From: an uncultured Chthonomonas sp.
GTDB lineage: Bacteria > Armatimonadota > Chthonomonadetes > Chthonomonadales > Chthonomonadaceae
DNA length: 48,505 nucleotides
NCBI GenBank assembly: GCA_903919615.1
Contig: CAIXIX010000281.1
Coordinates: 1 to 48,505 of the forward strand
Direction of reading: 5' to 3'
This document shows positions 1-48,505 of the stretch, piece by piece (position 1 is the stretch's first letter; each line of letters starts with the position of its first letter). The position numbers and the translations under genes are program-made. A model generated the notes under the pieces. It did not search any database. It saw only the letters and a program-made list of their open reading frames with translations, and had not been told where the DNA came from.

Positions 1-80
1 CAGCGCTTGTGGCCGGGCAGCGGCTCGAGATTCGGCACTAACTGGAAGCCAATCTCTTGTACGTAAATTGGCTCGATCAA
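1..80 (-). CDS. possible 5' part of an unknown CDS running off the left edge
   Basis: On the minus strand a reading frame runs without a stop from about position 115 off the left edge. A TTG at 80-78 preceded by a GAGGT Shine-Dalgarno-like stretch (spacing about 5) would start a peptide beginning MIEPIYVQEIGFQLVPN and ending LPGHKR at the edge. The residue mix looks like real protein (balanced hydrophobic, charged, Pro and Gly residues). Only about 26 residues are visible, and another frame on the plus strand is also open here, so this is a weak call and no function can be given. Confidence 0.28.
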   Translation of the reverse strand, partial: MIEPIYVQEIGFQLVPNLEPLPGHKR

Positions 81-215
81 CGGTGACCTCGGAACGTGTA
101 AATTGGGCTGGTATACTCATATCCGAACCGGTTTGCAGTATCGTCTGGATATGCTCCGCCTGGAGTATCTATATACGTATTGGCATTGGAGATCTCGGTG
201 ATAAGAAATACACAC

Positions 216-1193
216 ATGTGCTTTAGAGCTATCGTTAGCGTGGCCGCGGGCATGGCTGCGCTTTGCGCCTCACCAATTGCTCGAGCATGGGATGCAACCG
301 GCCATATGCAAGTGGCAGACATAGCCTGGTCACAGTTGACGCCTGGAGCTAAACGGCAGGTTGCTGCAATCTTAAAGGCTGGTGACCCGGCGTTCCGCCC
401 GACAAGCGACGCAGACGCGGACGTTCGCGATGCATTTCGTCGCGCCTCAACATTTGCCGACGTTATCAAAGGTGACCGGAACACGCAGTACGAGTCCATA
501 ATCGCAGATATGAATCTCACGTTTTTCAAGACCGAAAAACCAAATCCCGCGAACAACGAGCACGCCCTTTGCAAGACCTGGCACTATTACGATGTACCTG
601 TGCGCGATAAAGGTAAGCACACGCCGGAGGATTCTAACGCTTTGAACGCCCTTGCGCTGGCCCGAGAGAAACTCGCTGGCCTTGCGTCATCAAGTTCGCA
701 CGATCAAAAAATGGAGTGCTGGTGGCTCTACTGGATTGAACACATTGTCGGAGACTTGCATCAGCCGCTTCACTGTGTTTCGAGTTTCGAGTTTTTTCCT
801 GAAGCAGGCGATGCCGGTGGAAACCGACTGACGGTAACCGATCCAGATCGACCAGATCGGCCAACTCGGCTGCATGGCTACTGGGACGCCGGCATAACCC
901 ATGCAATCGCTAAAGACCGAGCCGACGGGCTACCCGTTACCTACGACGCAATTACGGCCAGGTGGCGGGCCGATTCCTCACTTGCGCCTTCGCCTGCAGA
1001 TTCTGCCAATCTGAACGTAGAACAATGGATCAAGAAAGGCGCCGCAACAGCGGATAGCTCTGTCTATGATGGATTGAAGCAGGGCGGCACGCTTGGTGCA
1101 GACTATCTGCCGAAGCAAATTACCTTGAGCCGTAAATTGGCGGTTCTGGCTGGAACGAGGTTGGCTGCAATTCTCAACGGAATGCTCAAGTAA
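216..1193 (+). CDS. secreted S1/P1-family nuclease
   Basis: Zinc-dependent nuclease of the S1/P1 family, which cleaves single-stranded nucleic acids and often removes 3'-phosphates; it acts outside the cytoplasm. The protein starts with a signal peptide ending ARA, followed by the Trp that forms the mature N-terminus and first zinc ligand (W25 from the ATG at 216), then H30 in the WDATGH motif. Further ligands are visible in FADVI, KTWHYYDV, the EHIVGDLHQPLHC cluster, GDAGGN and LHGYWD, in the family order. Length of about 325 residues is normal. An in-frame TTG at 180 would add 12 residues before the signal peptide; I prefer the ATG at 216 because the signal peptide then has a standard n-region. 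The next gene follows after 40 bases on the same strand, so the two may be co-transcribed. A nutrient or phosphate scavenging role is inference. Confidence 0.93.
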   Translation: MCFRAIVSVAAGMAALCASPIARAWDATGHMQVADIAWSQLTPGAKRQVAAILKAGDPAFRPTSDADADVRDAFRRASTFADVIKGDRNTQYESIIADMNLTFFKTEKPNPANNEHALCKTWHYYDVPVRDKGKHTPEDSNALNALALAREKLAGLASSSSHDQKMECWWLYWIEHIVGDLHQPLHCVSSFEFFPEAGDAGGNRLTVTDPDRPDRPTRLHGYWDAGITHAIAKDRADGLPVTYDAITARWRADSSLAPSPADSANLNVEQWIKKGAATADSSVYDGLKQGGTLGADYLPKQITLSRKLAVLAGTRLAAILNGMLK

Positions 1194-1232
1194 TGAACAG
1201 AATTCATTAGATCTTTGGGACAAAACAACGCA

Positions 1233-1970
1233 ATGATTGAGCTGAAGCTTCGATCTCGAACATCTGATGGAACTGTCACGATCGAGACTGTGAGGATTTC
1301 GCCTTCTGCGCTCGCCGTGATCGTATGCGATATGTGGGATCGGCACTGGTGCGTTGGGGCCACAAGTAGGGTAGATACTATGGCGCCTGTCATGAACTCG
1401 AGCCTGAAACGCCTTCGAGATGTTGGCGCGCTCATTATCCATGCTCCCAGCGACACCATGAAGTTCTACTCGGGCTCCCCGGCTCGCGCACGTGCCGTAG
1501 AAGCGCCGATGGTTGAGGCTGGCTGCGATCTAACATCGTGGCAACGTCTCGATGCTTCCTTTGAGGGCGAGCTGCCAATCGATGATTCGGACGTCGGATG
1601 CGATGATGTCCCGGTGTGTGTGATACCAGAGGTGATGCCGTGGTCTAGGCAACACCCCGCAATCGAAATAGCGGATGCAGACGCAATAACGGAGAGCGGA
1701 CAGCAGGTTCATAACCTGCTTGAGCAGTACGGAACGGAATTGGCGCTCATCATGGGAGTTCACACAAACATGTGTGTTCTCGGTCGGTCCTTCGGTATTC
1801 GCAGCCTTGTTCGGGCTGGCCGCCGCGTTGCGCTCGTTCGCGACCTTACCGACACGATGTATTGCAGCCGCATGTCTCCGTTTGTGTCGCACGAAATGGG
1901 CACTCAGCTAGTTATACAGCACATTGAAACGCACTGGAGCCCGAGTATCGACAGCGCTGAGCTATTTTAA
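1233..1970 (+). CDS. isochorismatase-fold cysteine hydrolase
   Basis: Cysteine hydrolase of the isochorismatase-like superfamily (nicotinamidases, carbamoylases, isochorismatases). Seen directly: the early beta strand with the catalytic Asp in VIVCDMWD (D33), the later motif GVHTNMCV carrying the nucleophile Cys (C181 by my count), and the following helix and LVRDLTDTMY segment typical of the fold. The substrate cannot be told from sequence; no nicotinamidase metal motif stands out. The start could be a TTG at 1215 or the ATG at 1233; I chose the ATG as neither has a strong Shine-Dalgarno sequence. It follows the nuclease gene closely on the same strand and converges with the MFS permease gene, whose end lies only 20 bases away. 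No signal peptide, so cytoplasmic. Confidence 0.85.
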   Translation: MIELKLRSRTSDGTVTIETVRISPSALAVIVCDMWDRHWCVGATSRVDTMAPVMNSSLKRLRDVGALIIHAPSDTMKFYSGSPARARAVEAPMVEAGCDLTSWQRLDASFEGELPIDDSDVGCDDVPVCVIPEVMPWSRQHPAIEIADADAITESGQQVHNLLEQYGTELALIMGVHTNMCVLGRSFGIRSLVRAGRRVALVRDLTDTMYCSRMSPFVSHEMGTQLVIQHIETHWSPSIDSAELF

Positions 1971-1990
1971 CGAAAGTGAATACGCGTCCT

Positions 1991-3355
1991 TTATAGCTGT
2001 TGCTCAACTGCAGCGACAACGACTTCTACCCGAGCATCAGCCGAGGCAATGTCATTCGAACGTGGCCTTCTTAGAAGCAGCGCGAACGCTGCGCCGATAA
2101 TCATCAGCGCCGAAGCCATATATAATCCGGGTCCAAAATCCCCTCCAGAGCGCTTTCTTATCTCACCCATTAACATAGGGCCAACAAAGCCGCCGAGGTT
2201 ACCTACCGAATTGATTAGCGCGATACCACCTGCGGCAGCACGAACGCCCATCAAGTTCGAAGTCGCAGCCCAGTAAGAACCTGCCGCGATACGTTCCCCG
2301 AGCGCATTGAGCGCTAATGCCGCTACCAGCAGGCTGGCAGTCGGCGCGTGTGCAGCCACAATAAAAGCGACGCCCGCGAGGAGATATCCTGCCGCTACAT
2401 GATAACGACGGTTGCCTGTTCGATCGGAGTGGCCCGCAGCCAGCGTCATCGCGATGGCGCCAACGATCGCTGGAATGATCAGGCTCATCGAAACACGGCT
2501 GTCGGACCAGGCTCCAGCGCTCAGAGATTTTATTATCTGCGGGGCGAAAAAGCCTACTGCATTGCCTCCTGTGGCAGTCGCAAAGAAAACAATGCACAGC
2601 ACGAGTATCCGCTTGTCTGCAAATGGATTTCGCATGGAGATGTGCTGAACCTGATCCAGCATTCGTGCATCCTCGTTCAACTTGCCGACGATCCACTGCT
2701 TTTCTTCACTCGTGAGCCATTTCGCATTCTCGGGTTTGTCCGGCAGCAGCAACCACACAGCGACGCCTAACAGAACCGATGGAATGCCCTCCACAAGAAA
2801 TAGCCATTGCCATCCTCGAAGGCCGATTTTCCCGGTAAGATTGAGCAGCATGCCTCCAAGGATTGGGCTCGCGAGAGCAAAAACAGCCTGCATAGATAAG
2901 AAACGCGCCAGAGCCCTCGCGCGCGCTTGCCCGGGAATCCAGTATGTAAAATAGAGGACAATGCCGGGGTAGAAGCCAGCCTCAGCAATACCGAGGAAAA
3001 ACCTAAGGGTGCAAAACTGAGCAGGAGTCTTGATCAGCATCATGCACGCAGAGAGAATCCCCCAGGAGATCATGATCCGAGCGATCCACCGACGCGCACC
3101 GGTTCGCTCCATAATCAGATTGCTTGGAACTTCAAACAGGAAGTAGCCAATGAAGAACACACCGAATCCAAAGCCGAAAACGACATCGGAGAAGTGCAGA
3201 TCACCCCGCATCTGGAGTGCTGCATAGCTCACGTTTGTACGGTCAATGATGCAGAAGGCGTAGAGAAGCGAAAGAAAGGGAATGAGTCGAGAGTTAACTT
3301 TTCGCAGCGCTGAGTCCGCGATGCGCTGTTCACGTGAGACTGCTTCGTCTGCCAT
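1991..3355 (-). CDS. MFS permease, anion:cation symporter type
   Basis: Twelve-helix major facilitator permease of 454 residues. The N-terminal pattern (DRTNVSYAALQM, then a GYFLFEVPSN segment and LGIAEAGFYPGI) is that of the ACS family, whose members carry sugar acids, tartrate, phthalate or other organic anions with protons. The loop after helix 2 has the ERTGARRW signature, and a long charged loop (EEKQWIVGKLNEDA) separates the two halves. The ATG at 3355 has a good GGAGGG Shine-Dalgarno sequence just upstream. It lies 47 bases downstream of the carbonic-anhydrase-like gene on the same strand, so both may be one transcript. A hexuronate or other sugar-acid substrate would fit the glycoside hydrolases nearby, but that is inference from position. 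Confidence 0.9.
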   Translation of the reverse strand: MADEAVSREQRIADSALRKVNSRLIPFLSLLYAFCIIDRTNVSYAALQMRGDLHFSDVVFGFGFGVFFIGYFLFEVPSNLIMERTGARRWIARIMISWGILSACMMLIKTPAQFCTLRFFLGIAEAGFYPGIVLYFTYWIPGQARARALARFLSMQAVFALASPILGGMLLNLTGKIGLRGWQWLFLVEGIPSVLLGVAVWLLLPDKPENAKWLTSEEKQWIVGKLNEDARMLDQVQHISMRNPFADKRILVLCIVFFATATGGNAVGFFAPQIIKSLSAGAWSDSRVSMSLIIPAIVGAIAMTLAAGHSDRTGNRRYHVAAGYLLAGVAFIVAAHAPTASLLVAALALNALGERIAAGSYWAATSNLMGVRAAAGGIALINSVGNLGGFVGPMLMGEIRKRSGGDFGPGLYMASALMIIGAAFALLLRRPRSNDIASADARVEVVVAAVEQQL

Positions 3356-3402
3356 GCGCCCTCCATTTGAGAAGGCAAGTTAGTGAGAAGGTGTGCCGTA
3401 CG

Positions 3403-4023
3403 CTAAGAACTGCGCAGGTCGACAAATCGCACGGTACCGTCGCCGTGCACTTCTGCCCGGTAAACAAGCACTGGAATCTGGGGAACGAGCCTTGCTATAA
3501 TCTTGAGCGCCTCGAGCGCATCTTCGTGCTGCTGACGTTCTATCTCGGAAACGGATGCATCTGGGAGCAGTCTCTTGTAGTGCGCACAAACAGAATCGGA
3601 TGGACCACCAGGACCGGCGCCATGAAACAGAAGCACGATCTCTTCGATCTGGTGTGCTTCAATGAGGAATTTCAGTTCGCGCTTTAACTGGTCTGTTCGA
3701 ATATCGAAGGTGCCAATGCCGAGGCAACCTGGACCACCTGGAGCATATAGTCTGTCATAATCAACCACGCCGAGCTTTTGTTCGAGAAACTCGTCTATGC
3801 TCTTTTGTAGTCGCCCATCAGAGCATGCTACTACCAGCGTGCTTGGCCGCCTGCGTCTCCACGTATACGCGCCTGAAAACACAACTCTCGGAGAGTTCCC
3901 GGGATCATTAAGCTGACGATGAACATCAGCATGATCCGACGAACTGTGAGTTTCTGCGGAAGGTCTGTTGTTGACTACTTGTAGCTCAATCAATCTTGGT
4001 AGTATGTTCCTTTCATGGCACAT
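3403..4023 (-). CDS. beta-carbonic-anhydrase-like protein with degenerate zinc site
   Basis: Protein of 206 residues with the beta-carbonic anhydrase core: a beta strand leading into ACSDGR (C67, D69, R71, the zinc Cys and the Asp/Arg dyad of the family) and a later strand ending in LLFHGAGPGGP (H134). In true beta-carbonic anhydrases the pattern here is HxxC, giving the third zinc ligand; this protein has Gly where the Cys should be (position 137). The enzyme may therefore be inactive, bind metal differently, or belong to a divergent subfamily. The first 50 residues look poorly conserved and the true start may be internal. The gene is divergent from the GH29 gene and upstream of the MFS gene on the same strand. 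Function unknown; do not assume CO2 hydration. Confidence 0.7.
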   Translation of the reverse strand: MCHERNILPRLIELQVVNNRPSAETHSSSDHADVHRQLNDPGNSPRVVFSGAYTWRRRRPSTLVVACSDGRLQKSIDEFLEQKLGVVDYDRLYAPGGPGCLGIGTFDIRTDQLKRELKFLIEAHQIEEIVLLFHGAGPGGPSDSVCAHYKRLLPDASVSEIERQQHEDALEALKIIARLVPQIPVLVYRAEVHGDGTVRFVDLRSS

Positions 4024-4024
4024 C

Positions 4025-4054
4025 TCGACGGAATCGCTCCCATGAGATTATAAT
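4025..4054 (+). promoter_or_regulatory. candidate sigma70-type promoter for the GH29 gene
   Basis: A perfect -10 hexamer TATAAT (4049-4054) lies 18 bases after a weak -35 (TCGACG, 4025-4030). It would give an untranslated leader of about 130 bases before the GH29 start at 4191. The same spot also reads TATAAT on the minus strand (4052-4047), so it could serve the divergent carbonic-anhydrase-like gene as well, although no good minus-strand -35 is seen. Confidence 0.4.
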
Positions 4055-4190
4055 ACGCCTACTGCGAGTTGATCGTTACAGGCACATAAGCCCTGTGCAC
4101 GTTGCAGTGCTTGCACATTCTACCAGATTTTACAGGCGATACCGGCCGTTGCTTTGGCCGGCAGAACCTGTAAGCCAACGGGAGTCGAAA

Positions 4191-5966
4191 ATGGCATTAA
4201 ATCTACGCAATACCGCAGTTGTGTTGCTGCTGACCGCGACACTTACCGGAGCCAACAAGCTACCGGCATGTGCACAGGACTCAGTGGATCCGCATGCAAC
4301 TGAAACGAAACAGCAGCGTGATTCGCGCCTGAAGTGGTTGAGAGAAGCTCGGTTTGGAATGTTCATCCACTGGGGCCTATATTCGGTTCCGGCAGGCACG
4401 TGGAAAGACAAAAGGATTGGGGGAATTGGCGAATGGATTATGAATACGGCTAAGATCCCTGTATCGGAGTACGGCGCACTAGCCGCACACTTTAATCCTA
4501 CTCAATTCAACGCAGACCAATGGGCGCAAATCGCAGCCGATGCAGGCATGAAATACGTTGTCATTACATCGAAGCACCACGATGGATTTGCGATGTTCCA
4601 TTCGCTTTCCGACCCGTACAACATCTACGATGCAACGCCATTCAAACGCGATCCTATCGCCGAGCTTGCTGCTGCTTGCCGTAAGCGCGGGATAAAGTTT
4701 GGCGTTTACTACTCGCAGGCTCAAGACTGGCACCATGCTGGTGGCGCCGCCTACGGAGGTCACTGGGACAAAGCGCAAGATGGCGACATTCACGAATACG
4801 TGCGCAAGGTAGCGGCGCCTCAGGTTAGTGAACTTCTGTCTCGATACCATCCGGCTGTTCTATGGTGGGATACCCCCGTGCCCATGTCACCGGAAGATAT
4901 CCGCCTGCTCACCGCTGGTTTTGCCAAGGAGCGCGGACTAATTGCCAACAACAGGCTAGGCAACGGCGTGCCGGGCGATACAGAAACTCCAGAACAGTTC
5001 ATCCCAGCTACAGGCTTTAAGGGCCGAGATTGGGAGACCTGCATGACGATTAACGACACGTGGGGTTACAAGAGCTACGATACAAACTTCAAGTCATCGG
5101 AGACGCTATTGAGAAACCTTATCGACATCGCGTCTAAGGGTGGAAACTACCTACTAAATGTTGGACCAGACTCTACCGGTGTGATACCTCAGCCAGAAGT
5201 TGAGCGACTGCTTGAGGTAGGTAAATGGATGAAGGAGAACGGGGCGACCATCTATGGCACGACCGCCAGCCCATACAAACGACTGCCCTTTGAAGGAAGA
5301 GCGACAGTCAAGGGCAACAGTCTCTTTCTTAACGTCTTTGAGTGGCCAAAGGGCGACCTTGTGCTCGCGGGTCTCAAGACACCCGTGAGGAGCGCTCATG
5401 TCGTTGCTACGGGCGAAAAGCTGAATGTAACCGCCAGTAAAAATACAGGCATAGAGATCGTCGTGTCCAAACCGGCAAACCTCGATCCGCTGTCTACGGC
5501 GATCGAACTTAAGCTTGCTGGTCCCCCTGTCGTTGAACAGACGCAAATTGGCCTGGCGCCACGAACAGATGGTTCATTCCTGCTGGCGGCAACGGATGCC
5601 GAGTTGCAGGGCGATGCCATTAAGCTTGAAAACGAGAATATCGGCTTCTGGACCAATGCGGCCGAAGCGCCCTTCTGGAAGATCAAGGTCCCGGCCGCCG
5701 CCGCAGGTAAGTTCACAGTTAAGCTCGAGATTGCATGTGAGCCTGGCAGCGCCGGGTCGACCTATGAGATACAGGCAGACGGTAAGCGGATGCCCGTAGT
5801 GGCGCATGTTGAAGCAACTCGCTCTTGGCTAGATTACCATGTCGTGTCGCTTCCCGGCTCCATTACGCTTACAGAGGGGGATCATACCATTCGTGTAAAT
5901 GTTCTCTCGATGCCGCATGGAGCCGTTATGAACTTGAAGAACATCCAGCTAACGCCGATGCATTAG
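4191..5966 (+). CDS. secreted GH29 alpha-L-fucosidase with C-terminal beta-sandwich
   Basis: Retaining alpha-L-fucosidase of family GH29, which frees terminal L-fucose from glycans. From the ATG at 4191 (Shine-Dalgarno GGAG, spacing 9) the 591-residue protein has a signal peptide ending near ACAQD, then the GH29 barrel: REARFGMFIHWGLYS, YVVITSKHHDGFAMF, the nucleophile Asp in VLWWDTPV (D227), and SKGGNYLLNVGP. After residue 400 the GH29 C-terminal beta domain follows, and from about residue 445 a second beta-sandwich of carbohydrate-binding-module style (FWTNAAEAPFWKIKVP ... EGDHTIRVNV). The frame is open further upstream to 3996, but that part has no protein-like character. The gene converges with 5963-8632 and the two stop codons overlap. 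Export places its action in the periplasm or outside. Confidence 0.95.
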   Translation: MALNLRNTAVVLLLTATLTGANKLPACAQDSVDPHATETKQQRDSRLKWLREARFGMFIHWGLYSVPAGTWKDKRIGGIGEWIMNTAKIPVSEYGALAAHFNPTQFNADQWAQIAADAGMKYVVITSKHHDGFAMFHSLSDPYNIYDATPFKRDPIAELAAACRKRGIKFGVYYSQAQDWHHAGGAAYGGHWDKAQDGDIHEYVRKVAAPQVSELLSRYHPAVLWWDTPVPMSPEDIRLLTAGFAKERGLIANNRLGNGVPGDTETPEQFIPATGFKGRDWETCMTINDTWGYKSYDTNFKSSETLLRNLIDIASKGGNYLLNVGPDSTGVIPQPEVERLLEVGKWMKENGATIYGTTASPYKRLPFEGRATVKGNSLFLNVFEWPKGDLVLAGLKTPVRSAHVVATGEKLNVTASKNTGIEIVVSKPANLDPLSTAIELKLAGPPVVEQTQIGLAPRTDGSFLLAATDAELQGDAIKLENENIGFWTNAAEAPFWKIKVPAAAAGKFTVKLEIACEPGSAGSTYEIQADGKRMPVVAHVEATRSWLDYHVVSLPGSITLTEGDHTIRVNVLSMPHGAVMNLKNIQLTPMH

Positions 5967-8632
5967 GGCCGCTTCATGAGCCAAATCTCAGAAACGATGG
6001 TGCCCCAGCCACCCGTGTTGCGCCATTGTTCTACTGAAACTCGGTCACCATTCGCCACATCTGGCATCTTTTGAAAGCGAATGGTGACCGATCCTGTTTT
6101 TGTCTCCTGCGCAGGTATCTCGAAGGTGTACATTTCCGGCTCAGCTACGGGTACCGAAACAGCCGGCGCGATCAAAGCGCCATTCGCATAGATGTTCTCT
6201 GCCTTTTGGTTCATCCTCTCGCCGTAGCGCCCCTGGTACTTGGGTCCAACAAGCGTAACTCGGATTTTGTAATGTGCTGTAGGATCCAGCCCCTCATACT
6301 TAAATGCGACCCCGTCCTTCTCATCCTGGGTGGAACACATCGTCTTCTGGCTGCGTGTACACATCTCCGACATCATTCCCGAGACGAGCGGCTGACCAAA
6401 ATCGTAAGGATACCCATTCACAAGGTGGGGCATCTTTTCATAGGTGCCACAGTTGTCGTAGAATCCGCCTGGGCCGGGGTTCTCATAATCTGCGATGAGT
6501 GACAGCATTTCCCTGCGCTCTTCTTCTTTCGCTACGGCAGCGCGTGCGAGCTGTCTCTTAATCCAACCTAGCCCTATGAAGTCATGGTCGAGGCTATAGA
6601 TACCCTCACTGCGGAGACCATAGATTTGATTGCTCTCTTCACCATACCGGATTGCCTCGGCTCTCAACTGCTTCTGTTGATCAGATTCCGTCTGTGAATT
6701 CAGTAGCTTTTCGGACTCTGTTATTGCCGGGAGCGGATTGGCGGCGGAAAGCGCCACAGTGATCCTGTGCTGCACAGCGTCGCGAAGCTCCATCTGTGCC
6801 TTAACCGTGAGCGCTGTATGCAGATCGATCGCGGCTTTCTGGCGATGCTCCAACCAGAGCCACGCAGCTTTTCGGCGAAATGCCGGCATCTTGCCGCCTG
6901 CGGTTTTCACAAGGTCATAGTATTTGCGCAGTGAAGCACGTGAAGGGAGCGGGTTTGAAGGGTCATCCTGCAGGTACTGTTCCAGGGACAGCAGCGCCTG
7001 ATGCATCTCTGGCGCCGCTTCCGGGCCGAACCAGGTTGTGCAGTACTCAGCGAGAATCGAGTCTAAGGAACGCTGTGGATCCCACAGCAAACGCTGCCAC
7101 ATCCACTGATTGAAATGATCCTGCGTGCCGCTCGAATGGGTGCAGTCTCCAATGCCGTACCGTACGGTTTCACCAAACATTTTGTAGTAGAACCTGGGCC
7201 ATGCAAAGAACGAGAGACGATCATAAACTAAGTTCAGGTATCTGTCTGGCATTCGCTCATAAATCTCATGTCCCCAGTGCGGTGGATGGTTTCCATCCTT
7301 GTCTGGCCTTGGGTATGCCTGAACGTATCCGAATTCAGAATAGCGCCAATGGGTTAGTTCGTTGTAGAAAACGATGTCTTGCTGCGGCGGTAACTGGTGC
7401 AAGATCTCATGCAGATAGCGGCTGGTTGGACCGAATCCCGGAAAGCGAAACAGGTCCATTCGGTGTGTCTGCCTGTGTCCAGGCTGCCAGGACATCGCGT
7501 CGGAGCCCGGTCCATAGCAAAATGCACGCATCCAGGTTCTAGGCTTTTCCTGGAGATACTGAAATATGGCTTCATCGCTTGCGTTTTCGAACTTCTGGTT
7601 CGTAACAAAGATCTCTGTTTTGGGATGGTACTTATGAATAATCGCGGCCTGATCTTCACATAGCCGAATGAAAACTCCGCCAAACGGCTTGCACTTGTCG
7701 CACTCACAGCCTCCGCCATCGCCTCCTACCAGTCGCACGTAGTCATAGTCCGGGCATTTCTTAAAGAACTCTTCGCATTGTGCAAGCAGCGCTGCCCGTG
7801 CAGCTGGGATAGATGGGCACAGATAGCCAGATCTGCCGATCGATTCGCTGGCCTGCCATTCTGGTGGGCCGGAACCTACATTCGGGGTGTAATGAAACAA
7901 GGTTTTCATACCGAATGCTGCCAGGACTTTCCTTGTGGGATCTGACCGCTCCGGCCCACCTACTTGAATTACGTTTGCACCCGCAAGTATCGTATCTGTA
8001 ACCGCATGTTCAAACTCTTTTTCGGTCCATTTGCGTGCATGGCCTTTTTCGAGCAGGACATTACTCTGCCCTATCTGAGTTCCGCGCACCTCAAATGCCG
8101 GCGCCGTGCGAATGGATAGATCTGGAGGAAATGATACGCTGCCTGGTGCGAATGTAGCGCGTCGTAGCAGTTCGCCCACCGCATATACAGTTCCCCGGTC
8201 GTCTACGCCCGCTGCAAGTACTCCGATCCCACGGTCCGATGGAATCGATTGCAGCAGAAACCCCTCAGGTCCGGGTTCAATCTGCGTGAGTGGAGGTATT
8301 CTGAGCTTCTTGAACGATGTGGCGATGCCCTCATGGTGTTCCGGTATTCCAAGCAAGATATGGATTGACTTAACATTCGGCGTCTCTGGTTGCCCAATAA
8401 TCTTCTCCTGCTGGATAGAGGCGCTTACTCCCGCGATCTCCTGCAGCCGCGCTAGAAGCAGGCGAGCGGCATTTCGTTCAACCTGGCTCGAGTTCCTGCC
8501 AGTTTCTATCACAACGGTTTGACCGCTGGTTTGACGAACCCGGGCTTCTCCAGTTGAAATTACGAGTGCCGCCGCAGCGCATGCAATCAATACCATCACA
8601 ACCCCCAATGACCAACGATAACGTTTGCGCAT
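5963..8632 (-). CDS. secreted GH67/DUF4838-like glycan-active protein
   Basis: Exported protein of 889 residues with an N-terminal hydrophobic signal or anchor (SLGVVMVLIACAAAALVIS). Residues about 35-175 resemble the small alpha/beta domain found before the catalytic barrel in alpha-glucuronidases and hexosaminidases (NAARLLLARLQEIAG ... GTVYAVGELLRRATF). The middle part looks like the DUF4838 barrel: note the Cys-rich loop GGGCECDKCKPFGG and a Trp-rich stretch around YEWM-like motifs of this group (NQWMWQRLLWDPQRS). The last 150 residues form a beta-sandwich (GLDPTAHYKIRVTLVGP ... GTIVSEIWLM). Function is probably hydrolysis or binding of a glycan, substrate unknown; catalytic residues cannot be assigned with confidence. 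Its TAA stop overlaps the TAG stop of the convergent GH29 gene. A minus-strand TATAAT at 8672-8667 may be its -10 element. Confidence 0.75.
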   Translation of the reverse strand: MRKRYRWSLGVVMVLIACAAAALVISTGEARVRQTSGQTVVIETGRNSSQVERNAARLLLARLQEIAGVSASIQQEKIIGQPETPNVKSIHILLGIPEHHEGIATSFKKLRIPPLTQIEPGPEGFLLQSIPSDRGIGVLAAGVDDRGTVYAVGELLRRATFAPGSVSFPPDLSIRTAPAFEVRGTQIGQSNVLLEKGHARKWTEKEFEHAVTDTILAGANVIQVGGPERSDPTRKVLAAFGMKTLFHYTPNVGSGPPEWQASESIGRSGYLCPSIPAARAALLAQCEEFFKKCPDYDYVRLVGGDGGGCECDKCKPFGGVFIRLCEDQAAIIHKYHPKTEIFVTNQKFENASDEAIFQYLQEKPRTWMRAFCYGPGSDAMSWQPGHRQTHRMDLFRFPGFGPTSRYLHEILHQLPPQQDIVFYNELTHWRYSEFGYVQAYPRPDKDGNHPPHWGHEIYERMPDRYLNLVYDRLSFFAWPRFYYKMFGETVRYGIGDCTHSSGTQDHFNQWMWQRLLWDPQRSLDSILAEYCTTWFGPEAAPEMHQALLSLEQYLQDDPSNPLPSRASLRKYYDLVKTAGGKMPAFRRKAAWLWLEHRQKAAIDLHTALTVKAQMELRDAVQHRITVALSAANPLPAITESEKLLNSQTESDQQKQLRAEAIRYGEESNQIYGLRSEGIYSLDHDFIGLGWIKRQLARAAVAKEEERREMLSLIADYENPGPGGFYDNCGTYEKMPHLVNGYPYDFGQPLVSGMMSEMCTRSQKTMCSTQDEKDGVAFKYEGLDPTAHYKIRVTLVGPKYQGRYGERMNQKAENIYANGALIAPAVSVPVAEPEMYTFEIPAQETKTGSVTIRFQKMPDVANGDRVSVEQWRNTGGWGTIVSEIWLMKRP

Positions 8633-8688
8633 CTGCCAACCGATCGGCTTAGCGCCATGACTATAGATTATACAGGTAATGAATCAAA

Positions 8689-8728
8689 CGAAGAGGCAGC
8701 AGAACTCTAGAGTTCAACTGCCTCTTCG
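8689..8728 (-). terminator. hairpin terminator after the pilin operon
   Basis: An 11-bp perfect stem, CGAAGAGGCAG (8689-8699) pairing with CTGCCTCTTCG (8718-8728), encloses a loop that itself contains the palindrome AACTCTAGAGTT. It sits 70 bases beyond the stop of the small membrane protein gene and before the next minus-strand gene. The T-run is poor on both strands, so it may need Rho or act as an mRNA stabiliser. Confidence 0.6.
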
Positions 8729-8797
8729 CTTTCCTACTTTGAATTTGGACGGATGCTTCATTACGACCGATTGGTCGTACAATTTAGCTGACCCTGG

Positions 8798-9097
8798 TTA
8801 GTGTCCGCCAGGCATCGGAGCCGACATGCCTCCGCCACCGCCAGGAAGAGTCATCCCACCTGCCGCCATTGGTGGCGCACCGCCTCCGCCATTCGCCCCA
8901 GAGATCGCCGGACCGCCTGCGCGACTGGCTGTCTCCTTGCCAGGCAACTCCATCGCAGTTGGAGAAGGGCCACCACTCGCAATTGGAGGAGGCGTACCTG
9001 GTCTGCTGCCAGCTACCGTCTTAAAGATCACGAGTCCAGCTAAGAGGACGGCGAGAACCGTAAACGCGATAGCTGCTTTCGGATTAAGGTTGTTCAA
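8798..9097 (-). CDS. small membrane-anchored Gly/Pro-rich protein
   Basis: Small protein of about 99 residues: a short N-terminus, one membrane helix (AIAFTVLAVLLAGLVIFKTV), then a flexible tail rich in Gly, Pro, Ala and Met with runs such as GANGGGGAPPM and LPGGGGGMSAPMPGGH. The start is set by an excellent Shine-Dalgarno AAGGAGGAG placed just before a TTG at 9097-9095; this Shine-Dalgarno sequence overlaps the stop codon of the pilin gene, so the two genes are translationally coupled. The frame is open further upstream to 9148, but that part overlaps the pilin gene. Small anchored proteins with Gly/Pro tails often follow such pilin genes in Armatimonadota and Planctomycetes, but no function is established for this one. 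The tail would be extracytoplasmic in the usual orientation. Confidence 0.72.
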   Translation of the reverse strand: MNNLNPKAAIAFTVLAVLLAGLVIFKTVAGSRPGTPPPIASGGPSPTAMELPGKETASRAGGPAISGANGGGGAPPMAAGGMTLPGGGGGMSAPMPGGH

Positions 9098-9108
9098 CCA
9101 ACTCCTCC

Positions 9109-9867
9109 TTAGTTGCCGATGTCTGAAGGATCGTTCAGGAAGTACCACTGGTGACCCTGGAAGAACCAGTTACCATCATAGTACGGTGTGCCTAGTTTAC
9201 TGGTATAGGGAACTCCTAGCTGCTTAGCATGGCCATCGAAGAAGACAGCATTTACATGTTTAACGCCATTTTCATTGGTAGTATCCCAGAGCCAGGGTGT
9301 ATGCCCGCCATCATGCCAGCCCTCTTCAATAACCACGGCGAGCTGGGCCGGACGCTGAACGATAGCCATCTTCACAGGCGTACGCTCGCTGAATGCGTAG
9401 CCGTCAATCGCATGCCGCATGTAGTAGGTGCTTGCATAGTTCGGTGGCAGCCATCTGCCCACTTGAGGATCACTGGGGCATGTGAAAATCTGAGTATTCT
9501 TGACATACGGATACAGATATTTTACATGACCGCCGATGCTGGCACCATCGTCAAGATATCTCCGATGACTCCATGCAGTGATGTGAAGCGCACCCTGGTA
9601 ACCTAGAGCATAGTTGCACAGGGGGGCATTCTCAGGATCATCCCTACACGTAATGGATGAGTCGGGATACGCCTCATCGTAATCCTGAACGTACTGCATT
9701 ATCGCCAGACCAATCTGTTTCGTATTGGACAGGCAAGAGGTCTCCCGAGCTTTTTCACGAGCACGCGCAAACACCGGGAAGAGAATAGCAGCAAGAATTG
9801 CGATAATTGCAATAACAACTAGCAGTTCGATAAGCGTGAAACCACGCCTTGGAGCTTTAGAACCCAT
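9109..9867 (-). CDS. H-Xn-DG-type pseudopilin (type II secretion/type IV pilin-like)
   Basis: Prepilin of about 252 residues. The ATG at 9867 has an AAGGAGAG Shine-Dalgarno sequence and gives the leader MGSKAPRRG, then the prepilin peptidase site before [19 protein letters not shown] (Glu at mature position 5), followed by [30 protein letters not shown]. The globular domain ends in [16 protein letters not shown], a variant of the H-X9-DG motif. Known of this group: many copies per genome in Planctomycetes, Lentisphaerae and Armatimonadota, commonly assigned to type II secretion-like systems; the copy here stands alone without secretion machinery genes. The 15-residue in-frame extension upstream is not needed. 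It is driven by a strong promoter at 10024-10053 and ends overlapping the Shine-Dalgarno sequence of the small membrane protein gene. Confidence 0.92.
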
Positions 9868-10398
9868 CAGTCTCTCCTTCGTCATCGGCGAGTGTTGCGA
9901 CCGATCTGTCACATAGCAACGCGGGGATGTCGCCTAGAATCCTGTTCTAACGAGCAGGTAAGCAGTGAAGCATGGCCTCAAACGGTAGGATGATTGCGTC
10001 CTAAATTCAAGGCCGTGAATGCAATTATAAGGCAACTATTTTAATTATGTCAAGAAAATATATTTCATTCAGATTTTGGTAGCGTTGTTGTTAGTTACAG
10101 ATTGGTTTAGGTGAGGCAGTACACGTGAAAATATTACTCGAGAAAGCTTTAAAGTCGATCTGGATGGCAAATACAATCGCGATACATCGAATCTATAGTG
10201 CACGCGGCGTTATTCATGCTGTGGCTGACTTCTTCGACGCACGGAATTTTGAAGAGATGTTTGCTTTCCGAATCCGATATTTCAGTGTGTCGAGCCTACA
10301 TATCACGAAATGGCAGGAGTCCGTTCCGCTTATCTGCAATCTAATAGCATCTTATTCTTAGAAATTTAGCCCCGTAAATGGGCTTGATGGAGGCATAG
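9868..10398. other. divergent intergenic region, AT-rich
   Basis: About 530 bases between the divergent pilin and GH116 genes. It holds the pilin promoter (10024-10053) and a very AT-rich stretch around 10021-10075. Upstream of the GH116 start there is a small hairpin, AGCCC/GGGCT (10368-10372 and 10380-10384), just before the GGAGG Shine-Dalgarno sequence. A 78-codon open frame beginning with GTG at 10125 does not look like a real protein. Nothing else is seen. Confidence 0.6.
10024..10053 (-). promoter_or_regulatory. consensus sigma70 promoter of the pilin operon
   Basis: On the minus strand a perfect TTGACA (10053-10048) is followed after 18 bases by a perfect TATAAT (10029-10024). Transcription would start near 10017 and give a leader of about 150 bases before the pilin ATG at 9867. 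This is the best promoter match in the window and suggests high expression of the pilin and small membrane protein genes. Confidence 0.8.
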
Positions 10399-13300
10399 AT
10401 GCCAGAGCTAGAGACCCAAGGCTGTGGATGTGACAGTGGCACGACCTGCTGTGACAGCAGATATAATGGCGTTTCGCGCCGAGACTTTATAGCGTTGGTT
10501 GGTGTTGGCGCCGCCGGAATGCTTGCATCGCCGGCATGGGGAGAATGGGTTAAGCGACAGGCAGATCCGGCAAAGTTGGCCGCCTGGAAGGCTGACCTGT
10601 TTAAGGCTGCAACACAACGTAAGTATCATTCATCTACCCACACAGACGCAAAGATGCCGCTCGGTGGTATCGGCACGGGAAACTTTGAGCTAGGGGCAGA
10701 CGGTCAGTTTACGACATGGCAGTTGTTTAATACGCTTCGCGATGGCCACGTGCCGTTTTTCTTTGGCATTAACGTCGACGGTGTGTCGCGACTGCTTCAG
10801 ACTTCAGGCGGACCGGACTGGCCGCGAATTAAGAGTATTGAGATGACGGGAGAATACCCTTTTGCTGGGCTGAAGTTTTCCGATCCGGAGTTGCCCGTCT
10901 CATTGGACATGACCGGCTTTACACCGTTTGCGCCCCTGGATGCCGATTTTTCTTCTATTCCTGCTGCATGTTTTGCATTTAGAATACGGAACACATCTGC
11001 TAAAGAGCAGACAGTCTCACTCGCAGGCTTTCTTCAAAATGTGATTGGTTACGACGCGATTGGTGTCCCAATAAGTTTTAATTCGGTTGGTTTCAACTCG
11101 GTAGCCGAGCGAAAGGGCATTAGCCATCCTAACTATGGAGGCAATTACAATCGTAGCTATCGTGAAGGGTCAGCCACAGTCCTGGCAATGCAATGCAAGC
11201 CAGGAACAAGCCCAACTCTTAATCGGGATACGCACCTTATAACCAATCTCGATACGCGCCAGTTACTGTCGAAGCCAGATGATCGCCCGGCCCAACTTAC
11301 AATAGGTGCGATCGAACAGGTCAGGGGCGAATCAAAAGAGCCACCAGCGAATACCATTGTCTGGCTAGAGGATGCCCCTGTTGAACTCGCCGTGGATACT
11401 CTTCAGAAAATTAGCAATCTGGTGGAGGCTGGCGCCGTGCTAGTGCTCAGCGGTGCAAATCAACCGCTGTTAAAGGCGTATGGTGACGCTACTGGAGGCA
11501 AGTCGGTCGAGAAAATTGAGGCGCAGCCAGAGATCCTCTTTGAGGATTTTGAACACGGCTATGGCAATTGGACAGTAACTGGTGAGGCATTTGGCGCGGA
11601 ACCCGCACGTGGTACATTGCCAGGACAGCAGCAGGTTTCTGGATTTCATGGTCAGGGACTCGTAAACTCGTTCCTGAAGGGTGACGGCACCACCGGCAAA
11701 ATGGTGAGCAAATCGTTTGCAATCGAGCGCAAGTTTATCCGGTTCCTTATTGGTGGCGGCAGTTCGGACGCAACGCAAATTCGCTTGATTGTCGATGGCA
11801 AAGTCGTCCGCGCTCAGTCCGGCAAAGAGGCCGAGCATCTGCTCCCTGCCATCTGGAACGTACGCGAGTTGATTGGAAAGACGGCCCATATCGAGATCGC
11901 GGATGAAGGCACGGGAGGCTGGGGACACATCAATATTGATGATATCGCCTTTACAGACGATCCCGGAAGCCATGCGACTTACGTGCTTCTGGAGAAGCTG
12001 CTGCCAGTGCGTTTTGCAGGCGCGAAGACCACGGGGACCGCTCTTGAACTGCAGGCTATTACACTTGAAGCGGGCGCAAAATCCAGCGAAGAGCCGGTGT
12101 TGCACCACGGCGCCTACAGCATCACTCACGGATCTGGTAAGGTGGTTGTTGTTTGCGGGTCTGTGCTGACACCGACGAACGTGGAGCTTACCGGCGCGCG
12201 GCAGCTTGCATACTCTGCAATATGTGGGTTGGCAGGATTGCATTACACAGCGCCGGATGCTGTTCCGGCTACATCGCCCGGCTTCGGTGAGCTAGCCTTA
12301 ATGACGCTTGGCGCAGGCGCTACTGTGCTTACAGGGTTCACCGATTGGACAGATGCGTGGAAGCGATTTGCTGGTTCCGGCCAATTCGAAGCGCCTTCAA
12401 TGGAACAGACCAAACCTACTGAGCGCGGTGTAACCGTCAATGGCGCATTGGCATCTACTGTAACCCTCGCCGCAGGTGCAGAACGCGAAATAGTATTCAG
12501 CCTTGCCTGGAGGTATCCGAACAAGTACAACGAAGCAGGCAAGTGGATGGGCTGCCATTATGCCGAACAGTGGAAGAGCACTGCAGATGTGGCAAAGACA
12601 ATTGCTGCCGCATACCCAAAGTTGAGGGCCCGGACGGAGAGATTCCGCAAGGCAATGTACGACAGCACGTTGCCGTACTGGCTGTTAGACTGCGTAACTT
12701 CTCAGATTAGCACCATACGCCACTCGGGTGTTGTGTTCAGAATCGCAAACGGCGACGTTTACGGTTGGGAAGGCTCAAACGGCTGTTGCGATCCTACCTG
12801 CACGCATGTATGGGGATACGAGCAGACGCTGGCGCATGTGTTCCCTTCCCTCGAACGGTCGATGAGGGAGATCGATTACAAACATCAGCAGCGGGCAGAT
12901 GGCGGCATCGATAACCGTACAGAGGTGCCGTCACCCCCTAGGCCAACCGGCGAACAGCCCTTTAGCGATGGGCACGCGAGCTGTATTCTTAAGGCATATC
13001 GCGAAGCTCTTAACTCTCCCGACGATCGGTTCTTAAAGGAGTACTATCCACGCGTAAAAGGCGCAGTCAACTATCTGATTGGCCGCGACGCGGCAACCAG
13101 TGGTGGCGTGCCAGATGGTACGCTCAGCGACGATCAGTGGAACACCTACGACAACTCTATCCATGGCGTAAACAGCTTCATTGGCAGCTACTACCTGGCT
13201 GCTCTGCGCGCAGGCGAGGAGATGGCGAAGAGAGTTGGCGACAACGAAGCCGCTGGCAGGTTCCGCGGCGTATTCGAGAAAGGGAGAACGCGCCTGGTTG

Positions 13301-14160
13301 AACTCTGCTGGAATGGAGAGTACTTCCAGCAGCATCTGCCTGACTACATGAAGCGATCTGGCGAATATGGCCCAGGATGCTTGAGCGATCAGCTGCTTGG
13401 GCAGTGGTGGGCGCATCAGCTTGGGCTCGGTTACCTGCTTCCCGAAGAGCATGTGAAAACCGCACTTCAATCGATATTTAAGTACAACTGGTTACCGGAT
13501 TTTTCCAATTTCCATCATAACTGGCGAAAGTTCGCTGGCGGTACGGACCGCGGTCTGCTGATCTGCACCTGGCCGAAGGGCGGAAGACCTGCGAATACGA
13601 TTCCGTATGTGGACGAGGTGTGGACCGGAGTTGAGTATCAGGTGGCAGGGCACATGCTGTACGAGGGAATGATTGAACAGGGGCTTGCAATTGTAAAATC
13701 GGCCAGAGATCGGTACGATGGCGCGCCGCGAGATCCAATGCCGCGCAATCCGTGGAACGAAATCGAGTGCGGTGGGCACTATGCCAGAGCGATGTCATCA
13801 TGGTCAGTTCTAACCGCCTTATCAGGGTTCAGATACGATGGCATCTCCGCATCTCTTGAGTTTGCACCCAGGCATACCCCCGATAACTTCAAGTCTCTCT
13901 TTACGGGGCCAGAGGCATGGGGCAGCGTCAAACAGACACGGTCAGTTCGAACGCAGCGGAACGAAATTGCGGTCACCGAGGGATCGATTCGTGTCTCGAC
14001 AATTCAGCTGGCGAGCCATGCGCCGGTCAAGAAGGTCATGGTTTCCGTAGGGTCCCGTAAGTACCAGGCGTCGCACACCGCGACTTCAAACCGTATCACG
14101 GTAACGTTTCCTACGATTACGGTAAAACAGGGTGAGATACTGATTGTAAGTCTGTCGTAA
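10399..14160 (+). CDS. Tat-exported GH116 glycosidase with nested inserted domains
   Basis: Large enzyme (1253 residues) of the GH116 / bile-acid beta-glucosidase (GBA2) family; known members are beta-glucosidases or beta-xylosidases. The N-terminus has a Cys-rich stretch (GCGCDSGTTCCDSR) then a twin-arginine signal SRRDFIALVGVGAAG. The GBA2 N-terminal beta domain starts with HTDAKMPLGGIGTGNFELG; the alpha-barrel catalytic part begins near residue 740. By family comparison the nucleophile is E791 in YGWEGSNGCCDPT and the acid/base is D918 in WNTYDNSIHG. Residues about 300-630 are extra: an alpha/beta domain of GATase-like look, itself interrupted (about 376-518) by a beta-sandwich like the one attached to GH32 enzymes (EDFEHGYGNWTVTGEAFG ... 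GGWGHINIDDIAF). The Shine-Dalgarno GGAGG lies just before the ATG. It stands alone between divergent and convergent genes. Substrate not determinable from sequence. Confidence 0.9.
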   Translation: MPELETQGCGCDSGTTCCDSRYNGVSRRDFIALVGVGAAGMLASPAWGEWVKRQADPAKLAAWKADLFKAATQRKYHSSTHTDAKMPLGGIGTGNFELGADGQFTTWQLFNTLRDGHVPFFFGINVDGVSRLLQTSGGPDWPRIKSIEMTGEYPFAGLKFSDPELPVSLDMTGFTPFAPLDADFSSIPAACFAFRIRNTSAKEQTVSLAGFLQNVIGYDAIGVPISFNSVGFNSVAERKGISHPNYGGNYNRSYREGSATVLAMQCKPGTSPTLNRDTHLITNLDTRQLLSKPDDRPAQLTIGAIEQVRGESKEPPANTIVWLEDAPVELAVDTLQKISNLVEAGAVLVLSGANQPLLKAYGDATGGKSVEKIEAQPEILFEDFEHGYGNWTVTGEAFGAEPARGTLPGQQQVSGFHGQGLVNSFLKGDGTTGKMVSKSFAIERKFIRFLIGGGSSDATQIRLIVDGKVVRAQSGKEAEHLLPAIWNVRELIGKTAHIEIADEGTGGWGHINIDDIAFTDDPGSHATYVLLEKLLPVRFAGAKTTGTALELQAITLEAGAKSSEEPVLHHGAYSITHGSGKVVVVCGSVLTPTNVELTGARQLAYSAICGLAGLHYTAPDAVPATSPGFGELALMTLGAGATVLTGFTDWTDAWKRFAGSGQFEAPSMEQTKPTERGVTVNGALASTVTLAAGAEREIVFSLAWRYPNKYNEAGKWMGCHYAEQWKSTADVAKTIAAAYPKLRARTERFRKAMYDSTLPYWLLDCVTSQISTIRHSGVVFRIANGDVYGWEGSNGCCDPTCTHVWGYEQTLAHVFPSLERSMREIDYKHQQRADGGIDNRTEVPSPPRPTGEQPFSDGHASCILKAYREALNSPDDRFLKEYYPRVKGAVNYLIGRDAATSGGVPDGTLSDDQWNTYDNSIHGVNSFIGSYYLAALRAGEEMAKRVGDNEAAGRFRGVFEKGRTRLVELCWNGEYFQQHLPDYMKRSGEYGPGCLSDQLLGQWWAHQLGLGYLLPEEHVKTALQSIFKYNWLPDFSNFHHNWRKFAGGTDRGLLICTWPKGGRPANTIPYVDEVWTGVEYQVAGHMLYEGMIEQGLAIVKSARDRYDGAPRDPMPRNPWNEIECGGHYARAMSSWSVLTALSGFRYDGISASLEFAPRHTPDNFKSLFTGPEAWGSVKQTRSVRTQRNEIAVTEGSIRVSTIQLASHAPVKKVMVSVGSRKYQASHTATSNRITVTFPTITVKQGEILIVSLS

Positions 14161-14166
14161 CGGCTC

Positions 14167-14976
14167 TCAAGAGCGGTGTTCATGCGCATCTTTGTGCGGG
14201 TGAGCGTGAAACATGCCGTTGTGCCTGTGAAGGTGCGGGTGAATAAGGTTCACCCGCACAAGCAGATCGTGATCCGCGAGGATGTCTGAGGCTGAGCCAT
14301 CCGCAACGATCTGATGGTCTTCGCTAAAAACGATTGCGCGATCTGCAATTGTCGTAACGATGTTGAGATCGTGCGTAGCCGTGATCAGAGTTTTTCCTGA
14401 TTCATGCAGCCTTTGAAGCAACTCCACGAGCCAGTATTGCGCTCTCGGATCGAGCCCAGTTGTTGGCTCATCGAGCAAAAGGGCGTCTGGGCTAATGGCC
14501 AGGACGCATGCGATCGCCACGCGTCGTTTTTCGCCCCCTGAGAGTTGGAATGGTGCTCGATCCAGCAGTGCCGTTAACCCCATGAGCTCGCTTAGGTCCT
14601 TAATTCGAACATCGACGTCGGCTCGTGCGAGCCCCATTTGCAGCGGACCAAATGCTATCTCTTCACGAACAGTAGGCGAGAAGAGTTGCGCATCCGCATT
14701 TTGAAAGATGTATCCGATCCGGCGCCTGAAACCAAAAGCAAATTTTTCATCGGCGAGGGACTTTTCCGTAAGCGGTTCGCCAAAGGCCAGGATGTTTCCG
14801 CTCGTCGGGTGTGTAAGTCCGCTCAACACTCTCATTAATGTCGATTTACCGCACCCGTTCGCCCCGAGTATGGCTATCCGCTCGCCCGTGTTCACACACA
14901 GCGAAACGTCAGTTAAGGCGGAGAAACCACCATTGTAACTGTAGTTAATTTTGTTAAGCTCAAACAGCGCTGTCAC
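14167..14976 (-). CDS. cbiO: cobalt/nickel ECF transporter ATPase CbiO
   Basis: ATPase of an energy-coupling-factor transporter for cobalt or nickel, 269 residues. Walker A is GANGCGKST (residues 38-46); Q-loop, the LSGGEKRR signature, Walker B in ALLLDEPTTGLDP and the switch His in TATHDLN are all present. The C-terminus is unusual: HPHLHRHNGMFHAHPHKDAHEHRS, rich in His, a likely metal-binding tail consistent with cobalt or nickel handling. The ATG at 14976 overlaps the stop of the upstream membrane-protein fusion by four bases (ATGA), so the two are coupled and form one transport complex at the inner face of the membrane. No cobalamin biosynthesis genes are seen nearby. The metal cannot be fixed from the ATPase alone. 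Confidence 0.94.
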   Translation of the reverse strand: MTALFELNKINYSYNGGFSALTDVSLCVNTGERIAILGANGCGKSTLMRVLSGLTHPTSGNILAFGEPLTEKSLADEKFAFGFRRRIGYIFQNADAQLFSPTVREEIAFGPLQMGLARADVDVRIKDLSELMGLTALLDRAPFQLSGGEKRRVAIACVLAISPDALLLDEPTTGLDPRAQYWLVELLQRLHESGKTLITATHDLNIVTTIADRAIVFSEDHQIVADGSASDILADHDLLVRVNLIHPHLHRHNGMFHAHPHKDAHEHRS

Positions 14977-16964
14977 AGTAGATTTCCTGCAATCTTATCA
15001 ACGGAAACGAGGAGAATGGCAAGAACAAGGCAGCTCACAAGAAACAATGAATCTGCCCTGCGCCATTTAGGACCGCGAAGTGTTCGCACATCGCCCTTAA
15101 AGCCTCTCGCAGTCATGGCATCGTGAACTTCCTCTGAAAGCGCCATGGTCTTTCCAAGCATCATCCCAACAGTCGTGCCAACATACTGTCTACCATCGCT
15201 ATTCTGCGCATGACCCACGGTGCGCGCTGTGCGGGCCTCAAACATCTCAACCGCAGTGTTCATCATAAGCACCATATATCGGTAGGTAAGCTCAAGAATA
15301 CTTACAAACAGGCGGGGCACGCCAAGCGAGCGAGCAGCCGCCAGAAGCGCAGACCAGCGTGTCGTGAGCGCAACGAGAGCGCCAAGCGAAATGGCGACAC
15401 CGATACGCACCATGATAATGGCTGCCAGATGCAGTCCAGGTAAGGTGACGGCAACATGAGGGTGCATCCATACATTGAACAGCTCATGACCGGGAGTAAC
15501 GATGCTCAAGGCTGTTGGCAAGATGATGCCGCCGATGAACAGGGGAACAGCTAGCCAGACCCGGCGGGCGAATTGGCCAATGGGAATGCCCGAAGCCGCC
15601 GCCGCCGCGATTAATAAGCAATACATAGCCGAAAGAAGCACCAGGTGACGTGTGACGGTAACGGCTGTAAGCAGCAGTAGTAAGCTGGCAAGCTTCGCAC
15701 GCGCATCGATGGCTTGCAATTTTCCAGCATATGAGGGCCACACCTCGCGTCCAAGAACATCTGAAGTTCGACGCGCAAATTCTGCGAGGCTCTTCGCAAG
15801 GTAAGGATTGGAGGGCTTTGCCCGTGAAGCCGATTTGGCCTCGACTGTTCCAGTCGCCAGCCAACTCGGCAGCGAATCCGTTGTCTTACTGGAGCCAGCG
15901 TCCAACTGTATTGGTTGGGCTGCGGCTGATTGTGCACGGTTTGAATCCCGCCCGGCCAGGACGATACCCAGCCCGGCCAACGCCGCACAAATGGTAAGAG
16001 CGCCGCAGATTGCGGCTAGAACATAACCCGATTTCCCCGAGGTGGCTCCATAATCGGCAAGGATCCCAAGCCCGCGATGGTTGTGGGCTTCGCCTGCGGC
16101 CACTCCGACAGGCGTGTAACTGGCGCCTAATCTTTGTTCTATCTGTGTGGCCACTCCCGCCGCATTCCACTCTCCCCAGGCATCACCCTTTGCAAGAAGA
16201 CCCAGGGGGGTTAGAGCAATCAGGACAAGCAGTGGCACATAGAGACGCTGCCGCAGCAATATTCCCTGTCCCGGAGATTCCACCGACTCCGCAGTCAATG
16301 TGTATAGCCCAACGCCGCTGCGCTGGAGGTATGCTACGGCGAGCGCTGTTACAATCGCTTCTGCTGGCCCGGCAATCAGCAGATGTGTGCCAAGCATCGC
16401 GGGAAGCGTAATCGCGAGACCAAACGGAAAATAGATCGCGTGCCCGTTCGGCTCGTGAAAAAGAGCAGGCTGTACTCCAAGTGCGATAGCAACAAGAATG
16501 GCAGCCATATTGATGCCTGCAAAGGCTCCTATGCCAGCACAAATTGGCTGGTATCGCGAATTTCTTCCGAGTTTTCTGCTGATGAGTGAGTAGGTGAAGT
16601 AGCCAACAACAGGCAGTGCGAACGCCATAGTGAAGCAGTTCGCGCCGTAGGCTAGCAATCCTCCATCCCCAAAGAGGAGCGCCTGAATTCCGAGTGCGAC
16701 GCTAACACCAACGATGGCTGCCGCAGGCCCGAGCATTACTGCAAGGAGGGTGCCAGCTACGGGATGTGCCGTCGTGCCGCCTAACGCCGGTATATTGAAC
16801 ATCATCACGGTGAAGCAGAACGCTGCGCCAAGAGAGAGATGGGGGATTTGACGCGTTCGCAACTCCCTGCGAACTCTGGCTGCTGCGCCCACCCATACGG
16901 GAACCATCACTGCTCCGCAAGCGGCGCAGGTGGAAGGGCTAAGCATAGAATCGGGGATGTGCAT
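14973..16964 (-). CDS. cbiM: fused CbiM-PDGLE(CbiN-like)-CbiQ transporter membrane protein
   Basis: One polypeptide of 663 residues joins three parts usually made separately. Residues 1 to about 215 are CbiM/NikM, beginning with MHIPDSML, where the N-terminal Met-His pair is the known metal ligand of the substrate-binding component; GGTTAHPVAGTLLA and the GANCFTMAFALP helix follow. Residues about 240-345 match the PDGLE-type CbiN-like module (LTPLGLLAKGDAWGEW ... RGLGILADYG). From about 400 onward comes CbiQ, the coupling transmembrane protein (AIDARAKLASLLLLL, later the charged EARTARTVG and DAMTARGFKG coupling segments). I set the start at the ATG 16964 because MHIPD is the expected mature N-terminus; an upstream extension to 17072 is open but would overlap the end of pabB. 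With CbiO it forms a Co/Ni uptake ECF transporter. Confidence 0.93.
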   Translation of the reverse strand: MHIPDSMLSPSTCAACGAVMVPVWVGAAARVRRELRTRQIPHLSLGAAFCFTVMMFNIPALGGTTAHPVAGTLLAVMLGPAAAIVGVSVALGIQALLFGDGGLLAYGANCFTMAFALPVVGYFTYSLISRKLGRNSRYQPICAGIGAFAGINMAAILVAIALGVQPALFHEPNGHAIYFPFGLAITLPAMLGTHLLIAGPAEAIVTALAVAYLQRSGVGLYTLTAESVESPGQGILLRQRLYVPLLVLIALTPLGLLAKGDAWGEWNAAGVATQIEQRLGASYTPVGVAAGEAHNHRGLGILADYGATSGKSGYVLAAICGALTICAALAGLGIVLAGRDSNRAQSAAAQPIQLDAGSSKTTDSLPSWLATGTVEAKSASRAKPSNPYLAKSLAEFARRTSDVLGREVWPSYAGKLQAIDARAKLASLLLLLTAVTVTRHLVLLSAMYCLLIAAAAASGIPIGQFARRVWLAVPLFIGGIILPTALSIVTPGHELFNVWMHPHVAVTLPGLHLAAIIMVRIGVAISLGALVALTTRWSALLAAARSLGVPRLFVSILELTYRYMVLMMNTAVEMFEARTARTVGHAQNSDGRQYVGTTVGMMLGKTMALSEEVHDAMTARGFKGDVRTLRGPKWRRADSLFLVSCLVLAILLVSVDKIAGNLL

Positions 16965-17044
16965 GGTTGCTAATGGGTAAGAGAGATACTTACAGTGTTT
17001 GGCAGTATACCTCTTTACTGGAAAGAGAGCGCGGCACGCAGCAG

Positions 17045-18742
17045 TTACGAGGAGGTCTTCATTTCGATCCACCCCCGGAGGCTGTTAATAAACCAGAGTC
17101 GGCTGCATGAATTCAGCATGTTCTCACTTATTACTGCCTCGCGAATTAATCCCGAATCAATCGAGCGCTTGCGCTCAATTCCTGGTAAGAGCCCGCACGA
17201 AAGCGCAGGTGTCAGCAGATCTCCATCAACCTCGATTACGAGGCTGCCTCGAGTAAACTCCGTTATATCACCGAGTTCATTTTTCAGCAGCACATCGAAG
17301 TGTGGACCACGTTGGGAGTAAGCGCGATCATACGTATCTCTCGCTGAAATTTTATGATAGAGCAGTGCGTTGTCACTACGAACCGCAATCCTCGACATCG
17401 TGTATGTTTGGGGCGATGTAATGTCGAGATGTGGCTGGATATTGATATGCATGCTCCCCGCAGCGGAGACAGACACGCGAACTCTCCACAGGCCAGAAGG
17501 GTGCATCGCAACCTCATCGGTGATGAGCTCGGTTAGCTCGCTCGAATCCAGTTTCCAGCCAAAATACACGGCGCTGGCTGCTAACCTTTCAACATGCAGA
17601 TCGAAGTGACGAATCGTTGCATTCTCAAGGCGCATGGTTTCAAAAAGGTCGAATGTCGGCACACGATTTGTTAGAAATGCGGCCTTGCTTAGTGCCTCAT
17701 CATACTCGGCCGTGTCGCTTGAATCCCAGGTTATGCCCCCGCCGATACCTATACTTCCGTGTCCGTTCTGTCGGTTAACGGTTAGGGTACGTATTCCGAC
17801 ATTGAAGCAGCAATCGCCACCGGGGCTTACAACACCAATCGCCCCACAGTAGACGCCACGCGGTTTTGATTCCAGGTTGGCGAGGCGATGCATTGCCGCG
17901 ATTTTCGGCGCGCCCGTTATAGAGCCGCACGGGAATAAAGCCCTGAAGAGATCCAACAACTCCGTTTGCGGGGCCGCTTGCGCAGTAATTGTCGAGGTCA
18001 TTTGCCACAGCGAAGGGTACCGTTCAGCGGCAAAGAGATGCCGAACGATAACGGTTCCCGGCACTGCGACGCGGCCGAGATCATTTCGCAGAAGGTCGAC
18101 AATCATCAAGTTTTCTGCCCGATCTTTTTCCGAATCGAGAAGCTTCTGGCGCTTTGCTTCATCTTCTGCGGACCATCGGCCTCGCTTCATCGTGCCTTTC
18201 ATCGGCTGCGTCGTGATGAAGTCGCCCTGTTTCTTGAAGAACAGCTCGGGTGAGAAGGAGAGGATGCAGTGGCTATCTGCCTGCAGGTACGCCGCATAAC
18301 CACACTGGCTGGATCTAGAGAGCTGCTCATAAAGGTGCAACAGGTCGCCTTCAACACTTAGATCCAACATAAAGGTGAAGTTCGCCTGGTAGAGATCGCC
18401 TGCAAGAATACTGGATCGAATTTCTGCGACTGCCTTGCTGTATTGGTTTGTCGTTATGCTTGCCGAAGCAATTAAACAGGACGATCCCCGATTTGACTTG
18501 AAGTGGCCCGAACACGACGGTTTGTCGAAGATGCCAAACCAAACAAGAGGAAGGTCTGGCAGCTCCAGGGCGGGCATTGCGGGATCGAAGGCGTGCGCTG
18601 CCTCGTAACATACAAACCCGGCAGCATATCGCCCCTCATTCGTTTCTCGCTGAACCTCTTCGAGAGCAGGCACGACCTCGTCAAGACGAAATGCGGCTAC
18701 GATTCGCATTGGCGACTCAAAATAGCTCGAAGTTGCCCCCAA
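17045..18742 (-). CDS. pabB: aminodeoxychorismate synthase component I fused to aminodeoxychorismate lyase (PabB-PabC)
   Basis: Bifunctional folate-pathway enzyme making 4-aminobenzoate from chorismate. Residues 1 to about 345 are PabB (chorismate-binding): GRYAAGFVCYEAAHAF, DLYQANFT, TTQPMKGTMKRG, DRAENLMIVDLLRNDLG, FPCGSITGAPK and GIGGGITWDS. From about 350 a PLP-dependent lyase domain follows: FDLFETMRLENATIRHFDLHVERL, the Schiff-base Lys in LLYHKISARDTYD, and GDITEFTRGSL. The start is unclear. The TTG at 18742 gives a protein beginning GATSSYFESPMRIV, but family-like sequence (RLRFDFSGDQA) continues in frame upstream to about 18778, where the only start-like codon before the stop at about 18850 is CTG. 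The upstream M1 peptidase gene ends about 40-75 bases before. Cytoplasmic; partner PabA is not in the window. Confidence 0.92.
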   Translation of the reverse strand: MGATSSYFESPMRIVAAFRLDEVVPALEEVQRETNEGRYAAGFVCYEAAHAFDPAMPALELPDLPLVWFGIFDKPSCSGHFKSNRGSSCLIASASITTNQYSKAVAEIRSSILAGDLYQANFTFMLDLSVEGDLLHLYEQLSRSSQCGYAAYLQADSHCILSFSPELFFKKQGDFITTQPMKGTMKRGRWSAEDEAKRQKLLDSEKDRAENLMIVDLLRNDLGRVAVPGTVIVRHLFAAERYPSLWQMTSTITAQAAPQTELLDLFRALFPCGSITGAPKIAAMHRLANLESKPRGVYCGAIGVVSPGGDCCFNVGIRTLTVNRQNGHGSIGIGGGITWDSSDTAEYDEALSKAAFLTNRVPTFDLFETMRLENATIRHFDLHVERLAASAVYFGWKLDSSELTELITDEVAMHPSGLWRVRVSVSAAGSMHINIQPHLDITSPQTYTMSRIAVRSDNALLYHKISARDTYDRAYSQRGPHFDVLLKNELGDITEFTRGSLVIEVDGDLLTPALSCGLLPGIERKRSIDSGLIREAVISENMLNSCSRLWFINSLRGWIEMKTSS

Positions 18743-18816
18743 AGCTTGATCGCCAGAAAAGTCGAATCGTAACCGCAGCTCGTTCGGCGCTAGGAAACTT
18801 GCTTTGCTGTGCTCTT

Positions 18817-21333
18817 CTACGGCAGCTTCTCCAGAGTCGTGATCTGGTTGGTTATCTGTTTTCGAACTTCGTCAGTAGCCTCATGCGGCAACCGTGAAAG
18901 CAGCGCTTTCAACTCAGTAATCGCTGATTTGTCCTTGCGGGAAACGAAGGCTGCCGCTGCCCGAACGGCAACGGAAATGACGGGCGACTTCAGCGCTTGT
19001 CCGAGCGCTTCCCTGCTCTTTTGATCTGTTGGGTCTAGCCTGCTCATTGTGTCGACAGCGATCAGCTGAAGCGTAACTTCCTGGGTAGGCTGAGCTGATT
19101 TTGCAAGCAGCTCGGGCAGCTCTGGCGCCTTAATCTCCAGCAACAGATTATACGCCGTCGCACGGATCGTGTCACGATGAGACTTCATACCGGCAGCCTG
19201 CAGAAGCACCGGTTTGCTGGATGCAGAGTCCCAAGTTTTTAGAGCGGAGAGCGCAGCATTGACAACGGAATAGAACTCCGTGTCATTCACCAGAGCTTTC
19301 ACAGTTTCAACATCCTGGGGATCTGATGGAAGCGCCGCGAGACCAGAAACCGCCTGAGTGCGCCTGCCCACATCCGGGTGCTTAAGCTGATCGCGGAAGA
19401 AGCCACGAAGCCCAGGTTGTTTCAGCTCGACCAGCCGACTTATAGACCTGAATACTGGAAATTGCGATCTATCCGAACGCAGCGCATCGACTGCGAGCTG
19501 AACGTTTGTGTCCGTGGGAGTACCAGCGAGAATCCGTTCGAGCGCTTCGGAGCGATCGACAGGATTTGGGGCAAACTTCAGAATGTACGGAAGCTCATTC
19601 GAAGTCCAGTGGAGCTCAGGTGTCTCACGCAGAAACCGATGATGTGGATCGAAAAGTACCGCGTCAGGCTCGTGCCCTCCGGTCTCAATCACAAATGTCT
19701 CTTCAGCTTTTGTGATCGTAATCGGCGTTTCGACGAGTTTGCCGTTTTGGATGACGCCAACAGCCAAAGGGATCGTGTAGATCGGAGTGCCATCTTTAGT
19801 GTCCTGGGTCTGCTTCACAAGCAATCGAACGCGCTGATGCTCCGCATCCCAATTCCAGGTGCAATCGATTACTGGATGCCCCGGCTTATAGATCCACTGG
19901 TTGAAGAACGGCTCCATGTTGATTCCGCTCACATCCGTCATCGCCTTGCACAAATCGGCGCTTACGACTGGAGTGTGCTTATTTCGCGTAAGATACAGGT
20001 TTAGCCCACCAAAGAACTGTCGATCACCGAGGTACCGCCGCATCGTGTGAAGGATCGAGCCGCCTTTAGGATACGTATGGCCATCGAACATAGAATCTGG
20101 ACTCGGGTACATGTTCGTGGCAAGAGGGTGCTTGTATCGCTTGCTCTCACCGATGTAACCCTGTATGTCGCCATTTATCTCATATGCATATGCGACGGGT
20201 CCGCGGCTATGCTCGAAATATAGGGCCTCGAAGAAGGTGGCAAAACTCTCATTTAGCCAGATGTTGCCCCAGTCGCGGCAAGTCACCAGATCACCAAACC
20301 ACTGATGAGCCAATTCGTGAGCGTTCAGGCTTGCCATTGGGCGGAAACCATCCCTTGGGTCTGAGAGGGAGCTTTCCGGCAGCGTGGTCGCACTCACATT
20401 CTCCATGCCGCCGCCGAAGTCGTACATAGCGTCTTCTGCATACTTGGGCCACGCATATTTAACGCCAAGAACATCGGAGAAGTACGACAGCATGTCCGGG
20501 GTATCGCTAAAGCTGTAGTCGAGCAGGCTCATATTGCCTTTAGGAGCCACGTACATTAGCGGTACGCCTCGCCATATCACTGTTTTTACGTCGAATGGGC
20601 CCGCGACAAGTGATAGCAGGTACGTGGCGTGAGGCTGCGTCATTTGCCAGTCGAAGGTTCTCGTCTTGCCATCGGCGCTTAGTGTGTTGGATTTCAGAGC
20701 GCCATTTCCAATGACGGTCCAATCGGCTGGTACCGTTGTGCGCGTCTCGGAGGTGGCGAGATTATTTGGATAGTCCCACGTGGGCACCCACTCTCTATTT
20801 AGTTCCGTTTCGCCCTGTGTCCATAATCCTACACGGTTTGGTTCGCCTCCATTGGAGCGAATCCAGTGAAGGCCAGAATCTGCCATGAACCCATTGTTAA
20901 CGCGCTTATCGCCACCCGTGTACTGGGTGGAGACGACAACCGGAACACCAGCCTTAAGCGGTGAAGGAGTGTTGATCTTAAGAATGTCGGCATCATGTGT
21001 GAAGGTTGCTGTTACGCCGGCTACCTTGCACGCATCCACCCTAAGGTTCTTACCACAATGGAGCACCACAGTTTTCAGGCCATCTCGGAAAGGTACGATC
21101 GTATTCTGCGCGACTCCGAAGATCATCTTGTTCGGATAATCCACTTTGAGATCCAGCAGTATGTTTTTCAGGTCGTACTCCCGATCCGGGGCATAGTGCA
21201 CGGATGCGGATGGCGGAAGAAATGGGTTCGGAGCCTGTTGCGCGATTGCGGTACCGCAAAAGGAACTGGCTAGAAAGAAGCTGGCTGCAAAATGGAACCT
21301 GGACAATGGCGGAAACTCCTGAGGTGCGCACAC
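18817..21333 (-). CDS. secreted M1-family zinc aminopeptidase with HEAT-like C-terminus
   Basis: Metallopeptidase of family M1, 838 residues, removing N-terminal residues from peptides. A signal peptide (FAASFFLASSFCGTAIAQQ) exports it. The N-terminal beta domain runs to about residue 245; then the substrate-binding GGMENVSATTLPE motif, zinc site HELAHQWFGD (H339, E340, H343) and the third ligand in WLNESFATFFE (E362), exactly 18 residues on. The last 250 residues hold repeated helical pairs with the look of HEAT repeats (LKHPDVGRRTQAVSGLAALP, FYSVVNAALSALKTW), a known M1 accessory region. It is transcribed towards pabB and the cobalt transporter, possibly the first gene of that run. The short gap to the divergent SDR gene (126 bases) must carry both promoters. 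Confidence 0.94.
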   Translation of the reverse strand: MCAPQEFPPLSRFHFAASFFLASSFCGTAIAQQAPNPFLPPSASVHYAPDREYDLKNILLDLKVDYPNKMIFGVAQNTIVPFRDGLKTVVLHCGKNLRVDACKVAGVTATFTHDADILKINTPSPLKAGVPVVVSTQYTGGDKRVNNGFMADSGLHWIRSNGGEPNRVGLWTQGETELNREWVPTWDYPNNLATSETRTTVPADWTVIGNGALKSNTLSADGKTRTFDWQMTQPHATYLLSLVAGPFDVKTVIWRGVPLMYVAPKGNMSLLDYSFSDTPDMLSYFSDVLGVKYAWPKYAEDAMYDFGGGMENVSATTLPESSLSDPRDGFRPMASLNAHELAHQWFGDLVTCRDWGNIWLNESFATFFEALYFEHSRGPVAYAYEINGDIQGYIGESKRYKHPLATNMYPSPDSMFDGHTYPKGGSILHTMRRYLGDRQFFGGLNLYLTRNKHTPVVSADLCKAMTDVSGINMEPFFNQWIYKPGHPVIDCTWNWDAEHQRVRLLVKQTQDTKDGTPIYTIPLAVGVIQNGKLVETPITITKAEETFVIETGGHEPDAVLFDPHHRFLRETPELHWTSNELPYILKFAPNPVDRSEALERILAGTPTDTNVQLAVDALRSDRSQFPVFRSISRLVELKQPGLRGFFRDQLKHPDVGRRTQAVSGLAALPSDPQDVETVKALVNDTEFYSVVNAALSALKTWDSASSKPVLLQAAGMKSHRDTIRATAYNLLLEIKAPELPELLAKSAQPTQEVTLQLIAVDTMSRLDPTDQKSREALGQALKSPVISVAVRAAAAFVSRKDKSAITELKALLSRLPHEATDEVRKQITNQITTLEKLP

Positions 21334-21459
21334 GATGACGACGTAATTATACCGGAAGCAGGCATTACAGACGCCTTCCGCAGCTTAACGTATCCACATA
21401 TGTCTACAATAGGTGAGGTAAACTAGCGTCACAACGAGATTCAAGAGCAAAGGTGATGC

Positions 21460-22875
21460 ATGCAGTTGGACGCAGAGTCGGAAAAACGTGTCGAACCCGT
21501 TTCGGACGCAGAGATGGAGCAGTGTTTAGACATCCTGCAGTTGATCGCGAATAGCCCGGGCGTTGTTCGGCGTAATGACAGGTTTAAAGGACTTATCTCA
21601 AAGATCTACAAGGAATCCAAACGCAACGATCAGCGCGAGGAGAAGTGGCGCAAGCGGCTCGCAGATCGCGACGCAATGGCCTCGACCGGAATGGTTCAGA
21701 TACAGAGGGATGCGATAGCTGCAGCCGCGCTGCCTTCCGGCGACGTTCCTGCAACGCGCATCTTAGACAAACCTGAGAGTTGTTACATCTGCAAGGCAGC
21801 CTACACGGAACTGCACTTCTTTTATCACCTGCTCTGCCCAACCTGCGCCGAATTCAACTATCGGATGAGGGATTTGCACTGTGACCTGACGGGAAGAACC
21901 GCTCTTGTAACGGGCGGCCGGGTCAAAATCGGATTCCAAACAGTGTTGAGGCTTCTGCGCGACGGCGCAAAAGTCATTGTCACTACCCGCTTTCCGAGGG
22001 CTGCCGCAAGGCGTTTCACAGCCGAACCGGACAGTGCGGAGTGGGTACATCGATTAGAAGTTTACGGGCTGGATCTGAGGAATCTCCCAGCGGTGGAGGC
22101 CTTCGCCGATCATCTTTTGCAGGTCGAACCTGCCATAGATATCCTAATTCACAACGCGGCACAGACAATCCGCAGGCCCAACGGGTTCTATAATGAGCTT
22201 GTACGCCAGGAGCTAGTTGGGGGCGAGCCACTTGCGATTGGTGCGCCCACTGCAGTCAAGCAGGAGGCTCCTGCAACACTGATCGTTTCTGACAGTACCG
22301 CACTGTTAAATGGTGCGCTGCCCTCCGTGGTCGACGTGCTGCCAGCAGACCGACTGGAAGACAACGAGGAGCGCGCCGATTCTCGCGATATCAACAGCTG
22401 GCTTCTGCGCCTGGATGAGGTTGGCGCCCCCGAAATGCTGGAGGTGCAGCTTGTCAACTCTGTTGCGCCTTTCGTGTTGAATAGCCGACTCAAGCCCTTG
22501 ATGATGCGTTCGAGTTTTCAGCGCCGATTTATTGTCAACGTTTCTGCCATGGAAGGGCAGTTTAGAAGGCACAAGACTGTGTTCCATCCTCACACAAACA
22601 TGGCGAAGGCCGCCTTGAATATGATGACGAGAACTTCCGGCGATGATTATTCGAAGGACAGCATCTACATGAACAGCGTAGATACAGGCTGGGTAACAGA
22701 TGAAAATCCCGGCCCCAAACGTGAACGCATTCAAGAAGACAGAGGGTTTTACCCTCCGCTTGATATTGTAGATGGCATGGCAAGGATCTATCACCCGATC
22801 GCCATGGGGATTCTTGATGAAGCGACCCCGATATTCGGTCAATTCTTGAAGGACTATGCGCCTTGCCCGTGGTAG
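21460..22875 (+). CDS. atypical SDR-family oxidoreductase with N-terminal Cys4 cluster
   Basis: Short-chain dehydrogenase/reductase-like protein of 471 residues, longer than a standard SDR (about 250). Residues 1-105 are helical and charged; residues 108-129 carry a CxxC...CxxC cluster (C108, C111, C126, C129) of zinc-ribbon style (CYICKAAY ... LLCPTCAEF). The Rossmann part has the cofactor motif TALVTGGRVKIG (151-158), VTTRFPRAAARRF, and ILIHNAAQT. The catalytic YxxxK region reads HPHTNMAKAALNMMTR: the Lys is present but Thr occupies the Tyr position, so classical SDR chemistry is doubtful. An acidic loop (about 285-305) is inserted before the active-site strand. The ATG at 21460 has an AAAGGTGA Shine-Dalgarno sequence. 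Similar Cys4-SDR proteins exist as uncharacterised proteins in bacteria and plants; the substrate is unknown. Confidence 0.85.
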   Translation: MQLDAESEKRVEPVSDAEMEQCLDILQLIANSPGVVRRNDRFKGLISKIYKESKRNDQREEKWRKRLADRDAMASTGMVQIQRDAIAAAALPSGDVPATRILDKPESCYICKAAYTELHFFYHLLCPTCAEFNYRMRDLHCDLTGRTALVTGGRVKIGFQTVLRLLRDGAKVIVTTRFPRAAARRFTAEPDSAEWVHRLEVYGLDLRNLPAVEAFADHLLQVEPAIDILIHNAAQTIRRPNGFYNELVRQELVGGEPLAIGAPTAVKQEAPATLIVSDSTALLNGALPSVVDVLPADRLEDNEERADSRDINSWLLRLDEVGAPEMLEVQLVNSVAPFVLNSRLKPLMMRSSFQRRFIVNVSAMEGQFRRHKTVFHPHTNMAKAALNMMTRTSGDDYSKDSIYMNSVDTGWVTDENPGPKRERIQEDRGFYPPLDIVDGMARIYHPIAMGILDEATPIFGQFLKDYAPCPW

Positions 22876-23115
22876 TTAATAGGCAGATTTGAATTAGAAT
22901 CGGTGATTCGGTAATCTTGTTTCAATGAGCCGTACGGTGTTGCTTAACGGTTTTTTGCGATAATCATCCCATTCCGGTACACTACATTGCGCTTGGCGGC
23001 GATACAGAGATATGGCCGATAAACGCTTCGTTGCGGCTTTAGAGTTAACTGGATTATTGAGTGTTGCTGATTACTTGTCCGTGAGAGACAAGAGTTATGC
23101 CCGGGAGAGTAAGAC

Positions 23116-23799
23116 TTGCTACTTGAATCCGTCGTGCCCTGGGGGCGTTTGGCGAGCGAATATATCAATATGTTTGCGCTCACGCCTCAGGATATGAAAG
23201 GCAGAATACTCGATATTGCTGCTGGTCCGAGCAGTTTTAACGCAGAGCTGACCGGCCAGGGTAAATCCATAGTGTCTGTCGATCCGCTATACGCATTTTC
23301 GGCAGAACAGATACTGAGTCAGTTCAATGCCAATGCCGAGACAATGCTGGCGCTGACTGAGGCTAACGCGGATAGATTTCTCTGGGATGAGTTTAAGAAT
23401 CCGGCTCAGGTCGCGCGAATTCGCCGGCGAGCCATGACGAACTTTCTGGAAGATTTCGCAGCTGGCAAGGATGCCGGCAGGTACATCGAAGGTGGGTTGC
23501 CCACTTTGCCGTTTGATGCCAGCACGTTTGAGCTCGCGCTCTGTTCGCACTTCCTTTTCACGTATAGCGATCAGTTCTCAACAGATTTTCATCTGGAGAG
23601 CATCCGTGAGCTGGCGCGTGTGGCGGGTGAAGTTCGCGTTTTCCCGATCGTTACTCAGTTCACTGGAGATCTTTCGGAACACCTGCCCGTGGCCATGGAT
23701 CGATTACGAGAACTCGGATATGCGGTTGAGGTGCGCAGGGTTGAGTACGAGTTTCAGATTGGCGGCAATCGAATGTTGTCTGTGCGTAAACCCGCGTAA
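23116..23799 (+). CDS. SAM-dependent methyltransferase-like protein
   Basis: Cytoplasmic protein of 227 residues with a class I methyltransferase core. Motif I is ILDIAAGPSSFNAEL, motif II the acidic strand end SIVSVDPLYAF, and LPFDASTFELALCSHFLFTY corresponds to motif IV. The C-terminal strands (VRVFPIVTQFTG ... YEFQIGGNRMLSV) complete the fold. A long helical insertion lies between motifs II and IV. The start codon is a TTG at 23116, chosen because GGGAG sits six bases upstream and the frame has no better start. The methyl acceptor is unknown; similar small proteins are usually annotated only as methyltransferase-like. It is 70 bases upstream of the propeller protein gene on the same strand. 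Confidence 0.8.
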   Translation: MLLESVVPWGRLASEYINMFALTPQDMKGRILDIAAGPSSFNAELTGQGKSIVSVDPLYAFSAEQILSQFNANAETMLALTEANADRFLWDEFKNPAQVARIRRRAMTNFLEDFAAGKDAGRYIEGGLPTLPFDASTFELALCSHFLFTYSDQFSTDFHLESIRELARVAGEVRVFPIVTQFTGDLSEHLPVAMDRLRELGYAVEVRRVEYEFQIGGNRMLSVRKPA

Positions 23800-23869
23800 C
23801 TTGCCCTTGCCATGGCATGAACACACGGAGAATTGGCAGCTAACCTTCTCATAACGAAAGAGCGACTGG

Positions 23870-24964
23870 ATGCGCGTTTGTTTGATAACGTTGGTTTGTA
23901 TTGTTGGTCTAGCGGACCTAACGCGGCCCGCCTACGCTGCTGACGTTGAACACGACCTTTTGCACCGGTCAAAAAAGATCTCTGTATTTGCTCCCGCTGT
24001 GCAGAGAGATTGGATGTGGTCGAGCGATACCACGGCTGTATGCACGGAGGTCGACGCCGGGCAGTCCGCACTTCAACTGGTTCAGTACAGCGTTGCTTCT
24101 GCTAAGAGAAAAGTCTTAACGGCGTTCAATACCAGATATCGTAATTGGCTGGTTGGCCATAAGGCAACTCCAGCCTCTCCCGCAGTCTATGCCTCGTTTC
24201 GCATCTCTCCTAACGGCGAGACGCTGCTGATCTACCCGGCCGCTTACACGTCCATTGGAAATCAGAACTGTCCGGTAGTGGCGGCTCCTGTAGATGGCTC
24301 CACTGGGCCGATTTGGTACAGTACAGGTAAGTTTCCATACAACCTAACCTGGCTAGCGGATAGCAGATACTGGTTTGAGCCAGTGCTCAACGAAGGTGCC
24401 GAGGGCCATTGCCCGAGCAGCCTTGTTATTCGTGATACGGAGAAGCCAGCTTTCACAAAGGTCCTTCCTGAAGACGGAAAGTCGATGAGCGCCGACTATA
24501 TATCGGGCGTTATCAAACATCGTATCGTCTCCATAAATGTAGGTGAAGGCGGTACAGACATGCGCGTGGCGCATGTCACCGTCCAATCAACACTGAACCC
24601 AGCTTCAGTCACCAGGAAAACGATACGACTTCCGTTTGCGGCGGCTTCTGCAGCCATCTGCCCAACCAATGGGCGAATAGCCTGGTTAGTGTACTATCAT
24701 GGGGATCCTCCCGCTCAGACGCCAGCGTCTCGCAAGCGGAAGAAGCTTGTCACAGTGAAACCCGAAGTTCAGAAGCCATCGGCGAGCAAAACCAGCCTTG
24801 CGATATGGGTTACTGACCTCGAGGGGCTACATCCAAGTGAGGTGGGGCATGTTGCAGCGTCGCATGCCAGTGATATCGAACACCTAACTTGGCTTCCAGG
24901 CGGAAGGCAACTTTCGTTCGTCTACCAGGGTGGGTTGTATGTTGTTGGCGTTTTAGCGCGTTAA
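23870..24964 (+). CDS. secreted protein of unknown function, probable beta-propeller
   Basis: Unrecognised protein of 364 residues. The N-terminus is a signal peptide (CLITLVCIVGLADLTRPAYA, cut before ADVEH). The rest is beta-rich with propeller-like blades: MWSSDTTAVCTEVDAG, ASFRISPNGETLLIYPA, LTWLADSRYWFEP, AAICPTNGRIAWLVYY, and IEHLTWLPGGRQLSFVYQGGLYVV. The SPNGETLLI and WLPGGRQLSFV segments resemble TolB/PD40 repeats. Near residue 290 is a low-complexity basic stretch (TPASRKRKKLVTVKPEVQKP), possibly a loop. No catalytic motif is visible. It follows the methyltransferase-like gene closely and is followed by a long gap without genes. Confidence 0.65.
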   Translation: MRVCLITLVCIVGLADLTRPAYAADVEHDLLHRSKKISVFAPAVQRDWMWSSDTTAVCTEVDAGQSALQLVQYSVASAKRKVLTAFNTRYRNWLVGHKATPASPAVYASFRISPNGETLLIYPAAYTSIGNQNCPVVAAPVDGSTGPIWYSTGKFPYNLTWLADSRYWFEPVLNEGAEGHCPSSLVIRDTEKPAFTKVLPEDGKSMSADYISGVIKHRIVSINVGEGGTDMRVAHVTVQSTLNPASVTRKTIRLPFAAASAAICPTNGRIAWLVYYHGDPPAQTPASRKRKKLVTVKPEVQKPSASKTSLAIWVTDLEGLHPSEVGHVAASHASDIEHLTWLPGGRQLSFVYQGGLYVVGVLAR

Positions 24965-25491
24965 CGAGTTCGGCCTGGATTTTTCCGTTATCCTCATGTG
25001 AAACTTCGTTTTCTAAATAGCTTGTAACTATCCATCACCGTCACAATCCAATGTCGTTTCGAGCCTAATTAGTGGACCTCTCCTAGCTCTTCCGGCGTCA
25101 GCGCCTCAACAAACAAACTAACGAACTGCCAAAGCCGGTCATGTAGACCTTTGAGGTGTCGAGCGACTATGAATACCAACCAGCGTTGCGTCATGTTGCA
25201 TCGATGTATGGCTGGGGCGATGAAGAGTTCCTCATGAAAGCGTTGCTTCATCTATGATGGCTATGGTTTTTCAGAAGCCCTGCGCGGTGGAAAACGCTCC
25301 TTGCGCTCAAAGAGGATCGAATCAATGGCGCAGCGGTTCTGCGCATTACCACATTTAACTAGCTAGTCAAGGCTCGATCGGGTGAGATGCCGGAATCAGA
25401 AAGTAACCATTTTCCAACCAGGGTCGTAAACCGTAAATAGGACAAATACCTTTCGTAGAGTTTAATCATCTGTACGCGAACGGAGCTACCA
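24965..25491. other. intergenic region with possible decayed coding remnant
   Basis: About 527 bases between two plus-strand genes. On the plus strand around 25151-25257 a stop-free stretch reads like protein (EYQPALRHVASMYGWGDEEFLMKALLHL) but is bounded by stops and has no start with a Shine-Dalgarno sequence; a further protein-like stretch (LLALKEDRINGAAVLR) follows in the same frame after a stop. This may be a decayed gene. A 60-codon minus-strand frame at 25069-25251 covers the same bases and is no more convincing. No transposon ends or RNA gene are seen. Confidence 0.4.
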
Positions 25492-26406
25492 ATGGCACTC
25501 AAGACACAGTACCTGGGCCGCACCGGCCTGGAAGTGACCCAACTCGGATATGGCGCGATGGAGGTACGGGGTTCCCGCATTTGGGGCGGTCGGCCCGTTA
25601 CAGAGGAGCAGGCTGAGACGATCCTTAACGCCGTGCTGGATGCCGGCATCAACTTCATTGATACCAGCAACGACTACGGGCGCAGTGAAGAGTTCATTGG
25701 GAAATATCTGGCTTCGCGGCGCAGCGAGTATGTCCTGGCGACAAAATGCGGCTGTACGGTTGTGCATAAGGATGAGAACACGGATGAGACACCTCATGTT
25801 TGGACTCGCGAGAATCTTTTCCGCGGCTTACACGAGAGTTTGGAGCGGATGAAGACGGACTATGTTGACGTCATGCAGCTTCACAACCCGAGTGTGGAGC
25901 AGGTTGAGGCGGGCGATCTGGTCGCAGTGTTACGCGAGATGAAGCAGCAGGGCAAGGTGAGGTGGTTTGGCTGCTCCTCGACTCTGCCGCATATCACAAC
26001 GTATATCGAGTGGGGCGTATTCGATACGTTTCAGATTCCCTATTCCGGGCTCGAACGGGCCCATGAAAACGTGATTACTCAGGCTGCATTAGCAGGGGCC
26101 GGCATTATCGACCGTGGTGGCGTCGCTCGAGGCGAGCCTGGTGTAGGGCTCGGGGGAACCGACCGCTGGCAGAAATTTGAGTCTGCCAACCTGGATGAAC
26201 TGCGTGAAGAGGGCGAGTCGCGTACGGCGTTCCTGCTGCGATTCTTGATCTCGCATCCGCATATCCACACCACTATCGTGGGTACGCTGCATCCTGCACA
26301 TCTCCTGGACAACATTGCAATTGCCGAACGCGGTCCGCTCTCTGCGGAGGTCTATGTTGAGGCGAAAAGGCGTCTGGATGCCGCCGACGAAAAACCTGCC
26401 GCATAG
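25492..26406 (+). CDS. aldo/keto reductase
   Basis: NAD(P)H-dependent reductase of the aldo/keto reductase superfamily, 304 residues, cytoplasmic. The catalytic tetrad is complete: D57 and Y62 in IDTSNDYGRS, K85 in LATKCG, H131 in MQLHNPS. The N-terminal QYLGRTGLEVTQLGYGAM is the standard opening of the YajO/GCY-like branch. The C-terminal HPHIHTTIVGTLHPAHLLDN region is the cofactor-binding helix loop, giving likely NADP preference by family but not provable here. The ATG at 25492 has a CGGAG Shine-Dalgarno sequence. The catalase gene follows after 141 bases on the same strand; together with the DUF5661 and hydrolase genes it makes a plausible redox-stress cluster. Substrate unknown. Confidence 0.94.
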   Translation: MALKTQYLGRTGLEVTQLGYGAMEVRGSRIWGGRPVTEEQAETILNAVLDAGINFIDTSNDYGRSEEFIGKYLASRRSEYVLATKCGCTVVHKDENTDETPHVWTRENLFRGLHESLERMKTDYVDVMQLHNPSVEQVEAGDLVAVLREMKQQGKVRWFGCSSTLPHITTYIEWGVFDTFQIPYSGLERAHENVITQAALAGAGIIDRGGVARGEPGVGLGGTDRWQKFESANLDELREEGESRTAFLLRFLISHPHIHTTIVGTLHPAHLLDNIAIAERGPLSAEVYVEAKRRLDAADEKPAA

Positions 26407-26470
26407 TTAATTTGCCGCAGTGCAATTGCGTTCGAGGAGGCAATATCCCTGCTAAATGGCGGAACATGTG

Positions 26471-26539
26471 TCCCTGGCGAAAGCGTCCGATGTTGGAGCG
26501 CCACAATGTGGCTCCAAATACGTGCAAAGCCGCCAGGGA
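26471..26539 (+). promoter_or_regulatory. leader structure that can mask the katE ribosome-binding site
   Basis: TCCCTGGCG (26471-26479) is perfectly complementary to CGCCAGGGA (26531-26539). The right arm contains most of the katE Shine-Dalgarno AGGGAG (26535-26540). Between the arms a smaller hairpin, TTGGAG (26493-26498) with CTCCAA (26512-26517) and CCAC/GTGG inside, can form. A folded leader would block translation; this is read from sequence, not tested. Confidence 0.45.
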
Positions 26540-26547
26540 GTTCGATT

Positions 26548-28659
26548 ATGTCCGTAGACGATACAAATAGCTCGAGTGAACCACTAACGTGCAAAGACCC
26601 GGGCGCTGGCGAGAGTTCCCAGGTAGGTCACGGAGGCGAGCTGCATCAGAGCATTGGTGGCGCGCACTCAGCGCTTACCACGAATCAGGGTGTCGCAGTC
26701 TCGGATAACCAGAACTCGCTGAGGGCCAATGCACATGGTCCGACGCTTCTTGAAGATTTCATCCTTCGTGAAAAGATCACGCACTTCGATCACGAGCGTA
26801 TTCCTGAGCGTATCGTTCATGCCCGAGCAACAGGGGTGCATGGATATTTCGAACTCACGACTTCGCTGCAGAACTACACCACTGCCGGGATACTCACCGA
26901 AGTGGGTAAGAAAACACCTGTGTTTACTCGCATATCGACCGTTGCTGGTGGCGCTGGCTCGGTTGATACCCCACGCGACATTCGCGGATTTGCCGTCAAG
27001 TTTTACACCAGCCAGGGCAACTGGGACCTGGTTGGCAACAATATACCGGTGTTCTTCATCCAGGATGCCATCAAATTCCCCGATCTAATCCATGCCGTGA
27101 AAATGGAGCCCGACCGTGGTTTTCCTCAATCGGCTACCGCACACGATACATTCTGGGATTTCATATCACTTACACCCGAGACCATGCATACGGTGATGTG
27201 GATCATGTCTGATCGCACAATTCCACGTTCGTTACGTATGATCGAAGGATTCGGCGTGCATAGCTTCCGGCTGATTAACGACGCTGGCGAATCAACATTT
27301 GTTAAATTCCACTGGCGCCCCAAACTTGGCTTACAATCCACAGTATGGGACGAGGCCGTTAAGCTCGCTGGCGCGGACCAAGACTTTCACCGCCGCGATA
27401 TGTTCGAGGCCATTGCGGAGGGTCATTTTCCAGAATGGGAGTTCGCAGTACAGCTGTTTACGCAGGAGGAGGCAGATCGATTTCAGTTTGATCATCTGGA
27501 CGCCACCAAGTTGATCCCTGAGGAACTGGCGCCTTTGAAAGTGATGGGCCGCATGGTCCTGGATCGGTGGCCGGACAATTTCTTCGCTGAAACTGAACAG
27601 GTTGCTTTTTGTCCATCTCATGTCGTGCCTGGTATCGACTTTTCGAACGATCCATTGCTGCAGGGCCGATTGCTGTCGTATCACGATACGCAGCTCTCGC
27701 GCCTGGGTTCGCTGAATTTCCACCAGATCCCGATAAACTCGCCCAAGTGCCCATTCTCCAATCAACAGCGCGATGGACACATGCAGATGGCGCAGCCTAC
27801 CGGCCGCGTTGCGTATGAGCCTAATTCGCTCTCGCTAGACTCTCCGCGTGAATCACCAGCATTGGGCTTTCGCAGTGCGCCAGTAACCGAGATCGGCGAG
27901 AAAAGTCGAATTCGGGCAGAGAGCTTCGCCGATCACTACAGTCAGGCACGACAGTTCTACTGCAGTCAAACCGTATATGAACAGGCTCACATCGCCTCGG
28001 CGTTAGTTTTTGAGCTTTCTAAGGTCGAACATGCGCATGTACGTGAAGCAGTTGTGGGCCATCTGAGGCATATCGAAAATGACCTCGCCGTCAGGGTCGC
28101 AGCCGGACTTGGAATGGACGAAATGCCCGATGCGCCTCTGGCTGCTTCACCAACGCTTCATACTGAGCCTTCACCCGCGTTGCGGACCATCGGCAAGGGG
28201 AAGCATACGCTCGAGGGGCGCACAATTGGCATTCTGATTGCGGATGGGTCCGACCGAGCCCTTATTGAAAAGATCTCAGGTGCTGCAGCGGATGCGGGCG
28301 CCGCAGTGAAGATCGTTGCACCGAAAGTGGGCGGAGCGAAGCTTGCCGATGGCTCGATGATGGCCGCTGATGGACAGTTGGCCGGCACTCCCTCCGTGTT
28401 GTTCGACGCTGTCGCCGTCGTGCTCTCGGAAGTTGGAGCACAAGCGCTGTCGCACGAAAGTGCGGCGATCGATTTCATACGCGACGCTTTCGGTCATCTA
28501 AAAGCGATTGCCGTTGACAACGGTGGCCAGGCGCTCTTAAACGCAGCGCATATCGGACAAGATGCAGGTGTCGTCTCCGCTGAGAACACTTATGCGTTTA
28601 TAGCGGCAGCCAAAACACGGCAATGGGAACGAGAAAAGTCCGTTCGAACTCTGGCATAG
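26548..28659 (+). CDS. katE: large-subunit monofunctional catalase (HPII/KatE type)
   Basis: Heme catalase turning hydrogen peroxide into water and oxygen, large-subunit clade, 703 residues (E. coli HPII has 753). Visible: the active-site His in [14 protein letters not shown] (H91), [26 protein letters not shown]-type core (split here for length), the Asn region [20 protein letters not shown], and the proximal heme ligand Tyr in [14 protein letters not shown] (Y378). After about residue 550 the flavodoxin-like DJ-1/GATase domain typical of this clade follows ([12 protein letters not shown] ... [18 protein letters not shown]). I chose the ATG at 26548 because AGGGAG lies seven bases before it; an ATG at 26506 lacks a Shine-Dalgarno sequence. 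That Shine-Dalgarno sequence can be masked by a stem in the leader. The DUF5661 gene follows after 36 bases. Confidence 0.97.
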
Positions 28660-28695
28660 ATTCCACAGGCCCGTCTGGGGCATACAAGAGAAGAC

Positions 28696-28986
28696 ATGAA
28701 TAATACGCGAATGATTAGCGCTGAAGAGGCGCACGACACCGGTATGACGCTCGAGCTTGACTGGACCAAGGTCGATCCAGATCAATTCCGTCAAGGCCTT
28801 CAAGTAGAGCTAGAACACGGCTCTCGAGATTCGGATACCAATGTCACGAGCGACGATCTTACCCTTACAGGGAAGATCGCCTGGGCTCATCTGAAGGAGT
28901 TTCCAGACTACTACACACGTTTGAAAAAGATGGAAACAGAGGCAGATGCCTATTGGGTGTCGCACGGTAGATCCAAGAGCGCCTGA
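28696..28986 (+). CDS. DUF5661-family small protein
   Basis: Cytoplasmic protein of 96 residues matching by eye the DUF5661 pattern: an N-terminal segment ISAEEAHDTGMTLELDW, then FRQGLQVELEHGSRDSDTNVTSDD, and a C-terminal GKIAWAHLKEFPDYYTRLKKME. The fold seems helical with conserved His, Glu and Tyr residues (ELEHG, AHL, DYY), but no function is established for the family. The ATG has an AGAGAAG Shine-Dalgarno-like stretch. It follows katE by 36 bases, so it is probably on the same transcript; small proteins of this type are often found among general stress genes, which is context only. Family recognition is from memory of the motif. Confidence 0.8.
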   Translation: MNNTRMISAEEAHDTGMTLELDWTKVDPDQFRQGLQVELEHGSRDSDTNVTSDDLTLTGKIAWAHLKEFPDYYTRLKKMETEADAYWVSHGRSKSA

Positions 28987-29050
28987 CTGACGGCGAAGTT
29001 AGCACGTCAGGACTGATCGCGAGTTGTTATCGCGCGCTGCGGTCTCTCGT

Positions 29051-29087
29051 GGCCTGACTTCAGTCTGAAGTCGGCCCTGTTATAACA
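29051..29087. promoter_or_regulatory. two adjacent palindromes upstream of the alpha/beta hydrolase
   Basis: Positions 29051-29076 form a near-perfect palindrome: GGCC, GACTTCAG, one central base, CTGAAGTC, GGCC, with one unpaired T in the left arm. Two bases later comes the exact palindrome TGTTATAACA (29078-29087). They lie between the DUF5661 stop and the hydrolase start. The first could be a terminator stem without a T-run; the second is operator-like and overlaps a TATAAC that could be a -10 element. Confidence 0.45.
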
Positions 29088-29128
29088 TGTGATGTTTGTA
29101 TCTCCACCGATAAAGTAGGAAACATACA

Positions 29129-29953
29129 ATGACCCGGATTACAACTAAAGATGGCACGCAGATATATTACAAGGATTGGGGCACGGGCCAGCCTGTTGTG
29201 TTCAGCCACGGCTGGCCGCTTAGCTCGGACAGCTGGGAGGCTCAGATGCTGTTCCTGGCGTCTAATGGCTTTCGCTGCATTGCCCACGACCGACGCGGCC
29301 ATGGCAGGTCGAGCCAACCATGGCGTGGTAACGACATGAACACCTACGCTGATGATCTCTCGGAGCTCATGGAGAAGCTCGATCTTATGAACGCAGTATT
29401 GATTGGGTTTTCAGCGGGCGGCGGCGAAGTAGGGCGCTACATCGGTAGGCACGGAACGAAACGTGTATCGAAAGCCGGTCTGATATCATCCGTCCCTCCA
29501 CTGATGTTGAAAACTGCTGCCAATCCAAACGGCCTCCCCATTGAAGCGTTCAACAAAATCAGAGCTGGATGCATCGCCGACCGGTCACAGTTCTACAAAG
29601 ATCTTGCCGCCGGCCCCTTCTTCGGCGCCAATCGGCCCGGGGCCAAGGTTTCTCAAGGCGCAATCGACAGGTTCTGGCTTCAGGGGATGCAGTCCGGTCA
29701 TATCAATGCCTACGACTGCATCGCAGCATTTTCTGAGACGGATTTTACAGAAGACCTGAAAAAGTTCGACGTGCCGACGTTGATCGTTCATGGCGACGAC
29801 GATCAGGTTGTGCCGATAGCCGCAGCGGGGCTTAGCTCATCAATACTCGTTCGGAACGCGACGCTGAAGGTATATCCGGGCGCCCCCCACGGACTTTTTT
29901 ACACACATAAAGACCAGCTCAATACGGATCTACTCTCGTTCCTGAAGAATTGA
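29129..29953 (+). CDS. alpha/beta hydrolase, cofactor-free haloperoxidase/arylesterase type
   Basis: Serine hydrolase of the alpha/beta fold, 274 residues, in the branch called non-heme chloroperoxidases or arylesterases. The opening [20 protein letters not shown] and [13 protein letters not shown] (oxyanion region) are typical. The nucleophile elbow is GFSAGGGEV with Ser95; the usual motif in the branch is GHSTGGGEV, so His and Thr are changed. The acid is in the [11 protein letters not shown] loop (residues 220-230) and the base is H254 in [10 protein letters not shown]. No signal peptide. Known members hydrolyse esters and can perform perhydrolysis with peroxide, which fits the neighbouring catalase, though the natural substrate is unknown. 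It has its own palindromic control region upstream and converges with the TolB-like gene. Confidence 0.93.
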
Positions 29954-30115
29954 TGTGTTTCTGCCCGAATAGTTCACGGCCGATGCAGTCCCGCGTCAAC
30001 ATCCTTCATCTCTTGAGCCCACTCGTTATGTCGCTTGGCGAATGACAAGCAGGCACAAGAGATTTGGCGGGGGTGTTACTATCCGAACGCTTAGGATCGC
30101 AATTTAGCACCTGGA

Positions 30116-31105
30116 TTAACGCTTAAAGCTGTCTGGCGACATTGGATTATCGAACAACCGACCACCAGCAAGTTTTTGCAGATGTTCTCCGTCAGTTCCA
30201 ATACGCCATAGGCTGCATTCAGGACCTGCACTTCCGCCATTGGGCCAGTCTTCTTCTAAAAAGAAGATTGCTTTGCCATCTGGACTGTAGCGAGGACAAA
30301 AACAGCCGCCACTCCTAGGCGTTAGTAGGGTGGGCTGTCCGCCAGCTACAGGCATCACATAGATCTTCAAGTCGGGGCTGTATTGACCTTGTGTGAATGC
30401 AACCTTGTCGCCGCTGGGTGAAAATACGGCATCTCGCCCCTCATTAACAATCTGTCGTGGCGTGCCGGACCCATCGGATCGTGCGACCCACACGCCTTCT
30501 GTACCCCGCCAGAGTAGCATTTTGCCATCTGACGATAGCCTTGGCGCATCGGCCCAGATGTTAGATGGCAATACCCGCCTTAAGTCGGTACCATCACGCT
30601 TTATCGACCAGACAGAACCGCCGCCGCTCCAGCTTGTCGCCATCCCACCCCAATTGTAGTGTGTGTCGTGCGTAAATAGAATGCGCGAGCCATCCGGAGT
30701 GAATACTGGTGCACAGTCATTTGCATCTTCAGATGTAAGCTGTGTAATCCGATGGGTTTTCAAGTCTTGCAGATAGAGATGGTCTGCACGATCCCAACGG
30801 CGTCCAGACGAATAGACAATTGATCGACCATCTGGTGAGAATGTGGGACAGCTCTCATATTCCGGTGAATTCGTTACCGCAGTAACATACATCTTGTTCA
30901 GATCGAGCATGAACAGGTCACGACCGCCCTTGCCGATAGCATTAAAGACCAGGCGGCCGCCGCCGGGAGCGCAACTGAACGAGATATCCTGATATCCAAA
31001 CGGACGGGTATGCTGGGTCATACAGCTGCGCAGCGCGATGATTGCAGCGACAGATACTGCGCTAATCAGAATACAAGTTCCAACACGCTTTTTCCACCAC
31101 ATCAT
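30116..31105 (-). CDS. membrane-anchored TolB-like beta-propeller protein
   Basis: Protein of 329 residues: a short cytoplasmic start (MMWWKKRVG), one membrane helix or uncleaved signal (CILISAVSVAAIIALRSC), then a propeller of TolB/PD40 repeats. Blades are clear: CPTFSPDGRSIVYSSG, CAPVFTPDGSRILFTHD, APRLSSDGKMLLWRG, DAVFSPSGDKVAFTQG and CPRYSPDGKAIFFLEE. Conserved SPDG turns define each blade. No enzymatic motif is visible; such proteins usually bind partners or ligands outside the membrane. It lies 106 bases downstream of the M56/BlaR-type gene on the same strand and may share its transcript, so a role in the same signalling system is possible but unproven. Confidence 0.8.
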   Translation of the reverse strand: MMWWKKRVGTCILISAVSVAAIIALRSCMTQHTRPFGYQDISFSCAPGGGRLVFNAIGKGGRDLFMLDLNKMYVTAVTNSPEYESCPTFSPDGRSIVYSSGRRWDRADHLYLQDLKTHRITQLTSEDANDCAPVFTPDGSRILFTHDTHYNWGGMATSWSGGGSVWSIKRDGTDLRRVLPSNIWADAPRLSSDGKMLLWRGTEGVWVARSDGSGTPRQIVNEGRDAVFSPSGDKVAFTQGQYSPDLKIYVMPVAGGQPTLLTPRSGGCFCPRYSPDGKAIFFLEEDWPNGGSAGPECSLWRIGTDGEHLQKLAGGRLFDNPMSPDSFKR

Positions 31106-31211
31106 AGGGATCGGCCAGCAATTCTAGCGCTATTGCATTGCGCTGCGAATATCAGACATTGCCGTACAGGTTCGGCGGATGGCCAATCCTCTCCTGCCCG
31201 GTTGGCGCTTG

Positions 31212-34200
31212 CTAGTTCGGATGTACCTTGTGACGTACCAGGGTCACACCAGTATCGCCAGCCTGAGCGGTAATCCGATCATTCTGGTAACCGGCGCCGT
31301 TCATTAGATAGAGAACCAGTTCTTCTCTTACGACACCATCGATGCGGAACCGTCCCTGTTCATCTGAAACGACCTGCTGCATAGCAGTTGATCTGCCCTG
31401 TACCGCGATCGTCTGTTTGCCGAGAGAATTACCAGCTTCATCCACAACCCGACCTGAGACGAAACTGTCCGCTCGTAGCGGACGGAGTTCGCCCAGATCC
31501 ACCTTCTTGCCAGGCTGATGCTGGATCGCCTGGGTTCTCACTTCGCCGTATCCCGAGGGACTAACCGACACTGAATATCGCGGATCCGGAAATAGATGCG
31601 TAAACGTGAAGTGTCCCCTCAAGTCTGTGTTAGCCGTCATGGTGCTCATGCCCATCTCTTGTGGCCATTCGTACAGAGTTACCCGGACGTTGACCATCGG
31701 GCGCCCTTTCTCATCGAAAGCCTGACCGGAAATGGTCAGCATCGCATTCGATTTTAGCTGCAGAATTACATCTTCTCCGCGCCGTGCAATGATGGCCTTT
31801 TCTGTCGCGAGGCTGCCGAATGATGCTTGCACGGAGGCCGATGCTGCGTGTTCACCTGGAAACACGTCCAATAGCGGCACATCGCACGATCCATTCATGT
31901 CGGTTTCCACATTCAGAATTGAGCCTGCATCTGCGTGCATGCTCTGCGGAAACACACGGACCATCGCGTGGGCTACTGGCTTTGCATTTGGACCAATAAC
32001 ACGAACATGGATAGGTCTCTGGTCTTTCACCGCTGCCGGCGTCAACGCATAATTCTGAGTATGAACCTCACCGTCGCGCACTTCAAACTCAACTCCACCT
32101 TGCTTAGGTAATGGTTCATATTCATTGGCCGGCGCTCCCTGCAAGTAAACATACTGCTGACCTGCCGGGACGCGAGCATGGAAGACGCCACGTGAGTCGG
32201 TTTGGATCGACTGAACCGCATCACCCGAACGTGGATGGGCAGGCCCCTGGATGCCGATCATGACCTGAGCAACAGGTAATCCCGTGCTCTTATTGGTAAC
32301 TGTTCCGGTGATCTCCGCGCCTGGTACGAGTACGAAGTCGTGACGCAACGGCGTTCCTGAATTTAGCGTTGCCCTGTCAAGAGCAAAGGCTGAAAAGGAG
32401 CGCTCCAGTTCGCCGTGTAGATATACTTCGACATTGTAGTTCCCGGACGAGAGGTGCCGGATATCATATCTGCCACTCGCATCCGTCATCGACTGCCCAC
32501 CGGGTTGGTGAGAAATGCTTTGTGCGATAACCAAAATCCCGCCGACAGGCTTTCCGTCCGGCAGGGATATCTGTCCATGCACGCTGGCGCCGGGCTGTAG
32601 CTGGATTGGGCCAGCCTTCTGCAAGGTCGTATCGTTGAGGGTTATTGACTGGTCATAATCCGGTTGCGCATATGGTCCGTCGATCGCGAAGCTTACTGTG
32701 GCGCCTTGTGGCAGTCCAGGGAATGTACATCCGCCAGTCAAATCGGTCTTTTGCTCCCAGCGGCCATGCATTGTGGAGGGGATTTCGAGATAGCCACGAG
32801 CGCCGGGATGCCTGTCAACGAGTGTCCGGACCCGCACATGTACATTCGTGGCCGGCTTTCCCGTTTCATCTATAAAAGAGACATGAACGGATGTAGAAGG
32901 CTTTAGTTCGAGCATTACTGTAGCGGTTTGCAAGCCGAGACGAAGTGTCTGGTAGGTCAGTCCCCATCCCGGAGCCTGTGCAAGAAGGGTCGCTATTCGA
33001 TTATCGCCAACTGCTGGCGGTCGATTAGCAAAGGCAAACTGACCGTGGATATCTGTTTCGGAAACAGACAGCATCGCCACCGCACCATCCGGATTCCGCT
33101 CAATCCAGGTCACGGCTGCATGCGGCGCCGGAACACCTGACGGCGTAACCACCTTACCCGTGACATTCCCAGTACTGGATCCCGCAGTCTTTCGTGCCGA
33201 CTCACTGGCAGGAGTAACTACGCGGCTTGAGCCGTGCGCAACACGCGATATCAGTACGGCTTGCACTGCCGATTGCTGTGCATAAGCCGGTAATAAAATC
33301 GGGTGAGCCAGCGCTGTGGCCGCAAGCATACACGAAGAGATTCCCCAGAAAATCGTGCTGAATCGCATAGACACTTCCCGCCTGCATACGGTTGTGGCGA
33401 GAATCCGGCGCAGCCGGATCTCCACTTTTGGGCTCTGCGCCATCGTCACCGCCCCTGTCGCATCGCCCGGCAGGTAGGGCAGAGCGCCGTGAGCGCATTG
33501 AGCGACGTCAAGCAGGTGTTTGGCATACTCTTTAGGTGCCATGCCTGCAGAGAGAACCATATCATCACAGGCGGCCTCACTTTCAAGGCGCAACCGTTGA
33601 GCGGCAATCCAAGCTAACGGGTGAAACCAGTAGAACGAGCGGACCACCTGAACAGCAGTTTGAATCAACCAATCGCGACGGCGAATATGTGCGGCTTCGT
33701 GTAGAATTGCAGCCCGGAGCCGTTCGGCAGGCCACGTCTCCGAACCCGCTGGCAGCACAATTACGGGCCTCATAGCTCCATAAGTTAAAGGAACGCTGAC
33801 ACTATCCCGATCGGTCATTATCCGGATGGAAACTTCCGAAGTCCCGCGTGTGGCAGCCACGGACCTGGCCACGATATCGATGCATGATACATTGGTCAAG
33901 GGCACACTTCTTTGCCAGATCGATCGCAAACCTGCGTACACTCTTGCTAGGCGAGCCAACGCTATGATTGCGCCAAGAGCCCATAGGATCAAAACATGGT
34001 CCGTGGCAAAGAGCCGTTTACGGCCATCTTGTTGGAGTTTAATCGCAGGCTGCGGGGCGAATGCAGGCAAGTTATGGATATCACTGGTTTGGCTTACTTT
34101 AGGTAAGCTTTCCACGCTTTTCACTGGCATCGTCACGGTGTAATTGGCATGTAACCCTGGGTCTGACGCGATCGGAATAGCTGTGGTGGGTTTTGGGGTC

Positions 34201-34415
34201 AGAATCCTAATTGGAATGTGCCAGCCCGGTAGGGTAAGTATCAAAACTGGCAGAACACCGGATCCTATTAACCCAATCGTCCATATCTGATGCCGGAATG
34301 ATGCCGATGCTCGCATTGAGAATAGCGCGATTGTCGAAGAAACTAGCAGGAGTATCGTCGCTCTCACCGTAACATCTGCAAGCGAATGGGCAAGGCTGGT
34401 CCAATGGCTGCTCAT
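31212..34415 (-). CDS. BlaR1-type M56 membrane metallopeptidase with carboxypeptidase-regulatory-like repeats
   Basis: Receptor-like membrane peptidase of 1067 residues. The N-terminal third has membrane helices (ATILLLVSSTIALFS, IGLIGSGVLPVLILTL, HVLILWALGAIIALARL) and the M56 domain with zinc site ILHEAAHIRRRDW (H239, E240, H243) and ESEAACDDMVL. Another helix lies near 350. Where BlaR1/MecR1 carry a penicillin-binding sensor, this protein instead has seven carboxypeptidase-regulatory-like beta domains, recognised by openings such as NVTGKVVTPSGVPAPHA, SVHGQISLPDGKPVGG, EITGTVTNKSTGLPVAQ, TISGQAFDEKGRPMVN and FVSGRVVDEAGNSLGK. Known for BlaR1: signal binding triggers proteolysis that removes the BlaI repressor. 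The ATG overlaps the BlaI stop by four bases and has an AGGAG Shine-Dalgarno sequence, so the pair is coupled. The ligand here is unknown; beta-lactam sensing is not supported. Confidence 0.9.
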   Translation of the reverse strand: MSSHWTSLAHSLADVTVRATILLLVSSTIALFSMRASASFRHQIWTIGLIGSGVLPVLILTLPGWHIPIRILTPKPTTAIPIASDPGLHANYTVTMPVKSVESLPKVSQTSDIHNLPAFAPQPAIKLQQDGRKRLFATDHVLILWALGAIIALARLARVYAGLRSIWQRSVPLTNVSCIDIVARSVAATRGTSEVSIRIMTDRDSVSVPLTYGAMRPVIVLPAGSETWPAERLRAAILHEAAHIRRRDWLIQTAVQVVRSFYWFHPLAWIAAQRLRLESEAACDDMVLSAGMAPKEYAKHLLDVAQCAHGALPYLPGDATGAVTMAQSPKVEIRLRRILATTVCRREVSMRFSTIFWGISSCMLAATALAHPILLPAYAQQSAVQAVLISRVAHGSSRVVTPASESARKTAGSSTGNVTGKVVTPSGVPAPHAAVTWIERNPDGAVAMLSVSETDIHGQFAFANRPPAVGDNRIATLLAQAPGWGLTYQTLRLGLQTATVMLELKPSTSVHVSFIDETGKPATNVHVRVRTLVDRHPGARGYLEIPSTMHGRWEQKTDLTGGCTFPGLPQGATVSFAIDGPYAQPDYDQSITLNDTTLQKAGPIQLQPGASVHGQISLPDGKPVGGILVIAQSISHQPGGQSMTDASGRYDIRHLSSGNYNVEVYLHGELERSFSAFALDRATLNSGTPLRHDFVLVPGAEITGTVTNKSTGLPVAQVMIGIQGPAHPRSGDAVQSIQTDSRGVFHARVPAGQQYVYLQGAPANEYEPLPKQGGVEFEVRDGEVHTQNYALTPAAVKDQRPIHVRVIGPNAKPVAHAMVRVFPQSMHADAGSILNVETDMNGSCDVPLLDVFPGEHAASASVQASFGSLATEKAIIARRGEDVILQLKSNAMLTISGQAFDEKGRPMVNVRVTLYEWPQEMGMSTMTANTDLRGHFTFTHLFPDPRYSVSVSPSGYGEVRTQAIQHQPGKKVDLGELRPLRADSFVSGRVVDEAGNSLGKQTIAVQGRSTAMQQVVSDEQGRFRIDGVVREELVLYLMNGAGYQNDRITAQAGDTGVTLVRHKVHPN

Positions 34416-34852
34416 TTAGTTTCTCCTGTTTCGGAGGTGGATCGGCTCGTTGCGTCATCGCTGCTGTTTTGGGCGGTCACGGAGCTCTCGATCAGGTTGT
34501 ACAGGCGCGCCGCTTCGTCTTCTGAGAGCTCTGTCTCCGCCTCTGTCAGCAGAGTTGCGACCGCTGTCTCGAGGTTGCCGCCAAAGAAGGTCGTGAGGAC
34601 CTGCTTCATGGCAGAGCGCGCGGCGCTCTGGCGCGGCTGGGTGGGAATATAGATGAAGTGCTGGGCCTGCTGCACGTGATGTAGGTGACCGCGCTGCTCA
34701 AGGATCAGGATTAGCTTCCGCACAGAGGAGAGGCTGGGAGGGTCCGGCAAAATCTCAAGCACCTGCGCGGCAGACGCCTGGCCAAGGGTGTAAATCGCGT
34801 CCATGATCTGGCGCTCACGGCGGCTCAAACGATGAGTTAACGGCTTCGACAT
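34412..34852 (-). CDS. BlaI/MecI/CopY-family transcriptional repressor
   Basis: Winged-helix repressor, 146 residues from the ATG at 34852 (Shine-Dalgarno AGGAGG, spacing about 6). The DNA-binding domain is LSRRERQIMDAIYTLGQASAAQVLEIL followed by SVRKLILILEQRGHLHHVQQAQHFIYI (given in parts), and the C-terminal helices (MKQVLTTFFGGNLETAVATLL, EDEAARLYNLIE) match the BlaI dimerisation region. The tail is Ser/Thr-rich and acidic. In known systems BlaI dimers bind inverted repeats near their own promoter and are cleaved after activation of the partner BlaR1; two matching inverted repeats lie directly upstream at 34869-34884 and 34912-34929. An 11-residue upstream extension is open but would start inside operator 1. 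The partner gene follows with a four-base overlap. Confidence 0.93.
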   Translation of the reverse strand: MSKPLTHRLSRRERQIMDAIYTLGQASAAQVLEILPDPPSLSSVRKLILILEQRGHLHHVQQAQHFIYIPTQPRQSAARSAMKQVLTTFFGGNLETAVATLLTEAETELSEDEAARLYNLIESSVTAQNSSDDATSRSTSETGETK

Positions 34853-34868
34853 CTGCTTCCTCCTGTGC

Positions 34869-34884
34869 TGCGAATATTTTCGCA
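34869..34884. promoter_or_regulatory. operator-like inverted repeat 1 (BlaI site candidate)
   Basis: TGCGAA, four bases, TTCGCA: a perfect 6-bp inverted repeat. It overlaps the predicted -10 and start point of the blaI-like gene's promoter, the right place for a repressor. The same half-site recurs in operator 2, 44 bases away centre to centre, about four helical turns. Confidence 0.75.
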
Positions 34885-34905
34885 TTTGGATTGGTGTTGT
34901 GTCAA
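34876..34905 (-). promoter_or_regulatory. promoter of the BlaI/BlaR-like operon
   Basis: Minus-strand -35 TTGACA (34905-34900, perfect) with a weak -10 GAAAAT (34881-34876) after 18 bases. The start point would be near 34869, giving a short leader that contains just the Shine-Dalgarno sequence before the ATG at 34852. Operator 1 covers the -10. Confidence 0.5.
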
Positions 34906-34911
34906 TAGCGG

Positions 34912-34929
34912 TTGCGAAAAAATTCGCAA
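34912..34929. promoter_or_regulatory. operator-like inverted repeat 2 (BlaI site candidate)
   Basis: TTGCGAA, four A bases, TTCGCAA: a perfect 7-bp inverted repeat sharing its core half-site TGCGAA with operator 1. It is immediately followed on the plus strand by TATACT (34931-34936), a -10-like element facing the ECF sigma gene, so a protein bound here could control that gene as well. No clear plus-strand -35 is visible. Confidence 0.75.
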
Positions 34930-34989
34930 TTATACTCGCAAGCAGTGCGATCTGGATTATAGACCCAACCCAAAGCCAAAATTAGTCCC

Positions 34990-35661
34990 ATGGTCCTAAC
35001 AAATCCGACCTGTATTTACGTCAGACCGATACAGGAGCAATTTAAGTCGATGGCATTTGAACCGGTTCAGGCAATTGGCGCTTCAGTCAACTTCGCAACA
35101 GAAGATGTTAGCGATGCGGAAGAAACTGCCTGCCTGGATAGAGCTCGTGCCGGTGACTCACCTGCTGTAGATTGGCTCGTAACTCGATATAGGGTTCGTG
35201 CTGTTCGTCTGGCGATGGTGGTTCTAGGGCGGTCTGGAGAGGCGGAGGATGCTGCTCAGGAGGCATTCATTAAGGCGTTTCGTAATCTTCACCTCTTCCG
35301 TGGTGACGGAAGCTTTAAATCCTGGCTATTCCGAATTGTGGTACGCGTGTGTCTGGATAGAACGAGATGCCCCAACTGGAATGCAGAAGTCGAACTCAAC
35401 TTTGACGATGACGACGTTACGGGGATCCCGGCGGTCGATACGAATGCCAATTTGCGGATCGCGGTCAGGTCGCTCCTAGGCGAAATGAAGCCTCAGATGC
35501 GTGCGATACTAATCCTCCGCGAACTTGAGGGCCTCGAGTATGCAGAAATAGCCTCGATACTCGGCATACCGACCGGACGCGTTAAGTGGCGCCTGCACGC
35601 TGCCCGCAAAGATTTTCAAGTGCTCTGGACGAAGATGGAAGAGGAGGTGCGACGTGTTTAG
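34990..35661 (+). CDS. ECF-type RNA polymerase sigma factor
   Basis: Extracytoplasmic-function sigma factor of up to 223 residues. Region 2 is seen in AVDWLVTRYRVRAVRLAMVVL and GEAEDAAQEAFIKAFRNLHLFRG (split for length), with SFKSWLFRIVVRVCLDRTR; region 4 in LLGEMKPQMRAILILRELEGL, YAEIASILGIPTGRVKWRLHAARK. The linker is acidic. The start is uncertain: ATG at 34990 has no Shine-Dalgarno sequence, and ATG at 35050 has AGGAG but about 12 bases away; homology only needs the later one. The gene overlaps the next (GTG at 35654), which probably encodes its anti-sigma factor. It is divergent from the BlaI-like gene and shares its operator region, so both operons may respond to the same signal. Targets are unknown. 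Confidence 0.93.
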   Translation: MVLTNPTCIYVRPIQEQFKSMAFEPVQAIGASVNFATEDVSDAEETACLDRARAGDSPAVDWLVTRYRVRAVRLAMVVLGRSGEAEDAAQEAFIKAFRNLHLFRGDGSFKSWLFRIVVRVCLDRTRCPNWNAEVELNFDDDDVTGIPAVDTNANLRIAVRSLLGEMKPQMRAILILRELEGLEYAEIASILGIPTGRVKWRLHAARKDFQVLWTKMEEEVRRV

Positions 35662-36064
35662 AAGGCTTCCTCCGATGGATGAGGACACTCTCTGCAGAGG
35701 GCTGAGACAGCTTAAAGCCCCCGATACCTCTGTTGACTTCAATACCAGCATCACTCGGGCATTGGCGCAATCGCAGCAGCAACAATTATCGCCGAGGAGC
35801 TCGCTTGTTCGCAATATGATTGCGATGTCGGCTTCATTTGCAGCCATGCTGGCGCTGCTTCAGTATGTGTCGGCTGGCAGTGCACATTACAGGGCAGGCG
35901 CGGTTTACCGGCCCTTACCCGGCACCTATCAGATGCTTGAATCGCAGCAGTGGATAGATTCTGGCGGCAATATTGATCTTCCTCCCAGCGCTTGGTCATC
36001 GGGCGTGATTCACATGGGGCAAGAGCGATATGATGCGGACGGTTCGCTCTCTCACGGTGTATAA
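35654..36064 (+). CDS. putative anti-sigma factor, single-span membrane protein
   Basis: Protein of 136 residues starting at a GTG (35654) that overlaps the end of the sigma factor gene; GAGGAGG lies just upstream. The first 50 residues are hydrophilic (MDEDTLCRGLRQLKAPDTSVDF), as expected for a cytoplasmic sigma-binding segment; one membrane helix follows (MIAMSASFAAMLALLQYV), then about 65 residues outside with Tyr, Trp and Pro residues. Size, topology and overlap with an ECF sigma gene are those of an anti-sigma factor. The zinc-binding HxxxCxxC motif of many anti-sigma factors is absent, so this would be a non-zinc type; sequence alone does not prove binding. The next gene begins 10 bases after its stop. 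Confidence 0.65.
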   Translation: MFRRLPPMDEDTLCRGLRQLKAPDTSVDFNTSITRALAQSQQQQLSPRSSLVRNMIAMSASFAAMLALLQYVSAGSAHYRAGAVYRPLPGTYQMLESQQWIDSGGNIDLPPSAWSSGVIHMGQERYDADGSLSHGV

Positions 36065-36074
36065 GGATCAGACA

Positions 36075-37856
36075 ATGAACAGGGACCTATACGTAAACTG
36101 GGGCAAGCTCAAGACGCCGCTTCGTACTCTGCCTGCCATCGCAACCGGGGCAATGCTTGCTGTGTTGATCTGGCCCGCGACGCGTCCCATTGTCGTCAGG
36201 CAGTTCAGGCTTTTGGTCCCGACGCCAAGCGCTATTGCCGCAGTATCCTTTGCGAGTTATGTCGATCAGCAACACTCTCATAGCATCGATTCACAGCTAC
36301 AGGCTGCAGCGTCCTCACACCCAAACAACAGCGGGATACAGATCGCTGCGGCAATTACGGATACACCATCTAATGGCACTCTAGATACGAACGTTAAAAT
36401 TCGACACATGCAGGTGGTCATGAAACAGTTCCCGGATAGTCCGGACGTCTGTGCCGAAATGTTGCGCTTGTATTGTCTTGGCAGGGTGCGCATCTCACGA
36501 AAAGAGTTTGGTGACTTTTTCTTACCGCCTGGTGCTGAGTCCCAGTATAAGAGTTCGGTCCCTCGACCGTCGTTCGAACAGGATTTAAATGACTACATGG
36601 CAGTTTGTAAGAGAGGAGAGAGGCTGGATCCCGACAATGCCGTATTCCCCCTGCTGGAATCGATCGCTCTCTTTGAAGCACGCCGTGATCGCGAAGCTAT
36701 CGATGCCCTGATAAAGTCCAGTAAGTCAACCAGATGGGATGAATACGTTCAAACAGAATATCGTGGGCTATGCGACCTTCACGAAGCAGCATTCGGTACC
36801 ATCAGTCCTGAAACAAGCTCGGGTCTTGCCGCAATGATCCTGCTGCCACATTATGCAGGCATTCGTGCCGCAGCCCGCGGCGCCGTCTATGAAGCTGCCA
36901 TGCTGGAGAAGCAGGGACAAATCGACAAAGGCCTTGAGATACGCTCTGCAGTACTCAAAATAGGCGAATTGATGCGGGTTAATTCCCGCAATGCTATTGG
37001 CAACCTGGTGGGAATCGCCCTTGAGGGGCTCTCGGTGGCGAAACCCGCAGCGCTGGATACGATAGTCATTATCGAAAAGGATTCTATCGCTGGCGCAAAG
37101 ATCACCGGTGAGAAGTTTGCTAAGTTTGAGCAAGCTCACGGCAGAGCCGCAGCGGCGGATGCCTTTGTTACCGAGCTCAAGACCTGCACGAAGACAAAAG
37201 AAATACTGTCACGCGGGCTAAGAGGATCCGTATTTTCCGGATCTGCAATTAACGACGCAGTTATTGCGAACATTGTCAATATGATCCCTCTCTGTTCCGC
37301 GGTCTGGATACTCGGTCTCGCACTCTGTGTAATGGTGTTGGGACGAGCCGTTGCATCCCGAACGGTTTGCGCTATACCGTCTGGCGCACGGAATGCATTG
37401 TTCTCCTTTGTGTGCCTATTCACAATCTGCGCAATGGCTGCCGTTCTGACCTGGTACACATTAAGAACAACTGGGGTATTCGTCACGGTACTTACCATTA
37501 TCGGTAATATGTCAAATGTTATGGACAATCTCACGGAATCGCAAGGCAGCCCGACGAAAGGCTTCAATCTGTCAATTGCACGGCTGTATGTCCCGATCAT
37601 TCTGTCAGTACCCGCCTTCGTTACCTGTGCCTTGATCGGATTTCAGCGCGTCAGGTGGCGTCCCGTAATATCGGGAATTGCCAGCATGGTCCCGTGGATT
37701 ACGGCGCCGGTTGTGGGTCTGCTGCTGATTGTTTACTGCTTAACGCTTCCGTCAACCGCTTCGAAGGAGCGGCTACTCAGTGATGGCCTGGCTCAGACGG
37801 TCGCTCACGAAGGTAGGTATGCGGCGAAACTTATAGGAAAAGAGTGGCCAAATTAG
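36075..37856 (+). CDS. multi-span membrane protein of unknown function with helical-repeat domain
   Basis: Unrecognised protein of 593 residues from the ATG at 36075 (Shine-Dalgarno AAGGA). It has one membrane helix near the N-terminus (TGAMLAVLIWPATRPIVV), then a hydrophilic region of about 370 residues with TPR-like helix pairs (CKRGERLDPDNAVFPLLESI, MLEKQGQIDKGLEIRSAVLK), and a C-terminal membrane part of about five helices (MIPLCSAVWILGLALCVMVL, FSFVCLFTICAMAAVLTWY, VPWITAPVVGLLLIVYCL). It is the third gene of the sigma/anti-sigma operon and likely a regulated target or sensor partner. The final TAG overlaps the stop codon of the convergent deaminase-like gene. An upstream in-frame start at 36030 overlaps the anti-sigma gene and is not preferred. 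Confidence 0.75.
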   Translation: MNRDLYVNWGKLKTPLRTLPAIATGAMLAVLIWPATRPIVVRQFRLLVPTPSAIAAVSFASYVDQQHSHSIDSQLQAAASSHPNNSGIQIAAAITDTPSNGTLDTNVKIRHMQVVMKQFPDSPDVCAEMLRLYCLGRVRISRKEFGDFFLPPGAESQYKSSVPRPSFEQDLNDYMAVCKRGERLDPDNAVFPLLESIALFEARRDREAIDALIKSSKSTRWDEYVQTEYRGLCDLHEAAFGTISPETSSGLAAMILLPHYAGIRAAARGAVYEAAMLEKQGQIDKGLEIRSAVLKIGELMRVNSRNAIGNLVGIALEGLSVAKPAALDTIVIIEKDSIAGAKITGEKFAKFEQAHGRAAAADAFVTELKTCTKTKEILSRGLRGSVFSGSAINDAVIANIVNMIPLCSAVWILGLALCVMVLGRAVASRTVCAIPSGARNALFSFVCLFTICAMAAVLTWYTLRTTGVFVTVLTIIGNMSNVMDNLTESQGSPTKGFNLSIARLYVPIILSVPAFVTCALIGFQRVRWRPVISGIASMVPWITAPVVGLLLIVYCLTLPSTASKERLLSDGLAQTVAHEGRYAAKLIGKEWPN

Positions 37857-38227
37857 TAATGCGTAAGCGGGGATTGTAGTGTGGCAATGGTCCTGGCCCA
37901 GTCCGAAAGGGCTCCAAACGGGTAACGTGTGACATACAGTATTGCTTCATGGCGCTTGCCTGAAATGGGCCTGATCTTGTCTGCGAATTCGAGAGCCAGC
38001 AGATCTGCATGAACCAACAGTCGCCCTTCCGATTTCTCCATCGTGTGCGCGGCTGCGATGATTTCGTTGTTTAGCACAACAACCGCTCCAATGGGCAGTT
38101 CCCCTTTTTCTAACCCGATTCGGGCCAACTTCAACGCTTCTCCCATAAAGCGCTCGTGAATAGCTAGGAAACTGTTCGCTCCGATCTGTTGACTCACCAC
38201 TAGTAACTCAAAAAAAAGAACATTCAA
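37853..38227 (-). pseudogene. cytidine/adenosine-deaminase-like protein lacking the PCxxC half of the zinc site
   Basis: Protein of 124 residues with the front half of a CDA-fold nucleoside deaminase: FMGEALKLARIGLEKGELPIGAVVV and LLVHADLLALEFADK, where H73 is a zinc ligand; HAD replaces the usual HAE, so the proton-shuttle Glu is an Asp. The expected second zinc motif (PCxxC after ILYVT) is missing: the sequence reads ILYVTRYPFGALSDWARTI and ends 16 residues later. The standard family has about 150 residues. This points to a 3' truncation or rewriting at the junction with the convergent membrane-protein gene, whose stop codon overlaps. Probably not an active deaminase; it could also be a divergent, functional protein. 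The start might be the later Met at residue 28. Confidence 0.6.
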
Positions 38228-38368
38228 TATTGTACTGTTTTGGAGAGTTGCCGTAAAGTTGATATTCTATTCATGCCTTTATTGTGGCTCAAATAACTTC
38301 GACCAATAATCGGAATACACCACGACTCTTTGCGGTACTAAAGCCACACCGCCGCTGAAACTTCGGCT

Positions 38369-38384
38369 GATACAGGACTGTATC
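38369..38384. promoter_or_regulatory. operator-like inverted repeat upstream of the GH113/GH5-like operon
   Basis: GATACAG, two bases, CTGTATC: a perfect 7-bp inverted repeat with partial extension by flanking GC pairs. It lies about 130 bases before the start at 38513 in an otherwise featureless gap of 285 bases between divergent genes, a sensible place for a regulator site. No regulator gene is next to it. Confidence 0.45.
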
Positions 38385-38512
38385 GGCAACATGATGAACA
38401 CTACGTCAATCGTTGTTTCAAGTCGTTACCACGGACATCTGGCAGATTGCTAACACGCGGTTGCATACAAATATCAGTCTGTTTCCTGAATGCTTGGTCT
38501 AGGAGAAGCGTT

Positions 38513-41008
38513 ATGCTCAGAACGCTATCGCGGGTTGGTTGTACTGCATTGTATGGCGCAATCCTGTTTATAACTGCTGGTAATGCGTTACTTGCAGATG
38601 AGTCCTCATCTCAGAAGCGCCCTTTCTTCCAGAAAGGTTTTACGTTTGCCTCCTGGACTGCAGACGGCTACCTCACGAAAGGCTCCGATGACGAGCTTGC
38701 CCTGATGGCAGCCGGTGGAATCAAGAGCGTCTCCATCGTTACTCTGTGGCAGCAGGCTGCCAAGACATCGACTGAGATCGCTCCCCTAACTATGTGGACC
38801 CCCACCGATCTTAGCCTGAAACATTTGATTGGCGCGGCGCATCGGCTCGGAATGACGGTGATGCTGAAGCCGCAGATAGATCTGGCCGCCTTCGGCTGGC
38901 GCGGCGAGATCGCCTTCACGTCCGAGGAGGATTGGCACAAGTGGTTCGTCAGCTACCAGACATTTATCGAGCACTATGCGGAATTGGCATCGCGGGAGAA
39001 GGTCGACCTGTTCTGCGTGGGCGTTGAGCTTGATGGAACACGGCATCGAAATGCCGAGTGGCGCTCCGTGATCGCTGCTGTGCGCAAGATTTACAAGGGC
39101 CCTCTCACATGGGCATCTAATTGGGATCGCGAGGTCGATATCACCTGGTGGGATGCCCTCGACTATGCCGGCGTCGACGCCTACTATCCTCTGGCCGACC
39201 GGGCTGGACTTACCGTTCCTGAGTTGAAGGCACGATGGCGCAAGCACCTTAGTCGGATAAGGGATTGGCAGGCGCGAATTAAGAAGCCCATCCTGTTTAC
39301 CGAGATCGGTTTCCGCAGCACAGTCCGGGCAGCAATAGAGCCCTGGGAGTGGGAAAAGCCTGCGGAAGTATCGCTCGAAGAGCAGTCTCGGCTCTACCAG
39401 GCCACATTCGAGACCTTCTGGAACGAGCCCTGGTTCGCCGGAGCCTACTGGTGGCAATGGTTCTCAGTTCCTCCGGCTAATCCCATGCAGGATACTGGCT
39501 TCTCTATTCGCGATAAGCCTGCATGGGATGTTCTCAAAAGGTTTTACGCAATGAGCAAGCCAACTGAGGTCGTCGCGCCTGTTGCGGCAAACACGTCGCC
39601 TTCACAGGTTGTACTGGATATCAAGACGACAGTAACAGATGCCTTTATGGGTTTTGGCGTCCAATGGGATCCCTACGAGTACAAGCCGTCGCCGGAAGCC
39701 TGGAATCTTACCCTGAAGCGGATGGACTTTCTGCGCCCCGCATTCGTGCGGGTGATGACCGGCGCCAATGCATACTGCCTGGGCTTTTCTGCCGAGGGTA
39801 AGCCGGACTATATCTGGGAGCATGGCGATGCGACGGCAACTTCGGCCCTTGGCTCTCTACTCTGGATACTCGACTACGCGCAGCAGAAACAGATCCCGGT
39901 ACTGTTTGGCGAATGGGCGCCGCCAGGCAGAGTCGGCACAGGTGTCAACGGCGCAATTGGCACGCCGGACAATCCAAAATGGGCGCGAATCATTTCCGAT
40001 TTTGTGCAATGGCTTCGCACAAAACGGGGCTACAGCGTTATTCGCATGTACAACATGATGAATGAGCCGAACGGCGATTGGATGTGGCCGGGTGGCAAGG
40101 TCAATTATGAGGCGTGGGCTGCTGGAATCAGGAATCTGCGCAAAACGTTTGACGAGCGCGGTCTGAAAGATCTGCCCATCGTCGGCCCCGATAACGCATG
40201 GGGCTGGGAATGGATCGACCGCGTGTCGAAAGAGATGCCGGAAAACATCGGCGGCTGGGAGATGCACTGGTACGCGAACGACCTTGAGATTGTGGATGGC
40301 CGCATCCAGGAGCTATTATCGGACAAACGCAAGGTGGTTATTGCAAACGATCCGAATGCGGCAGTGAAGCCCTTCTTTATGGGTGAGCTTGGCCTGGTCG
40401 ATGGCAAGACCAGCGGAGACCAGCAGCCCAGAGTCAAAACCTTCTCCTATGGCGTGTTTATGGCAGACCTGGCTGCGCAGATCGCCGGAGCGGGATGGCA
40501 CGGCGCGGTGGCGTGGGATCTGGACGATGCGATGCACTCCGCCGGACAGCACAAAGAGCCGCCTGATGAGAAGACCCTGAAGCTCTGGGGCTTCTGGAAC
40601 ACCCAGGCAAGGGCGATGGGCAACCCGGCGGATGAAAGCATAAGGCCCTGGTTCACGCCGTGGTCACTGCTTACCCGCCTGTTTCCAAAAGGAACTCGCA
40701 TTGTGTCCACCTCGTATCCCGAAGTTACCGGGCTTCGTGTGATGGCATCTGCAAACGGGCACGCCGGCGCTTTCACCGTGATGCTGGTGAACAACTCCGA
40801 CGAAAACCGTACGCTCAACGTAAAGGCGCCTGGCATAGGCACAATAAACCTCTACACCTACCGCTATTTCGATGGCGACCGTCCGACCGATGCCGATGGC
40901 TTCCCGGTACCGACCGGCAAACCCCAACGAGCCGATCTGGAAAAGGGAATAGGAGTGAAAATGACAGGACGTGGAGTTCTGTTCTTAACCTCGCAGTTTG
41001 TTAAATGA
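38513..41008 (+). CDS. secreted double glycosidase: GH113-like and GH5-like domains in one protein
   Basis: Exported protein of 831 residues from the ATG at 38513 (Shine-Dalgarno AGGAG, spacing 7), with a signal peptide (CTALYGAILFITAGNALLA). Residues about 40-365 form a GH113-type barrel (beta-mannanase family): QKGFTFASWTADGY, acid/base Glu in FCVGVELDG (E172), DYAGVDAYYPL, nucleophile in ILFTEIGFRS (E264), YWWQWFS. Residues about 385-740 form a second clan GH-A barrel of GH5 style: acid/base in MMNEPNGDW (E518), nucleophile in FMGELGLVDG (E625), and a C-terminal beta domain (FTVMLVNNSDENRTLNV) follows. Both pairs of catalytic Glu are intact, so both domains may be active, possibly on mannan- or glucan-type polymers. 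First gene of a tight four-gene run on the plus strand. Confidence 0.9.
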   Translation: MLRTLSRVGCTALYGAILFITAGNALLADESSSQKRPFFQKGFTFASWTADGYLTKGSDDELALMAAGGIKSVSIVTLWQQAAKTSTEIAPLTMWTPTDLSLKHLIGAAHRLGMTVMLKPQIDLAAFGWRGEIAFTSEEDWHKWFVSYQTFIEHYAELASREKVDLFCVGVELDGTRHRNAEWRSVIAAVRKIYKGPLTWASNWDREVDITWWDALDYAGVDAYYPLADRAGLTVPELKARWRKHLSRIRDWQARIKKPILFTEIGFRSTVRAAIEPWEWEKPAEVSLEEQSRLYQATFETFWNEPWFAGAYWWQWFSVPPANPMQDTGFSIRDKPAWDVLKRFYAMSKPTEVVAPVAANTSPSQVVLDIKTTVTDAFMGFGVQWDPYEYKPSPEAWNLTLKRMDFLRPAFVRVMTGANAYCLGFSAEGKPDYIWEHGDATATSALGSLLWILDYAQQKQIPVLFGEWAPPGRVGTGVNGAIGTPDNPKWARIISDFVQWLRTKRGYSVIRMYNMMNEPNGDWMWPGGKVNYEAWAAGIRNLRKTFDERGLKDLPIVGPDNAWGWEWIDRVSKEMPENIGGWEMHWYANDLEIVDGRIQELLSDKRKVVIANDPNAAVKPFFMGELGLVDGKTSGDQQPRVKTFSYGVFMADLAAQIAGAGWHGAVAWDLDDAMHSAGQHKEPPDEKTLKLWGFWNTQARAMGNPADESIRPWFTPWSLLTRLFPKGTRIVSTSYPEVTGLRVMASANGHAGAFTVMLVNNSDENRTLNVKAPGIGTINLYTYRYFDGDRPTDADGFPVPTGKPQRADLEKGIGVKMTGRGVLFLTSQFVK

Positions 41009-41029
41009 CAACGGAAGCAAACTACACTG

Positions 41030-42088
41030 GTGATGTACGACCTGAAGACCATTCCTGGCCTGCTGAGCGCAATCCTGCTGTTGATACTTATGTTACATCT
41101 ACGCGCAGTCGCAAGCACAAACGTGTATGCGACCTCGGCGAGGGGGAATCATGATGACGTTATTGTCGGTAAGCATGCCGCTCGCGGCCAAACGGAATTG
41201 GAGTTGTGGAACCCGGTAACTCGTACGATAAGCGCGCAAACGAATGTACCTGAATCGGTTATCGAACTTCACTGCGTTCCAGGGTACCTCGTCGCGGCAA
41301 CTTCGCACGATATCTATGTGGGTCCGGCTACTCTCATCACTCCGCCGTTGCGCGTCTGGCATACGCCGCGCACTATACTGAGGATCGCACCATTTAGGTC
41401 CGGCTGGATGACTCTGGTGGCCGACGACGTCGGCTCACATCCGCTCAAAGGAAGCGTCTACTGGTTCAAGACCGTTCGAACTACGCAGCCTCGCTTGCTT
41501 TCGTTGCGTACCATCTATAACTTCTGGGAGATTCAGTCCGGCGATATGGATGGCGACGGCAGGCCGATCATTGCGCTCTGTACCTGGAGCAAGACCAGCC
41601 TCATTAGGACCTACGCCCGCCGGTTCTTTATCTATGGAATGACAGACAAGGATTCGTACCCCCGATGGCGGGGATCGCGGTTAAGCCGACCCTATCTAAG
41701 CGCTCGTCTGGTAAGATCCACACCCGGGCTAGATTGGAAACTGCTCAGTGTGGAAACGGCGAGCTCGGAGCATGTTTGCCTGATGTTGTACCAGTGGGAT
41801 GACTTTGGGTTCTATGGCCTTGGTCGAAGCCGCGAACTGAAATCGGCGACGTTGGTGCGCAATGATTTCGGCGCATCGTTGGCGATAGTTGCGAATGGGC
41901 CACGTGACGAACTGGTGCGGCCCGAAGTCGTCGGTGGCAAACTGCAGCTTAGCCGCGTCTGTTACCTCACAAAAGGGGATTCTGTCGTCGTTGGCAGATT
42001 TGGATCCAAGGGGCTAACGTGTCTCATTGTTCCGGATACAGGATTGCCTGGTTCTCATATCGAAATCATGCCTTCAGGCATGAAATAG
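41030..42088 (+). CDS. secreted protein of unknown function
   Basis: Unrecognised protein of 352 residues. The N-terminus is a signal peptide (LLSAILLLILMLHLRAVAS). The rest is beta-rich with repeating short strands (VIVGKHAARGQTELELWNP, YLVAATSHDIYVGP, GWMTLVADDVG), and IQSGDMDGDGRPIIALCTW looks like an FG-GAP/VCBS-type calcium-loop repeat (DMDGDG), suggesting a propeller fold. GTG at 41030 and ATG at 41033 are both possible starts; the distance to the glycosidase stop is only 21 bases, so they are cotranscribed. No catalytic motif is visible. Likely a binding or structural partner of the neighbouring exported enzymes, by position only. Confidence 0.65.
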   Translation: MMYDLKTIPGLLSAILLLILMLHLRAVASTNVYATSARGNHDDVIVGKHAARGQTELELWNPVTRTISAQTNVPESVIELHCVPGYLVAATSHDIYVGPATLITPPLRVWHTPRTILRIAPFRSGWMTLVADDVGSHPLKGSVYWFKTVRTTQPRLLSLRTIYNFWEIQSGDMDGDGRPIIALCTWSKTSLIRTYARRFFIYGMTDKDSYPRWRGSRLSRPYLSARLVRSTPGLDWKLLSVETASSEHVCLMLYQWDDFGFYGLGRSRELKSATLVRNDFGASLAIVANGPRDELVRPEVVGGKLQLSRVCYLTKGDSVVVGRFGSKGLTCLIVPDTGLPGSHIEIMPSGMK

Positions 42089-42177
42089 ATCGTGTACACA
42101 ATGCAATACGCAGATTGGGCCACGATCGAGTGTTGGACTGAGACACGGGTCTAGAAAGAGGATTCAGGTCTACCACC

Positions 42178-44562
42178 ATGAATATGCGAACCACACATCT
42201 CCTTGCTGCGGTTGGTATACTCGGAGCGGCCTCACTCTCCGGCTGTAGAAAACCTGCGCCTCCAGTTGTTCGTGTGGCGCCAATTGCCCCGCCGTCTACT
42301 TCCGCTCCGGCGCCCTCGGCCCCAACTGCTTCGAATTCGCCGCCGCCTGTCACGGCACCAAACTCCTCAAGCGCGGCAGACATCGCAAAAAATGGGACTA
42401 CCGCCGTCGCCCGATCGACAAAAACAGACGTCTATGTGGCGCACGCCTTTGATTCTGGCCCGTATAAAGAACCAACATTTACACCGTGCGTGCCGGATTA
42501 TGCCGTATCTCCGCGCTTTTCCAATGTACGCAACTGGAAGATGTTATCCGCCGGCTTCGACGTTGAAGAGCGAGCCAGGCTGGCGAAGAATCGATTCCTC
42601 GTGCTCGATGCAAATCGCCATCAGATGTCCTACATTTATGAAGAGAACACCTACCCGGAAAACGAGAAGAGCGTCTCTATTCCCTCTTTTGTAACAACCG
42701 ATGCGGTGCTGCACATCTACCATGTGTTCTATGACTATCTGCTGCGCTCGGTCGAGACGGCACAGCTGTACTCCTCCGCCTCGCGGATGACACGGGCAAT
42801 GATCGAAAGCGCGGCCGCACAATATGGCCATGCGAACAACGAACCGGTAAAGCAGGCTGCACTCAGAGAGATCGCGTATCTGCTAGTACCCGCGAAAGCT
42901 CTGAAGTGCGATCTGACGGGATTGAAGATACCCGCAAACGCGGGCAAACTGGCCGAGGCAGACTGGGAACAGGTTCAGTCTCATTCCGGCGAGGCGGTGT
43001 CTGCCATCCTTGGTTACCCAATCGATTTCTCTCAATTTATCCCGCGCGGTCACTACACACGATCTGAAACGCTCAAACGGTACTTTGTCGCGATGATGTG
43101 GTATGGCAGCGTCCCGATCCTGGTGCGGGACAAGACCGGTGGGCTGCATCCTGATGCACTGCGGGTAGCCGCCTTACTGGCAGAGCAGTTCTTGCCGGGT
43201 AATCCTCACGCAGAACAGCTCAGCAGGCTTTATCATCGAATTCTGGACACCACAGCTTTCCTTGTGGGAGACAGTGACGACTACTCTTCGATCGCGTTTG
43301 TCAACGCCGTGCGAGGAGCCGTTAAGGAGAAATCCCCAGAAAATGCAACAGCGTCGCAATCCGATTTGAGCGCCATGGTGTCTGCCGCGGAGAAGGCGTC
43401 GCCCGTCAGAATCGTCAACGGTAATAGAAGCCTGGAGATTGCGGTCAAGCTGATGGGACAGCGATTTGTGTTGGATGGATTCGTGATGCAAAACCTCGTT
43501 TCGCCCTCTGTTGGAGATGATGCCACACCACGAAACCATCCTATGGGCTTAGATCTCATGGCGGCTTGCGGCAGCAACCGGGCAAAAACTCTTCTGATAA
43601 ATGACTATAAACAGGCTCAATATGCCAATTTTGAAAGCCAGTTGGCGAAGATGACCGATTACGTCGCCGGTGTGAAGCCAGCGACATGGACCTCGAACGC
43701 CTACTATGGCTGGCTGGATGTGCTGTGCAGAGTTACCGCGGTAAAGGGCCCCGGCTACCCCTCATTCATGCGCAGTGAGGAATGGACAGATAAGTCGCTA
43801 AACACCGCACTGGCAAGTTGGGCCGAACTTCGCCATGATACGATTCTGTATTCGAAGCAGACTGCCGTCGAAGCAGGCGGAGAGGGTGGAGACGACACGA
43901 AGGAAAAGCCGCCGGGAGGATACGCCGAGCCCGATATCAGGGCGTATGCTCGGCTGCAGCACGTACTTCGACAGCTTACCGGCGGGCTGAATAAGCTCGA
44001 GATGGTACCCGAGGACCTAAAAGGACCATGTAAGCGATTTGACGACCTGTTGACGCTGCTAATAACCGTCTCGCGCAAAGAGCTTGCTAATCAACGGCTC
44101 ACGGACATAGAAGATGACGAGCTGAAGTTATTCGGCCACACGATGAATAACCTGACTATATTTGAGTCGCAGGTTGCAACCGCGAAAGGCAACGAGACTT
44201 ATTCTGAGACCAGATTCGATGCCGACAGGGATATGGCTTCCATTGCGGATGTGCATACCGACTTTAATCGCAAAGTGGTTCTGGAGGAAGGTTCCGGACA
44301 CGCGAACGTGATCTACTCGGTTTTTCCTGCGAAGGGAAGACTCTGGATAGGAAGAGGCGCGGTATTCACCTATTATGAGTTCGAGCAGCCAATTGCAGAC
44401 CGGCTCAACGATGAGGAGTGGCAGAAGATGCTGAAGTCTCGTCATGCTCCGCAGCAGCCCTCGTGGACGAAATCTTACCAGATCAACAAGCCGGCGCCGC
44501 ACGCCAAGCTTAAAATTAACGACGATCGTCTGGACGATCTGAGAGTGCCAACAGGAGGTTGA
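42178..44562 (+). CDS. DUF3160-family lipoprotein
   Basis: Lipoprotein of 794 residues. The signal ends in a lipobox (LLAAVGILGAASLSGC), so the Cys is lipidated; a Pro/Ser/Ala-rich linker of about 50 residues follows. The body matches the large helical DUF3160 domain by eye: RNRFLVLD-like ENTYPENEKSVSIPSFVTTDAVLHIYH, VFYDYLLRSVE, VAALLAEQFLPGNPHAEQLSRLY, QRFVLDGFVMQNLVSP, and HTDFNRKVVLEEGSGHANVIYSV (segments separated in the protein). Known of the family: extracytoplasmic, found in bacteria and archaea, no established function. The stop overlaps the TTG start of the CapA-family gene, so they are coupled. The gap to the preceding gene is 89 bases. Confidence 0.85.
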   Translation: MNMRTTHLLAAVGILGAASLSGCRKPAPPVVRVAPIAPPSTSAPAPSAPTASNSPPPVTAPNSSSAADIAKNGTTAVARSTKTDVYVAHAFDSGPYKEPTFTPCVPDYAVSPRFSNVRNWKMLSAGFDVEERARLAKNRFLVLDANRHQMSYIYEENTYPENEKSVSIPSFVTTDAVLHIYHVFYDYLLRSVETAQLYSSASRMTRAMIESAAAQYGHANNEPVKQAALREIAYLLVPAKALKCDLTGLKIPANAGKLAEADWEQVQSHSGEAVSAILGYPIDFSQFIPRGHYTRSETLKRYFVAMMWYGSVPILVRDKTGGLHPDALRVAALLAEQFLPGNPHAEQLSRLYHRILDTTAFLVGDSDDYSSIAFVNAVRGAVKEKSPENATASQSDLSAMVSAAEKASPVRIVNGNRSLEIAVKLMGQRFVLDGFVMQNLVSPSVGDDATPRNHPMGLDLMAACGSNRAKTLLINDYKQAQYANFESQLAKMTDYVAGVKPATWTSNAYYGWLDVLCRVTAVKGPGYPSFMRSEEWTDKSLNTALASWAELRHDTILYSKQTAVEAGGEGGDDTKEKPPGGYAEPDIRAYARLQHVLRQLTGGLNKLEMVPEDLKGPCKRFDDLLTLLITVSRKELANQRLTDIEDDELKLFGHTMNNLTIFESQVATAKGNETYSETRFDADRDMASIADVHTDFNRKVVLEEGSGHANVIYSVFPAKGRLWIGRGAVFTYYEFEQPIADRLNDEEWQKMLKSRHAPQQPSWTKSYQINKPAPHAKLKINDDRLDDLRVPTGG

Positions 44563-45479
44563 TACGCGCAGATCCCCGTGTTGCGCTGGCTATTATGGCG
44601 GCAATCTATACGCCCCAAACTTTGGCAGCGCAGACGGTGAGCCTCGCTGCTGTCGGCGACGTGATGATGGCCAGGGGCGTCGAGAAACAGTGCCATAAGA
44701 AAGGGTGGGATTATCCGTTCGTCAATGTGAAGGCAGCTCTTCGTGGCGCTGACCTTGCCTTCGCAAACCTGGAATGCCCTGTTACGGATCAACCCGTTAA
44801 ATCTGGCCAGTCGGTTACATTTCGTGCCGATCCAGCCTGCCTGCCCGCGCTCAAACGTGCTGGTCTCTCGCTGCTCTCAGTCGCTAACAATCACTCAATG
44901 GATTGCGGCAGCGTGGGTCTTGAGGATACACTTGCAGGTCTACAGCATCAGGATATCCTGGCGATTGGAGGTGGCAATAGCTACGCGGAAGCCACCAGAG
45001 GCGTTGTCGTAATCAAGAATGGCCTGCGAGTCGGCTTTCTCGGATACTCGTCCTTTCCGGAAGCGGCTGGGAAGTTTCAACCGGACCGTCCCTCAATTGC
45101 AATCATGAGTGACGAAAGGCTGATCCGATCTATCCGCATCCTCAAGAAAAGGTGCGACGTTGTAGTGCTTTCATGCCACTGGGGCTTCGAGGGCAGAACA
45201 ACCCATGTCGCGATGCAAGAGCGGTTGGCTCATGCTGCCATCGATGCGGGCGCATCGCTGGTTCTGGGCCATCATCCTCACATGGCACAAGAGATTGAAA
45301 AGTACGGGTCCTGCATCATCGTATACAGCCTGGGAAACTGCGTTTTTGACGTAGATGGCTCTAGGCGCAGCTCCGGCATCCTGTTACAGTGCGTGCTCTC
45401 GAAATCGGGTGTTCTGTCCTACAAGTCACAACGCATCAGGATCAGGAACTGCCGGCCTGAGACTGTCGCTGGGTCGTAA
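44559..45479 (+). CDS. CapA-family protein (metallophosphatase-fold, poly-gamma-glutamate type)
   Basis: Protein of 306 residues of the CapA/PgsA family, calcineurin-like metallophosphatase fold. Metal-site motifs are visible: SLAAVGDVMMARGVE, LAFANLECPVTD, LLSVANNHSMDCG, VVVLSCHWGFEG and SLVLGHHPHMAQEIE. The N-terminus carries a hydrophobic signal (ALAIMAAIYTPQTLAAQ). Known members take part in capsule polyglutamate synthesis, but many homologues act on other envelope polymers; no capB or capC gene is present here, so a polyglutamate role is not supported. The start is odd: AGGAGG directly touches the TTG at 44559, too close for normal initiation, so starting may depend on coupling with the upstream gene or use the ATG at 44595. 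Confidence 0.88.
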   Translation: MIRADPRVALAIMAAIYTPQTLAAQTVSLAAVGDVMMARGVEKQCHKKGWDYPFVNVKAALRGADLAFANLECPVTDQPVKSGQSVTFRADPACLPALKRAGLSLLSVANNHSMDCGSVGLEDTLAGLQHQDILAIGGGNSYAEATRGVVVIKNGLRVGFLGYSSFPEAAGKFQPDRPSIAIMSDERLIRSIRILKKRCDVVVLSCHWGFEGRTTHVAMQERLAHAAIDAGASLVLGHHPHMAQEIEKYGSCIIVYSLGNCVFDVDGSRRSSGILLQCVLSKSGVLSYKSQRIRIRNCRPETVAGS

Positions 45480-45749
45480 GCTGAGCGTTGGGCGGTTCGA
45501 GCCGCGGCCGTCTGAAGCAATAACAATGTACACCGCCGCTAATTACCTTTCACGACCAATACAAAGGCCTTGACTGGACGGATGCCGTGATGTTTCTCGC
45601 GACGTCACTAGCATCGTGGGTTCCTCTTAGTGAGCTGTAATCATCTCGTCGAGGGTGTCCGTCTATCCAGCCGGTTTCGAAGTGTCCCTGTTTTGTGCGC
45701 GACCGACTCCCAATTTACCGCAACATCGCGATTGAACGATATTGTTTCG

Positions 45750-46502
45750 ATGAAACACTCGACAAACTACTATCGCTACACTCCACTTCAAACAGGCACC
45801 AAGAGCCATCGTAAGTACCGCTCGCTTATAGCCATTGGAGCAGATTCGAATGGAAATCCGCACAAACGAAACCGAATGACGCCGCTGCATATCGCCGCTA
45901 AGTCCGGTACGCTTCCCGTTGTAAGGGCGCTCGTGGCAAACGGCGCCGATGTCAATGCTGTAAACCGATACGGCGAAACGCCTCTCATGTACGCCTGTGA
46001 GAACAAGAAGTTGGCAATGGTGCGTTACCTCACAGCGCGATGGGCCGATGTGAATGCCGTCGCAGACTATTCTGGAACGCCATTGAAATGTGCGATTAGC
46101 TGGCACACGCAGCAATACCGCAAAGATCCACGATACACGAGAACAAATAGCGCGCGAATGATGCGCTGGCTAATCTCTAAGGGAGCGGATGTGAATGCAA
46201 CAGACGTTCCCGCACTCGTAGTCGCTACAAACCGCCGCAATATTGCCGCCGTTCACGTGCTGCTAGAGGCAGGTGCAAATATCAATGCGCGTGGTACCGC
46301 CGGAACCGGAAGGACAGCGCTAATGTGCGCCGCAAGCCGTGGATACACAGCCATTGTTCGCATGCTGCTCGATCACGGCGCAGATCCCAATATCACGACA
46401 CCCAACGGACATACCGCCCTGTCGTTGGCCCAAAGGCGTAAACGCGATGATGATGTCGTCAGTATGCTTGAGAGTCATCCAAGCCAAACCATTCGGGGTT
46501 AA
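45750..46502 (+). CDS. ankyrin-repeat protein
   Basis: Protein of about 250 residues made almost only of ankyrin repeats. Six to seven repeats are seen: a degenerate first (YTPLQTGTKSHRKYRSLIAI), then MTPLHIAAKSGTLPVVRALV, ETPLMYACENKKLAMVRYLT, a long one with an insertion (TPLKCAISWHTQQYRKDPRY), PALVVATNRRNIAAVHVLLE, RTALMCAASRGYTAIVRMLL, and a last partial HTALSLAQRRKRDDDVVSML. GADVNA-type loops separate them. The ankyrin fold binds other proteins; no catalytic part exists. The start is unclear: the ATG at 45750 and a GTG at 45630 both lack a Shine-Dalgarno sequence. About 270 bases without features separate it from capA. No signal peptide is visible from the chosen start. Confidence 0.85.
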   Translation: MKHSTNYYRYTPLQTGTKSHRKYRSLIAIGADSNGNPHKRNRMTPLHIAAKSGTLPVVRALVANGADVNAVNRYGETPLMYACENKKLAMVRYLTARWADVNAVADYSGTPLKCAISWHTQQYRKDPRYTRTNSARMMRWLISKGADVNATDVPALVVATNRRNIAAVHVLLEAGANINARGTAGTGRTALMCAASRGYTAIVRMLLDHGADPNITTPNGHTALSLAQRRKRDDDVVSMLESHPSQTIRG

Positions 46503-46999
46503 CCCAGGGCCTTCTGTCGGCGAATATAAATCAGCGGAGCTCGAGCGAAGAAGAATAGTAGAATTCATTAAAACAAAGAATATATGCATCGTTAAAATAG
46601 AGTATCGGTACACCATTAAAATCGAGTAACCATACACCCTTAAAATAGTAGAGCAATTCAATACTAACTTAGACCTTGTGAGGGTGCATTCGATCCACTG
46701 AACGCGTTAATAATCGCAACATTAGGACAATATGGCTAAGCCAACATGAACATCGCTCAGCGATTAAATATCAGTGCCCATCGAAGATCGCGTTTTGCCC
46801 CTTGTAACATGCCCCTTTGCAGGTATCACAAACGTTATATAGACATTGCAACCTCTCTGGCACATACCTGTCGCGGAGCCAAAAACCATAGCAATGGTAC
46901 GTTGATACCTGCGGGGCTTGCTGGAGCAAGACAAAGGCGTATCTAGCGAGATTAGGGGCTTGTGTCGAGATACTTTGCTGCACCCGGTGAGTCTATCGT
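46503..46999. other. intergenic region with 24-bp periodic repeat
   Basis: About 500 bases between convergent genes. It contains the repeat at 46568-46663. Short open frames here (for example 46746-46946) lack protein character and Shine-Dalgarno sequences. GGTATCA (46833-46839) and TGATACC (46903-46909) form a distant inverted pair. Otherwise nothing is seen. Confidence 0.55.
46568..46663 (+). repeat. four imperfect tandem copies with exact 24-bp period
   Basis: TTAAAA starts at 46568, 46592, 46616 and 46640, exactly 24 bases apart. The two middle copies are most alike (TTAAAATNGAGTANC followed by TACACC); the outer two keep only the TTAAAA head and loose similarity. The spacing is near but not equal to two helical turns (21 bp). 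Confidence 0.7.
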
Positions 47000-47191
47000 C
47001 TAGGCCGATTGGTTTATGCCCCTCTCCTTTATTTCCTTGATCCGGATCAGCGGAATCCAAACAAGACCGTTCTGTGCGTCCTGGTATTGAAGCAGCCCCT
47101 CACCGACATGCATAATCCTCGCATTGATCACTTCAGTGCCATCGATCAGCGTAATCTTTGCACTCTTGCTAATGAGTGGGAAGTCCGTCAT
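47000..47191 (-). CDS. small beta-rich protein, possibly Sm-like fold
   Basis: Protein of 63 residues from the ATG at 47191, chosen because GAGGAG stands seven bases before it; the frame is open to 47224 but without a better start. The sequence (SAKITLIDGTEVINARIMHV, then GLLQYQDAQNGLVWIPLIRI) has a strand pattern like a small beta barrel: a strand followed by DGT, a second strand, GEG turn, and a final strand WIPLIRIKEI. This is reminiscent of LSM/SH3-like small barrels that bind RNA or peptides, but no family signature is certain. It lies 60 bases downstream of the PI-PLC-like gene on the same strand and may be cotranscribed. Confidence 0.65.
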   Translation of the reverse strand: MTDFPLISKSAKITLIDGTEVINARIMHVGEGLLQYQDAQNGLVWIPLIRIKEIKERGINQSA

Positions 47192-47251
47192 TTTAATCTC
47201 CTCATGGGAATACCGCTGGCTCAATTTCGCGATGAGCGTCAGGCGTTCCTT

Positions 47252-48163
47252 TCAGTTTGTCTTCGCCGGATTCGTCGCAACAACCTTTGCGCACAGCGCA
47301 GGCTCAGCGAAATCAAGCAATATGATTCCGTACCTGCCCGTGGCTGCACTCTGGAAGTAACTGTTGAGCTGAGTGTTGACCGTGTCGGATACAGCCAGGA
47401 TATCTGGCACACCAGTGGCGCGCGTTGTAAAGCCGCTCGCGAAAGAAATGTAGAGCGACCGGTTGCTCCCAGTCTTTGCTGCATTCAAGTGGTTTAGCAC
47501 CGCAGACCATTTTGCGTCGCTGCTTGGCACGCTGTAATAATCTTCAATCTTCAGGTCTCCATTTGTAAACGTCTGATTGTCTGCCCAGCTAGATGCTTGG
47601 ATGCCTTCATTCCCCGCAAATCTGCGAAACAAGACGATCTTGCCCCGAACGGCGCCAAGCGTCGGAATAGTCGGCTTCAGATACCAGATTCCTGGGCTCT
47701 TTGCCACATAGTTATCAAAGATGGTAGCGAAAGTTGCGCCTGTACTGGAGTTCTCCTCTTTAACACTCATGATTACGGTTTCTGTAGGGTTGGCTTTAAG
47801 GAAGACGCAAACGGTATCCAGTACCTGGGCAAAGGTTAGTTTCTGAAAGATGGGGCCGTGGTAGATGGAGAACTCATTACCAGAGTTGTGACATCGAATA
47901 TCCAGAAACCTCACACCGGCATCTAGCTGTTCAGAGATGGTGAGGGACTGGCATTTCGTCGTTCCCTTCAGCGGCTCGAAGCGTGCGCCGGCATCGTGAG
48001 AGCCCGGGATGGATAGTTCGGAGATCGTTTTCCGACCATCGATCGAGGCCATCCAGTTGTTGCCATCCGCGTGTGCTGCTTGGTGGGCGGAGAGTAGATT
48101 GAGGAGAAGCAAGGACGTTAAGCAGTGAGTGAGAAAGCTGAGGTGAGGTTGGGATTGAGGCAT
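47252..48163 (-). CDS. secreted phosphatidylinositol-specific phospholipase C-like protein
   Basis: Exported enzyme of 303 residues with a signal peptide (CLTSLLLLNLLSAHQAAHA). The PI-PLC X-domain is clear: ELSIPGSHDAGA with catalytic H56, GVRFLDIRCH, EFSIYHGPIF with the second catalytic H102, and ETVIMSVKEE. The length matches bacterial PI-PLC (about 300). Known bacterial members cleave phosphatidylinositol or glycosyl-phosphatidylinositol without calcium by the two His residues; whether this one prefers phosphatidylinositol or another lipid is not visible. It has AGGAAC as a weak Shine-Dalgarno sequence before the ATG at 48163. It is transcribed away from the palindromic element and intron at the right edge and is followed by the small beta-rich protein gene. 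Confidence 0.9.
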   Translation of the reverse strand: MPQSQPHLSFLTHCLTSLLLLNLLSAHQAAHADGNNWMASIDGRKTISELSIPGSHDAGARFEPLKGTTKCQSLTISEQLDAGVRFLDIRCHNSGNEFSIYHGPIFQKLTFAQVLDTVCVFLKANPTETVIMSVKEENSSTGATFATIFDNYVAKSPGIWYLKPTIPTLGAVRGKIVLFRRFAGNEGIQASSWADNQTFTNGDLKIEDYYSVPSSDAKWSAVLNHLNAAKTGSNRSLYISFASGFTTRATGVPDILAVSDTVNTQLNSYFQSAATGRYGIILLDFAEPALCAKVVATNPAKTN

Positions 48164-48269
48164 TCGGTTACAGTTCCTATTCGACGGCCATACAATGAAT
48201 TGTCCTATCCCCCTCCACGACCCCTAACTATGTATCATATCTCGGCCATGTTCCGGAGGCGCGCGCATT

Positions 48270-48399
48270 GGCCCCTCTCCCTGCGAGCTTGCGAGCGGAG
48301 AAGAGGGTTCCCTACCGCGCCCGACGGTGGTCTCCGCGCGTTGCGCAGCAACTAGGGCGTGGAGGAGGGACCCCAGCGGAAAGGGTAGGTGGGGTGAGG
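48270..48399. repeat. palindromic intergenic element
   Basis: A GC-rich block that folds on itself: CCCTCTCC near 48273 can pair with stretches such as GGAGAAGAGGG (48297-48307), and the part from GGGTTCCCTACCGCGCCC pairs with GGGCGTGGAGGAGGGACCCC further on. CCCCTCTCCC ... GGGGTGAGGG blocks of this kind occur as dispersed intergenic repeats in many bacteria; only one copy is in this window, so repetition cannot be shown here. Confidence 0.5.
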
Positions 48400-48505
48400 G
48401 TGCGTCCAGCTAAGCTGGACTAGACTAGCCGGTGCAAGTCCGGTCGGGGTAAGGTCCAAGCCGCCCTGTAGCTGACTGGCTGCGAAGTCCTTCGGTGCAA
48501 AGCCG
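48400..48505 (+). mobile_element. 5' end of a group II intron, cut by the window edge
   Basis: GTGCG at 48400 fits the group II intron 5' boundary (GUGYG). Directly after it CCAGC pairs with GCTGG (48406-48418), then CCGGTGCAAGTCCGGT forms the GUGCAAGUCC stem-loop typical of domain I, followed by AAGCCGCCCTGTAGCTGACTGGCTGCGAAG, given here in parts of domain I style. The reverse transcriptase/maturase gene and domains II-VI would lie beyond the edge. Group II introns are self-splicing retroelements; insertion directly after a palindrome is common for some classes. The call is by eye from the 5' 106 bases only. Confidence 0.65.

Follow-up and report, generated by a model that had tools for sequence, protein, structure and literature searches.

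The BlaI-M56 operon and the ECF sigma factor operon that lie head to head in the window (the whole stretch of 48,505 nucleotides that was analysed) are very probably two independent modules of known types, each with its own promoter and its own controls. We regard their adjacency as the result of chance or of a recent juxtaposition in this Chthonomonadales MAG. The original prediction was that one signal, acting through a shared operator, switches both operons, and the locus was proposed as the best candidate for an undescribed system in the window. The five-gene layout was found as described, with overlapping blaI and M56 genes pointing away from the genes for the ECF sigma factor, the putative anti-sigma factor and the membrane protein (Table 1). 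The coupling was not borne out: the operator pair is found equally at loci without a divergent gene, the ECF operon has its own promoter, and the two operons are separate in relatives. With the coupling unsupported and both modules of known kinds, the proposal of an undescribed system was dropped. Sequence comparison provided the gene families, the operators with their position on the BlaI promoter and their conservation without ECF, as well as the ECF-type promoter, which is likewise conserved where BlaI is absent.

Table 1. Features of the divergent locus (window positions)
Feature	Position	Strand	Remarks
M56 membrane metallopeptidase	31212..34415	(-)	Pfam Peptidase_M56 PF05569, HEAAH; 4-bp overlap with blaI
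BlaI/MecI/CopY-family repressor	34412..34852	(-)	146 aa, start MSKPLTHRL; Pfam Penicillinase_R
Operator O2, TGCGAATATTTTCGCA	34869..34884	.	Exact palindrome over the -10 of the BlaI promoter
BlaI-M56 promoter	34876..34905	(-)	TTGACA (34905-34900), 18 bp, TGc-GAAAAT (34881-34876)
Operator O1, TTGCGAAAAAATTCGCAA	34912..34929	.	Exact palindrome immediately upstream of the BlaI -35
ECF-type promoter TAACAA-N16-CGTC	34997..35022	(+)	Motif common to homologous ECF upstream regions
Ribosome-binding region (SD), GATACAGGAG	35028..35037	(+)	Common to paralogue C54
ECF sigma factor	35050..35661	(+)	Start probable, longer ORF from 34990; Pfam Sigma70_r2/r4_2, TIGR02937
Putative non-zinc anti-sigma factor	35654..36064	(+)	136 aa, one TM (51-69, hydropathy); operon position
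Membrane protein	36075..37856	(+)	C-terminal TM segments; member of conserved ECF operon; no Pfam match

The repressor and the M56 protein

In a Pfam profile search, the repressor matched the Penicillinase_R winged-helix domain with an E-value of 1.5e-23 (83.7 bits, cut-off 22.6). Its start, previously read at 34885, was corrected to 34852, where the ATG is preceded by AGGAGG and a short spacer. The closest BlaI relatives come from Armatimonadota (63% identity), and the only PDB match is MecI (1sd6). The recognition helix reads SSVRKLI and includes K46. The residues T88-F89-F90 are invariant across six aligned relatives and presumably belong to the stretch around the known N101-F102 cleavage site, in a part where the alignment is weak.

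The M56 protein contains the Peptidase_M56 domain (E-value 5e-29, Pfam), with HEAAH at residues 239-243 as its HExxH motif. Its C-terminus is made up of carboxypeptidase-regulatory (CarboxypepD_reg)/Ig-like repeats; Pfam detected no C-terminal penicillin-binding sensor domain, and the NCBIfam model blaR1_generic gave 80 bits at a cut-off of 400. The earlier label “BlaR1-type” is thus correct for the M56 domain, but not for the penicillin-binding sensor domain, which is replaced by the repeats. Because the repeats stand where the penicillin-binding domain would be, a beta-lactam sensed in the manner of BlaR1 is an unlikely signal. By analogy with BlaR1, where there is precedent for cleavage of the repressor by the M56 domain (PMC9834060), the M56 protein may cleave BlaI. 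The M56 gene is followed after 106 bp, on the same strand, by a gene for a PD40/WD40-like beta-propeller protein (30116-31105, (-)), and the two could share one transcript.

Operators on the BlaI promoter

The two perfect inverted repeats with the half-site TGCGAA that had been noticed between the operons were confirmed, both being exact matches to TGCGAA-N4-TTCGCA, with 44 bp from start to start of the cores. The gap itself had been given as about 135 bases and measures about 197 bp with the corrected gene starts. A consensus scan of positions 34700-35200 detected the BlaI-M56 promoter as the sole sigma-70-like promoter, and O1 and O2 lie around its TTGACA and -10, so that the window BlaI has predicted palindromic operators overlapping its own promoter.

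The genome-wide tests comprised pattern searches and family searches. Exact TGCGAANNNNTTCGCA sites (TGCGAA-N4-TTCGCA) occur three times in the 7.42 Mb genome, and O1 and O2 are the only two exact copies with an A/T spacer; allowing one mismatch together with an A/T spacer added a single site genome-wide. The third exact palindrome (C154) and the one-mismatch site (C4) were considered as further BlaI targets and rejected, both being located within ORFs. The genome-wide site search that had been suggested with the original prediction thus left O1 and O2 as the only plausible sites, and the whole-genome pattern search yielded no further plausible BlaI site. Since the off-locus sites are few and lie inside ORFs, a binder of TGCGAA palindromes would, as far as can be read from the sequence, act at the window locus only.

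To place the pair in context, we compared the DNA upstream of 106 BlaI genes, a set in which the window appears twice; the remaining 104 come from Armatimonadota, Planctomycetota, Poribacteria, Acidobacteriota, Verrucomicrobiota, Gemmatimonadota and further phyla. Using the pattern TGYNAA-N4-TTNRCA twice and accepting near matches, we found a pair of like palindromes at 41-46 bp spacing in 40 of the 104, while shuffled controls (50 mononucleotide shuffles per region) contained no pairs at any distance. At four loci (L013, L034, L023 and L102) the distance of the pair from the gene equals that in the window. In the window and the first three of these, the pair can be read around a TTGACA -35 with the downstream site over the -10; the placement of O2 is matched in Capsulimonas (L013 and L102). 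Where pair-bearing loci had sufficient upstream DNA, the neighbour was on the same strand in 21 and divergent in 20, as counted by a simple longest-ORF rule and with the window entered twice among the divergent ones. As the upstream neighbours are half tandem and half divergent, the pair serves no divergent gene; to judge from these comparisons, it is a generic BlaI self-repression promoter that is independent of any such gene. Operator spacings of 19 bp were seen at 10 loci and may reflect an alternative arrangement of the operators. Upstream of blaI at L005 (G000:C136) there is a 35-base palindrome, TGCTAAACTTTCAGCATAATGCTGAAAGTTTAGCA, which equals two operators 19 bp apart.

Residue 46 and the half-site

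Among the columns of the BlaI domain, mutual information with the half-site type peaks at residue 46. Lysine is found at this position in three proteins, all from Armatimonadota, with TGCGAA/TGCG in 4/4 half-sites each, while most other BlaI proteins combine alanine with TGCTAA half-sites; the three K46 proteins are related to each other, and the correlation is thus supportive but not independent. Six further BlaI-family genes of the same genome have differing upstream palindromes where such were found (TGCTAA, TGTTAA, TACGAA and TCTACA types). The expectation that BlaI binds the repeats was therefore kept: palindromes sit on the BlaI-M56 promoter as in relatives and K46 goes with TGCGAA, which suggests that the window BlaI probably binds O1 and O2.

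The ECF sigma factor operon

The sigma factor has Sigma70 region 2 and region 4_2 and lacks region 3 (Pfam), and it scores above the cut-off of TIGR02937. Translation probably starts at 35050 and not at 34990, because the conserved promoter and the SD would fall inside the ORF if the upstream start were used. The motif [GT]AACNN-N15/16-CGTC precedes the gene at a comparable distance in 20 of 30 distinct homologous ECF upstream regions including the window (0.36 expected from dinucleotide shuffles). Leaving the window out, it is found in 19 of 29 homologous ECF operons, all of which are without BlaI in the roughly 1.5 kb read to either side (about 0.4 expected). The pattern was chosen after reading the same sequences, so the significance is somewhat overstated, but the margin is large. 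The ECF-type promoter lies 67 bp from the end of O1. For the ECF operon, consensus scans turned up no promoter of the sigma-70 type, but such scans might overlook a weak one that overlaps O1.

No Pfam or NCBIfam match was obtained for the putative anti-sigma factor. Its tentative placement in class I is based on its position and on homologous operons with zf-HC2; a short motif around D-F, recognised by eye, is common to it and to proteins of the homologous operons, some of which have zf-HC2. In these operons the ECF gene is followed by an anti-sigma-like gene and then by a homologue of the membrane protein. Such homologues were found in 68 of the 151 genomes searched, often adjoining an ECF gene. 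In paralogue C54 (L182, G000:C54), an ORF from about 4263 encodes the membrane protein fused in frame to an anti-sigma-like N-terminus; this fusion suggests that the two parts function together.

Linkage between the two operons

The original prediction had called for a search for the same gene order in related genomes, and the relatives keep the two operons apart, the outcome that had been named as refuting it. No other homologous ECF gene had a BlaI gene within about 1.5 kb on either side (less at contig ends), and no ECF gene of the window type was found beside other BlaI genes among the loci examined. The nearest BlaI relatives (Capsulimonas-type, L184 and L102), which have the same half-sites, have a divergent neighbour that we named PadR-like by eye. 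At both loci the PadR-like regulator gene and the one or two membrane-protein-like genes after it diverge from blaI-M56, and at L104 a PadR-like gene occupies the same position upstream of blaI. With no operator over the second promoter and no conserved linkage, the locus does not qualify as a BlaI-controlled divergon that includes an ECF operon.

At the planctomycete locus L142, an 810-aa open frame (1735-4164, (-)) that includes an ECF sigma factor diverges from a BlaI-M56 operon, and the DNA between them contains GCGAAAAAATT/AATTTTTTCGC repeats. We considered this locus as independent support for linkage and rejected it: it is one of 104 loci, the ECF is a different, unrelated one in a long open frame, and the frequency is near that of chance neighbours. 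The window's genome has 36 sigma region 2 genes, from which the chance of an ECF neighbour is roughly estimated at < 1% per locus; with so many such genes, an occasional ECF neighbour of BlaI is unsurprising. A contig chimera at the operon junction was also considered, but GC content is even across the junction. Literature searches for ECF sigma factors with BlaI/M56, for BlaI in Planctomycetes and for BlaI operators in Acidobacteria returned nothing relevant, which does not imply that such work is unpublished.

Proposed regulation of the locus

We infer binding, protease action, autoactivation, the signals and the absence of cross-control as follows. A BlaI dimer on O2 would cover the -10, a dimer on O1 would sit immediately upstream of the -35, and together they would shut off transcription of blaI-M56. 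An envelope signal, probably other than a beta-lactam, would activate the M56 protease, which would cleave BlaI and release the operon. The sigma factor, anti-sigma factor and membrane protein would be transcribed from a separate ECF-type promoter that lies 67 bp past O1, and this operon would be autoactivated once the anti-sigma factor lets go.

In the original prediction, BlaI on O1 and O2 represses both operons, and proteolysis by M56 turns on both, so that the signal reaches a sigma-factor regulon. The head-to-head genes, the short distance between their likely starts and the two strong operators in between fit this model, as do the Firmicutes bla/mec divergons, in which one repressor serves both sides (PMC3305447). 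We nevertheless consider it very unlikely. The BlaI promoter already accounts for both operators, and operons whose upstream neighbour is in tandem retain them; the ECF promoter lies 67 bp past O1; none of the other homologous BlaI or ECF loci examined shows this gene order; and in Capsulimonas, where the operators are the same, the divergent gene is PadR-like. A lineage-restricted version, in which O1-bound BlaI additionally weakens the ECF promoter and the M56 receptor gates a sigma-factor regulon, has a similarly slim chance of being correct; if true, it would be a newly made link between two signalling types.

Coupling by mere proximity, with derepression of BlaI altering supercoiling or clearing O1 and thereby modestly affecting the ECF operon, needs no dedicated shared operator. 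The promoters point away from each other at about 100 bp (-35 elements about 92 bp apart), which leaves room for supercoiling or repressor crowding, but no sequence feature demands such an effect and the arrangement is not conserved. We judge it unlikely; it is compatible with two independent modules and could hold in addition. The opposite direction of control, with the ECF sigma factor driving blaI-M56, would agree with the general observation that ECF regulons often include neighbouring genes. However, the minus strand of the gap has no ECF-type motif and the BlaI promoter is sigma-70-like, and we consider this extremely improbable.

The reading as two independent modules closes a tempting lead, since BlaI-ECF coupling found no support. 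What is worth keeping is the conserved double operator and residue K46 in the recognition helix. Position 46, at which A, T, K and S occur in this dataset, covaries with the operator half-site, and together with the double operator (41-46 bp, several phyla) it could permit operators to be predicted from sequence in the little-studied BlaI-M56 systems.

Comparison with known systems

The BlaI-M56 operon resembles the bla/mec systems of Bacillus licheniformis and Staphylococcus aureus (BlaI/MecI, BlaR1/MecR1) in having a BlaI-family winged-helix repressor, an adjacent gene for an M56 protease and several operators in the promoter region, of which there are three in B. licheniformis bla (PMC3305447); cleavage of the repressor by the M56 domain would likewise be expected (PMC9834060). 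It differs in that the operon has no beta-lactamase or PBP gene, that the M56 protein has no penicillin-binding sensor, that the half-site is TGCGAA and not of the TACA..TGTA type, and that an ECF sigma gene with its own promoter lies on the divergent side. Closer counterparts are the BlaI-M56 operons of Armatimonadota, Planctomycetota, Poribacteria, Acidobacteriota, Verrucomicrobiota and others, among which we found no characterised examples. There too, M56 is directly downstream and many have the 41-46 bp pair, but their half-sites are mostly TGCTAA and no ECF operon of the window type adjoins.

The second operon departs from some homologous operons with zf-HC2 (C474, G011) in that its putative anti-sigma factor is without the zinc motif, as is common among anti-sigma factors (PMC7406223), and from ECF sigma/class I anti-sigma operons in that it continues with a membrane protein without Pfam assignment. 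With the latter it shares the order of an ECF gene followed by an anti-sigma-like gene with one TM segment, and the ECF-type promoter ahead of them.
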